A stretch of 64,000 bases of DNA, taken from contig OX381704.1 of NCBI GenBank assembly GCA_947462335.1, positions 48,798,942 through 48,862,941 of the forward strand, written 5' to 3'. The stretch comes from Harmothoe impar (taxonomy: Eukaryota > Annelida > Polychaeta > Phyllodocida > Polynoidae). Shown piece after piece: positions 1 to 64,000 of this stretch. A model generated the notes under the pieces. The model did not search any database. It worked only from the letters and a program-made list of their open reading frames with translations, and was not told where the DNA came from. The position numbers were made by a program, and so were the translations under genes. Every line of letters begins with the position of its first letter. The stretch's first letter is position 1.

Positions 1-560
1 ATGCTCAATAACGCATTTGGAGTAGATTCATAAAGTGACTGAATACTTATGATTCTGTTGTCATTTATACATGCATCTATGTATCTATTGCCATATGCGT
101 GTAGGGATGCGTGCACACCGATCCCAAACTAGAAGCGAAGAATGAGACAGATTCCACATTGTTGTTTATAGGCCTATGCGAAATTTGAATTGAAAACTAC
201 ACCTGGTTGGTGCCCTCATAGATGGTATGAATCAGATGCATGAGCATGTATGCTATAAAGGGGCTACAAGTCTCCCATTGTCATATTCATTCCATAAAAT
301 GTATGTATATATGATATTCATGGAGTGGGCGTTATTAGTGTCCTGAAATAGTTATAATGCATATTAGAGTCCAAGAATAGAAACAATTCAAACATTATAC
401 GTCTATAATGCCATGGCTAAGACAATTTGCGTGTGCTGGAGCGTATAAAGCACTCATCCTTGTGAATGATAATTCTGATATAAAGTGAATAAATGTCTTA
501 TCATAACATTGATCACTCAATATTCAGAAGTATACTTTCTCAGCAAAGCCACAAGTCATT
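1..560. other. AT-rich non-coding sequence
   Basis: I see no open frame of note, no inverted-repeat element and no satellite here. Composition changes abruptly near 563, where a CpG-rich segment begins. Confidence 0.5.
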
Positions 561-800
561 CAGGTCGCGTCGGCCGCAACGGCCCAAAGCAGATCGGAAG
601 GTAGAATAAATTACTCGAGATCCCGCGAGAATGAGGGGGCGGCTAGCTACTAGGCAGCGACGACAGGACTATGGGTCCCGCTGCGGCGAGACTAGGGTCT
701 CGAGGCGACGAGACTTGGCGTTCGTTAGGGCCGAACACGAGCGACCCTGGCGGCGCGACGACGCCTCGTGCCCCTGGGGCAGCCACCATGGAGCACTGCT
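561..800. promoter_or_regulatory. CpG-rich island, possible promoter or 5' exon
   Basis: CpG dinucleotides are dense here while both flanks are AT-rich. At 788 on the plus strand an ATG sits in a near-perfect Kozak context (gccaccATGG), and its frame stays open into the transposon that begins at 901. No strong splice donor closes that frame, so a gene is not established. An unmethylated CpG-rich promoter is the simplest reading, but this rests on composition only. Confidence 0.25.
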
Positions 801-900
801 CTCCTGTCGATGGTAGAGCCCCAGCACCCAGGGGGGCTCAGGAAGACGATTTGATGGGGAGGGAGGGCGGAATGTCGGAGGTGGAAGGGTGGAAAAGGGT

Positions 901-1703
901 ATGGCAAGCCGTTTGGGTAAAGTTGAAATAAACCCAGTTTATTTCAAATAAACAGGGTTTATTTCGAAATAAACCCTGTTTATTTCAGATAAACTGGGTT
1001 TATTTAAATAAACCCTGTTTATGTCGAAATAAACCCTGTTATATCAAATAAACTGGGTTTATTTCAAATAAACACAGTATATTTGAAATAAACAGGGTTT
1101 ATTTAAATAAACTGGGTTTATTTCAAAATATAAGGGGTTTCTCTCAAAACCCCTCCTATTTGCCCCAAAAAACTGATATTTTATGCTTTTTGTGGAAACC
1201 CCTCCTATTTTGAAATAGTAGGGATTTCTGGAAATATGCAAATAAACTGGGTTTATTTGAAATAAACTGGGTTTATTCGAAATAAACCCAGTCGGTTTAT
1301 TTGAAAAAAACTCCTCCTATTATTACATCAACTGGGTTTATTTAAATGAACTGGGTTTATTTGAAATAAACTGGGTTTCTTTGAAATAAACTGGGTTTAT
1401 GTTGAAATAGGTGGGGTTTTGGAAATAAACTGGATTTATTTCAAATAAACCCAGTTTATTTAAATAAACTGGGTTTATTTCATAATAGCAGGGGTTTCAT
1501 TAAGAAACCCTTCCTATTTGAAATAAACTCAGTTTATTTTAGAAATGGGAGGGGTTTTGGCATAACCCAGTTTATTTCAACATAAACTGGGTTTATTTAA
1601 ATAAACTGGGTTTATTTGAAATAAACCCAGTTTATTTTGAAATAAACTGGGTTTATTTGAAATAAACCCAGTTTATTTCAACTTTACCCAAACGGCTTGC
1701 CAT
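901..1703. mobile_element. Non-autonomous foldback DNA transposon, hAT-like
   Basis: The ends are a perfect 33-bp inverted repeat, at 901-933 and 1671-1703, starting ATGGCAAGCCGTTTGGG. An exact 8-bp direct repeat AAAAGGGT flanks it at 893-900 and 1704-1711, and the next base differs on each side. Eight-bp target duplications are typical of hAT elements and a few other superfamilies. The interior is built from many short, mutually complementary units of the type AATAAACCCAGTTTATT, so either strand could fold extensively. There is no coding capacity, so it would need a transposase supplied in trans. The superfamily is inferred from target-site length alone, because the termini are not the usual hAT CAG-type ends. 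Confidence 0.8.
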
Positions 1704-1751
1704 AAAAGGGTCGTTTTTACCATGGTTAGAGAGAGAGATTCTGTAAAGTTG

Positions 1752-1900
1752 GGTATTTTAGCAGGGGCGTTGGAACCGGGGGCTGGTTGGGGGATATCAC
1801 CCCTACGTTTGATCCACCCCGAAAAAGGTCAAATAAATGGGGTAAAAAAAAGAGTAACCCCCTATTCTTCGGAACTGCTTGCCACATCCCTGTTTCGGCA
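1752..1900 (+). repeat. Old dispersed repeat fragment (copy 1)
   Basis: This stretch shares scattered motifs with 18690-18830 and weakly with 47970-48070. Shared motifs include a GGG(G/A)CGTTG(G/C)AACCGG start, GAAAAAGGTCAAA, and a TGCTTGCCAC end. Similarity is patchy, suggesting old, diverged copies of one interspersed repeat. I cannot define its ends or class. Confidence 0.35.
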
Positions 1901-2331
1901 AGACGGGGTCAGTCTGGTGGGGCGGTGAAAGCCGAGAATGAGTGGACACATGTACACCTGAGACAATTATACATGTATGGAACTCTTTATTTTTTATACA
2001 GTGACTCCGACCATTGGCCAATATCAAGAAAAGTCATGGGTAAACGGTCATGAAAGAAAGGTCGAAAAGGATCAGAAGCAACTTCATACCTATGTGATCT
2101 GCTTACCACGCCCTTGCCCTTTCTTCAGTGTACGCGTCGTTTGCATACAACTCCATGTCCGAGTGTATGGGAGCGGTGTGTGATTGGTGTGACATTTATT
2201 TAATAGGTGCTGTCGTTATTCACCACACTACGCGACAACACTCACCACTCTGGCTGCATCTTCAAGTGGGCATTGTCTTTGCCCGGCGGTGAGCGACGCC
2301 AACTTGCCGCCGGCCCGCATTAAATACTCAC

Positions 2332-2460
2332 CATCCGACGCCCTGCGGTCACCTGGGTTTGGCCACCAATACTGGTGTCATTAAGCCGAGCCCCAGGCTT
2401 GTACCTCCCCGCACCACCGTCTGACATGTGGCTGAAGCTGCATAGAATAGTAAAGTTTAT
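2332..2460 (-). CDS. Candidate internal host exon, unknown protein
   Basis: On the minus strand a pyrimidine-rich acceptor (ttccccttcacag, ending at 2461) is followed by 129 nt that are open in one frame only, then a strong donor (ATG then GTGAGTATT, intron starting at 2331). The length is exactly 43 codons, phase 0 at both ends. The peptide begins INFTILCSFSH and ends QTQVTAGRRM; it carries two N-glycosylation-type sites (NFT, NDT). The downstream half lies in a CpG-rich stretch (about 2200-2420). An ATG inside it (2427) could alternatively make this a first coding exon. I do not recognise the family, and partner exons would lie mostly left of the window. Confidence 0.38.
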
Positions 2461-2982
2461 CTGTGAAGGGGAAACTATACTGACAGTGTCTGAAACCGCG
2501 GATTCTAAACACCGACAATTGTGCATTCTGCATGGGCCGGTGTGCTGAGGAGCTAATCGCTCACGGTTAATGATATCTTATGGACCTAATGAGAGAAAAG
2601 TTGAATTTGTTCAGAAAGAATCCGTTGGTCAATTCCCTCCACCAAAATCCAGAATGATCAACTTAATTACCTTTCTAACCTATCCCCAATGCCAAGCTCA
2701 TGTTTACAGGTTGTGAATGGCCACTGACTCCACCGAGCCCCAGCCCTCACCCTATTCTCTGGGCTGTATATCACTGCTGAGTAGGCCTACTGCACTCTGA
2801 ACCTGAAGGATGCTATTTTGTAAGAATTCATTGCCTGCTGCATACAACCTCTCTCCTGGTGTTGGGACTGTTAGATTGAAGTTGAATCAAACTTTCAAAA
2901 CGGTCATGGATGTATATGATGATAATGGGGTCAAAGGGAAGCCTTTCTGTGTCAGACATGCATGCTGCCAATTATGGCCATT
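2461..2982. other. Non-coding sequence flanking the retrotransposon
   Basis: I see no repeat or supported exon here. The retrotransposon joins host sequence at 2982/2983, and I find no convincing target-site duplication shared with the other flank after 8812. That is expected for elements inserted by a tyrosine recombinase. Confidence 0.45.
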
Positions 2983-3188
2983 CCATGAGAGCTCTCGCTT
3001 TAGGCTAATGAAATCATGAGGGAGGCAGGACTTGGAGTAATAAGATTTATTTACATTTGATGTAAACATTAAAATATATACATTTGATTATTACAATATA
3101 GTTGTGTGTATGTAGAATGATTGACGTACAATTATTATGATTTTGTTGTACACACGTAGAATAAGAAGTATTTTATACTGATAATACC
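2983..3188 (-). repeat. Split direct repeat B2 (3' end of Ngaro element)
   Basis: This 206-bp copy matches B1 (3461-3666) base for base as far as I compared, at a constant offset of 478. Its outer edge at 2983 is the 3' end of the element. On the minus strand it contains AATAAA at 3051-3046, about 63 nt before the end, which could serve as a poly(A) signal. The same hexamer lies in B1. Confidence 0.9.
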
Positions 3189-3246
3189 GTATTATGACTA
3201 TTGAAATATTATGATGAATATTGAGATTAAGGTGTGGGTGGGTGGG
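3189..3246 (-). other. Unique 58-bp spacer between A2 and B2
   Basis: This segment separates A2 from B2 and does not occur beside A1 or B1. B1 and A2, by contrast, abut directly. It is part of the element's 3' terminal region and has no coding potential. Confidence 0.7.
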
Positions 3247-3460
3247 GAAAAAGAGATGTTGACGGTGAGAGGTCGGTGATTTGAATGGGCAGTATGTTGT
3301 ATTGGTAGGAGAGAGGAAGGGAGGGGTGAGGGGTACCCACTGTTGGTTGTGGTAATTAGTTATAATATTAGAGTATAGGTGGAGTATGTGGTGGGGTGAT
3401 TTCTGGCCACCAGCTGTCTCCCATGACCACTCCTGAGCGCTTTTGGCGCCCATGAGTAAC
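3247..3460 (-). repeat. Split direct repeat A2 of Ngaro element
   Basis: This 214-bp internal copy matches A1 (8599-8812) at a constant offset of 5,352, with no mismatch seen. It abuts B1 at 3460/3461. That B1-A2 junction reproduces the sequence expected where the two ends of a circular copy join (B2 next to A1), as the split-repeat replication model predicts. Confidence 0.9.
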
Positions 3461-3666
3461 CCATGAGAGCTCTCGCTTTAGGCTAATGAAATCATGAGGG
3501 AGGCAGGACTTGGAGTAATAAGATTTATTTACATTTGATGTAAACATTAAAATATATACATTTGATTATTACAATATAGTTGTGTGTATGTAGAATGATT
3601 GACGTACAATTATTATGATTTTGTTGTACACACGTAGAATAAGAAGTATTTTATACTGATAATACC
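3461..3666 (-). repeat. Split direct repeat B1 of Ngaro element
   Basis: Internal 206-bp copy of B2, lying between the recombinase ORF and A2. The motif CCATGAG occurs on both sides of the B1/A2 junction (near 3450 and at 3461), so the exact crossover point cannot be fixed from this copy alone. Confidence 0.9.
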
Positions 3667-3817
3667 AAGCCTGCAAGGTGTATAATGGGAAGGGACGGTG
3701 GGATAAAATAATATTATGATAGTATAGTAATAAAATGATTGTGTGAATACACATACATGGTAAGACATAAGACATGATTATTAAAACATTTGACAGAGTA
3801 TCACAGTGGAGATTGAA

Positions 3818-4813
3818 TCAATTGTTATGCAGTGCCATAACCAGTTTTTGGTTCACTTTTTGGTTGGCATTTGTGACAATGTACGTTCTATGGGCGTTGG
3901 ACTTCCACCCTGCATAGCGCTGGATTTCTAGTTCTGACGCTCCTGCCTTGGAAGCCTCGGTAGCCGCTGACTTCCTTAATCCATGCAGGGTGTAGGCTTT
4001 GAGTGGTAATCCTAAGTCCTCTAGTCCCTTCTGCCAGTGCTTCCTCACCTCGGATGTTGGCACAGGCTCCCTCGTGTCGTTGAACATAAAGAGGGGGTTT
4101 GTTGTGTGCACTGTTGGCGTGTCCATGTGCATTTGAAGCATGGCCTTGACTATGCACAGTTCCTGAGTCGGGGAAGGGGCCAGAGTGACCACCTTTTTCT
4201 CGCCAGTTTTTTGTAGAGTCTTGCCTGATTTGATGGTCACTTGCACACTGTTGCCTGTGAACTTGCAATCGTCTCTTGTGAGGTGGTATGTACCTCGGAA
4301 TGATGCTTTTGATGGTGGGGTCACCTCGCCCGGTCTCAGTGCTCCATAGTACTGCAGGAGTAGGGCCGCCCTTATAGAATTGTTGAGGGGGGAACCCTGT
4401 AGCCTGATCACTATGGGTCTTAGCACATCCATGGGGACTGTGGCCTTGACCTTTGGCTGGTACGCTTTGTTCCTGTTTATTGCCTCCATGGCCCTTGTTA
4501 TGCGAATGTGGGTCATGGGGTACTGTTGGCCTGTCACTAGTGCCACATGCACCCTGGCTTGTGACAGATAGTTCCTGATGGTGCCTGGTGCCTTTATGTC
4601 TGTGCATAGGTACTCCAGGTATGTACACACCAGGCTGTAGTGGGGGTCGTAAGGGTCCTTACCTACCCACCACATAAAAGCCAGGTATGTTGAACTTCCA
4701 ATCCTGTTGTTGTTCTGGGTGCCCACTGCTCGAGCTGTTCTCTGGCGCGCCGAAGCTTTGTTCTGCAGGGAGTGGATGGCCGGATCTGCAAAACATTTTC
4801 GGGCTGATGTCAT
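3818..4813 (-). CDS. YR: Tyrosine recombinase of Ngaro element
   Basis: This 331-residue protein is the integrating enzyme of the retrotransposon; it replaces the DDE integrase used by LTR elements and would recombine circular DNA copies into the host chromosome. The catalytic signature of tyrosine recombinases is present: Arg160 in YYGALRPGEV, His277 and Arg280 in LHGLRKSAATEA, a later His308, and nucleophile Tyr311 in AHRTYIV. The N-terminal half (about 40-130) should be the SAM-like DNA-binding domain. The frame overlaps the RT ORF by 155 nt and sits +1 relative to it. It could start at the ATG at 4813 by reinitiation, or be made by frameshifting; the sequence does not decide. All catalytic residues are intact. 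A 151-nt tail separates the stop from B1. Confidence 0.92.
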   Translation of the reverse strand: MTSARKCFADPAIHSLQNKASARQRTARAVGTQNNNRIGSSTYLAFMWWVGKDPYDPHYSLVCTYLEYLCTDIKAPGTIRNYLSQARVHVALVTGQQYPMTHIRITRAMEAINRNKAYQPKVKATVPMDVLRPIVIRLQGSPLNNSIRAALLLQYYGALRPGEVTPPSKASFRGTYHLTRDDCKFTGNSVQVTIKSGKTLQKTGEKKVVTLAPSPTQELCIVKAMLQMHMDTPTVHTTNPLFMFNDTREPVPTSEVRKHWQKGLEDLGLPLKAYTLHGLRKSAATEASKAGASELEIQRYAGWKSNAHRTYIVTNANQKVNQKLVMALHNN

Positions 4814-7214
4814 TAAACAGTTCAGTTTTGGGCTTGACAGGTAGAAGACAGTTTTTGATGACTAGGTCATGAGCATCATGTAGATGTTTATCACTAAGGT
4901 GCGCTCTGCTTAGCTTATCAGCTATGAGGTTGTCAACTCCCGGCACATGTACATATGTGATGACTAGGTCATGTTTTGCTTGTACTAGCCATGCCTTCCG
5001 TGCCGCGTCGAGCATGACGCCGTTTCTCCCTCTACCACTAGTGAACACGCTAACCGCTGCCTGGTTGTCACAATGGACCCTTATATGTGCCCCTTTTAGT
5101 TTTTCAGAAGTGAATGTACGTAGGGCCACTGTGACGTTTGCTGCTTCCAGCTCACAAATGTTGTCTACTGGGTCGCTTACATCACAAACCTGTCTCCAAT
5201 ATGCCCTATGGCCATCTGTGGCTCCAATACCGGTAAGACATGCGTCTACGTATATGTCCATGTTTATGATTTGTCTTGGAATGAGAGCTACCCCATTCCA
5301 CTCAGTACAAAACTCCACAAACCACCGCAGATCACTGCGCATTTCTTTGTTGACGTTTATGTAGAAATGTTTCATGCCCCTGAGTGCCTCCAGCAATTTG
5401 CTGACAAACAGGCGTGCCGGCCTAACACATTTTGCGATGTGGAGTAGTCTACCTAGAATAGACTGCAGAGTTTTCTTTGTAATGGAGCGTTTCTTGACTA
5501 CTTTCTTTACCTGATCCAAAGTCTGTGTCAGCTTGTCGGCTGGGACGGACAAAGACATGGCGTCTGTGTCTATGTCGATGCCCAACCATCTCACCACTTG
5601 CGCTGGCGGCTGCGCCTTGGACTTGGCCTCAGGTAGCCCTAGTTCCTTGAAGAGTTCTTTTGCCCGCTGGTAGTGACCAGTGGCAGATTCAAAGTCTGGA
5701 GATACAATTACAAGATCATCTAAGTACATGTGCGATTGTATTCCGTCTGATTTTAGAATCCTCACTATTGCATTGGCTACCCTTTGCATGCTGGCACTGC
5801 TGGCTCTGGCCCCAAAAGGGAGTGTGGTATCGCAGTAGTATTTGCCACCCCACTCCATGCCCAGGAGGGGCCAGTCCAAGCAATCTGATGAGAACCATTT
5901 ATAAGCGCGGGACAAATCGAGTGTGCTTAAAAATGTGCCCTCCCCCATTTTTAGAATGTCACTGACGAGTAGATCCACTGTGGGGAGAGAGTGCTGCCTT
6001 GGGACCCCACAAATAGTGTTTTTCATGATATACGCGTTGACAGACTTCTGTCGGGGGAAAGTCATGTCTATAATGACTCGTCGATCCTCTGAATCACGTT
6101 TCTCTCTGGTCATGAGTGGCGAGACGTGCATCCATGGATGAAATGGTGGTTCGTCGCATGGGCCAATGAGGCACCCATGTGACATTTCTTTGTCTATAAA
6201 TTTATCTATACTAGATGCATGCTGTGTAGCACTGGGATGGTTCTTAATTCCTCTAGAATCTGAGGTGGGCCCCATATATCCCATTGGGAACCCGTATTTT
6301 ATGTAACTTAGTAACTCGGCTTCGTCTTCAGATTCTGTGAGGTAGCGCTCCCATGCGGGAATGTTCAAAGAGGTTGGCAACAATATTTTGGCTGAATGAG
6401 CGTTTGGGACCCCGGTAGCAAGAATCTGGTTGTATATTTCATCCCAACCCATTGTCTTTTTGCCCACCATTGACGGCCAGTTGGAACGTCTATGTTGAGC
6501 GAAAGATGTGGGCGTGATGTCAAAGTCAGTTATGGTATTGTTGCTTTCACACAATGTTCTGATGACATTAAAGTCCGGGAGCCTACCTGTCACAATGGAG
6601 AGCGGTGTGTGCGGGTGACTCGCCGGGGCCGTGTCGTGTTGTGTGCCGGCCGACAGCTGCTGTGGCTCGGAGTGATCCCGGCCGGCGGCAGCGGGAGCGG
6701 GGCCCGGCCGAGACGGAGTGCCCATCACTGTAAACCGGCCGGCGTCTTGTAAATCACTATAGTCAAATGAAGTAGCGATCAGGCCTTTGTTGTTCCATGG
6801 CGCTGATGCTGCTATTTCATCTAGCAGAGGCTCGTATTCCTGTAGAACATGGGATTTGAAACACAAGTCACTCTGCGCCTGGGGGCCGCCATGTTGCTTC
6901 TCGCGCAAGCTCTCGCGGTGCGCGAGGCGTACCTCTCGGCCAATGAGCGGGCGCGGTGCCATGACGTCACTAATGTTATTGTTTACACTGGGAGCACGTG
7001 GGGCTGTCCGCCACGTGGCATCGTCGGTGAAGATGGGATATACAAGCGTGGGCGCTGCTCGGTGAATGCTATGCTCTGCAGCGCCCGTACCTAGTTTTTT
7101 GGCTGCTGTTGGGAGCCAGGTGTGTATACATGTGCATTTACAGAACCCCTTTGTGCCTGCTGCTGTTGACCTGGCTGATGGGTGTGGCCAGATCCGAACA
7201 TCTTGTTGTTGCAC
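4659..7214 (-). CDS. RT-RH: Reverse transcriptase / RNase H of Ngaro element
   Basis: The open frame encodes 851 residues and would copy element RNA into DNA and degrade the RNA strand. RT motifs appear in order: DRRVIIDM (377-384), the catalytic Asp in LDLSRAY (D433), LPFGARASS (465-473) and YLDD (497-500). The RNase H acidic set follows: D657 in IYVDACL, E688 or E690 in ICELE, D716 in VHCDNQ and D761 in PGVDNLIADKLSR. No methyltransferase, integrase or protease domain is visible. The first 120 or so nucleotides overlap gag. The ATG at 7214 is probably not used: a -1 shift at 7100-7094 joins gag to residues K39-K40 of this frame (TAAKKLGTG). Residues of about 160-210 are Pro/Ala/Ser-rich, possibly a linker. 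The C-terminal 60 residues overlap the recombinase frame. Confidence 0.93.
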   Translation of the reverse strand: MQQQDVRIWPHPSARSTAAGTKGFCKCTCIHTWLPTAAKKLGTGAAEHSIHRAAPTLVYPIFTDDATWRTAPRAPSVNNNISDVMAPRPLIGREVRLAHRESLREKQHGGPQAQSDLCFKSHVLQEYEPLLDEIAASAPWNNKGLIATSFDYSDLQDAGRFTVMGTPSRPGPAPAAAGRDHSEPQQLSAGTQHDTAPASHPHTPLSIVTGRLPDFNVIRTLCESNNTITDFDITPTSFAQHRRSNWPSMVGKKTMGWDEIYNQILATGVPNAHSAKILLPTSLNIPAWERYLTESEDEAELLSYIKYGFPMGYMGPTSDSRGIKNHPSATQHASSIDKFIDKEMSHGCLIGPCDEPPFHPWMHVSPLMTREKRDSEDRRVIIDMTFPRQKSVNAYIMKNTICGVPRQHSLPTVDLLVSDILKMGEGTFLSTLDLSRAYKWFSSDCLDWPLLGMEWGGKYYCDTTLPFGARASSASMQRVANAIVRILKSDGIQSHMYLDDLVIVSPDFESATGHYQRAKELFKELGLPEAKSKAQPPAQVVRWLGIDIDTDAMSLSVPADKLTQTLDQVKKVVKKRSITKKTLQSILGRLLHIAKCVRPARLFVSKLLEALRGMKHFYINVNKEMRSDLRWFVEFCTEWNGVALIPRQIINMDIYVDACLTGIGATDGHRAYWRQVCDVSDPVDNICELEAANVTVALRTFTSEKLKGAHIRVHCDNQAAVSVFTSGRGRNGVMLDAARKAWLVQAKHDLVITYVHVPGVDNLIADKLSRAHLSDKHLHDAHDLVIKNCLLPVKPKTELFNDISPKMFCRSGHPLPAEQSFGAPENSSSSGHPEQQQDWKFNIPGFYVVGR
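7050..7100 (-). promoter_or_regulatory. Programmed -1 ribosomal frameshift signal between gag and RT
   Basis: On the minus strand the gag frame ends CCA AAA AAC TAG, which places the canonical slippery heptamer A AAA AAC (7100-7094) in the zero frame directly before the UAG stop (7093-7091). After a 7-nt spacer (TAGGTAC) comes a perfect 9-bp stem, GGGCGCTGC (7086-7078) pairing with GCAGCGCCC (7058-7050) across a 19-nt loop. A -1 shift yields the RT frame reading AAA AAA CTA GGT, which is open for over 800 codons. Heptamer, spacer and stem all fit known viral and retroelement -1 sites. I did not find a clear pseudoknot partner for the loop. Confidence 0.85.
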
Positions 7215-8473
7215 GCTATCACGTTGTGAGGGAGCTGTTTGCCTTTACCAAAGCAGTATGCACATGCGTGTATGAACCTGACACCGGGGATATCATGCTG
7301 GCCCGGGTGTTTACATCCCTTTGCCTGATTGAACTCAGGGCACGTTACAATGACCCTGCCATTTGCTGCTCCCGCTGGGGCCGTGGTGGAGCCTTTGTGT
7401 CCTCCCTCGGGCCTAACATATGGTGCAAAACATAGGCGGAATCTGGCGTTTTGTATGAGCTGATACTGATGCCAGAACAAGTTCTTTTTCTCCACCTCAT
7501 CAAATACAAACTGTGACCATGCTAACACATTGTCCCAATCACGTGACAGCGAGTCTGTGGATACCTCATGCAGGTGCTTGGTCATGTGTGGGAGATCCGC
7601 CGTTTGGAAGGCTGGGGGAAATTGGAGTAGGGCGATCATGGCATTAATATACTCGCCACTTTTGATGGACCCTCTAACATCCAGCTTTTCTTTGAGAGTG
7701 CGGACGCCGTGCCTCTCCAAGAACATGTAAGGTTTCCCTATCAGCTTTTCTGTGAAGATGTCACTAATGAAAGGGTTCTTACCATCTGTCTTGATGTGTG
7801 GCATTTCCTCCCTTTTGAGATGTGCGTCGATGTAGCCTGTCGCAGCTGCGGCCCTGCGGAGATCGGCCGGCTTTGGGATCTCCACCGTGGGCTGACGCGC
7901 TGGGCAGGGTAGAGGGGTGTCAGATGGTTGGGCGTGCACTGACGCCTGACCACCTGCCGGGTTGCTGTATGCAGACTGGTGCGGTGCCTGCGTGTTGTTG
8001 AGTTGTGCACCTGTCGAGTTGGGCTGGGGGTGTGTGGCACTGACGAGTAGGGCGATCTGCGTGGCCACCCCTTCCATGGTCGCCTTGACGCCCTGTAGGT
8101 CACTACGCATAATGTTCACGTCTGACTCCAGTGTGTCCAGCCTGAACACAGCTGAGTCAGACAGGCTGATGGTACCTGACCTTGATGATGCGTTCGACCT
8201 TGCCGTAGAATGGCGCGACCGGTGTGACCTCGTGCGTTGACCGTCTGTGCCATCAAATGACGTGGGGGCCCGATCTACAGTTTTAAAAGACACCTCCTGA
8301 TCTGTGGAGTCACCTGTAGATATCCTGGAGGTAGACAGCGGGTTTGTGGCGCTTGTCTGTGATGACCGGTAACTAGCCTGATGTGTGCTCTGCGACCTGG
8401 TCCGGGACCGGGTGGAGCGACTGGTAACAGACATGTTCCTGGTCGTGGAAATCCTCCAGTTTGTCCCACTCAA
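7091..8473 (-). CDS. gag: Gag-like protein of Ngaro element
   Basis: This 460-residue first ORF starts at the ATG at 8473, about 340 nt inside the element's 5' end. It is the expected nucleic-acid-binding structural protein. The N-terminal 100 residues are Ser/Arg/Thr-rich and basic. A possible short helical segment (about 108-140) is followed by a Gln/Ala/Pro-rich linker, then a more globular part (about 195-350). Near the C-terminus is a Cys/His cluster (C378, C387, H389, H393, H402, C404, C407, H416, C421), probably zinc-binding, though not the classic CX2CX4HX4C knuckle. The tail (429-460) is Gln-rich. Its final codons form the slippery site of the frameshift signal. The gag assignment rests on position and composition; the enzymatic neighbours make it secure. 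Confidence 0.85.
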   Translation of the reverse strand: MSGTNWRISTTRNMSVTSRSTRSRTRSQSTHQASYRSSQTSATNPLSTSRISTGDSTDQEVSFKTVDRAPTSFDGTDGQRTRSHRSRHSTARSNASSRSGTISLSDSAVFRLDTLESDVNIMRSDLQGVKATMEGVATQIALLVSATHPQPNSTGAQLNNTQAPHQSAYSNPAGGQASVHAQPSDTPLPCPARQPTVEIPKPADLRRAAAATGYIDAHLKREEMPHIKTDGKNPFISDIFTEKLIGKPYMFLERHGVRTLKEKLDVRGSIKSGEYINAMIALLQFPPAFQTADLPHMTKHLHEVSTDSLSRDWDNVLAWSQFVFDEVEKKNLFWHQYQLIQNARFRLCFAPYVRPEGGHKGSTTAPAGAANGRVIVTCPEFNQAKGCKHPGQHDIPGVRFIHACAYCFGKGKQLPHNVIACNNKMFGSGHTHQPGQQQQAQRGSVNAHVYTPGSQQQPKN

Positions 8474-8598
8474 AACACCTCAAATATTATCCGTAACAGT
8501 TAAATATTACCTTGTACGTGCAGTGATGTATAATAAAAATGTTGTGTAGAAATAAGAACCGTGTAAACGGCTGCCAAGGTATAAGATTGACGGAGATT

Positions 8599-8812
8599 GA
8601 AAAAGAGATGTTGACGGTGAGAGGTCGGTGATTTGAATGGGCAGTATGTTGTATTGGTAGGAGAGAGGAAGGGAGGGGTGAGGGGTACCCACTGTTGGTT
8701 GTGGTAATTAGTTATAATATTAGAGTATAGGTGGAGTATGTGGTGGGGTGATTTCTGGCCACCAGCTGTCTCCCATGACCACTCCTGAGCGCTTTTGGCG
8801 CCCATGAGTAAC
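8599..8812 (-). repeat. Split direct repeat A1 (5' end of Ngaro element)
   Basis: This 214-bp copy of A2 has its outer edge at 8812, the 5' end of the element on the minus strand (GTTACTCATGGGCGCC). The promoter should lie in or just after this repeat, but I recognise no TATA box. Host sequence resumes at 8813. Confidence 0.9.
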
Positions 8813-9817
8813 CAATTGAACCTGCAACCGTTTAACTGGCACTGACTGACTGACGCCCTCATGTACTACAAATACACAATCACGTCACAATTATAGCTAC
8901 AACCACTGGCACTGACGTGACTTAGTCGTTCATTGCTCGGTCACACTCGAGAGGTCAGAATGACCATGCTATGCCCAGATATGCTATATATAGGAGCGAT
9001 TCCATGTTACACATACATCAAATAGTTAGCCCAAAGGGCATATACTCATACCATGCAGCAAGTGACCTTGATCGGCCGAGTCACATGGACAAATGCACAG
9101 GCAAGTATCACATTCATATCATTCAGAGAATCCGCTACTAGAATTAAGGCTACATTGTAGGGGAATGGGGATAGCAATCATGTGACGTTGTTGAGAGACG
9201 CTGTTGAATTAATCATATTGCCCAGGTCAAAGGTTGATGTTGGCTGGCCTAGCTTGGCCTCGTGATTCCGACCACATACTTGTAAACTCTTGTTTGCACT
9301 CAGAGGTCTGACCTCGGAGAAGGAAGCATCAACAGTTGCCCTGGAGAACAAAAGGCAGATCCACTATGAGTGGGACACCTTTAGCCTTCACTAATAGAAT
9401 CACATTCCTGATATTATAGCTCCGCTCTGCCCCCAGGCACTGCTGTGGGTATATAGTCCACACATATAGCTATACATACCTGAAGCTTATAAGATTAGAC
9501 AGGCCGTCATTTGCACTTTTTCATGGGTGAGCATATGGAATTCGCAGATGAATTGATTAATATGATAGTGTTTTTCTTTTCGTTGTTCATCCTCTTTCCA
9601 TAGAGTATTGGAACATACACACCATATCAGTAGCAGAGTATTGAAGCCATGGCTGTGAGATAGTGGTCCCGCATTCTCGATACGCCGGTTTGCTATCACT
9701 GACAATTCACTTCATGTATCATGAGTGGGATTCTGAGAGTAGAGACTTGGATTTCAATACTTGCAGTCGCGTGGTTAGGGGGGGAGGTGGTGGGGCAGAA
9801 TGCAAAGAATCCTGGCA
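8813..9817. other. Non-coding sequence, nothing recognised
   Basis: No repeat, satellite or supported exon is visible between the retrotransposon and the next inverted-repeat element. Confidence 0.45.
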
Positions 9818-9819
9818 TA

Positions 9820-10594
9820 CACTGTAAAAAGAATTCCGTCAAAATAACAGAGATGTACTGGCACCACTGGGTGCCGAACTTTCACCGTAAAAATAGCGGT
9901 CACTGTAGTTTCAAGTTCACCATAATTTTAATGGTGAAAGTCCGGCACCCAGTGGTGCCAGTGAATCACCGTTATTCTAACAGAATATGAGACATCACTG
10001 TCATTTCAATACAGTGCCTAAACAATAGTTATAATAGTATCTTGTGTAATATAACTCATTTATCCCAGTATCTTTCCGTCCATTTATCCACCTATACCTA
10101 ACTCTATGCTCAATATGATTCCATGCCAAATTTGGTACCATGTCAATTAGCAATATCATCTTAGTGTCAGGACTTCAGGCCTAATCATTAGGAACAGTCT
10201 ATGAGAGCCTTATAAAATGGTTCATGACACTTTGTAATGCCAGTTCATGAGAGGGAGTCACTCTAGGATGGCTAGAGAGCAAACCTTACAGCTGTTTATT
10301 TTTATTTTTTCTTATTACCACAAAGATGGTGTTCTTAGCATCCATGAAAATCTCCTCATGAACCAAACTGCCACCTGGTGTGATAAAACTAAACATCAAT
10401 TAAACGTAGCTTCACCGTAAAAAACAACAACTGTGTTCCACTGCAAATGATATGTGTTTCACTGTGCCGGATTACGGATTTTGAAAGTAAAATTGATCAA
10501 TTTTCCATTGCCCCACTGTAATAATATATAATGATGATCCAACGTAAAGTTTTGCATTGATTCTCCGTATATTCAACGGAATATTTTTACAGTG
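9820..10594. mobile_element. TA-flanked non-autonomous DNA transposon (CACTGTAAAAA ends)
   Basis: This 775-bp element starts CACTGTAAAAA at 9820 and ends TTTTTACAGTG at 10594, with a TA on each outer side (9818-9819 and 10595-10596). TA duplications point to the Tc1/mariner group. Beyond the first 11 bp the ends match only partly (ATTCCGT shared). Near the left end lies a subterminal palindrome: CACTGGGTGCCGAACTTTCACCG near 9865 is complementary to a segment near 9935. There is no transposase. A relative with the same ends is at 39626-40462. Confidence 0.72.
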
Positions 10595-10596
10595 TA

Positions 10597-13253
10597 GTTT
10601 CAGATCAGTACTCAGCAGTGATGTGGCCCATAGAATAGGGTGAGTAATGAGGTTGATTGGTTCTTCACATGTAGATATTTGTCTTCTACATGTACATTTA
10701 TGTATTGGGATAGGGTTGATTGTTTAATTCTAGGTGGGGGGGGGGGTGAGTTGTCCTGTGTTGATGCATTATCATTGACCGCTATAGCTATCCAGCATAT
10801 TATGTACTGAGTATTTAGAACACACTGTTTGAAATACTCATCAGTATGGAACTACCCTACAAGAGCCCTGAGACAAGTAGCTCTGTCTTGTAGCGTCTTC
10901 TGGGATCTATAATGCGCAATTAGTCGTTTTGTCAGTCTCCCCAATGCCAATTCTGCCAATCTGATAGTCTTTGTCACAAATCAGCGCCATTGCTGCTGTT
11001 CATACAGCTTCCGTGTCTTTGTGTGCCTATTTTGTAGCTTCTGTCTGTAGCTTTTTTTCCTTTTGCCTGCAGCCATACACCTTTGTTTGCAGGGAGGTTT
11101 TCTATTCATACATAACTGGGTCTTATTCTGCCACATGCCATTATCCACACAATCTCCCACGTTTCTTTTGTAGCTTCCCTGCACTACTTCTTCTCGCCAC
11201 TTCGTATTTACAGCCTTGCCTGCGTGCTGGAAGGTGAATCACTAAATAATCATATCAGAAATTCTGCTTTCCCCACCCCACCTGTTTAGTTCCTTACTGT
11301 AACAAACTGTTATCGGTAGCCACCTCTGTATCGTGTCCTTTGCAACACACTGATCTTATATACCGCTAGTATGATGCAATTCATGTTTTCTTGATGGTAT
11401 ATTTTCTGGATATACAACGTGAGAATAGTTATAGCTGGAGTCATATATATTATGTCCTTATTGCTGCATTGATATAGGTTTACCCTTGGTAACTGGATTA
11501 TTTTAGTTCCACATTACATTTGTATGAGCCCTTTGTTTCTCACTCGATATGTTGAATCACAGTATACCCTACGATGTATTGGATAAAAATCTAAGTAGCA
11601 TGAGTTAGACTGTTTCTATTTGTATGCAACGTGTGGTGGGCTGACTCTCCTTCAATTGGGCCCTCGTGAACCAGAACGGCCTGCAGTGGTTATTCCCTAT
11701 AACCCAATTCAGTCGTGCCTTAGACTTTCTTAATTCTCCTATTGTATGTCAGCTCCTATACTATGTCAGCTAATCTAGGGTGATATTTAGATCTTAGTAT
11801 GGTTGCATGGTTTGTATACTTCGAAGTGTGTATGCAAAATTTAGGAGCTATATCTGCTGATATAACATCATGTCCTATGACACTGCATGGGACATGGTCA
11901 AGAGTTTATACTCACAGACATGTTTGGCCACACGGACCATCATGAGATGGATAAGCATGTGAAGTGCTGTTTGTCCACCAGAAAAGGGGAGATCAAAGCC
12001 CAAACATGCAGGGTGCCAATATAAGTGAAGGCTGGAACCCATGCACGTTACCCTGAGTGTGTCAAACGCCCGGCCTACTGAAACTCTAATTTCATTAGAA
12101 TGTATTACTATTCATCTATGTATTTGAAAGACATGCTTTATTAGGCATATGGCATTACAATGAGGGGCATGTCACAGGTGGAGACTACAATATCGTGCAT
12201 TTTAAGGGACTTTCATTTTTGAAGATTTAGATATATCACTTTCAATCTCAGCTAGCAGTCAGATAAAATACAAGCAATTCAAAGACACTACCTTTGACTG
12301 CTGGACCAGCCAGGTTTGTAGTGTTGGCTACTGCGTTGGTGCCGACCACTGATACAGTTATCCCACCCACTAATAGATAGGAGCTATCTATAGACTCATT
12401 GACTGTTTGATCTCGGCACGTTAGCCAGACCTAATCAGGGCAGGCATTCCTCCTGCTGCTCCTCAGCCTCCTCCTGTACCTTCACCACGTGCATGGTTAC
12501 GGAGGTAAGTACCTTGCCTCCACACAACCCTGTGTGATGAACGGCCACAGGCTTAGGGCTACGACACGCCCATCCTTCTCTCAAGTAGTACTAATTAGCG
12601 CGCCCACCTTAATTACGTTTGCCGCCCGGCCCCTGACCAGACGCACCCATCACTACCCTGCCCCCGTGTGAGCCCCAGGATCCCTGCACCAACCCTGGAG
12701 GAGGCCAGGTGACCCACTCGACCCCACCTTGTGGAGGGAATATTGGCTGTTATGGAAGTGGTTGCCTCCTTGAGTCCCCATAGGATAAACTGCTCCCCTG
12801 GAGTCAACCCCTGTTCCATCCCTCTCCCCTTGCCCTTAGAGCATGGACAATACATCCATATAGAGTATGATATATGAGCCAGAAGCCAGGGCATTATTAG
12901 CAAGTGTATCATAAATGAGAGACTGAAGACTCAGACACACCAATCATGATTTCTGCCAGAACAGCTACTCAGCATAACTACCTTATGCACATGCTTCTAA
13001 AACAAAGCAATGGTCTTTGGGAGATGTTGATTGATTTTATAGGGGGAGCAGGTGTACCTTTATGGTCTCAGCACTTCATAGACGTCCGGGAGATCCGCAA
13101 TATCCCTTAATGAAGGTGTTTTATTGCTATGCTTATTACAAGTATGGTAGTCCTTTTTGTGTTTATGTCTTTTATTTGTTTCCGCTTTAAGTATCTACGC
13201 ACCACAAGTCTACACTCACCAAGGTTCACACATCGATAACGTTTTTGAAACAG
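10597..13253. other. Mostly non-coding; one isolated splice-donor context
   Basis: A G run lies near 10735. At 12505 a strong plus-strand donor (GGAG then GTAAGTACC) follows a pyrimidine-rich tract and a CAG at about 12467, which could bound a 38-nt exon. This is too short to support. Nothing else is recognised. Confidence 0.35.
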
Positions 13254-13345
13254 ATTATGGAGGTGTTATTGTGCATGGGCCATGCACCTGATGCTGTTAG
13301 TTGTCCCTGATAAATGCCAGTGTCAGAGCCCGCTGGTGTTTTCAT
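13254..13345 (+). CDS. Weak candidate host exon, unknown protein
   Basis: An acceptor-like gtttttgaaacag is followed by 92 nt ending in a good donor (TTCAT then GTAAGTATG). One frame is open throughout and encodes a Cys- and Trp-containing hydrophobic peptide with MHLMLLVVPDKCQCQ in its middle. An internal ATG followed by the LMLLVV run could also be a signal-peptide start. There is no recognised family and no clear partner exon; chance occurrence is quite possible. Confidence 0.2.
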
Positions 13346-14708
13346 GTAAGTATGTGATGTATATGGTGTCTGGAGATACTTTTACCATAAACAATGTCTG
13401 AGGTGCTGTAGTCTTGGTACCTGGGTCTTTCCTACCTCTACATAAACAACAGCTGTCCTCCTTCCCTCACGTGTTTAGGCATTAACTGTCTGTGACACGC
13501 AACACGAGTGAGCTGCTCAAACAGGCCTCTGTTCAACCCGCCGAGCACCTCGTGAGTCACTCAGGGTTCCTGCATTAGCAGACGAGCAGATTACAGGTCC
13601 TGAGAGAGGTGTCAGACAACTCATGACCTGCTCACCCCTCCCACTCTACTGCAGCTCATTCATACCATACATCCAATAACCGCAATCTGGCCAGTCTCAC
13701 AGAGATACTTATGAATAAAGTAAATTTACCATGCAGGTGCAGTTTTCAGATATATTTTTTTATCTTATTGGTACATGTATATGGAATCCTATCAGCATCT
13801 AAAGAGTGTTTTTCTGCTTCTATTAGATTCCCATGGCATGCATATCTTACATGCGTAAGATAATTGTCCGCAATAGAATGATACTTTCTTTTGAAACATA
13901 ATGCTTGACAAGGTTCTATGAAGCAGTAGTAGACACGTGTTATCAACCGAAACTATTATTGTATATGATTATGTCAACATGACATTGTATCAGATTATTC
14001 AAGTTCGGTTGCCCAAATCTCAAATATACCATAATTATGTATCTCGTTATTCTTTGACTTGGTTTTGGCAGTCCAACATGTAATTGTCTGTTTAGGTACT
14101 GGTCTCAATAACCTCGTTAAGTGGTGGACGACGTAATTCTGCTGCTGCTTTTACCTGCACCTGTTGTTTGGTACAAACTTAGGGAGAGACCATCAAATAT
14201 TAACAAGGAGGTGGCGAAATGTCTGTGTGGGATGCTGTGCCTATTCTTAATCCACCAAGGGAATTATCCGATCGATCACACTTATATCATGAACACTAAA
14301 AACTATACTGGGGCATGACCTGGAAATGAGCAATCTAGATTGAATTAGAAAAGGCGAGGAACTGTTTTTGGTCCTGTTAATGTGGTTCTCACACCTGAAG
14401 ATGTCAAATGGGCCTCCTGCTCATCCATCGTAGGAGCGGCGGACACGATGGGTCTTGTACGTGACTTGGAATAAATGCATTATTTATTGCCTTCATTATG
14501 TGTGAACGGAAAACATGCATTACTATAATTATCACAGCCATCATCAACGTCGCTCACTGATGATGCGGAGAACTCTAGTTTCACATTTACCACAGACACA
14601 GTGATCTACAGGCTAACTATGCCATCTGCTACATTTTGTCATGTCAGTAAAAATAGTTCAGTGCATGAAACACTCTATTGCATCTACAATATACAATATC
14701 CCATTTAG
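13346..14708. other. Non-coding sequence, nothing recognised
   Basis: AT-rich single-copy-looking sequence without supported features. Confidence 0.4.
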
Positions 14709-14876
14709 CCCTTTAAGGGCCGCATAGTGGTTTAATGCAGTATACCTTTGGTCGTCGTGATGCATGAATGCAGCCCTGGCGAGTAACTCCCCAGCATTGT
14801 GCCGACCATATGATGACCATACAAAGGGGAGGCATGATACATTAATGCAGCCCTGTGTCAAGCTGCCTTTAAAGGG
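14709..14876. repeat. MITE-like dispersed repeat, copy at 14.7 kb
   Basis: It begins CCCTTTAAGGGCCGCATAGT and ends CTGCCTTTAAAGGG, so the ends are roughly complementary. The interior repeats GATGCATGAATGCAG-type motifs. Related segments lie at 31266-31465 and 51880-52017. It is probably a small non-autonomous DNA element; target duplication is not clear. Confidence 0.5.
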
Positions 14877-17800
14877 TTAGATAATGCGAGGCACATGACA
14901 TATGGTGTTAACACCAGTCCTTGCTTATACTATAACTGTCTGCTTAGAGTAGACTCAAGATGAACACAGTCATACATCACATGTAAGACATTGAACGTGC
15001 AAAGGTATCCTACGAACAAGGAGGACCATAGCGCCAACACAGCAATTGCCATATGCGACGTAAAATCGGGAAAGGTACCTACTGTACCCTATTGTAACGT
15101 CCCCATCGTAGATCACGTCTCATAGTAGGCTAATGCTAAATGATAGCTGTACATGTAGTGATAAACCTGATATGCACACCATCAGGTATGATGATATCCT
15201 TCATAAAGCGCATGCAAGACGCAACTATTGTGACAGAAATCCAAAACAAACATAACAGGGATTTTAGCGCAACACGCGTATGGAGTATTGTGCTTTGACT
15301 CATAATGCAATGTAACCACACCCACTAATGTATTGTATTACGTATTGCTAACACAGCACATGTCAGGCGAAAACAAAACACTAGTATAAACTTTACCTGT
15401 CACCATTCTTAGAAGGCCAAAGTAGCTTTATTGCAGCCTCCCGTACTTGAAGCATGTATCTATGATTATCTACAGTGCCAAATAACATGTAATTTCAATA
15501 TGACAAGTTGAATATAAGGCTTCACATTTTTATATGATTATAACCAACTCAAGTATAAGCCCCACGTGTTCTATATAAATGCACTCAACTAGTGCATCCG
15601 GATGAAGATCACGATGAAAAGGCAATGTCTTCTCGTGAGTCATGTATTTAAAATGTGAAATCTGGGTGGCCTTTTGAAACAAAAAGAGGCAGAGTTAGAC
15701 ACGAGCTGTTCATCCTCATCTCACAGGAGGTTCACCTGCTCACGCCGGGCTCCCACCCACTCCCTGAGCAGCTCCATGAGCAGCTCCCTGAGTAGCTCCC
15801 TGAGCAGCTCCCTGAGCAGCTCGGCCTCCTCTGCTGCCGTCTCTGTGTGGGGTGGCGTCATAGGGACTGAGCCCAGCTCACCCCTGGCCTATGGCGGCCC
15901 TATAACACCATACACTTGGATACCGCCGCGTCTCCCTCCGCCATATAAATGAGTCCCTAATCTGGAGGTGTCCCCCGGGGCTTCTACATCACCCCCGTCC
16001 ATGGGCGGTGTCATGTGGGGGAGCTTCTGGGGTGGCATGCACGACCAGAGTCTATGAATATCAAAGTCATACCCACAGCTCTGGTGGAAGGGAGCTCACA
16101 CGATGTCAGGATTTGGGGGATGCTGTTGGTTGGATTTCTGCCGAAATAAAATGCTACTCATTCAACACTTACAACAACAGTTGACCTTCTAGCATTGTTC
16201 CTACATAATGTAGTTGTTCCTCTGCTTCTTGCTACTGTTGCTTGCACCGTGTATACAGTGTCCGTGAAATGTATATCCCATCCAAATACATGTAGTATTC
16301 TAGTTAATAATGTTCATAAGGATATGGCATGTTACAAACTAATTCCCATTCCATTATACCTCACAGGAGTGTTATAAACTGCAAACACCCTCCGAAAAGT
16401 ATGCAAAGACATCAGCTGCGAGATGAAATGGTCTCGTCTTGACGGCCGTCCTTTTCTCTAAATTCAAGACAGAAATCGACATTAAATGTATCAGTGTATA
16501 GGTGGTACTTAATAATGCTCCTGCGCATACACCTGTCACATTCAGCCCGATAGGTGCTCATGCCTCAGACACCCCCCATCTAGAAGAATCCCCTATACCC
16601 ACCCTTGGGAATTTAACATCCATATACTTCACCTGAGGGCATATACTTGACATTAGATGGCAGGGGGTCGCCAATGCCCTGGTAAGAGCCAATGTATCCT
16701 TGCCAGGGGGATGACAGAATACGTTACTCTATCCCAGAATTTTTATTACGATTTTTTATCAAGAAATTCAAAAGGTGGAGACATAGGGGAACACATTCAG
16801 TTATTGTTGGACAGCTTGACAGTGTGGTGTACCTCCGCAGACATGTGGGCGTCCCCTAGAGTTCACAGAAACAAATTAATTCCCAAATCCATTTCTAAAA
16901 CACATCTTCAGAGAACTCTGAGAGGAGGTGTGGCATAGATAGAGAAGACAGGTGTGAGGTTTGATATAAATATTTCCGTACACTTAGGTATACCTGCGCG
17001 TACTTTGGACTACTTCGATATGCATTCTCACCGCAAACATCTAATCATGGTTGTAGAAAAGGTGTATCTAGCCTTTTGACCACATCAGATACCGATGCAC
17101 GCCTTGGCCCCCTTGCCATAAATGTATAATAAACACCGTGGTCAGACATGCACTTAATAATACGGTTGCCATCATCCATGAGCTGAGTAGCTTTGGCATA
17201 GATGTGGACGTATAGGCTCTTTCATCGCGGCCAACACACTCTGAATATACACCATACACATGTACACCTCCCATGAGTGCCCAGCAAGCACCAGCCCCTG
17301 GTCAATGGGCCTGACCCTTGTGGCGTTGGTCAGTCTAATTGGAGGCGTCAGGTCCAGCCTCCATATGGGGTCATTGAGTGCATCCTAACCACGTGCCCAC
17401 CACCTGCCCTGGAGGAGATCACGTGCTACATGGTGATCAGGATGGCCACCAGAGGTCAGGGTATGAACCATGTGCTAGTTGATGCTATGGGAAATGGGAA
17501 GTCAATAATGACCTTCTCCCATCTCACTCAAGGGGGAAAATGAAACACTCTCCTAAGGTAGACCACAGAGGCTATTCAATTATAGATATACTACATGCAC
17601 TGGAAGTTTATTCTTTTAGTCAATATGCATGAAGGGAGACATGGTATAGAACATATGCTATTTTTTAAAATAAGTTTATTGACCAGTAAATCATGTAAAG
17701 GTAGAACACGTTCTGCCATTAAGGTCAGGGAAATATTTACAACAATAGTACAACTTATTACTTATTCCGGAGTCGGCGTTCCTCTTGGTACAGCATTTAG

Positions 17801-18150
17801 GAGACAGTCTATACAAACATTAATAATAATAAGATAAAGCGGGCATCCCTATACTCTCAATGATAGGGGCCGTGGACGAGTAGATACTAGTTGGAATTTA
17901 CTCGGTGGTTGTCGACATTGTTATGCTAGTGTCATTTCATATAACACATTCAAAGGTGAGGGCCACCAATTTAGATAAGACAGATATACTCTACTTGTGT
18001 TGTAAGAATTTAATATCATTCGTCAAACTGTTTTGTTGCACTAGTATCTACTCTGGTTACCAATGAATAACCGATATCCACTGGAAGTTAACGCTTCCAT
18101 GGTTTTATTACAGGTAGAAACATTCTTGTCATAGTATATATAGCACCCTC
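14877..18150. other. Mostly non-coding; short repeat at 15.75-15.83 kb
   Basis: Around 15765-15825 a roughly 15-bp unit (CTGAGCAGCTCC) repeats four to five times. On the minus strand it would encode an amphipathic run of LLRELLREL type, followed by a plausible donor (GAGCAG then GTGAAC). On the plus strand it reads as poly-Ser. Neither is supported by a full exon. Nothing else is recognised. Confidence 0.35.
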
Positions 18151-18154
18151 TTAA

Positions 18155-18559
18155 AGATGGTGTATCAGCTAATAAATTTCCCAAACTTTTCCTTAAAAGG
18201 GATGCCATGGGTTCTATTATCATTTTAGCTAATACACAGTACCCAATATTTGTAAGATATTTGTCTATAAATACATGATTTGAGATAGTTAACAATATAG
18301 CCTATTCACCTCACTGACTCAGTCACTCCCCCAGGTGAGTACAGGGGAAACTAGCCTGGTAGAGAAAGCACTGAGCCATGCAGTATAAACACATAGGAGG
18401 TTTTAGTGTCGACCTACAGTAAAGATTAAGACACTGCTTGTGCTAATTCCATATGTTTAGATAATGCCAATCAGCTTATAAGCTGGGGAATATGTATAGA
18501 ACATGATATACAATAGGAATATGATAAATCTAAGAAAACATTTAGCTGACACACCATCT
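18155..18559. mobile_element. TTAA-flanked MITE, copy 1
   Basis: Ends are inverted repeats of about 23 bp, AGATGGTGTATCAGCTAA on the left and the complement of AGATGGTGTGTCAGCTAA on the right. TTAA lies immediately outside both (18151-18154, 18560-18563). TTAA target duplications are typical of piggyBac and Kolobok elements. The 405-bp interior is non-coding and shared with three other copies in this window. It contains a consensus-like splice donor (CCCCCAG then GTGAGTACAG). Confidence 0.85.
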
Positions 18560-18689
18560 TTAATCTCCGCAGGTAGCAGATAATGTGATCCCATGCTCCC
18601 AATTAGCAATACCTCCCTGATAATGATTGTCATGCATCACCAAGCAAATATGATCCTATAGCAATTTGCAATTAGTTCTGAGAAGGGCA

Positions 18690-18830
18690 AATCCAGGGAC
18701 GTTGCAACCGGCTGGGGGCAATACCTTATTGACCAACCCTAGAAAAGGTCAAACCTATAAAAAGATCAGGCCGAAAAAGGTCAAAATTGGCTTGTCCCCC
18801 CACTTTGAAAATGCTTGCCACGCCCTGAAA
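18690..18830 (+). repeat. Old dispersed repeat fragment (copy 2)
   Basis: Shares CAGGGACGTTGCAACCGG, GAAAAAGGTCAAA and TGCTTGCCACGCCC-type motifs with 1752-1900. The motif CCCTA(G/A)AAAAGGTCAAACCTAT is shared with about 48005-48035. It looks like a decayed interspersed repeat of unknown class. Confidence 0.35.
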
Positions 18831-20664
18831 TCTCTGTGACATCTTTGATACTGGGAAACCTTTGCATAAAATGTAGGATAATGGTAACTAACATTATTGA
18901 AAAACCATTCTATGACATGTAGAGTATGAGATAAAGTGGCTGCAATGATGACTTGACATTATTTGGGACCAAAATGTAAGCCTACACTGGAGGTGGGCAG
19001 GTAGCTGTACTATGAGTATAACAGTAAGAAGGCACATCCTTAATTAGATTGGGTAGAATAAGGTATTTTTCATTGAATTACACCCACCCCGTAGACTCTG
19101 TCACTTACACCATTATGCGAATATCTAGTATCAATAAAGGCATTATCATTTCATGTAGCTCGAGACCTAATGATATGCTTGTGATGTACCGGTATGTAAT
19201 AACTGCACTTTAGTGCGGTACGCAATCCACATGTCGAATGCGCTCAGGTGTAGGGAGGCCAAATGTAAAGTATTATGTTCTACCGACTGAAATGTGGGTT
19301 GCTAGTACGGGCTAAGACGTATCTTCAAATGCATCATCAATATCTCTTTTCGATGCTCACTGTGCCTTTCTTTCTCCTCTGCTCTGTTTGAAAATAATCC
19401 ATGCTTGATACCTATACAATGTCATTTTGGTTGCAATAGCAGTGGGTCATAAGTCCAACACTGGAAACGTTTAAAAGATACTTTTAGAATCACTCATCTG
19501 TCCACCATCAATAATTGATTTGCAGTATGTCAACTCCAAAGGAAATGTATATCTTGGCATAATAATGCATAATATGAGTGTATAGAAATGCTATTCAAAT
19601 CTTCTAAATTATAACCGTAGCTATTGTAAAGCCACACCCTTTTTAAATGATTGCAGGTACAAACATGGTCAACCTTTTTACTTTGCATTTTAACTGTTGT
19701 TTATCCTTCCAAGTAGCATGGTCCAATGTGATTAGGAAGAAATCGGTTGGGGATAAGATTCACTTGCATCCTATAGGAGAAGTCTTTATGGATTATGGCC
19801 AAGGTCAGACAATGTCACTGTGGCCTCTACTAGACCCCAGCCACCCATTGTGTTGTCACGTGTTCCTAGTCTAGTACAGTCACATTCTGATCTCGCCGTG
19901 GGCGAGAGTGCAGCTTCGCCATTATTCAACCCACTTCTGGCGATTTTCCCTGCAAGCTATAAAAGGCAGAGAAAGAAAAGGGAAAAAGAAAGGATCTACA
20001 AGGAAATAAAGTAAACTGGGTGAGAGCCCTGGGGCAGGCTGACTCTAATAGACGCTGAGCTGGGTCAATAGATGCTGCCACATGCACGTCACGATGTATC
20101 GGTCACTGCTCCGCCAGGGGGCAGTGTCTCGTCAAGGGGGCTGGCTACTTCCGGCTGCTCCAAATGAGCAAATCAGCTTAAAGTATGCAGTCTATTATAG
20201 GTGGTCAGGGGGACGGAGAGACAGCCTGCTGTAGTAAAAGTCTGATTGAAAAGGGGCTGGCTGTAAACTATGGCCTCGGGTTGTCAGCCTGTTTACATGC
20301 AGGCTTATACACGACTTTGAACTAAGGAAATAACCTTTCTTTTCTCAAAAGATGATCACGAAAGATATGTAATTACCATGTTCACCTCTGGATTGTATAC
20401 AGTATATCTTTTCCTTTTATTTCTGTGCTTTGCATAATCATATTTAGGACGTCTGGATGCGTTGCTTGACATGATGAATTCTACCCAGGATCCTCACATA
20501 GGCATTCAGTTATAAAATATGCGGTTAAAATAATTGTCGGCCAGACATCTTCATATGAATTGCCCACATGACTTATTCCAATTTTCCTAGTCATGAACTT
20601 TTTTATCGACCCCTTCTTCACGGACGGTGGCCACAGACTACATACATACACGGAGGTCACTCAC
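18831..20664. other. Non-coding sequence, nothing recognised
   Basis: Short open frames are present, but none has splice support. No repeat was identified. Confidence 0.4.
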
Positions 20665-20756
20665 CACTGTCCTTCATTCAGGTCACGTGAGAGCACCGGC
20701 CAAATGGTGGTATTCAGGCATGACGCCGATTTGGCTTTTCCTAGGGTTGCTGCCAT
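20665..20756 (-). CDS. Candidate first coding exon, unknown protein
   Basis: On the minus strand an ATG at 20756 (with G at +4 and an in-frame TAA two codons upstream) opens 30 codons plus 2 nt. These end at a strong donor (GACAGTG then GTGAGTGAC, intron starting at 20664). The peptide begins MAATLGKAKSASCLNTTIWP. The exon and the region just upstream (about 20680-20860) are CpG-rich, as expected for a promoter-proximal exon. The in-frame upstream stop and the donor together make this one of the better host-exon candidates. I do not recognise the protein. Downstream exons would be at lower coordinates, and I could not identify one. Confidence 0.38.
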
Positions 20757-23700
20757 GTATAATTACTACGCAGCACACAGGCTGCCGAGGAGCAGGCCGG
20801 GTCGTGGTGGGGCAGACGCCACCAGAAGTTGGTTACTAATTTCTGAGCTCGGCAAATGTCAATATGGAGGGGAGGAGGTGGTGTGGTGTAAGGGATTGGC
20901 TTGATCTGGGTCTGTGGTGTAGGTCAGGGGCCACCCGCCCACCTGTGCGGTCAGTTGGGCATGCTCCTCCAGTGGTCATCCTGCTGACCAAAGGCAAAGG
21001 TGATAGGTCACCTGATCACGCTCCAGCTCACAATGTCCCTCTGGTATCTGCACATGGTAAAAAAAAGAACTCTTTTCCCTTTTTTCACGAGGAATAAAGT
21101 ATTTTTTCCAGTGAAAATAAAAGAGGAAAGCTCATCACACGGAGGTAGTGTTGGGTGGGTGTGTTATCTGTGGTTGGATACGGAACTGGAGCAGCTCAAA
21201 GCAGCTCACAAGTAAAGGCTGAGCAGACCTAGATTCCCAGGAGCTGCTCGTGCCAAGGACGTCTAGGGTCTGGGACTGTGCCTGGGGAGGTCCTGGGACC
21301 ACCTTGTACTGACCGTCACAAGGTGTCGATAACTAATTCTCAACACATGCATGCTTTATGCTTTTTTAAAGATCTCCAATTATCTGCCTGTTTTATTTTT
21401 ATTCACAGGACCTGACGCCAGAATGAAAGGCGCAAAAGAGCACAAAGTGAATACCGCTACCAGGTTGAATGGGAGAGGAGTCGATCTTCAAATTGGTCTA
21501 ATAACAACTGTACACAGATAAAAGAGCAACTACAATGTAGACTTCCCTGGGTCTCGTGCTAGATAAGAGACACTGGTGTTTTATACAGATTCTGTGGTTG
21601 AATAACCATCTTAGAGACAAAAAGAGTCACACGGTAACAGTAGGACCAATTTTTTTTACACTGGATATTGAACAATACATCAGTAGAATGCTATGAATAA
21701 TATTTTTCTATATACTTTACCTGCCTGTCTTTCCACATGTGAGCTGTCAATTTGAAACCACACTAAGACACTTTGACATTTATAACACCTCAGAGTGGTT
21801 GAATTAGTTGGGCAAGTGCTTGGTCATGGACAGTGGAAATGCCACACATCTAAAATGTAGGAGATGGAAACCAAATCCAGGAGCCCATACTGCCTTAATG
21901 TTAATATATCGATGAGAATGAATATCAGTTATTACAGTGCACTGAAATGTAAGTCGACATACTGAACGGTTGGCATTTCCCTATACTGTGTTGAAAGGTC
22001 ATGTATCTAGCAATTTCCCTTGTGTAATGTTTCCAGAAGGGTACATGTAGTTCAAAAACAATAATTGCATTATCCTCTAGAGCTCTGTTATTCCTTGTCC
22101 GTAACAAGAGACTTCCTGGTAGAAAATGTCCTGAAAGTGATGTTAATTCACGTCACCATAGGACTATTGTATACATATAAAAATGGATTAAGAATAATTG
22201 ACGGGTATGAGTATAATTAGTGCGAATTTGCTGGCTGTACGTAAATGCAATGCTACCATTCCCCATGCTTCTATACGTCTGTATAGACACGTGGCTTTAA
22301 GGTCACACTTCCCAATATATTTTAATGAGATCAAATTATAATGCATCACACCTACTCAGGCTACTGGTGTAACATTCAGTTGGTTGATGAATGATGTATG
22401 ACTGGGACACATTTCCCATTACGACCTAACGTCATTTATCATACCATGCAGCCACATGTGGCCTACATTCTCTATATTCTGGGCTAAACTTAATTTCGTA
22501 ATTGGCCATTTTACAAATAAGTGAGCACATGAAAATGGCACTATCCATCATGCGAATAATATATGCACATATCCCTATATGTAAAAGAGAAAGAAGCAAT
22601 GTTATGCAGAAGTCTTCATGTTTAGGAATACCCTTGTAATTTAATAAAGATTCATCACACCAATGAGGTACGGGTAAGAAACTACTAAAACTCCCCCTAT
22701 TTTCACTTAAATTCAGCCTTGCAATGAAAGGCCGCTCACTAACATATAACTAGTGTATAGGCATGCTAAGGGAGGAACTACTCTCCCATTGTTGGTGCCT
22801 CAGAACATCCAATCAGAGACAGACGTGCATTCATACAAGGCTTGTCAACATGATCTTGATAAGAGCGCTATAGCCTACACAAAGAAAAGAAATATAGTCA
22901 AAGCAGAGTCCTGGCTGCCTCTAGCATGACTCCCATTTCTGACTCTCCTATTCTAGTTATGTGACTCCCTTTGGTGAGGCAGGGAGTTATGTGACTCCTC
23001 TAAGTGAGCCAGGTGACTCGCTTTCCCTTCTCTGTGTATGTTTTCCGGAGTACCTGTCTGGTAGGTCTAAGAAAAAGGTGATACTTTGCCCATTACCAGC
23101 ATGATTATCATGGACAACATATTTATGTGGCTAATAAGAACCAACATTGTGAGCCCCCCCCCCCCAATATCGACCACACTACCCCTGTTTTTAAATAATG
23201 ACCGCCCCTTATAATTATGTTTATTAATTTAATATTGGATTCGAAACCATGAACTCCAAAATATCTTTGTGAATAAACCTTTTTGAACTTTAAACAACTA
23301 CCTGAGTGATTGCTCTGGTAACAATACTCCATACAGGTTGAACAATTGTGGCTGTAAGTAACATGATATTCCCCGCATGGTTCATCTGTCTTGACCCTGA
23401 GTATAGAATGTCAAATGGTCTGCCCTTTCAACGCGAAATCTTTTCAAATGTCGTCTCATGGGCTAACTCAGCTAAAATTACCAGTTGTATTGTTACGAAT
23501 GCTTTATGAGCTTGTCGTTCGAACGGGCATTGAATGAAATTACCCATGAATTTTAAATGTGGTGATTCCAATTTCGTCGTTTTGTAATTAACATAAGCCA
23601 GATGCAGTTCTGAAAACGATGGTGCTGCAAGGATCCCTTCTTGGCCAGTCCCCTCCAGCTCTGCCATCATTATAATGCTGGTTCTGTTGCTGCTTCCTCA

Positions 23701-24796
23701 TCAATGACCTGCATTCCCCAGGGTCGGATCTCGGTCATGCCACCTACAACTCCTGTATGTCTATGGATTAATGATGGCAGGACCCCTATAGGGACGGGGT
23801 ACTGAAGGGCACATGTTGTACACTCCGGGTTATGGGTGAGATCATGAGAGGGCATTATAATGCATTGGATTCGAGAGAGAGAGAAAGTGACCCCCTACTC
23901 GCAGCTTAATGAGGGAGTACCCCCCCCCCCACATCCCTGATAAACCAAAGGAGTTCCATCCTATCTGGCCTGAAAATTCAGATAATTAAGGCCATCGTAT
24001 ATATATATATATGGCCCATTAGAATTATAGTATTGTGTAAAACCAAGTCACTATTTGCATGTTTTTAATGAGTCCGCAAGTTTCACAATTGAATGTATTT
24101 AATTCCACGTCATCGAAAAATGGTGAGGGCTAGTAACGGGCCTAACCCAGCATGTTTAGAAGTTTCTACGTTATTATGTAGAGCATTAGTTATACAGTTG
24201 AAGATGTGATGATACACTCTCTCACTAGTCATTATCATTTCATACATGTCTACATGATACTACTATACTGCAATATTGAACTATTTAATTGACAATTTGG
24301 GGAAATAAAACGGGATTGCATTTCATAAGACATAATACAACTATTAAAATGATTCGACTCTAGGGTTGTAAAGCTCATCATTGCAAATCATCTTTCATTA
24401 GTTGGCGTTCCATGTTCTTGTGGGTCTGCATGATAAAGAGTCACATAGTCAGTTTGTGTTTGCGAGGAGCGACTCACTTGTTCAATATCGAGTTACTCAC
24501 CCACTCATCCCTAATGGTGTCGTAGGTCATTCAGTCCAGGTCACTCCCTGGTCAGAAGAAGGTTAGACTATCAACATTCCTGAAACTGAGATCATATATT
24601 ATAGGACGGACATGGGGAATGCATTTCAAATACTCTACATATCTACGATGATGTACTAGCTTTCCATAAAAACTATACTAGATTTTTCCTACTATTAAGT
24701 TTGTACAATTCCCATTCTATGATAAATGCAGGTATATAGTTACCCTCAGAAATGAAGTCGTCATTCCATGGTCTTCTGAAAATGACAATCTATAAA
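20757..24796. other. Non-coding sequence with C runs
   Basis: C runs occur at about 23154-23165 and 23921-23930, and a short (AT)n at about 24000. I recognise no exon or element. Confidence 0.4.
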
Positions 24797-24867
24797 TGTG
24801 ACATGTACTGTGAAAAGGGACCTTAGTGGATCCTGCACTAAGGTCCCTTTTCGCAGATCGTGTCACA
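24797..24867. repeat. Near-perfect 71-bp hairpin
   Basis: A 32-nt arm (24797-24828) and its complement (24836-24867) differ at only four positions and are separated by a 7-nt loop (GATCCTG). The inner part, GAAAAGGGACCTTAGTG, is perfectly paired. It could be a solo MITE-type palindrome or a small-RNA hairpin precursor; position and length fit either. No second copy was noticed in the window. Confidence 0.6.
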
Positions 24868-26568
24868 AATGATATTATTATTATGGTTTTGAACAGGAAT
24901 TACTTGAATTTATAAGTCGATATGAAGGGCTTGGATGCAAAACGACATAGCTCCATGCCAGAATTGAAGCATATAGTGCTTTTTGTAAAGACACCCTGGG
25001 GTCAATTGTTATACACTGGTAACAGAGTGTATATAGTGAGTAGGTCCTAATGATATGATATGATTGAGGATTATATTTCACTCTCCCTAATCTTCATTTT
25101 TGTCCCTATTTTTAGAATGGCGCTTCTGTTGTTTTGCATCCAAACTCTTCATATTATACAAACCCCTTTATAATAATTATTAATGCAAACATTCTGGATT
25201 CCGTTGTAGGATCTTCTAGATGCCAATAACCTTCAGCACCCTCCAGGGCTTTTAATTAGCACCTTCAAGTACCTCGTAAATAGATAAATGAAATAGACTG
25301 TAACAAACGAGGCTACCTGCTTATTTTCATACATGAAAGCGCAATTTAAAAGTACAAAGTGGAGAAGCGGCTTTGAAACTGAAGTTTTCACTTGGCCCGC
25401 TAGAAAACCGTCATTAACCGAGTTAGGGAAGGTAAATGTCATTGTGGATAATTACATACATTAAGTCAGTAGTTCTTGTATGAAAGGGAGTTAAAGCTAT
25501 TGGGTAAATGTTTACCTCCAAGTATCCAGGTACTTTGATAGGTATCAAGGTGTTTAAGGCGGTATACATTAGCGGGACTTCAGAGGAGAGGCAGCTAGGT
25601 ATAGCCAAGGAGGGGAGGCCGGGTGGATTGTAGGCGGGTCGGGGTAAAAGGTAATGGTAGTACATAGGGGATGTCTCACCTACCCAGCTCCACAAGGCAC
25701 TTACCACAGAGTATGAGGAACATAAAGGTTATTGAAATGTTAGAGTTAGTTCATATAAAAAAGTTGTATTCATCTCCTGAGCCAGGGGTCCCTTACATTC
25801 TTTTACAATAGTATTTCAATGTATGCTATATACAATATACCTTTGGCATGCACTCCACAGCACTCTGTCTAGCACGGTGGGTATAAGTCCGACAATTAGA
25901 CCAAATAGGAACTAGATAACATGGAATGACACTAACTGAATGAGGTAGCAGTCCAAGTTTTTTCTTCTTGAACACCTTGGTATATTCCTAAGAAGATCGC
26001 TCTCTGCCCCCTGATTATGCCACAAAAAAGTTTGTTTCAGGTGATATGGGAAGAAAATGTAGGGTCGATAGGTCGGATTGTTTTTAAATTCTTTTTTCAA
26101 ACATGAATATACTAGCCAGCTTCTCCACATACCCAAAAATCTACCCCCAAAAAGGGGTTAGAATACGGAAATTTCCTCAACAAACCTCTTTTTTTCGCAT
26201 TATCGGACCTGCTCACTTTAATCTAAATGCGCAGATGAACTGCATAATATATGATAAGTGCTTTGCTATTGTTATTCCCAGAACAAAAGAAAATGTACTG
26301 AATTTCCAGGAAGGTACGTGTCAAATGGATACCTGAACATGTGCACGTAGACAAGGGATAGGGGCAATACGGTGCAACGTATGGGTTCAGCCTGCACACC
26401 TGGTCTGCAGATGTTTCGTTAATTGCTCTCTATAAGAGGGTCAGGTCAGGAACAATTCATTCTGCTGAGCACTGTAACAGGATATGTTTATATGAGGCAA
26501 TGTATTCTTAAAAAACAATCATTATCATCAACTGCGTTGCAAACTACATACAATTCATTTCATGACCT

Positions 26569-26569
<1 letters not shown>
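24868..26569. other. Non-coding sequence, nothing recognised
   Basis: AT-rich sequence without supported features. Confidence 0.4.

Positions 26570-26662
<93 letters not shown>
26570..26662. repeat. (AT)n microsatellite
   Basis: About 93 bp of uninterrupted AT dinucleotide. Confidence 0.95.
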
Positions 26663-26665
<3 letters not shown>

Positions 26666-28229
26666 ACTTGTACAGAGCATTTCAACATGTCAACAGATAT
26701 GTCAATATGTATGGATCAATCATGGAAAAAGGACCCCCGTGCGGGATCTTTAGTACCAGCTTTGGCCACCAGAGGGCTCAACATAGCCAAAAAAAAAGTT
26801 TTCTTAAATAAAGAAATATAGAGCTTATTGGCATTTGAGATTTGACAGTGCCCACATATTCAAAGAGCCCGCTCTCAAAACCTAGAAGTGGTACCTGCTA
26901 ATGAAATGAAGCGGTCACCTGTCGTATGAATCCATTGTATAATGGCCTATATGGGTACATACTTATCCATTCATGTTGCATGATACGCACTTATTGCTGG
27001 TTGCAATCTGAAAGGAAAAGAACATAAACCAATACAATGATTTCCAGGAAAAGCTATATATGAAATGTATACCTGTACAGGTACAATAATATATGGGATA
27101 GGGGCAATATGTATGTATATTAATTCCATGGCTCTAACCATGACACTACGGCCTATACCTGTTCAAATAAGTGCTCCCGGAAAAATGTTCAGCGACAGTG
27201 CTTCCTTAATATTCTGAAGATTTGAAAATGCCGCGAAGAAAATATTCACTGACTGGCTTGGAAAAGGATGTTCTATAACTGGCATCTTTAGGGCTCGTCA
27301 CTGATGCGTTGTCAGATAGAACACTCTGGCCCAGCATTGCTATTTTCCATAGGATAAATTGAAACCGGTTTAGAGCCGATTAATCATTTTGCCTGCATGT
27401 GCCTCATTGCAAAATACTGGTGCATATAATAGGTTTTACTTTGGAAATGATTAATTTCTATGTTTGGCCCAATTATACTCATTACGATACCTATGTGTAA
27501 TAAAAGGGATCGACCATCACCCGGGCAGCATTTTCTGAAGTAAAGGACAATTAAGATAGATGAAGCATCGTATATGGCAACATTAAGAAAGGAGGAAATA
27601 GATGAAGCTTGTTTAGAACTGACTCATTCAGAGACGGATTTACGACTTAATATACGCAGCTCTTTGATTGTTGGCTATACATGAAGGCCTGTACTTTAGC
27701 CCTTGATATCTCTGATTTTGGTAGGGGGGAAAAAATCACAGTAATACGATGTATTTGATCCCTGACCTGCTGGTATAGTTTGGCTCTTGGCCAATGAGCA
27801 TCACTACTATAAAGTATTGTTCAAAAGAGACTGCACTCTAGAATTAGGGATGTAGGACGAGGTATACAAATAAATACACATAAACTCTGCGATACGTGTC
27901 ATACTTGTATGGTGGTATAGCACTCTATCTTTATTATATGACTAACGGAAAGTACACACGGTGAATGGCGTCATCGCTGGTGTACGTGTGAATTCACCCC
28001 ATGCCTTTCTCTATTTAAGCAGTGGTAAATCATTTGAAATGGGATTATTTCCTTAAAGCACACAGTAAAGTGGGTCTGACTGTGGTCGATATAATAGGCT
28101 GCAGTTGGCGTATACACGTATATTGTGTTATAGAGGGCTGGCATTACAAAGTGTATGTCTAATCCCTGAGGGCTGTGTGCAGGAGTGGGTTCCTGGATCG
28201 TGTTTGTGGTCCGGATTAGATCTATTCAC
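26663..28229. other. Non-coding sequence, nothing recognised
   Basis: No supported exon or repeat. Confidence 0.4.
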
Positions 28230-28304
28230 CAGGGAAGGTCTAGGGCGAGAACCACCACAAACAAGTGGGTAGCCACGAGCAGCTTCATCTATAGGCTGGG
28301 AGGT
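28230..28304 (-). CDS. Candidate host exon with two possible readings
   Basis: The minus strand shows a plausible acceptor (acaccctctgcag, ending at 28305), a 75-nt segment and a donor (TCCCTG then GTGAATAG). Reading 1 is an internal exon open throughout, 25 codons at phase 0, beginning TSQPIDEAARGYPLVCGGSR. Reading 2 starts at an ATG at 28288 and gives a hydrophobic signal-peptide-like MKLLVATHLFVVVLALDLP. Only homology or transcripts can choose between them. Confidence 0.28.
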
Positions 28305-29279
28305 CTGCAGAGGGTGTGCTTTAAGTGCAGGGATGAAGTGAGGGCTTTTGTATGTGTATAGTTATTCCCCTTAATCCCACCTCTATACAAAAATGTACCC
28401 TGGGACCTTCGCTTGGAGAGTATATACATATACCATTGAGGGTCTTAAAAGTCAATATTTAAGACTTGTTGTTTTGTTGACACAAACAGACCCTGTATTA
28501 CCACGATTGACAACCTTACAACGAAGTACCAAAGGCACTTATCATTTTGAAATTATAGTGCAATTATAATGAAGAGTACTGCGTAGTCGTGTTGTATGAT
28601 AAAAGTGGAACATCCTATATATTCCCACCATCGAGGTACCTGTAAGCTCCTGTTTGGCCCCAATTGATGCCAGGATATTGAAGCTACTTCCTCCCATACT
28701 CTACATGCCATAGAAAGGTTATCCAATAATAAAAATTCCCATTACCCTAAATTTTCATGTAAAGGTTTTCCAGTACTAAAGATATCAGAGGCATTTTGCC
28801 CTTCTCAGAATTTATTGCAAATTTTCATGATCGTATTTGGTGAGGCAAGAGAGCCATTATCAGGTGGGTATGACTAATTGGAAGCATGGGATCACATTAT
28901 TTCCTACATATGGGGTTTAAGTGGTGCTACACAATGACAGGAATGACTCTTACACACAGACTAGTTATGGAGTCAAACTAAAGATGACCTTTGCGGCAAA
29001 CCGAGTACAAATACATCATACAAACACCTGCTGATATCTGCTCCCTGAGATATCTTATTGAAGCATTATTACAACCCTCAGTGTTACAGCCCTGGAGTGG
29101 CTTGAGGCATGATTATAATGTGAATCCATATACAGCACCTACTGAGCGGTAAGTAGTCGGGGCCCATCTCCTGCCACAAGCACAGCAAGTGAAATGTCTC
29201 TGGGGAGGATGGAGGATGAAGGATATATGTGAAAGGAATTGGGTGGGTGGGGGGTGGAAGGGGGTATGCGAGCGGACAC

Positions 29280-29408
29280 TCTGAGTCTGCAGTCGTCGCC
29301 ACCAAGGCTTGTCACCCGGACCTCTGAGGCATTTGTCCCGTCGGCGAATCGGATGTAGGCGTCAAGCCGGGTGGCGGCGTCGTCTTTTTTCCCATGCATA
29401 AATTTCAT
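29280..29408 (-). CDS. Candidate 5' exon in a CpG island, unknown protein
   Basis: Within a CpG-dense island (about 29280-29560) the minus strand reads 43 codons from an ATG at 29408. The peptide begins MKFMHGKKDDAATRLDAYIR and continues with FADGTNASEVRV; its composition resembles a folded protein rather than noise. The frame remains open upstream to 29798, so the start is uncertain. The 3' limit is also uncertain: the donor at 29279 (AGA then GTGTCC) is weak, and the frame continues beyond it to 29139. I do not recognise the family. Confidence 0.35.
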
Positions 29409-29560
29409 ATTTGCGGAAATGGAATTCTGCCGGCCGGGCACGCGCAGTCCGGGCGGAAGTGACACGGTGTCAGGCCGCGTCGCCGGTTCCCAGCATGCCT
29501 TTGGGCAATGGAGTGAAACGCGCCGGCAGAAAGCGACACTACCACCGAGCTTCCGGTGGA
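29280..29560. promoter_or_regulatory. CpG island
   Basis: Dense CpG within AT-rich surroundings; likely a promoter for the minus-strand candidate exon above. I see no TATA box or other core element that fixes the start site. Confidence 0.4.
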
Positions 29561-31265
29561 ATTGGAAAGTGTCGCCATAGAAACAGGGCGTGGGGTGTGA
29601 GGGGGTAGTGGGAGGTGTGAGGGACGCGATTAGCTGGCATTGAGGTGTGTCCCTTTTATTATTGATTATCAGTTGATGACGTGAGGATTGCAAAGCAGTA
29701 AGTAGACCAATCACTAGACGAAGTAGAAAATCCCAAGTCATGCACAGCCTGTGAAATAAACCACCTGAGAAAAAGAAATTGTTACATATTCGAGACAATT
29801 GCTTTCTTCCATGGTATCTCTATTAGCAGAAGATACAGTTATTTAAACCTTGTTCACATCTATACCACAAATCAAACGGTGGTCGAAGTAGCTATACGAT
29901 TTTTTATTATCATAAATCAATTTATGGCAGTCCCTGTCATACCTGATGCAATAGGGGGATAGTGTACTTGATGTTAAGAAACGGAGAAGAGGGGGGGGGG
30001 CACGTCTACCGCTAGGTTATTCACCCTAGACCCTCCCCCTATCACAACATCCATAGAGGCTGTGTCATGCACGTGAGGGGATGGGAAGGGAGATGTACAG
30101 GGATCAAACACTATCGACCAGAGGCTCGGCCCCTAGAGCTGGCCTGCTTCCACCTCCGCAGAAATCGATCTCTATTGCGTAATCCTTGGTGAGACATAAA
30201 TAGGACAATGCTAGAGCAAGGACTTGGGGGAGGGACCACCCTACCTCCCATCTATATACCCACTGTGACTGGCTCACCCCCTTTTTCGAGTTGGATGCAA
30301 TCCAGCCCTGGAGGAAGGGGATCTCTATCCGATTCCTGAGGCGAGCCTACAGGTGCGACGTACCGAATGGATGAAGCCTCTAGGGTCCAGAGTGACCCTC
30401 CTTTGTAAAGTGTCCTCTCCTGGTCAGACCCTCCCCCCCCCCCCCCCCCCACCCCCACACCGCTTAACATGTACTGGAGCAGCCCCCCCCCCTCCTCCAG
30501 AGTACCAGGCATTAGGTAGAGCAGGTCAAGGGCAAGTCATGGGGTCATGTGATGTCATGAACGAATTACTATATTGGTCATGTCAGGATCAGATATGTTT
30601 GGATATAGAGGCATGTGGCGCTATGAATATGACAATGTGGCACACATGGAGCTACATCAAAGGTTTCTGCATGGTTCAATAGAGCAGCGTGCTGATGCAT
30701 GCAGAAACAAAGTAGAAAGGAGGCCTGAAGGGGAAACACTATGTAGGTAACCTCTACAGAGGACAACCGGGGAAGGGGGTTACTGGCTTTTTGAGGGTAG
30801 TTAACTGAGAAGATGCAGCCCCCACTATTTTGTCACTTGACGGCCTCTTATAAGGTACATTAATTTACATTCCCTTATGTTTCCAGAACATGTATATAAT
30901 TACATTACTCCAGTTATCAATGAAATGTTAAATCAATGATTCCTCTATCAATAGTGCCAGCTCCTGATACTGTGCTTTCCAGTTGTTGACATACCCTGAC
31001 TTTTTTCCTTGAACCATATCATTGACACCCCGCCATTTATCACAGTGACAGCTCTTGAGTGGTGTTACATCGGTTGGTACCCTTTACTATACTGGTCGAG
31101 TACCCCCCCCCCCCCCATACTGGGGGAGGACACCACAGCATGTATGCACCTTGTAGGCGGGGGAAGAAGCTTAATGTGTCAATGACTGATGGCCTTGTGT
31201 GCTGATTGATCAGGAAAGGAGGTGATATCAAATAACATACATTCACTATGAATGAGTAATACTAA
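29561..31265. other. Non-coding sequence with long C/G runs
   Basis: Homopolymer runs of more than eight bases lie near 29990 (G), 30430 (C), 30483 (C) and 31105 (C). No exon was recognised. Confidence 0.4.
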
Positions 31266-31465
31266 CCACATAGTGGTTTAATGCATTATGTCCCAAATCT
31301 GTATGATGCATGAATGAAGACCTCAGAAGCAACATGCCAACCATACGGGGTTCATACATTCCCTAAGGGTCGGCATGATGGATGAATGCAGCGGCTTACC
31401 AGGGCTGTATCATCATAATAACAACCATGGAATACCCAGGTAAAATTATGCGGCATAAAGGGTTA
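31266..31465. repeat. MITE-like dispersed repeat, copy at 31.3 kb
   Basis: Shares CATAGTGGTTTAATGCA and GATGCATGAATG(C/A)AG with 14709-14876. Its right end (GCGGCATAAAGGGTTA) is complementary to the left end of that copy, which supports terminal inverted repeats. Confidence 0.5.
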
Positions 31466-31910
31466 CTACTACAAAAATAAACTAGAGGCATTCCATATCA
31501 CTACCGCCCATGTCATAAAATGGCATGGCTTATGGCAGCTGCACATGACCATGGTGTGGGCCCTGGATCAGGCTGTAGACAGCCCAGGTAAGTATGATGG
31601 TGTGAAGGATACAGGTGCGAAGAAGAATTATGGTGGAGAGTGAATGTGGGGTTATGAGAGATAGGTTATCATCTTACACCCTCCTTGCCTCCACCCTCCT
31701 CCCTCGTTCCCACATCAGCACCAGAATCGTTCAGATAGAAGAAACAGCCCATTCCTCCTTCTGAACTAAAAATCCAATTACCATAAGGCACGGCATGGGG
31801 CAAGGCGGTGGAAGTCTTGAAGTGCCCCAGGTTTTTATAATTTTTATTTTTGGGTTCTTTTTTTACTGAAAGCCATAGAGTGAAATCATACATTCTGCCA
31901 CCTCAATCAG

Positions 31911-32030
31911 CAACCACAGAAGTACAGATCCTGGTTGCTCAGAGGTACAGGAGTCATGTGCAGGATGTGCCAGAGTGCAGGCCACCTGACCCCAGCAGCT
32001 GGGGATGGCTTATATCAACCACAGCAGCAG
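31911..32030 (+). CDS. Candidate host exon, unknown protein
   Basis: The plus strand shows an acceptor (ctgccacctcaatcag) at 31910, a 120-nt segment and a donor (CAGCAG then GTATATATAG). Two frames are open across it. One (phase 0) ends CQSAGHLTPAAGDGLYQPQQ(Q). The other begins with a split codon and reads TTEVQILVAQRYRSHVQDVP. A second donor upstream at 31587 (GCCCAG then GTAAGTATG) ends a short open segment whose phase is compatible with the latter frame. The composition is less AT-rich than the surroundings. The family is not recognised. Confidence 0.35.
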
Positions 32031-35000
32031 GTATATATAGACCATTGCAAAGTCAGATTTATCACCATTAGACTAAGTGGGCGGATGTATACATATAGGA
32101 GATCTGCAGACGTTTAAAACTTACAGGTACCCCCTGCAGATTATACACCGTCTCCACATAGACAGGATACTGTATCCCTCCCTCCGTCCCTTTTCTGTTA
32201 GCAGCAAATGATTTGAGGAAGAAGTTTTAAAAACTAGCACACTAACAGGCAACATCCAAGATGTTCAATACCTGCTGGTATTGGTAACCAGAATCACACA
32301 GCATATAGATGAGGTACACATCGGGTGGTACTGTAGTCTTGTGGCAACAGAGGTCGTTTGTGAATGTTCCTTTTGGCCTTTCAGTGCAGTATTGCTTTCT
32401 ACAGGACATTGCTCCCAACTCTATTTTTCCACATAACTGGCCCGTTCACGATTGTTTCGCCGGCGTTTGCCATGCCTTAACATAATAAAACTATATTTAC
32501 GTTGTGATAAATCTTTTGACCTCTTCAGGGTGTGAAACACTCCCCATGTGTTAGGGAGCTATGGACTCCGATCAAAGACATGGGTGGGGCACACCCAGGG
32601 ACGCCCTGGAGGAGTCTACTAACCCTCACTGCAAAAAGGTAAATACCCTATGTAGAGAAGCTATTACAGAACGTCCTTCTGAAGCGTGCAACAAATCTAC
32701 TGCAGTGTATTAGTGGCACTTGCATAGCTGATGTCAACAGCAAAAGTCGGTCAGGAATTCGATATAATATGAGTCGACTGTTAAGAGGTCGACTTAATAC
32801 GAGAGAAACTGTGATATATAGCATTGCCAGCCTCCTTGTTGAAATGGAGTAAGGAATAATGGACCCTCTCTCCAAATAGAGTAATTATGGCAACATGTCT
32901 GACTCCGGAAAGAGAGTCTATAAGTCATGTTTCACAAAACGTCTATTTACCAAGGATTCCAAGGTAGACATGTCAATTATTGATGCCAAATATACTGTCA
33001 CTGTTCACTATAGTGTATATACATTTATAAAAGAAATACCATTATATATTTTCCCATATGCAAACCTCCCATGGTCAGATACACACTTGGTATGGCACAT
33101 TGCTGTCTATCATCCAATGGAAATGTTCGACATGATACAATTTTAACAGCAGGTGCTTTCTGCGTATATCTACTTCAATAATGAAAATGGCAAGATGGAC
33201 TGTTAGCCTGCTAATGCATGAACACGACCCAGGGGACGCCTTCCTGGGCTAAACACCTCCATCATTCCCAATCTGCAGCGCCTCTGGTATAAATTAGGTA
33301 TTGTACAGTCATTGGGGAGCGTGCTGAGGGGAGTGGTCCTGGAAATGAGACCACCAACAGAACACCACGCAGTCTCAGCATTGAGTAAATTATTTTTCCT
33401 CGCCCATAGGACGCTGCGCTGGGCTGGGTGGGGGGGGGGGGGGAGTGGTGGGGTAGGATGGTAGATGGGTCTTTAGTATAGTACGCCTTGTAGTAACACC
33501 CATAATGTGGCATGGTATTGGATACGTTAGTCACGTCACCTGGTCTGTGGAATGTCCGTGCATTATTAACAGGTTATTTGTAACGGCCCATACTGGATAA
33601 TGTAGACAGAAAGGTGCACTGAGTGCTGCTATACAGCATGGGGGTGGTACAAAGACAACTTCACACGTTCTGTGTAAGCTTGGCGCTTCAGAAAGCTAGT
33701 TGTATTAAATAAAGTTCACTGTAAGATGTCTCTGTTCCCTTCATGTCTCTCGGTATTCTTTAATCGAATTGTCAAATTAAACAAGTTTTTTTCCACCTGT
33801 CAAGAAGCATGAGGTTTGGGGAAGTTTACTGACATATGGAAGGGGAAGTAACCCTCAACTGCACATTATATCTGCAATCATTCTCCATATACCGACCTTA
33901 TCCATGACTCCATACTTGAATAACACCTGTGGGTAGATAGTTCGGATTTTCTTTTTAAACTCCAGCTTTTTTCCAGCCAGAATTTCGAGTAACAATATTG
34001 ACTTGCAGATCTTAATGTTGGATGCAGGGGCTATCAATAAAAATACGAAATCAACTGTAAAATTAAGACCTCAACATATCCTAACATGTCTATTTCTTTT
34101 AGATGTTTGCCCTTGTCCAAGACCATGCATGGTCTACGTAGATGTGAGATAGCTTTTTAGGAAAAAGGTAGTTCAATAAAATGTGATCTCTATATCTGGT
34201 GATAAGAACTACTGATTAGACGTAATCAACAATGGCTTATATATATATAGACGATTAAAATGTGTTTCTATGGCCAGTCTTCACAGAAATTCCTTTTGTT
34301 GCTTCATCATACATAGAAAAGACGGAGAGTGAAAGAAGACTGTACCCAATACATACGATAAAATGAAGCACCATGATATTTTATTATATTTATTAGCGGT
34401 CCCAGCTGCCGTACGACGACACCAATTAGCAAAAATCTGACATCAACAATGACGTATAGATGACGTGAAAGCATTCTCAGGGCTGCTGTGTGAGGCATGG
34501 TCTGAGGTAGGTCTGGAAACCTCACGTGTGGGGGACAGTGGGCGGGTATAGGTGCGTATGGGTGGTGGGTGGATAGGCAGGTGGGTAAGTTATGCCCGAC
34601 TCAGGTAGACCCATTCACCTCCTCGGGTATCACAGGTATCAGTCCCTTGCAGTACACAACCTAATGCTGCCAGCCACCTGGGCACTTCCTGGTAAAGGAG
34701 AGGTTGTATTATCTTACATCCCACTGTTCGGAACTGCCCAGGTGAATAACCGATGATGTCTGTCAGAGCAAGGACCTGTGCTATTCCACCTGTTGAATTG
34801 AGCATTATTATTAGCGCAGGATTATTACGGAGATGGCTTATATTTATAATCCAGAATCGGACTCATCCTAATTAAGCAGCCATGGTATGACCCTCTGATG
34901 GCCTGCATGCAGCTTATACAGGTGTTATTAATAGTAGTAACCAACATTCTAAATCAAAGAAAAACAAAGACCCTTTTTATCAGTTTACAGCGAGGTAGAA

Positions 35001-36669
35001 TTAAAATGGGGCGAAACTAAATACAACATCAACATGCCAAAAGGGACGACATGGCATTCATATAGGATGATAATCACCTGTCAACCCTAGTTAATGAGAA
35101 TGCTAATGAGAGGTACGTGTGTCTATTTGCAATGCCCAAATACAGCTTATGTTGTAGAGGGTATTCGTAATAACAGGGTATGAAGAAAAGTCCTAATTAG
35201 AAAAACTGAAATAGATGTTCATTATCTGCATCTCGTGTTCATGAAGGCAGAATATGTTGATACAAAATCTGCTTATAAGCGTACAGAACTGTGTCGTTGA
35301 CACGAAATGTCAATCACTATACATTGTATCATCAATGGCCAGGTATACAGCCATACGTTATACTAGCTGCATCTACAGTATTAAAGGACAACAGTTTACC
35401 GTTAATTTGATCAGTAGGTTTACATCTGATGTATACCGAACGGTTACAGAATACTGCTTACGAAAGCATACCAATATAACATGGCAACTGAGAAGTGGCA
35501 GGGGTACAGTGTACAGAATTCAAGGTAGGAAGTATGACCTGGAGTAACAATAGACTTTCTTTATTGGCTAGTGTGACAAATCCCATAGAGCAAACATGTG
35601 TGTCCACCTCTATATAATCAGATAATAGACTTCCAAGGCCCAAGCCGAATTAATACCTTACCAGCATACACCAACCCCAGAGAGGGGTCTGAAAGGATCC
35701 GTGCTTAGATTATGCTTGCACAGCTTAGCACTGCCACCACATGTTTTGATTTCTTATGAGTGTAACAATGGCCAACACTAAGCCAAATTAGAGCCAAGTT
35801 GATAATCCAGTCACCACAGTCGAGCCCCATGGCGTTCCCTCCAGGGTAGTGGGTCCAATAATATGGCATTTGGTAAGAATCGACTGTACTTGGCGTCATA
35901 CTCACAGCACTGCAGGATATTTGAGCTTACCCTCATGATTTGAGCCACTAGAAATAATCTCTGGCATCATGTATGACTTAATTATGCAATAATATTTTGA
36001 GAATTATTGCACAATATTTCCATGGCCCCCAGCAAAGTATATAATTACTAGTGATAGGAATTGTTTACTTATCTGTTATTTCTATCGCCATCAGCAGCGG
36101 AAAGGCTTAGGGTACAATTTTACAGGTGGAAGACTGTGGTGAATATTATTGATCTCGTGATGATTAACCACAATGGAAGCATTACGTAATAAACCATAAG
36201 TCTTTGTCTCCAACTCTCCCTCTGAGTCACACAATAGTAAAACGGGCCTGGATACCAGGTGTTTCTGCACATACACAGGTAATACAATGCAACATTTTCC
36301 AGGAAAGAACTAAATAGTCATCTTCCAGGAAGGAAACAAAAGCAAGGTAATATAATATGTAATATAGTCTAATTAGCTCTTCACCCAAAAACCGGATGAA
36401 ACCAGATCGTGCTCATCATGAAAATAACAGAACTCCAACATGGCCAATACAACCGGTGTTGAAAAGTGATCCCACTCTCAACACGATCCGCTTTTGTTGA
36501 CACATGTCATCATTATCCTCTCAATGTACCCTTTATATCGATTACAAGAAGATTAATTATATCCCATACTCACTGACACCTGTCAACGGGATAGACATTC
36601 AAAACACACACCATTCACTGTGAACCAATGCATGTGCCACTATTCGACTCCGCAGACACAGCAAACATC
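32031..36669. other. Non-coding sequence, nothing recognised
   Basis: A G run lies near 33431. No supported exon or element was found. Confidence 0.4.
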
Positions 36670-36870
36670 GTTCAGGGTCCCTATTCATAAGTTCATATGA
36701 CTATCTCAGTCGTTTTATGACAATCGGCAGCCAACCAACTACAGTCTGAAAATACAATTACAGACCCATTTCACAAGAGGTAGTCGTATATTGCTTAACA
36801 ACAGCTTGGGGTAATTTGAATTATGATTGGGAACATAATGCAGTCGTCAAGGAATAGTCGAAACATACAT
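36670..36870. repeat. Fragment of the ATTCATAAG foldback family
   Basis: The segment starting CCCTATTCATAAGTT shares CCCATTTCACAAGAG and the TTACGATTAGGAACAT-type motif (here TTATGATTGGGAACAT) with the element around 54160-54320. Only one end is recognisable. Confidence 0.45.
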
Positions 36871-37394
36871 CCCCTGTATAAACGGCGCGCGGGCACTTTA
36901 CAGATGATTGTCTGGGAAACTGAGAAGTATCTCAAAGATGGTGGAAGGCTTTTGACCAACATTGTGCCATGTTACCGGAAACCCAAGCTTTTTTTTTTAC
37001 ATTTGGCCTAATGCATCATATTTTGTTTAACCACCTCTGACATCTGAGCTAAAATATTGACTATGTTTTTTTGATCACACACTGATGGGGATGTCAGGGC
37101 ACATGATATATAATGCAAATGGCATTGTTCACGCCGCCATGTAGGCGTCCAAGAGGTTCCAAGTATACTGCTGAAAAGCGACAAAAGAAATGTAAAGAGA
37201 TGAAAAAGTGCTACAATGAGAGGTAATGAGCACATGGTGGCACTAATGGTTCCAATCACATACCATTGACAGAATTCCATATTTATTTGCCCATTACATT
37301 GGGCCCAAATTACTCGCTCCAGCCTCCAAATGTATGCCTCCACCCCGCTAACCCTAAACCACTCACCTACCCTATTGAGTGAGCCCTTCCCCAC

Positions 37395-37541
37395 CTTCCT
37401 CCGCCCGACCTGTGGCCTGCATGCAGTCTTCCTGCTCTGACGGTTCTTCTCTGCCCACCAACAGAGTTCACAGGCTGACAATCTGCAGCTGCGGACAGCT
37501 CTCTGACCGCCTCAGCCTGCCCTGCCTGACATGCCGTACTT
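37395..37541 (-). CDS. Weak candidate host exon
   Basis: On the minus strand a good acceptor (gtttcccttcaacacag) precedes 147 nt with an open frame, STACQAGQAEAVRELSAAAD onward, Arg/Gly-rich at its end. A mediocre donor (GGAAG then GTGGGG) closes it. The plus strand also shows a Cys-rich open frame here, so strand and reality are uncertain. Confidence 0.2.
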
Positions 37542-38398
37542 CCTGTGTTGAAGGGAAACTCAAGATGTGCACATGAAAGTGTCTTCACCCTGGTGGGAAC
37601 AGGAGATGCGCGGCAGCTTGGTTTCCTGTAAATATTATGGTCCCAGTTGCTGAATGATGAATAAATGAGGGATCTTACATACTTGTTTGTGCAATACAAT
37701 AATTCATAGCAAGATATCATTTGGATATTCTATTAAGATTTTCATGATCAGCCTCAATCCGTTGCATCTAGTATTGCAATGTATTGAGTTTTCATATTTA
37801 AACGATGATAGCTATTATTCCCTTGACAAAAACATAGTGGTCTAAATTCTCGGAAGGGGAGTGGGATGTCTGTGGTAGTAAGGTGTCCGTTTTCATTTAG
37901 ATTCATGAATCCCAAACAATGGGCAATATCTATAGTTGTGTCTAGACCAATCACTCGAACTGAATTGAACTTGAAGACGTATCATTCTGGGAGTAATGTG
38001 GTTGTGTCTAGATATGAACAGCATAAATACAATATGCCCCTGCAGACTAGGTCTACGAGAATGTTTTTAGACTTGCAAATCAGTGGAGGGAGAATGCTGT
38101 GCACGTGACACTGCTACATGAAATATTAGCCTATCCTTATAGATGACTGGCCAAAGGTGCACTGTCCTCATTCTGAGAGGGAGCCTGCAAAAACACAATA
38201 TTGGCACAGGCTGTGCCGCAGGTGGCTAGGCCTCCCCTCTTATGACATCGAGATACAACATAGTTGGCTTCGTTGTTGATGAGATAGGGTGAAAGGTATA
38301 CTGACATTTCAGAGGAATTAGGTGGTTGGACGTAGTCAATAAAAATAATGTTGCACTATGAAGGCTGGCCAGCAGTCGTAAAAATTCACATCTGCTCT

Positions 38399-38518
38399 CA
38401 ACACCTACATTTAAATGTAGAATCTATTATAGATTTACAGTAGAATCTATTATAGATTTATAGTAGATTCCATGAACTGTACACCTACAAAAATGGCAAC
38501 CAACTTTTTACTGTGTAA
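38399..38518. repeat. Dispersed repeat related to CACTGT-ended MITEs
   Basis: Contains two tandem copies of TAGAATCTATTATAGATTTA, then CTGTACACCTACAAAAATGG and CAACCAACTTTTTACTGTG. The latter motifs recur at 39150-39222 and 56786-56851. Confidence 0.5.
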
Positions 38519-39060
38519 ATCACACGCATTGACATATTTCGGCAATACGTACTGGTAAGATGATCGGACTCCATTTTCATCATGCCACTGTCCTAAGTTA
38601 TACATAATATCTGCGAGTACAATGTATCTGAATCCATGTTCTGTCGATAGGCACAAGGCAACATGCATAGAAAAAGGACCCGCCTTCTAAGAACATTGAG
38701 CGGCCACAAACGGCCCTTTTGGGGTGGCTGTGAGGGGGTGGGGGGTATGCCTGTACCCGGGGCGTGGCATGGGCTCGTATGGCGCCGATAAAAGGCCTTA
38801 GATCGATACGTCGACCGATTTCTGGTCTTCTGAATGCGTCAGCGTCAGGGCCAATCGCGTATACATTACAGGTACAGATCCTGATCACATATAGAGCAGA
38901 TCAATTCTATTTATAACCACTGTGAGCTGGTTAGGTGGGCGTAAGATACATTTAATGATGTCTAGAGTAACATGAAGCTTCAATCTACCCAATATCCTGT
39001 GGGCGATCTTAGCATGTAATGAAATCATAAATGGCAATATTAAGATAATAATCTGCAACA
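38519..39060. other. Non-coding, CpG-rich patch at 38.70-38.87 kb
   Basis: A CpG-rich patch with an open minus-strand frame lies here, but it has no convincing splice sites. Confidence 0.3.
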
Positions 39061-39222
39061 CACTGTAAATAGTTACTGTAGGTACACAGTATAATATATT
39101 GTAGTTTTACAGCAACTACTGTAGGATAGCTTTACAGTTAATTCTACCTACAATAAACTGTACACCTACCGCAGCTTCAACTGTACAAACTGTTCAAAAA
39201 TGGCAACCAACTGCTAACAGTG
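39061..39222. mobile_element. Short MITE with CACTGT ends
   Basis: Begins CACTGTAAATAGTT and ends with the complement of CACTGTTAGCAGTTGGTTG, giving imperfect inverted ends over 162 bp. The internal CTGTACACCTAC and ATGGCAACCAACT motifs are shared with copies at 38.4 and 56.8 kb. A TA duplication is not evident at this copy. Confidence 0.5.
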
Positions 39223-39625
39223 CATTAGGTAACATGTATAACAGAAAGTTGTCATAAAACTGAAAATAGAAGCACTCCAAAGGCTGTCATCAATTACGCT
39301 TTCAGTGCAAGCCACCAGGTATCATCTGGTGCACAGCAGTAATGCATGATTCCACCCAGATCATCCAACTGATCGAAAGCCTGTTTGTTAAAGTGTATTA
39401 CACACCTCTCATATATTGTTGTTTTATGGTTGGTGACAGCTGCCCTCAGAGTTCAACGATCCAAATGTGATCAGCGTACAGCTGCAATTGGGTGCTGGAG
39501 GTAGCTTATGATAACAACTAACATGTACACCAGAGTAAGGTGGCCCATTTCAGGTGTCATTTTTGCACAGATGGGCACACTGTTAGATGTGGTTTACTGC
39601 AGAAGAGATGGCTATCATTAGTGTA

Positions 39626-40462
39626 CACTGTAAAAAATAGATGTACTTTTTACAGATTCACTCTGTAAAATTTAACGCTGATTCACCGTTATTTGGAATA
39701 CAATGAAGCATCGTAAACATCAGCCATTTTACAGTGGATCCTTGTGAAATGCTAACCTGGTTTGGATAACAATGATTCAACGTAAACTCATCTTCTAATG
39801 TCAAATCCATGAGTGAGCCACATATATATATAGTGGATACTGCCACAGGTAGGTGGCCTGGTTTGTAAGTAGATTTTTCTGAAGAGTGTGAGCCCTTGAA
39901 GTGGAGTATACATGTTGAAAAAAATGGTAATTTTCAATTAATCTATATGTTTGACAATCTAACAATTTAATCTTGTGATAGGTTTGATAAGATACCATGA
40001 TCACTTGATAATATCCAGAAGAAAGTAGCTGTATTGATCTATACACCTATTTTGTGGTAACATACTATGCACATATCCCTACCTCTGGAAACTCTGCCTT
40101 GTATCGATTCTATAGAGTTAAACCTCTTGTATAGGCCATGGCTAGTATGCATGTCAGATCGCCAGTGTGGCATATAGGATCAGGGCAAAGTCAAAGTATG
40201 GCTCATCCGTAAGTTTTTAGATGTATACTACAGTAACTAAAGTCACCATAATCAGACTCCCTACAAGGCTTATAGAATATTCACAAAGTCTGTAATAGCA
40301 CTGGCAATAATGCTGAATCTCTGTACATTTGAATACTCTGAATCTATTAATGGTGATTCTACATGAAATTAACGGTGATTCAACGTAAAATTAACGGTGA
40401 AAGTTATGTCCCAAAAGTTGCCGGTGATTCACCGTCATTTTGACGACATTTTTTTTACAGTG
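39626..40462. mobile_element. TA-flanked non-autonomous DNA transposon (CACTGTAAAAA ends)
   Basis: The 837-bp element starts CACTGTAAAAAATAG and ends with TTTTTTTTACAGTG. TA lies directly outside both ends (39624-39625 and 40463-40464). The ends match those of 9820-10594, as do interior motifs such as GTGATTCACCGT and ACGGTGAAAGT. It has no transposase. A second pair of CTGTAAAA/TTTTACAG motifs near 39650-39735 hints at a nested or rearranged copy. Confidence 0.7.
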
Positions 40463-40464
40463 TA

Positions 40465-41720
40465 CTGATAATTTCTGGAAGGGCTGTATGCAGTATATAT
40501 ATGGATTATTAAATCACACCTGATGTACATTATACCACACCTGTTAGTGCATCTATAAGTCATTTATACCAGGTGAGTACAGTCCCTGTCAAACACCTTT
40601 TGTTGAAATAAACACATTGTATTGGTTTCAATTAGCTAATGCAACAATCACGAATGTATCCATACAATTGGGTTGCTGACATATTCATAAAGCTTCTCTT
40701 GTTCACAATGACATGATGTGTGTTCTGAATCTGGCCCTTTAGGCCTATGGGGGCCTAAGCTATAGTTGGAGGAACATGTACCCGAGACATAGATGTACAT
40801 GTATACTACTTATACTGAGCACATAGCCCCTAGCTATATAACCCTGAATACCCCCTATACCCGCTCTGCTACATGACAAGCAGTAGAGTTAGTTAGAGCT
40901 GAAAGGATATTTGGGTGATATATTGTGTCATAAAGATTAGATAATCTGCAGTAAGGAGGTTCAGCTCCTGGATCAAAGGCAGGTGAAACCAGACAAGTGG
41001 GCGTCCCCTGCCCTCTGTGTCCGTGCTGCAGGCTAGCTGGCCGACTTGAGCACATGTAGGTGCTCACAACTTCTATATAAGCAGAGCGCAGACAGGCGCG
41101 GCAGATTTATTGGCAGGCTGATATGAACTATGACAATGGCCAGCTGAGAGGCTTCTATAATTAGGCGCGCATTAGTCTGGGCCTGTATCAATATGATATA
41201 CAGGCTACTTCCAAGCCGCAGGTAGAGGTGTATGGTATTTCAGAAGTTATTTATCAAAGGCTGACCATTAATTTTATACAATTAACCATGCAGTATGTAT
41301 AACTTATAAAGTATGTACAAATTGGGGAGTGTTTTTTTTAGTAAACACCATGTAAAATGTTTGATCATCAAGGCGCTATTAACGTTGTTTTCACATCATA
41401 CAAATATTGAGCCTTTATGTGTAGTCAACAGTATAAATCTGATCATAATCTTATACCGCGAAGATAAGACTATTTTCAGGCATTTAGCGGATCGTTGGGT
41501 TACTGCCAAGACTTTTGGGTTAGACACATAGGACACTGTCATTTGTCAAGCATAACTTCAATATTTTGGATGACAAATAAAGTAATCTGGGACAAGCTGA
41601 AGTATACGGGTACTTTTATCTAGCGGAAGGGCTGCCAAATGTTGATAAGGGTAATGTCCACAATGGAGCGGACAAACAAAGGATGCCCTGTTCACCATAC
41701 AACCATCTTGTATTTTTTCT
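40465..41720. other. Non-coding sequence, nothing recognised
   Basis: A donor-like CCAG/GTGAGTAC occurs at 40572 without a convincing exon. Confidence 0.4.
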
Positions 41721-42035
41721 ATGGCGTGCCATCTTGGTTTTGGAAAGGTTTTATATTAGTCTATGGAAACTGCATGAGGATCAAAGATAAATCCACCCAA
41801 TGGCATCTCGCATGATACATTTGATTGGAAACCTATCATTCTGTAAAAACTAGCTGAGGGTTAAATTATAGATTTCTTTAGCGTGCAAACTTGGTTCCGG
41901 AAAAGGTTTAGTTTATTCTATGGAAACTACATAAGGATCAGAGATAAATCCACTTGATCTCGTACGCTGTATTTGATTGGGGTCCTATTTTTTCTGTGGA
42001 AACTAGCTATTTAAAGATCAAGTTACAGAATCACA
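41721..42035 (+). repeat. Diverged tandem duplication, about 157-bp unit
   Basis: Two adjacent copies share GCGTGC-CTTGGTT-CGG/TGGAAA, CTATGGAAACT, AAGGATCAGAGATAAATCCAC-type and TTTGATTGG motifs at an offset of about 157 bp. They are clearly diverged, so the duplication is old. There is no coding potential. Confidence 0.65.
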
Positions 42036-43314
42036 CATTCTTATAAAGTAAATATATTCAATCAAATATATAATCGGTGAAAGTGAATAGAGTATCCAAT
42101 TACTATCCATAGTCTGCTGCACATAGGTGCCCCGCCTCTTCCACTAAATGCTTATTTCGCTTGACACATTATACATGTAGTTTTTTTTCCAACATGGCGG
42201 TTCAGAAAGTACTGCCTCACCCTGGGATGGCCCTGGCCCATTGCCAATATCGTTCGTGACAGGACGACTCTGTTAATATTCAAACACAGGCAAGACAACA
42301 CATCATAGGCCTTGGACATTGTGAGCGGAAGGAAGTTAAGAACGTGATCTATTGCTGCTGGAAATCACACCAGATCTACGGGACAAACACCTAAAAACCC
42401 AATATCCTGAGTCGGGCAAGAAGAAGAGGCATTGGCCGGGCCTTCGGGCTCGCCTAATGTATCCGGTTTTAAAAATAGGCAGCCCAAGCTTAATTTGGAT
42501 TCTATAACTCTTGTCTTTTTTAATAAGCTATTTGTTTTTCTAGTTGTATCCCAGTCAGATGGGAGGGTGTATACTCTGAAAACATGTATTCTGTTCCAAT
42601 GATAAATATGTTATTACTGTCTACAGATGGGGGTAACCTACATAAGTGTACGGTGTATACAACATAGAACTATGTATAGACCGGGAGAACACACATGCAT
42701 GCTAGAATTTAGAATATGCTTGTATTAATGTTAATATATTCTATGATGCTGATAGTGACACGCTGGTAATATAATTACGGCGGTATGTAAGGTGGACCTA
42801 TTAACACCGAGCCTACTCAAAATACGTCAAGTATGAATACATCAAGTCAGGTCAATGAATGTAGAACAGAGATGGATTCCTATATGTCAATCTTTTTTTA
42901 TTATTCTTTATTTAACAACTTTTTTGTTGGGGCTAGGTTACATCTCTTCACCAGATTTGGCTGGCTGTTCTACCACCTGGGCCTGTATCTCTCATCGTGA
43001 TGGTAATTATAGCATAAGATTGACTAGGTGGGAAGTCGATGTAACTCAGGGATATTGTCAAAGTAGTACAATGTATATGTCAGTATAAAAAGACTGACAT
43101 ACCAAATACTTGTGCGTATATCATTGCTGCATTGCATAAATACCACAAGGTATTCCAATAAAGAACTAATTGGACAAGTAGTGATGTTAGATGGCACCAT
43201 ATGCTGGACCCATCGTCTTGTCAGCAGACCTTCAATGGCTTTCCAGTCGGTAAAATCTCATAATTTAGATATATGAGCTTCTGAATTTTGCAATAAAGCA
43301 CAAATTCCCTTCAG
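42036..43314. other. Non-coding sequence, nothing recognised
   Basis: No supported exon or repeat was found. Confidence 0.4.
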
Positions 43315-43388
43315 TTGCCACATGCTTGGATGCACATGCAAGATGTAACGGTGGGTTGGCCAGACGATTAATAATGGAGTTGACAAAG
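43315..43388 (+). CDS. Candidate host exon, unknown protein
   Basis: A good acceptor (caaattcccttcag) is followed by 74 nt and a donor (GACAAAG then GTAAGCC). Only one of the three frames is open. It encodes ATCLDAHARCNGGLARRLIM and ends with ELTK. The exon needs one base from the preceding exon and ends at phase 0. Both phases are compatible with the candidates at 31911-32030 (second frame) and 46535-46642, which would allow one plus-strand gene. The family is not recognised. Confidence 0.35.
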
Positions 43389-44963
43389 GTAAGCCATCCA
43401 GGCATTTAGCTATTTCAGTGTGTGGAAGGGGCCCCGTGCTATTGCACCTCCAGTGATCACCTTAATAAGCACCTTAAATACTGTGGTGCCGACAACTTTC
43501 CCACCCCTCTCTCCCCACTTGTCTACTCACTCCTGTTCATGGGGTCGTGGCAGGGCGGCCCTGCAGGCACCGGGCCGCCCACAGGTGGGCTGATCCCTTA
43601 ATAAAGGATCCAGATCTCACCAGGTGTGGACGTGGCACCACACAGGGGAGGAGGGGCTCGTCCATCACAGGTGGAGATCAATGGGTATTAGATAGAGTGG
43701 AGGTGGGTGGTGGGGAGGAGGTGTGGGGGAGCAGGGGGGGGGAGAAACCCAAGAGAAATGAAGAAGACTCTTTAGATATACGCTTCACGTACCTCCTGGG
43801 AGCTGTTTCTTAACTAACTTATAAAAAAATGTGGAAGGTGGGAGGTGTGAGGATGATCTCTAACTGGTCTGTGGGGAGTAACAGGTGACTAGTCTGCTCA
43901 CCTTTAATTAGAGCACTGAGGTAGGTAGACATGTGTCCTATCTACTGGGTGTGTTTTCCCAAACAACCTGCGGTGGGGCCATGGTAAGGCTGACAGAGAT
44001 GGGGTGATGAGTGTGGGGCAGGTGTTGCAACGGTGTTTTTATTCTTGTTGTTTTTGGATGACATGTGCCTGGTGTAAATCGTCATGTTTCTCTGTTTTTA
44101 TGTGTGTATTATTGTTATCGTTGTAGTCCTGTATGTGTCATAGCTTTTCCCCCTGACCTTCAGCCTTCCCGGCAGCTTTATGAGGAAGGGTGGGGCTGGG
44201 GGTCATGTGTGTATATAGGATAGTAAGGGGGAGAGGTGGGGTAGTGTCGGTCTAAAGAAAAATCTAAAAAAGGGTCACTATATCAGACCCTTCTGACGCA
44301 ATCAGGGACAAAGAAAGAGACTAAATAGCTATGAAAATTGGGGAAATATGTAAATTTTCCGCATGGATCTACGTGAAATGATATCATCATTTAGTTTCAC
44401 AGCATTTCCAGAATTCTCCTCAAGATAGGCACCAACCATAAGGAACTGAAGCTCATGGATTTTGAATGATATAGACCTGGGGCATGGGTTACAAGTGAAT
44501 GGTTGAAGACTAGGGGTGAACCCAAAATGATGGGGTTCCCAGGTGTTCCGTGGTGGCAGTGGAACCAGAGGCCAAGACGTTTTGTGGGTTGGGGTTGCAG
44601 TAACGGTGCAATGACTAGTAGGTATAGGTGAAAGGTCGGGTAGAAAAGGGTGATCAAAAGGCAGATGTCAGTGTTTCCATAGGGAAAGGATGAATAAGAA
44701 GTAAGCAACCTGATAGGGCTGAGGTTTAAGGGTACGCCCGCAGAGGTTTACTATGGTTTAAACACTATGAATAAGTTCGTTCCACCTGCTTTGACGCTTT
44801 CACTAAAGCAGCTGTAGCCCATATTATAATTACCATACCCTACAGATCCCAATAACCTTGCTTTTATTTTGTCACCTTGCCACTCGCCAACCCCAAATGT
44901 GTTATAGTCAATCCGGAAGTATTCACAGCACTATAACATTATCATAAGTTTAATTCGCACCAT
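43389..44963. other. Non-coding sequence, nothing recognised
   Basis: GC-richer around 43500-43760 with a G run near 43733. No supported exon was found. Confidence 0.4.
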
Positions 44964-45770
44964 TAGTCCAGTAAACGAAAGGAAATATATAGCCTAGTCT
45001 CAACAAAATTGCAAGAAAAGGTTTCTCAGTGGTTTTCACCTCTTTGATATATGTACTTTCCAGAAAAAAATTGTTTCCAGCAATCCCGCCTGGGGAAGTG
45101 CCCCAAATCCAACATGGCCGCCACTAAACCAGGTCAAACAGGAAAACTGCTATAAAAATGGAACAAATCATCATATTCACACATATGATGGCTCTATTAA
45201 CATCAGCATGAAGAGATCTATCCAATAGAGCATGTCTCTTAGTTTTGAAGTTTCAAAGAATAGCGTAAAATTTCAAATGGCCGCCAAAAAGTCCTTAAAA
45301 TGCATGAAATAACACATCTCTGCTTCTAATCAACATAGAGATACAAATGAAGGCTCAAAATATATGTTTCTAAGGTCAGAGAATTTGAATTTACTATATG
45401 TTTGAAAAGATAAATGGCAGCCATTTTGAATTTTTAATGAGGTCACTGCTGATGGCTGTTTATATTACTACCAGAAAATAGGATATTTTCCTGATTTGTT
45501 TCCAATAAGCATAGGGATGAGATTTGGGAAGGAGACTTACATAACATCTTGTGAGACCAGTAATATGAACTCAAGCATTTGCAAGGGACAAACATATATG
45601 TGAGCAGGCAAGCAGAAAGGATACTCCCTGCGGGGTTAGTTCTGATTTTAGCCACCAGGAGAGTACCCTTTTCCCTTGCCTGTGCACATATCTGCAGTTT
45701 TCGGTATTTGATTAGATGCCTGCCACCAGGTTTCATCGAAATTAAAGGTAGTGAAGTTTATGTGCACTCT
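44964..45770 (+). repeat. Left arm of a large inverted repeat
   Basis: This segment is about 85-90% complementary (visual estimate) to 48115-48806. The outer limit is TAGTCCAGTAAACGAA, matched by TTCGTTTACTGGACTA at 48791-48806. The arms contain ATGGCCGCCA-type motifs. The left arm carries an extra hairpin of about 100 bp, at 45593-45691, missing from the right arm. The two arms could be the long termini of one 3.8-kb element, or two copies of one repeat inserted in opposite orientation. Confidence 0.8.
45593..45691. mobile_element. Small palindromic insertion within the left arm
   Basis: CATATATGTGAGCAGGCAAG at its left is complementary to the segment ending CTTGCCTGTGCACATATCTG at its right. 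AGGATACTCCCTG pairs with CAGGAGAGTACCC. The matching place in the right arm of the inverted repeat lacks this segment, so it probably inserted later. No clear target duplication was seen. Confidence 0.5.
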
Positions 45771-48114
45771 CTTAGTTATATGAAACAATAGCAAATCTCT
45801 AGCCCTAATCAGTATGGAGATATGATTCAAGTTCATAAACATTCAGAATTCTCTGAGGTCAGAAAATACAGATTTACCATCCATATACCACTTACAAATC
45901 CTAAATCCCACCTAAATATGTTCCAATATTGTAACAGTATAATATCTAGGGAATGGGTCTCTATGGGCAATAAGAGCTCAGAAATGGGGACCCATAGAGC
46001 CCAGTCATGGTCTTTCACAGGGGATCATCAATGGATAGAATAAAATTGTAATTCTATTTAACACATTGGCCATATTGGGTAATAACATCAACTGTGATCA
46101 AAATAAAAAGAATCTGAATGAAGTGCAGATGTAGGCAGAGAGGTATGGCTTTGGTGAACATCCTGAATCAACTTTAAGATTGAATTGTTAGTTCCAGTCA
46201 ACAATTTTGTGTATATGATGATAGAGACATAGCTTCCATCAGTGTATTATCTGAAAATAGAGATATTGCCTGAAACATTTTTTAACAAGCTGGAAAGAAT
46301 CTGATACTTTGGGCATAGTAACCAATAGCGAACCAGATGCCACCAACCATACATCACAAATTGAACTTGTCCCCAATCCTAGTCAGTGACCTAAGTTGGT
46401 CCTAGCCACTGGGATGTGTGCTTGTTGGCATCATCAAACTTTCCTCCAACTAAGATACTGGTTAGTTGCAGATACTATATAGTGTTGTTGTTTTCACACC
46501 TGTCCCAAACCAACATGGGTATGCATTCCAGCAGATTATGGGACAACACAGGGTTGATATTGTGGCAGAATTGAAATACAGTATCTTTACCTCCCGAAAG
46601 ACAGCATCGTTTGTGGTAAAAGATCATTTCCAGGTTCTTACAGTAAGACCTTGATTAATCAGTCTTTGATAAGTCTGTTGCCTAACTTTTTGGTCTCTTA
46701 TAATTTAGGACGGTTTTAATTGCATACTAATTCTTATTGATATATTGGTTATTTGTGCTTCCAGTATAGGTCTGTACTTTTGGGTACATAATGGTTATTT
46801 TACATTATAATTAGCCTACCCCCCGCTTGCTCTCTCCGTCCAGCACACCAGCATGGGTATGGCAGCAGCCCCAGGGAGCAGACCACTACTACTACTACCA
46901 CTATGTATGCTCTTTGATAAAGGCAAACACAGATATTTAGATCTAATAGCTATCTCAACATACTTGTGGAGACACATTAGATGCAATGCAATACAGGAAG
47001 TTCTAATTGTACAAAGTATTATTTATCTATATTGACCTTATGCATTATGGGGAGAGGAGGATTGACAAGACCAGGCTACACATAGATCAAATCCTGCAAT
47101 AACCCCTTTGGTTGGTGTATTACTCCCAAATTAACACAAGCATTATTAAGTGCTTTATTCAACACCTCCTGCACATGCATACGTCTCCCCATGTTTCTAC
47201 CCTTTCCTTAACACTCAGCTACAAATTCCCCTACTTCATGGTATTAATATGAATATCATACAAGGGAGGAAGTTGTTAGTGTATGTTTGAGTGTTTGTCT
47301 GGTTGCCTGTTTATCAAGGAGCATGTTATTGGTAGTGTAGTAGTTTCATAGACTGCCACGTAGGACTACCCTCCTCCCCCCCACACACACACATAGTAGG
47401 CTACAGCCCCCCCCTCCTATTTGCCTATTTCATGCCTCCCCTTTCCAAATTCCTGGATCCGTTCCTATAGGTAAGCTTGAAGGAGGAATGATATAACGGC
47501 AACAGAGGTGGTTCTTATGTTATGGATATCCTATCACATACTCCCTTGATCAATCAACACTGTAGGTGGTCAAAGGGAAATGTTTATAACTCATGATAAT
47601 GAATTAGCCAATAAAACTTATTGTATCAAAGATTCATGTATGTATCTCCTCTTTCCTGACCTCTCTCTACACACCTTGACACTAAGTCAATGGATGGCTG
47701 GAATACACTTTCAACAATATACAATACCTCAACTTGTTTAAACTGGTTCGGAATCTCAAACTAGTAACGCTATAGCTGTGACTCAAATATCGAGACATGC
47801 AGCCACCTGAACAATCAATCTTGATTACTAATATTTATCTTATATCAATGGGTAGCCGCAGCATTATAGGTCTCTATCATAACTTAGCCATGATGGCCAA
47901 CTGGTAGAGTACTGGCTATAATTATACTCTGATATTCCATACCTTTACTATAGGTCCAACTAGCATTTAGCTTGATGGGGGGGGGGGGGTGCTGACCCTT
48001 TTTGTCAAACCCTAAAAAAGGTCAAACCTATGAAGTGTAAATTGATTCGTCCTCACCTAAACCTTCCCCCCCCTATACTACTTAGTCCAGCAATGTTACA
48101 AGAAAATAATGTTT
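45771..48114. other. Core between the inverted arms
   Basis: Apart from the candidate exon at 46535 I see no protein frame. A G run lies near 47976 and an old-repeat motif at 48005-48035 (CCCTAAAAAAGGTCAAACCTAT-like, related to 18.7 kb). A tRNA-like A-box (TGGCCAACTGG, about 47900) has no matching B-box. Confidence 0.4.
46535..46642 (+). CDS. Candidate exon inside the inverted-repeat structure
   Basis: An acceptor (ttccagcag) precedes 108 nt that are open in only one frame, 36 codons at phase 0 on both sides, with a good donor (TTACA then GTAAGACC). The peptide begins IMGQHRVDIVAELKYSIFTS. It lies between the two arms of the 45-48.8 kb inverted repeat, so it may belong to that element or to a host gene spanning it. 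The family is not recognised. Confidence 0.28.
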
Positions 48115-48806
48115 AGAGCACTTAACTGAAATCTAAGTTTGCTCAAACCTGGTGGCAGGCACCTCTAATTAAATAACCAACGTGGATGTTGAATATGTCT
48201 CATGCACATGCTAGATCTCATATATCTGATCTCACAAAAGTGAATTTTCCATTCCAAATCGTATACCTATGCTTATCAGGACAAAAGACGCAAAATATCC
48301 TCTTTTTCCGGTGGTAGTCTGAACAGTCCTTAGCAGTGACCTCATTAAAAATTCAAAATGGCTGCCATTTATCTTTTCACACATAGTAAATTCAAATTCT
48401 CTGACCTTAGAAACATATATTTTGAACCTTCATTTGTATCTCTATGTTGATTAGAACCAGAGATGTATCATTTCATGCATTTTAGCGACTTTTTGGTGGC
48501 CATTTTGAATTTTATGCTATTCTTTGATACTTCAAAACTAAGAGAAATGTTCTATGGGGTAGATCTGTTCATGCTGATGTTAATAGAGTCATCATATGTG
48601 TGAATATGATGATTTGTTCCATTTTTATAGCAGTTTTCCTGTTTGACCTGGTTTAGTGGCGGCCATGTTGGATTTGGGGCACTTCCCCAGGCGGAATCGC
48701 TGGAAACAATTTTTTTCTGGAAAGTACATATATCAAAGAGGTGAAAACCACTGAGAAACCTTTTCTTGCAATTTTGTTGACATAAATTCGTTCGTTTACT
48801 GGACTA
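48115..48806 (-). repeat. Right arm of a large inverted repeat
   Basis: Complement of 44964-45770, without the palindromic insertion. Inner limits are recognisable at CCTGGTGGCAGGCA, which matches the left arm near 45720. Confidence 0.8.
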
Positions 48807-50331
48807 CATGTCGTTATGGATTTTGTATGGGTCTCACCAAATCGATACAACTTAAAAGTCTATGACATAGCTGTACCTCCTCATTTGGTTATTCAATATG
48901 ATTTCATTATTTATATAGTCATCATTGCCACAGCAAATCGTGCTTGACTTACTAATGTGAAGGAGAATATACATATGGGCATTGGCTCTACAGCTATGGA
49001 TTCAGTATTGAATTGAACGTCAAGGAACTATGCACTATTTATATATGTAAGAGCTTAGAACTACCATAGCTGCACCACTGGCTATGCCTTGGACCAGTTC
49101 CCCACCCAATGTTTGCTGGCCAGGTACACGCAGGCATTATCGGGTTACTGTCATTTCTCTGAAATACAATATGTGAGAGAGATTGTAAAACAAGAACCAT
49201 AGCGCATTGTATTAAACCATGAAAAGAATCGGGTTTCATCCTGTAATTAGGGACACATATGGTTCTTTAGCTCTGTGTAATTCTCTTATTAGGAAAATTG
49301 ATATGGGTATGGCCTCGCCCCAACACGATTGAATGAGGGAGGCATATAGCAGTCATGTGATAAGTGGGTGCTTTATATTTTCATGTTATCAACATAAGTA
49401 CCATACTTTTTATACCTTGGTAACAATGCCATATTTGGCAATACGCATTACCCAAAATTGAAACGTTTGGATAAACTCTCCATCAATACCATTATGTAAT
49501 TGAGCTGATCGAACATCCAATGAGTAGAAGGCTCTATAAAGTGCTGGCTCACCGTCTACTTGACCTGGTTCTGACTGAACCTATAAGCTGTGAACTGAGC
49601 TGAAACAAAGTGACAAGAGGTATTAATTCCCAGTATAAATTTCAATATGCACTGATGGCTCTTGAATCGATCTCGTGTGGAATAGTAAATAAATGTTTTG
49701 CACCGTGCCACCCCAATTGCCTTGAGCTGTAGAGATGCTGGAGGCAGGGATAGAGCTGCCATAGACTCCGCCCTTCCTGGCATGCCTCCCAGTTTGCACG
49801 AGGCCAACTGACGCCATAGAAGGCGATCATGCACATAGATCTATACAAGGCCCTTGCTGAAATTCCCAATACTGAAATACTCTTTTCTTTTAAACTTAGG
49901 GCTAGAAAGTGGGTAGGAATTATTCATGACTAACTACTAGTGCATCAACTTGGGATCATGGTGCTGACTCGCATATTGCAGAGTCGACTTCCTAGTGATA
50001 ATAAATAGCCCAAACATTACCTTTATAAATGAAGCAAAATAGGATTCCCATCAAAATCTGAAAAGAATGCAGGATATTCTAGCTGATTTTTCGGGGTCCT
50101 AACATGTGCATAAAGTGACAATACTATATTTAGTACCCAATCCTTGTAATACTGTTTATTGCAGATGTAGGAATAGTTAGTAAGCTGGAGGGTTATTGTG
50201 ATAGCTGTGCACTAAATCCCTGTACTGTAGCCACAGTCCCATGCTGAACTGAGTTATAAATTAGGGCTAGATAGGACAGAGGGCTGGACCTTAAAATAGT
50301 TGATGTCAAATTATCAAAGAGGTATAAACCC
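48807..50331. other. Non-coding sequence, nothing recognised
   Basis: Overlapping open minus-strand frames at about 49640-49870 have no clear splice sites (see rejected items). Confidence 0.4.
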
Positions 50332-50431
50332 CAGTGGCGGATTTAGAGGGGGAACACGGTGCCCCCCCCCCCCCTCACCCGTTTGTGTAGAAATTTACAT
50401 TTTTTAAATTAAAATCCTGTATCCGCCACTG
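50332..50431. mobile_element. 100-bp MITE with CAGTGGCGGAT ends
   Basis: Starts CAGTGGCGGATTTAG and ends with the complement of CAGTGGCGGATACAG, with a C run inside. CAGTGGCGGA ends are typical of hAT-type MITEs. No clean 8-bp duplication is visible; only a short AAACC occurs on both sides, out of register. Confidence 0.65.
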
Positions 50432-51409
50432 AAACCTGATAACAATCGGGTCCAGCCTATAGTATTACTGAAATACGCCATATCTAGAAAAGGCATGGAC
50501 GATAACTAGAACAAACTATTAGTTAGCAAATTGCCGATTCTGCCTACCGCGTATTTGTCAACTGCATTAGGTCAATGGAGGTGATAGTTACGCTGTATAA
50601 GGGCGATTGGTAAATTGATTGGATATGATTTATTAGCCCACATGGTCACCCTATACCCCCATGTATACTTGGGACGCAGTCCACCAGAGTACACTAAGGT
50701 CAGCACTCCACAAAATACGCGCTACATAAAAGTAAACTGAGGCATGTATATACAAAAACCATGTATACCCATTCAGGTACCAACGATGAATTATATACAC
50801 TGTGGGTGGTGTATTGAGGTGTGGTATCGACATACTGTCGATATCAACGGCTCTATATGTTAATATGCATGAAGCTAAAAAGCAACAGACAAAGGGAACC
50901 TTCAATGGTGTAGCACCCTGGTAGGAAGGCGTCATGAGTCTTTTGTAGTTGTAACAGTCATATCCACCATTCACCTTATATGACATTTAATTATCAATAC
51001 ATTACTTTAGCTACTTTAGGAAATGTGTCACGTTCTTTGTTCTCTCTTCCAGTCTAGATTAATAATGCATAACATTGTGATGATATCTATACTCAGTGCA
51101 CTATGCTGTATTGGCAATTCGCGAATTTCTGCCTTTATTTTTATCCTTCCATATATATAAGCCAACCTATGTAACAGCTAATAAAGATTCCCATCGCTAA
51201 TGATGGTATTTTAGGATAGGGCCATAGTACGAGGCCGGATGCCTACGTAATGAAATCAGTATGCTTGAGCTATACGCCATGATGGAATCGGACTGACATG
51301 CTCATCTACACGGCAGCTGGCATGATGTAAGCGTCATGTGTTTGTTCCATGTTGAAGGTCCAGGTGCCATGTGGGAAGGCCTGAGCCTCTCGATCCAACC
51401 ATGCGCTGC
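50432..51409. other. Non-coding sequence, nothing recognised
   Basis: No supported feature. Confidence 0.4.
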
Positions 51410-51413
51410 TTAA

Positions 51414-51822
51414 AGATGGTATTTCAGCTAATACACTTCCCAAACTTTTCCTCGAATGGGATGCCATGAGTTCCATTATCATTTCTGTTGATACACAGTA
51501 CTGAATATTTGCAAGATATTTGTCTATTGATACATGGTTTGAGATAGATAACTAAGTAACTTATTCACCTCACTGACTCAGGCACTCCCCCAGGTGAGTA
51601 TAGGGGGAACTTTCCTGATAAAGATTGCACTGAGCCATGCAGTGTCAACACAGGGAGTTTTAGTGTCGACCAACAGTAAAGATTATGGCACTGCTTGTGC
51701 TAATTTCATATGTTTAGATACTGCCAATCACCTTATAAGTTGGAGAATATGTATAGAAAATGATATACGATAGTGATATAGCATTAGTTAAAAGTCACCC
51801 AAATTAAGCTGACATACCATCC
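51414..51822. mobile_element. TTAA-flanked MITE, copy 2
   Basis: Same family as 18155-18559. Ends are AGATGGTATTTCAGCTAA and the complement of GGATGGTATGTCAGCTTAA; TTAA flanks lie at 51410-51413 and 51823-51826. The shared CCAGGTGAGTA donor-like motif and GTTTTAGTGTCGACC are present. Confidence 0.85.
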
Positions 51823-51879
51823 TTAAGCCATATATATACTCAACCCTATATAATATATACAGGGTGAATGGAGGGTTTA

Positions 51880-52017
51880 AGGAATCATTTAAGGAAGGCA
51901 TATCGCTTTAATGTGCTATGACCTTGGTCGCCATGATGCATGAATACAAGTATGCCAGGACTGCATTCATTCATTATGACAATCAAGGGTATGGGGTATT
52001 GAAGCGCTATGCGACCC
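51880..52017. repeat. MITE-like dispersed repeat, copy at 51.9 kb
   Basis: Shares GATGCATGAATAC and the CTTTAATG(T/C) start with 14709-14876 and 31266-31465. It is sandwiched between two TTAA-MITE copies, the second of which begins at 52022 and appears to have inserted into its right end. Confidence 0.4.
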
Positions 52018-52021
52018 TTAA

Positions 52022-52443
52022 AGCTGGTGTATCAGCTAATCGACTTCCCAAACCTTTTTTTCAAAAGGGATATAATTTTAATGTCAAGGGTTTTGTTATT
52101 ATTTTAGCTGATATGCAGTGCTCAATGTTAAATATATTTGTCTATAAATGCATCATTTGAGATAGAAAACAATGTTGCTTATTCACCTCACTGACTCAGC
52201 GTCCCCCCTATGTGAGCATACCGGGAACTAAGCTAATAGGGAAAGCACTGAGCCATGGAGTATAAACACATAGGGAGTTTTAGTGTCGACCTACAGTAAA
52301 AAATATTGCACTGCATGTGCTCATCTCATAGATTAAGACACTGCCAATCATTTTAAAAGTTAGGGAAGACGTATGGGATAGGATATACAATAGGAACATG
52401 ATAAGACTAAAAAATCGCCAAACATTTAGCTGACACACCATAT
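52022..52443. mobile_element. TTAA-flanked MITE, copy 3
   Basis: Ends are AGCTGGTGTATCAGCTAA and the complement of ATATGGTGTGTCAGCTAA, with TTAA at 52018-52021 and 52444-52447. It lies about 200 bp from copy 2 in the same orientation. The splice-donor-like CAGGTGAGTA of other copies is mutated here. Confidence 0.85.
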
Positions 52444-52447
52444 TTAA

Positions 52448-53536
52448 AGGGTCAAAGCATGATGCACCCGGACTGCTTGTTGTATGGCCTGCTGTGGGTG
52501 TCTCAGTTTTTCACCACTGCACTGAACAACGCTGGTCAATATACGACCAGAATCCAGAACCTCCAGGGTCCAGCTTTCCCGACATAGTGGATATACATGT
52601 AATAGCTAAAATTATATGACAAACACCCTAGTCTGGGGTCTACGTTCAGTACTCTTTGTCCGGCCTACGTGTCAGCTGAATGAGGTTCACTATGTGTAAC
52701 CTTCACGTTTTTGCATTATCGATAACACTTGTTAATGCATTATTCTGAGTGATATAATATGGAGCGCAGCTATACAAAGACCCGCCCTGAAGCCACTGGG
52801 AAGTTAATTATCAATGAGAGTATTCTTCATCCCCTTTACAGTACAAGATGCTACGTCCCATAGTGTAGCTAATCTATTCTCAGTTAGGTGACACCCAGGG
52901 CATTCCAGGAAAAAGAAAGTGGGTGTGCTTATATTTGTGCTTTCTCAGAGTGAAACACTGTACATCAAAGCAGTCAGCACTTTTCCTGAAGTACTCCGCA
53001 CAGTAAAGAGAAACATGTGGATACAGGTGAACTTCATATGGCATAAGGAAAGAAAAAATAAACCTATGTATACAGATACATTTGACTTTTCTTTTTGACA
53101 GAAGATCATGTCCTCTTCTTTACGCTGAGTTTTGGCGGAGGGTATATATTCAGTTGTCGATTTATACACTCCTCTTATACTGATATCGATAGCATGGCGG
53201 TTGTAATTGTCTTTACATCTTTGTGAAAAAGACCACCAAGTATTTATAAGTGTCATGCTTCATGGATTACCATGGCCTATGTGTTTGCTGACACATCATT
53301 AATGGTTGCAGTCTACATGCAAACTAGCATACCCGACCGTAGGAGGAGCGAGTAATTAATATACATCAATAGTACGACAGAATACTGCCTTGTATAGAAA
53401 GGCCAATATAACTATAGATAAAGAGAATTTAAGCATTGTCCATTTGCATTTCTGGTAACTAACGGGTTGCTATCATTCATTCTAGCTTACAACCATAGTA
53501 GGCCGATTCATTATAAGTATAAAGAAAAGATCTAAG
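52448..53536. other. Non-coding sequence, nothing recognised
   Basis: No supported feature. Confidence 0.4.
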
Positions 53537-55745
53537 TCCCGGGTGGCGATTCATAAGTTTCTACGACATAGAGGATTTTTTTTACTGCTACGACCATTGC
53601 TTATCGTCCAGGGGTGATTTTATTCTATGCCTACGACATCTGTTGAACAGTTGTAAGGGTGGAGAAAAATAAGCACACATACGACCAGCTTATCTCATAT
53701 AACCAGCTTATCTCAAGGAAATCGTAGAATGCTGTCGTACAAAAAAAGGGGTGCATTTTATAAGAAAATCATAGCAAATTTCCAATCTACCTGATTGTAC
53801 AGAATACCTGTAAAAGGTGGTTTTAAGGGCAAAAATACCCATTGCACAACAGATGGCTGGGACAGCCTCTGAAGTCATCTCAGCCATTCAAAAAATATTT
53901 AATAATGGTTTCTTTTATACCAAACCAAGATGTAATAAATGATAATGACATGTAGACTACCCTGCAAGAATGAGTGCCTCATAAATTCACTATATCATAC
54001 ATTTTTGGAAAATCATATTTCAACTATTTCCTCCTGAATCGTAGTGTGGGTAATATTCTATTGTACTCTGTAATACAAAGTTATATTATTACTTTTACAA
54101 CAACTTTCTAAAAGCTAGTGATACGACTGAGTAAAGGAAATATGTCCTCTGGGCCTCGATTCATAAGTTTATACTACTAAGTTAATTTTTGTGTCATAGT
54201 CGGAAATAAAGCTACAACTATTAGAAAAAACGATTGCATACCCATTTCACAAGAGCAAGTAGTATCATCTTCAAAAACAGTCAGAAGTAAATTGATTTAC
54301 GATTAGGAACATCTGCAGTTGTAAAGTATAGTTGAAATTGTATGTGCCCCTGTCATACAATGTGGGGGAAACCTATTTATTTCAATATTTATTTCAATAT
54401 TGGGGTGTTTCCAATCAATATGACGTCATTTCCGGTGAGGAGTTCCCACCTAGTCGTACAAAGAAAGTTTAGGAAATGGTTATGTGAGGCTAACTCAAAA
54501 TATGACACCTGTAGACTGACAGGCACCCTATATTTCTATATAGCATATAATAAAAATAGTAAATAAACCAGGTCGGAAATTTACTTCCTATCCTGCTGTC
54601 ATGTTATCCCACTGCACCATGCGACATACAAAATATAGTATGATTTCTTATAACGACCAATGTTTTATTTATATTACATATAGATATCCACTTGATAAAG
54701 CATTGTATTGTAATACACAACATATTGACATAGTGCAGTACATGTTTCTCTTTCTTTTGCACCGGGTTTGGAAGATATACACCTTCAAATGGAGAAAAGG
54801 TCATTGGCTGAGATGAGATTGGACCCTGTCTCAGCCGTCTGTTGTGAAATGACCTAAACCATCCTTATGACCACCTATTACCCTTGTTTTTTATGACTTC
54901 ATGAGCAGATATATTGTTACGACAGCATTGTGAAATGCACTAAATATGACCTTACGACTGCAAAAGGAACATATCATTACCTTACCCATATTGAAATGTA
55001 CTACACCTCCTCATTTTAACGTGAAATGGTATTCTTCTGTCGTAAGAGTATTCAACTGTCGTACATTGTTATGAATCGAGCCCCTGGGGCTCGATTCATA
55101 ACAATGTCCGACAGCTCAGTAAGGCTACGATCACAAAATAACATGTCTGTAGGGAAAATAGGGAAAATCGTATTTTTTACAGGTAGTAGTCAAGGCATCA
55201 TCTAAGGCTGTAGTACAAATAATTTGATATCATTTCACAATGAGATCGTAGGACACATGCCCATAACATAATCATACCACTACTCATCAAAGGATGGTTG
55301 TAACAATAAGTAATCTAAAAATAAATTACTGTATTGTAGAAGGACATAAGAATATTACACATACTACGATTTAGGGGTAAATAGTTAAATAATGATTTTA
55401 AAAAAATGGGTAATATTGTAAAATTTATGAGGCACACATTCTCACAAGGTGATCTACATGTCAATATCAGACATAACATCTTGGTTTGGTACAAAACAAA
55501 CCATTATTAAAGAATTTTTAGATGGCTGAGATGACTTTAGAGTCTGTCTCAGCCGTATGTTGTGCAATGGGCATTTTCTCCCTTACAACCATCACATACA
55601 GGTTTTCTGTGCAGTAGGACAATTGGGAAATTTGCTCCAATTTTCTTTTGAAATGCACCCCTGTTTTTGTACGACAGCATTCTACAATTTTCATGAGATA
55701 AGCTAGTCGAATGAGATAAGCTGGTCGTAAGTTTTCATTGCTCGT
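53537..55745. mobile_element. 2.2-kb palindromic complex of ATTCATAAG foldback elements
   Basis: Segments 53690-54150 and 55745-55090 are inverted copies of each other. They share motifs such as GTAGAATGCTGTCGTACAAA, ACCAAACCAAGATGTNAT and ATTTAATAATGGTTT. Between them, 54153-55083 has its own inverted ends (GGGCCTCGATTCATAA and TTATGAATCGAGCCCC). At 55083 two elements meet head to head in a long perfect palindrome centred on GAGCCCCTGGGGCTC. The whole reads as an element of this family nested between, or inside, inverted relatives. No coding capacity. A fragment of the family is at 36.7 kb. Confidence 0.7.
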
Positions 55746-56785
55746 AAATCAGACAATTATTAAGGTTTCCAGAGGATAAGCCATGGAATCATGATCCATT
55801 GTGTTATATGGCTATTATATTATAGTTTTGTGTACAAATCAAGTCAATATTGGAATATTTTTAAACGTAAACGCACCACGTTTCACCACTGAATTTATCT
55901 AGTTCCTAGTTATCGAAAAACGAACTACCCCGCAAAGGGGGCGAGTTATAATATACGGGCCTGAGGCTGACGCTCATTGTTCTTCTGGTTGTAGGAGAAG
56001 AGAATGAAAGGGATCTTCACTTTCTCATATTATAAATTGAAGGAAACTAGGTATACCGGTAGGTAAGAGGATAGGGGGAGAATGAAGGGATATGGCATGA
56101 GCTACATGGAGATGGGATAATGATTGGAAAGGGGAGGCAATGAGGCATAGGGAAAGACAAGAAGGTTGAGGGGCTAGTGATAAAGGAAATGACGTGAGGA
56201 AGGGGAATGCAGAGAAGTTGGGGGCAAACCCTTGGGGAATCTACTGAAATTAATGAAGCTAAATGAGATAGACAGAACATTGAATGGGGAAATGTTGCCC
56301 TTTCTTCCAGTCCTTGCAGTTGTCTATAGTGTGGTATATACGTCGACGTCTTCAATTAAGTATAGCCTCATGCACTGCTGACTATACCCTCTGCTGGGCT
56401 GAACCCGCAAAGGAAATGAGGTGAGCTGAGCTGAAATGGAAGGCGGCGTCTCCCCCAGAACCCTTTGATCCTCGGTTCAGCGCACAGCTGGTTCATTCAC
56501 AGGGCGGGCCGACTTTATTCTTGCAGGTAATGGACTGGCGGTCAATTAACACATAGTAATAATGCAATGTGTCCATCAACTCCCCACTTCTAGATGATGC
56601 CCAAAGTCTGTAATTCACCTCTCTGCACCTAACAATTAAAGTGGATATCTATAGTTAGCAGATGGTTATCTTAACACTGTCTACATACATACAACACTGT
56701 TTACGATCCAGTACCATGCATGCAAATACCAGTTTGTTTCTTTTTCTTTTCTTTCGCTTATACATCATGTATGTATATCACATAA
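55746..56785. other. Non-coding sequence, nothing recognised
   Basis: No supported feature. Confidence 0.4.
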
Positions 56786-56851
56786 TAATATACACCTACA
56801 ATAGAATCTACTGTTCACCTACAAAAATTGCAACCAACTTTTCACAGTGTA
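56786..56851. repeat. Fragment of CACTGT-ended MITE
   Basis: Carries ACACCTACAATAGAATCTAC, TTGCAACCAACTTTTCACAG and a terminal CAGTG followed by TA. The matching motifs are at 38.4 and 39.1 kb. The left end was not found. Confidence 0.45.
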
Positions 56852-59336
56852 CAGTCATGTGGATATTTTTTCATCATTTAAGTCATCACAAGTTGTATGA
56901 CCTGACGTCATGAGTGTTTACCTTGAGTGTAATGAGTATTTAAAATTGAAATTGGAGTTTATTGATATATTGCATTTGTCCTATATTCATCATGTTCCGT
57001 CCATCTTGCCCTTTACAGAACAGGTTTTAATGAGACTTTATGTTTAATTAGTCAGAGGGAAGGCACACACCTATCAGATGCGGAGTGCTTTCCTAATCAC
57101 TACATGACTGTATTCAAGTTTTTTCGTATTTTGATACACGTATTTACTTATCACATCAACATTCACATACGATAAATGGACGCCAATGAACACATCATAC
57201 ATACTTGTTGGGCAATAAATGATTTAAGCCCTTCAAAAAATGTTATAAGTGGTTCAAACCAGGTCCCCTACCCACGTAATAAAGGTGTGCTAACTCATCA
57301 AGCGATGGCAATATGAGAGGCACCAGACCTTGCAGACTACTACATTATTATTTTCTCTGCGGGAAGGCATTGCCAACAAATGGGGCAGATAGTTTAGTCC
57401 AATGACTAAGGCGTCTTTTAACTCTTGGATTTACTGTGTTTGTGTAAACCTTGTTCCATGTTTCAGGCGTTTGGCAGCATCACATGCGTTCTGTCATTAC
57501 GTTGTGATAGTGACCTGATAGTGGCCTATATATAGAGCAAAACATTCTCCTTATCTCAGCTTGCAAACAGAGTGGCTGACTTGAAGTATGTTGTATACAG
57601 TCCTCCGTCTGCATTTAACATATATAGGCGGTCCGATATATTATCAGCATCTGTTAGATGTATATCATTCTGCTTGCGTTAATTTCTATTATGAGTTCAC
57701 CTGTAATTATGACAAAGGCGTATGTTATCCGCTCCCACCATCCGCGACTGCACATGACACTAGTATTACAGTTTCAAACAAGTCATCTCATCTAGACATG
57801 GTCTAGATGTGTGTGGTGTCTTGCTGCTGTTGGTACCCATTTTTATCAGCTGCGTGGAGGGCTCAGTTTCTGTAGGGAGCCATGGAGGTGATGAATCCAC
57901 CAAAGGTTTGGCCGAGTTTGGCAGCCACAAGGGTTGTCCTTGGTGCAGAAAAGTGACCATCCATTATTGAATAATGCCCATGTATCACACAGTGCAAGCA
58001 GTGTGTTAGAAATGTGCAACTCCTGTGATCGATCGTGTTCTCCCTAACAGTACCACACAACATGGAACGTAGATGCCTCACACATGAGCCCACAATATCA
58101 CATTAATGTGTCGGGTAGCATCTATACATTAATTTTAATTCAGGTAATATAGTGAGTGTTAATGATAACTCGAGTATAGCTAAAAAGATGAAGTGGTATC
58201 TAGAACGTCTGATCCTAGACGCAGCCAGAGGTTAGGTTGACGTGTACATGAAACAGGATCTAAAGGACACTGCAGGAGGAAACAATGAGTGCAGTCAGCT
58301 TCAACTTTAACCACAGCCCTGGCTCTGGGACGGCCAAGTTGTTTTCCTTATTTTTATTGAAAGGCTATCACATTTTATCAAAGGATTCCATGGTGAAACA
58401 ATGTGACCGATTGGCCCAGTTAAGTTATCATCTCATCAGGGCAAGAAAGGCGATAAATGAATGGGAGACGGCTTTGAGAACTGAAGCAATTTGGGTTTTT
58501 TCCTCCCATAGTCCAGGCACGTAGAGGCCCTCCTGAAAGATGATAGATCTTGTCTGAATAATGACTTGACAAGACTGCCTCTGAAACTCTTGAGAATTGT
58601 ATAAACTTTGTCTATTTAAGTGTAGGGTACTATTAGAGTGTTGTCATGCTTGGGCACCCGTCCAAGGCTTTCTGTTTAGACCATGTATTAATGGATGTAG
58701 TTTCATTGAGCTTTATCTAAAACAGGAAACTGATGTCATAAATCCTTCTGTATTTACAAAGTGTGTACTTGTAAATGGCGATTTACGAATTATCCTGCGG
58801 CGATGGCAAAAGACAATATCCTGATACAAACTCCCGTCAGGAGGACAAAACCTTTTTATGTGCTATTTATAGCAATCAGAGGGAACATACTATTTACGTA
58901 TACCTCGTTAATTCCAGGTGTGTCGGAAGCAACTTGACATTGGGGGGATGGGCGCGGCCGAACCAAACGAAGTTCAGAAGCGTGCACGATTCTGAGCGTT
59001 AAATGCGACAAACAGAACATTTATTGGGGGTCTTGGGGCATGTCCCCCAAGGAGAATTTAGAAAAAGAAATTGACATAATATGGTTCATTTTATGGTCAA
59101 TTTGTGGGTATTTCTTTATAATAACTATAAAGTAATGAATATAATTTATTAACATTTCCTTTTTTTTGGGGGGGTGGGGGGGGCAATGGATACTCTGCCC
59201 CCCCCATGTCTAGGATTGGGGTGGGGGGGGGGGGCATGCCCCCCTGGTCCCCCCTGTATACCGACACCCCTGAATTCTCCACTGATGTCACTTGATGCTA
59301 TATAATGTTCTAAACAAACACATTCTTTAAAGATGG
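56852..59336. other. Non-coding; G/C-run repeat at 59.16-59.25 kb
   Basis: Long G and C runs at 59160-59250 sit in a GGGGGGCATGCCCCCCTGG-type context that is self-complementary. A tRNA-like minus-strand segment at 57240-57305 is discussed under rejected items. No exon is supported. Confidence 0.4.
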
Positions 59337-59340
59337 TATA

Positions 59341-59763
59341 TCAGCTAATAGACTTCCCAAACCTTTTCTTCAAAATGGATATAATTTTAATGTCAAGGGT
59401 TTTGTTATTATTTTAGCTGATATGCAGTACTCAATGTTAAATATACATGTATACACGTCTATAAATGCTTGATTTGAGATAGAAACCAATGTTGCTTATT
59501 CACCTCACTGAGTCAGTGTCCTCCCTGTGTGAGTATACCGGGAACTAAGCTAATAGGGAAAGCACTGAGCCATGCAGTATAAACACATGGGGAGTTTTAG
59601 TGTCGACCTACAGTAAAGATTATGGCACTGCTTGTGCTAATTTCATATGTTTATAATTATACTGCCAATCACCTTATAAGTTGGAGGATATGTATAGAAC
59701 ATGATATACAATAGTGATATAGCATTAGTTAAAAGTCACCCAAATTTAGCTGATATGCCAGCT
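59341..59763. mobile_element. TTAA-flanked MITE, copy 4
   Basis: Ends are AGATGGTATATCAGCTAA and the complement of AGCTGGCATATCAGCTAA, with TTAA at 59337-59340 and 59764-59767. Its interior is closest to copy 3: both carry TATAATTTTAATGTCAAGGG and the GTTTTGTTATTATTTTAGCT block. Confidence 0.85.
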
Positions 59764-59818
59764 TTAATATAATTCCAACCGTAATACTTATAAAGGTAAA
59801 TATTTACAGCAAGGGTAT

Positions 59819-60072
<254 letters not shown>

Positions 60073-60074
<2 letters not shown>

Positions 60075-60526
60075 CCCTGTCTCAGGTCTAAACCTTGTGT
60101 TCTTGTGTCCTAATGTTAAGGTCATACAGACAGAATCTGAGTCATAAAACAGTCAATAGCTTCCCCATTACCTCACACGGTGAATAGGCCACATGTAAGT
60201 GCTTCACTTGGGACATCTCAGACGACTCAGGGACTGGAGGACCACAGCCTTAAACCCAAAAGTCTAAATACACAGTACATTTCCCGTCACGCAAGCCACG
60301 TCTGCCTCCACGGGCACCACACAGGTCTTTGTCATAATGCTCATGCAGCAGAATGCCCCCCAGCCTGGACCCAGGTTTAGCCTGAGGGCAGGAGAGCCCT
60401 GCTGAATGACCATCCACGCCTCCAGCACCCCCTACCAGCCCCCTTTTAGGCTGCTGAGGTACTTCTTCTTTATTTCTTTAGCAGGGGAGGGGTGAGGGAG
60501 CATGAGAGAGTGGGGATACACTCTAA
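60073..60526. other. Non-coding sequence
   Basis: A plus-strand open frame near 60285-60404 is protein-like but lacks a convincing acceptor, so it is not annotated. Confidence 0.35.
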
Positions 60527-60860
60527 AAAAAGTGTTTCGTTTCTAAACACTTTTTAGCCTAAAACGAAACACTTTCTTGTAACACATTTTGAAACACTTT
60601 TTTCCTAAACACTTTTTCAAAAGTGTTTAGAATGGGAAGTGTTTCGTTTGAAAAAGTGTTTAGAATGGGAAGTGTTTCATTTGAAAAAGTGTTTAGAATA
60701 AAAAGTGTTTCGTTTGAAAAGCGTTTAGAGTGAAAAGTGTTTAGTTTGAAACAGTGTTGAGAATGAAAAGTGTTTTGTTTGAAAAAGTGTTTAGATTATA
60801 AAGTGTTTTAAAGAAAGTGTTTAGGACTAGAAAGTGTTGAACTTTAAAAGTGTTTATATT
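60527..60860. repeat. Foldback repeat built on AAGTGTTT units
   Basis: The first third has AAACACTTT-type units; the remainder has the reverse, a roughly 33-bp tandem unit (AAAAAGTGTTTAGAATG then GGAAGTGTTTCGTTTG). The two orientations can pair into a long hairpin. It opens with TACACTCTAAAAAAAGTG, which looks like a transposon end, but no matching right end was found. Confidence 0.6.
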
Positions 60861-61067
60861 TAAAAAGTATTAAGATATATAGATCTAAGTGTTTTCAATG
60901 ATTTTCATATCTGGGGGTGGGAGGGGAAATATTTTATTATTTCTCATCATTTTCATCAATTCCCATTGTTCATGATGCTGGCAGGTACACATTATCTCCG
61001 TCACTATCGCAGGATGTCTAGATGAGCCGTCCTGGAAGAAAAATGTACATAGGTTAAAATATTGTGT

Positions 61068-61256
61068 GTGGGAGGAGTGACTGGGTAGGAGGAGTGATAG
61101 AGTAGACGGTGTGACTGGATGGGAGGAGGGATGGGAGGAGGGAGGCAACAGTGTTTGGGAGAAAGTGCTTGGTGGGAGGAGGAACTGTGTGGAAGGATTG
61201 AGTGAGTGCCAGGAGGTAGTGAGTGAGTGGGAGAAGGGAGTGAGTGAGTGGGAGGG
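61068..61256. repeat. Purine-rich degenerate repeat
   Basis: Imperfect repeats of GGGAGGAGTGA-type and GAGTGAGTGGG units lead into the main minisatellite. Confidence 0.6.
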
Positions 61257-62737
61257 CATGAAGACAGGTAGGTGGACGTGAAGACAAGTTGGTGGACGTG
61301 AAGACGGGTAGGTGGGCGTGAAGACAGGCAGGTGGACGTGAAGACAGGTAGGTGGACGTGAAGACGGGCAGGTGGCCGTGAAGGCAGGTAGGTGAACGTG
61401 AAGACAGGCAGGTGGACGTGAAGACAGGCAGGTGGACGTGAAGACAGGTAGGTGGACGTGAAGACGGGCAGGTGGCCGTGAAGGCAGGTAGGTGAACGTG
61501 AAGACAGGCAGGTGGCCATGAAGACAGGTAGGTGGACGTGAAGACAGGCAGGTGGACGTGAAGACAGGTAGGTGGACGTGATGACGGGCAGGTGGGCGTG
61601 AAGACAGGTAGGTGGACGTGAAGACAGGTGGGTGGACGTGAAGACAGGCAGGTGGACGTGAGGACAGGTAGGTGGACGTGAGGACAGGTAGGTGGACGTG
61701 AAGACAGGTAGGTGGACGTGAAGACGGGCAGGTGGACAGGCACATGGACAGGCAGGTAGACATGAAGACAGGCAGGTGGACAGGCAGGAAGACAGGTAGG
61801 TGGACGTGAAGACAGGCAGGTGGACAGGCAGGTGGACAGGCAGGTAGAAATGAAGACAGGCAGGTGGACAGGCAGGAAGACAGGTAGGTGGACGTGAAGA
61901 TGGGCAGGTGGGCGTGAAGACAGGTAGGTGGACGTAAAGACAGGTAGGTGGACGTGAAGACAGGCAGGTGGACGTGAAGACAGGTAGGTGGACGTGAAGA
62001 CAGGTAGGTGGACATGATGACGGGCAGGTGGACGTGATGACAGGTAGGTGGACTTGAAGACAGGCAGGTGGACGTGAAGACAGGTAGGTGGACGTGAAGA
62101 CAGGCAGGTGGACGTGAAGACAGGTAGGTGGACGTGAAGTCAGGCAGGTGGGCATGAAGACAGGTAGGTGGACGTGAAGACAGGCAGGTGGACAGGCAGG
62201 TAGATGTGAAGACAGGCAGGTGGACAGGCAGGTAGATGTGAAGACAGGCAGGTGGACAGGCAGGTAGATGTGAAGACAGGCAGGTGGACAGGCAGGTAGA
62301 CATGAAGACAGGCAGGTGGACAGGCAGGTAGATGTGAAGACAGGCAGGTGGACAGGCAGGTAGATATAAAGACAGGCAGGTGGACGTGAATACAGGCAGG
62401 TCGACAGGCAGGTAGAAGTGAAGACAGGCAGGTGGACAGGCAGGTAGACGTGAAGACAGGCAGGTAGACAGGCAGGTAGACATGAAGACAGGCAGTAGGA
62501 CAGGCAGGTAGATGTGAAGACAGGCAGGTGGACAGGCAGGTAGACGTAAAGACAGGCAGGTGGACGTGAAGACAGGCAGGTCGATAGGCAGGTAGACGTG
62601 AAGGCAGGCAGGTCGACAGGCAGGTAGAAGTGAAGACAGGTAGGTGGACAGGCAGGTAGACGTGAAGACAGGCAGGTGGACAGGCAGGTAGACGTGAAGA
62701 CAGGCAGGTGGACAGCCAGGTAGACGTGAAGACAGGT
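61257..62737 (+). repeat. 1.48-kb minisatellite, 20-bp and 32-bp units
   Basis: 61257-61735 consists mainly of AAGACAGGTAGGTGGACGTG (20 bp). From about 61735 a longer 32-bp form dominates in places, made by adding a 12-bp GACAGGCAGGTG block; the two forms are interspersed to 62737. All three minus-strand frames stay open for hundreds of codons, because the unit has no stop and 20 is not a multiple of 3. The resulting 200-600 residue open frames are repeat artefacts. Confidence 0.95.
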
Positions 62738-64000
62738 CTTACCTCTTTCGCAAAGGAACAAGTGGGGAATGGGGGCCTGGACCCCCCAATCAGAACTAAA
62801 GGGGGCTGAAATACTACTTTTTTTACACGACCCAATATAAGTGTGTAAATCATACATCATGTATAAAAACCGATACTATAAGTTAGTTGGAGTAGACCCC
62901 CCTGCCCCCCCCCCCCCCCATGGAGATTTGCTTCCTACGCCTCTGTGTCACCCTAGTCCGGGCGGCGATAGTCCGGGTACTACACCATCCAGGCAGGTGT
63001 TCTTCTGCACCAACTAAAATACTCTATAATAGTATACAGTAGTCCGTTTTTTTCATGAGGTACAGACTGTTTATTTGTGCCAAAAATGTGCCTCAGTAGA
63101 CCAGTTAAGCTGACACCCCCCCCCCCCCCCCAAGAAAAAAACACCCCCCAAAAAAAGAGTACTTATACAAAGCAATCGTACAAGGATACATGTAGTGTAA
63201 TAGTGAAATTATTGTTTTTTTCGTTCTAAACTTCATAGGGATCTGGTAGAAAGTATTGTCTGTTGTTTGTGTGACCGTTTTTTACACTTGGGGCTGCACC
63301 AGTGAGCAGACAAACACAGCTTTTAATTTGCATTATGCATCAAATTAAATTTGTGCATTTAGCACATTGAATGTGCTAAATGCTTTGTATTCGATTCATG
63401 TGTAGTGTTTGTAATTTGAGTTGAATCTAATGCTAAAGCTGCCAAGACAATACTAGTTCGTGCTAATCCCTGTGTATGCATAGTTTTCAAACTGTAACAA
63501 ACATGAAGGCGTCAGTGTCTGCCTAACCCAAGGTGCTAAATACATTGTTACAATTATTGTTGTACCAGTACTACACGTAGGCCTGTATATATGTGTCTTG
63601 AATTATTTAACTCATTATAAAAAGAAAAATTAACGGGATAGGTCTTTTGTAACTTCTTGCTACAATTAAACATGTTCAAAAAGGTATAGCCCCCCCCCCA
63701 CATAGATACCAGGGATGATTGGACCTCCACCCCCCACCCTCACTCCTCTTCCTCACCACCTCTCTCACGATGTTTCAGGCAGCCGGGCGTTTCAGTTGCC
63801 AGGTACTTTTTGCTTTGCACGGCACCGCCCAGACTAGGGTGACGTGACTGTATTGGCTCTAGGCAGGAATAGAAATCGTAATTAGGAAAAAGAGAATAAT
63901 GACAGTGTTCTCTGATATGATTATGTTGTACACGTATTTCTCTTATATTAATACAGAGGTATCACTATTGATATGTTTAAAGTATGCTCAATAATACCAT
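62738..64000. other. Non-coding sequence with long C runs
   Basis: C runs lie near 62886-62899, 63116-63130 and 63691-63699. No exon or defined element was recognised. Confidence 0.4.

Follow-up and report, generated by a model that had tools for sequence, protein, structure and literature searches.

A retrotransposon whose gag and reverse transcriptase (RT) genes lie in different reading frames raises the question of how ribosomes pass from one to the other. In the window (the whole stretch of 64,000 nucleotides from the polychaete Harmothoe impar that was analysed here), a gag gene on the minus strand ends as CCA AAA AAC TAG, finishing at position 7091, and the -1 frame across this junction, CTA GGT ACG ..., is that of RT and is open to 4659. 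Signals for -1 ribosomal frameshifting consist of a slippery heptamer of the form X XXY YYZ in the zero frame, a stimulatory structure about 5-9 nt downstream, and a downstream open reading frame (ORF) at -1 that is open across the junction; the first-pass annotation of this DNA had read the junction as such a signal. By comparing copies of the junction across the genome that contains the window, together with an analysis of base pairing behind the heptamer, we ask whether this reading holds and which other explanations could account for the same sequence.

Architecture of the element and anatomy of the junction

The element carries gag, RT and tyrosine recombinase ORFs in this order (RVT_1 followed by Phage_integrase), and its repeats follow the layout A1 ... 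B1 A2 B2 (Table 1), both of which are characteristic of Ngaro elements. No methyltransferase family was found in the three ORFs (Pfam, E 0.01), and Ngaro elements are defined as being without a methyltransferase domain, unlike DIRS1-like elements, in the available text of PMC3266345. The first ORF, in which no Pfam family was found at E 0.01, is called gag from its position and conservation; the RT ORF contains no protease family detectable by Pfam at E 0.01. Both pairs of split direct repeats, of 218 nt and 206 nt, are 100% identical and therefore fit a Ngaro-type element and a recent insertion. The putative assignment to the Ngaro-type tyrosine-recombinase retrotransposons was made from this architecture. 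Elsewhere in the window, at 60885-62860, long overlapping minus-strand ORFs with repeated units (CLSTCLSS / PPACLHVHLPVF) look like a tandem repeat array and not a gene.

Table 1. Features of the element and of its gag-RT junction, in order along the minus strand (positions are those of the window)
Feature	Positions	Strand	Basis or remark
Split direct repeat A1, 218 nt, identical to A2	8599..8816	-	Repeat comparison
gag ORF, from first in-frame ATG at 8434 (open from TTG 8473)	7091..8434	-	ORF reading; ends Lys-Asn
Slippery heptamer A AAA AAC (gag codons AAA AAC)	7094..7100	-	Sequence reading; kept in copies
gag stop codon TAG, directly 3' of heptamer	7091..7093	-	Sequence reading
Spacer TAGGTAC, 7 nt, heptamer to stem, stop included	7087..7093	-	Sequence reading
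Stem 5' arm GGGCGCTGC	7078..7086	-	Sequence reading; arm-swap test
Hairpin loop, 19 nt, without supported pseudoknot partner	7059..7077	-	Sequence reading; swap tests
Stem 3' arm GCAGCGCCC	7050..7058	-	Sequence reading; arm-swap test
RT ORF, -1 frame, from Leu codon CTA after slip	4659..7094	-	Pfam RVT_1 E 2.7e-12
Tyrosine recombinase ORF, +1 relative to RT	3818..4813	-	Pfam Phage_integrase E 4.6e-8
Split direct repeat B1, 206 nt, identical to B2; 4-nt overlap with A2	3461..3666	-	Repeat comparison
Split direct repeat A2, 218 nt	3247..3464	-	Repeat comparison
Split direct repeat B2, 206 nt	2983..3188	-	Repeat comparison

The anatomy that the first-pass annotation had described is exact: A AAA AAC stands in the gag frame and abuts the stop, a 7-nt spacer leads to a perfect 9-bp stem (arms GGGCGCTGC / GCAGCGCCC, 9 of 9 Watson-Crick pairs), and the -1 frame is the RT frame. 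Taken alone, the fold of the window sequence is mildly unusual, with z -1.37 over 161 nt (equalled by 19 of 200 shuffles) and z -2.1 for the 60 nt past the gag stop.

Conservation of the heptamer and of the frame relation

A DNA search of the genome containing the window (1.51 Gb), with positions 7300-6900 as query, gave 45 matches, and at all 30 loci examined (the window and 29 others) AAAAAAC is followed immediately by a stop. When the C-terminal 157 residues of gag were used as a protein query, 150 of 1283 candidates were scored as matches, at 35-100% identity, and the junction was read in 108 of the 150, at identities of at least 38%; because the 42 left out include 26 low-ranking matches (the other 16 were without DNA), this sample leans to the better matches. 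With the gag frame set at each junction by the protein match, independently of the heptamer, A AAA AAC (an X XXY YYZ heptamer in the zero frame) directly precedes the gag stop in 99 of the 108 junctions read, the stop being TAG in 71 copies, TAA in 25 and TGA in 3. The comparison of copies that the first-pass annotation had proposed thus finds the heptamer kept at the stop, and not lost, in most copies read.

Seven of the nine exceptional junctions still contain AAAAAAC, bringing its total to 106 of 108. Both heptamer and stop are present in L096 and L097, where the scan hit an earlier stop or was out of frame; L105 and L133 keep the heptamer with the stop further on; and the run of A is lengthened to seven in L137 and L138 and to eight in L113. 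The sole two junctions without AAAAAAC, L060 and L068, are near-identical there and read AAAAATC; they retain the adjoining stop, plus a GGGGCGC...GCG sequence.

The lengthened runs speak for one alternative to frameshifting, in which RNA polymerase or reverse transcriptase slips on the A run and adds one A, producing RNAs with a direct Gag-RT fusion. So does the presence in L138 of gag and RT as one open frame of 1520 aa. This seven-A copy (G000 C6:40367445-40367725) either represents a naturally fused gag-RT or carries a slippage mutation of recent origin, and may itself have arisen by slippage on the A run. Slippage of this kind, however, predicts neither an invariant final C nor a covarying hairpin at a fixed distance, and six A make a short run for transcriptional slippage; we regard it as extremely unlikely to explain the junction.

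The codons of the heptamer are more uniform than those around them. Lys-Asn ends the gag in 99 of the 108 junctions, and among these 99, selected on Lys-Asn alone, every one has AAA AAC after a base A. Elsewhere in the final 100 codons of gag, the background over 55 distinct copies is 128 of 330 Lys codons as AAA, 295 of 397 Asn codons as AAC, and 1057 of 5335 third bases as A. Synonymous sites are near saturation between copies (median agreement at fourfold-degenerate third positions, 0.31), and each of 40 conserved gag residues is written with more than one codon, the top single-codon share being 0.87. Because synonymous positions have diverged and conserved residues vary in codon, the heptamer is not explained by common descent alone.

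Outside this genome, a search of 5.8 billion public proteins, in which 7995 candidates were scored, yielded seven gag homologues, and a profile search of public proteins returned the same seven. At the protein level, which is the only level of this comparison, Lys-Asn forms the exact C-terminus of six of the seven, the seventh has Lys-Asn-Gly-Gln at its end, and neither Lys nor Asn varies across the eight rows of the gag alignment. KKL, the -1 reading of the heptamer, had a single match in 118 outside RT homologues, an unrelated one inside the RT domain; predicted RTs mostly start past the junction. A scan of viral contigs gave no confirmed relative.

The frame relation seen in the window, in which the RT frame had been claimed to be the -1 frame of gag, recurs across the genome: the 150 gag and 97 RT matches form 92 pairs, 83 of which have RT in the -1 frame of gag, and a smaller sample (127 of the 150 gag matches, with the 97 RT matches) gave 82 of 91. 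Among the nine pairs in another relation, L138 carries an extra A and the others are taken as indels. In 58 copies with at least 900 nt, gag and RT overlap upstream of the heptamer by a median of 32 codons, so that the downstream ORF is open across the junction; an ATG occurs in this overlap in 4 of the 58. Beyond the junction the -1 frame is open to the end of the examined DNA in 36 of these copies and closes in 22, which we read as decay.

RT could also be reached by termination and reinitiation, ribosomes stopping at the gag stop and starting anew from an AUG of the RT frame; influenza B segment 7 has a site of this type, UAAUG (PMC3035654, in the text available). An ATG does overlap the gag stop, as TAATG or TGATG, in 8 of 99 copies (L046, L051, L053, L029, L066, L069, L070 and L126), and the outside RT homologue P0008 starts MWGAG, as an RT frame begun from such an ATG would. 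Against this, the overlapping ATG is missing in 91 of the 99 copies, the first Met of the -1 frame varies in place between 1 and 199 codons downstream (7 of 58 copies lack a Met in the first 200 codons), and reinitiation leaves the invariant slippery heptamer unexplained. We therefore consider it possible as a second route to RT in the eight copies and unlikely as a mechanism common to the copies; as the explanation of the junction we give it very little credence.

Written as a pattern (AAAAAACTAR, 5 nt, GGCGC, 8-36 nt, GCGCC), the junction occurs at 92 sites genome-wide, and the reversed pattern, used as a control, at 0. These counts, and the regularity with which the heptamer abuts the stop in the junctions read, show that the pattern is not a product of chance. 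Its length is 2 modulo 3 at 88 of the 92 sites, a count inflated by shared descent, suggesting that loops change by whole codons, as if in a translated frame. Seventy-one sites adjoin one of the 150 gag matches; when the other 21 were compared with 97 RT and 138 recombinase matches, 7 proved to have one of these matches on the same strand no more than 5 kb downstream, so that the signal reaches families outside those found by the gag search.

Base pairing behind the heptamer

The 99 heptamer copies include near duplicates, and 85 are distinct at more than 25% difference over 75 nt. The expected 5' arm (at least 4 of 5 bases, at offsets 8-12 past the heptamer) lies within the predicted hairpin in 80 of the 85 distinct copies and outside it in 5. 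Predicted hairpins have a median of 13 pairs and follow an unpaired gap of 3-9 nt after the heptamer, 3 being the lowest that the fold permitted. Fold z averages -1.95 over the 85 copies and is below -2 in only 41.

Because loop lengths differ among copies, the main evidence for pairing comes from a register-free test in which 3' arms are swapped between copies. Own 3' arms give a mean of -19.31 kcal/mol versus -15.39 for swapped arms (z -13.1), none of 20,000 permutations matched the observed value, and at seven control offsets the same test stayed between z -1.3 and 1.9. The arms thus covary, as would be expected of the compensatory changes that the first-pass annotation had suggested looking for in the stem, and this result, with the arm placement in 80 of 85 copies, points to a stimulatory structure at the distance typical of -1 signals. 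Foreign 3' arms pair as well as a copy's own in a median of 12% of cases, and in at most 5% for 24 of the 85 copies; many foreign arms pair well because the GGCGC core is common to the copies. Exchanges in both arms can be seen by eye in L100 (GGTGC with GCACC) and L107 (GGCGTC with GACGCC). Fixed-register pairing amounts to 73.0% against a shuffled mean of 68.8% for closer copies (1 of 1000), which lends weak support, and to 76.3% against 65.5% for distant copies at the best of five registers (0 of 1000); pairing in a MAFFT alignment is 70.4% against 62.6% (0 of 1000).

A pseudoknot, which had been raised in the first-pass annotation as something to fold for, gained no support from swap tests: these were null for the loop versus the 60 nt downstream (z 0.5, 42 copies), for the hairpin interior versus downstream sequence (z 0.6, 80 copies) and for upstream sequence versus the stem (z -0.2, 80 copies). 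A match of the loop to a site near 7000, spotted by eye, was dropped on these null results. The stimulator looks like a hairpin and not a pseudoknot.

Since the 5' arm is also translated after a -1 shift, with Gly at position 4 of the -1 product (78 of the 85 copies) and Ala at position 5 (69), part of its conservation may be for protein. A stricter form of this argument holds that only protein is conserved, the Lys-Asn end of Gag and the Gly-Ala of the RT leader being required and the RNA pattern a by-product; the Gly-Ala frequencies favour it, as do the Lys-Asn ends of six of the seven other gag proteins. It does not account, however, for Lys-Asn codons that are fixed in 99 of 99 copies while nearby conserved residues vary in codon, nor for arms that covary, and its probability appears close to negligible.

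Frameshifting, known systems and the recombinase frame

The junction is very probably a -1 programmed ribosomal frameshift signal, which would determine how much Gag-RT a Ngaro-type element makes relative to Gag; the first-pass reading is supported above all by the heptamer standing before the stop in nearly all junctions read and by the covarying arms. Ribosomes ending gag would run into a GC-rich hairpin that begins about 7-8 nt past A AAA AAC, and would presumably pause while AAA occupies the P site and AAC the A site. The two tRNAs would slip back together by one base, onto AAA AAA, in a minority of ribosomes; these would take CTA (Leu) as the next codon and go on through RT, giving Gag-RT. 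The remaining ribosomes would reach the stop right after the heptamer, and Gag would be released. We infer the pause, the slip and its efficiency from an anatomy, a conservation, a covariation of arms and a -1 frame relation that are themselves observed.

Retroviruses use A AAA AAC as a -1 site in gag-pro (MMTV, BLV and HTLV-1), with an RNA structure about 7 nt downstream, to extend Gag into a Gag-enzyme fusion. The junction described here resembles retroviral gag-pro and gag-pol sites in its heptamer, in a structure after about 7 nt and in the predicted Gag-enzyme fusion; it differs from them in the absence of a detectable protease family from the RT ORF, in a stop that, in 99 of the 108 junctions read, comes immediately after the heptamer, and in the support for a hairpin rather than a pseudoknot. 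In the available part of PMC5009743, A_AAA_AAC is listed with the -1 heptamers on which mammalian ribosomes shift most readily, and a 2003 survey of -1 frameshifting in LTR retrotransposons is described, whereas the element here encodes a tyrosine recombinase and has split direct repeats. The same part of that source reports that in pea enation mosaic virus a sense codon replacing the nearby stop drastically affects frameshifting; our junction likewise has a stop close behind the shift site, but there the heptamer is G GAU UUU with the stop 3 nt away, and here the stop is immediate.

Published accounts of Ngaro elements, in the text available, describe a tyrosine recombinase (YR) in the RT frame or frame-shifted in fungi (PMC3783388), a usual lack of ORF overlaps (PMC3266345), and overlapping ORFs in two Xenopus families (PMC9210276). 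No Ngaro slippery site is named in the open literature as available to us, including PMC3783388, PMC6681497, PMC8547959, PMC3266345, PMC9004415, PMC3212892, PMC12440569, PMC554778, PMC8556966, PMC3411680, PMC9210276 and PMC5009743 (the last of which leaves Ngaro and DIRS unmentioned in the first 300,000 of its 475,107 characters); the 2004 Ngaro paper or a 2015 review might mention one. Within the available portions of this literature we found no described -1 signal for this order of retrotransposons, to which the present junction would add one.

A second frame change follows further downstream. Of 87 RT-recombinase pairs, drawn from 97 RT and 138 recombinase matches with the RT-YR junction studied by coordinates, 75 have the recombinase ORF in the +1 frame of RT, as do 73 of 84 pairs in a smaller sample (108 of 139 recombinase matches, 97 RT matches). 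In many copies the RT frame is open for about 1,100 codons, which by arithmetic reaches well inside the recombinase ORF; in the window it meets TAA at 4659 and then reopens as an ORF of 246 aa to 3888. A speculative and on balance rather unlikely extension is that one Ngaro mRNA undergoes two-step recoding, in which an ancient, near-invariant -1 shift with a built-in stop would give Gag-RT, and a second conserved +1 change, back to the gag frame, would give the recombinase, perhaps as Gag-RT-YR. If this were true, the slippery site would be an ancestral feature that retroviral gag-pol shares.

Little has been written on how tyrosine-recombinase retrotransposons balance the output of their enzymes against that of Gag. 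An explicit signal, kept despite near-saturated synonymous sites, puts this question of expression within one reporter assay, and it provides a motif by which gag-RT junctions may be located, and gag-RT annotated as one unit, in animal genomes.
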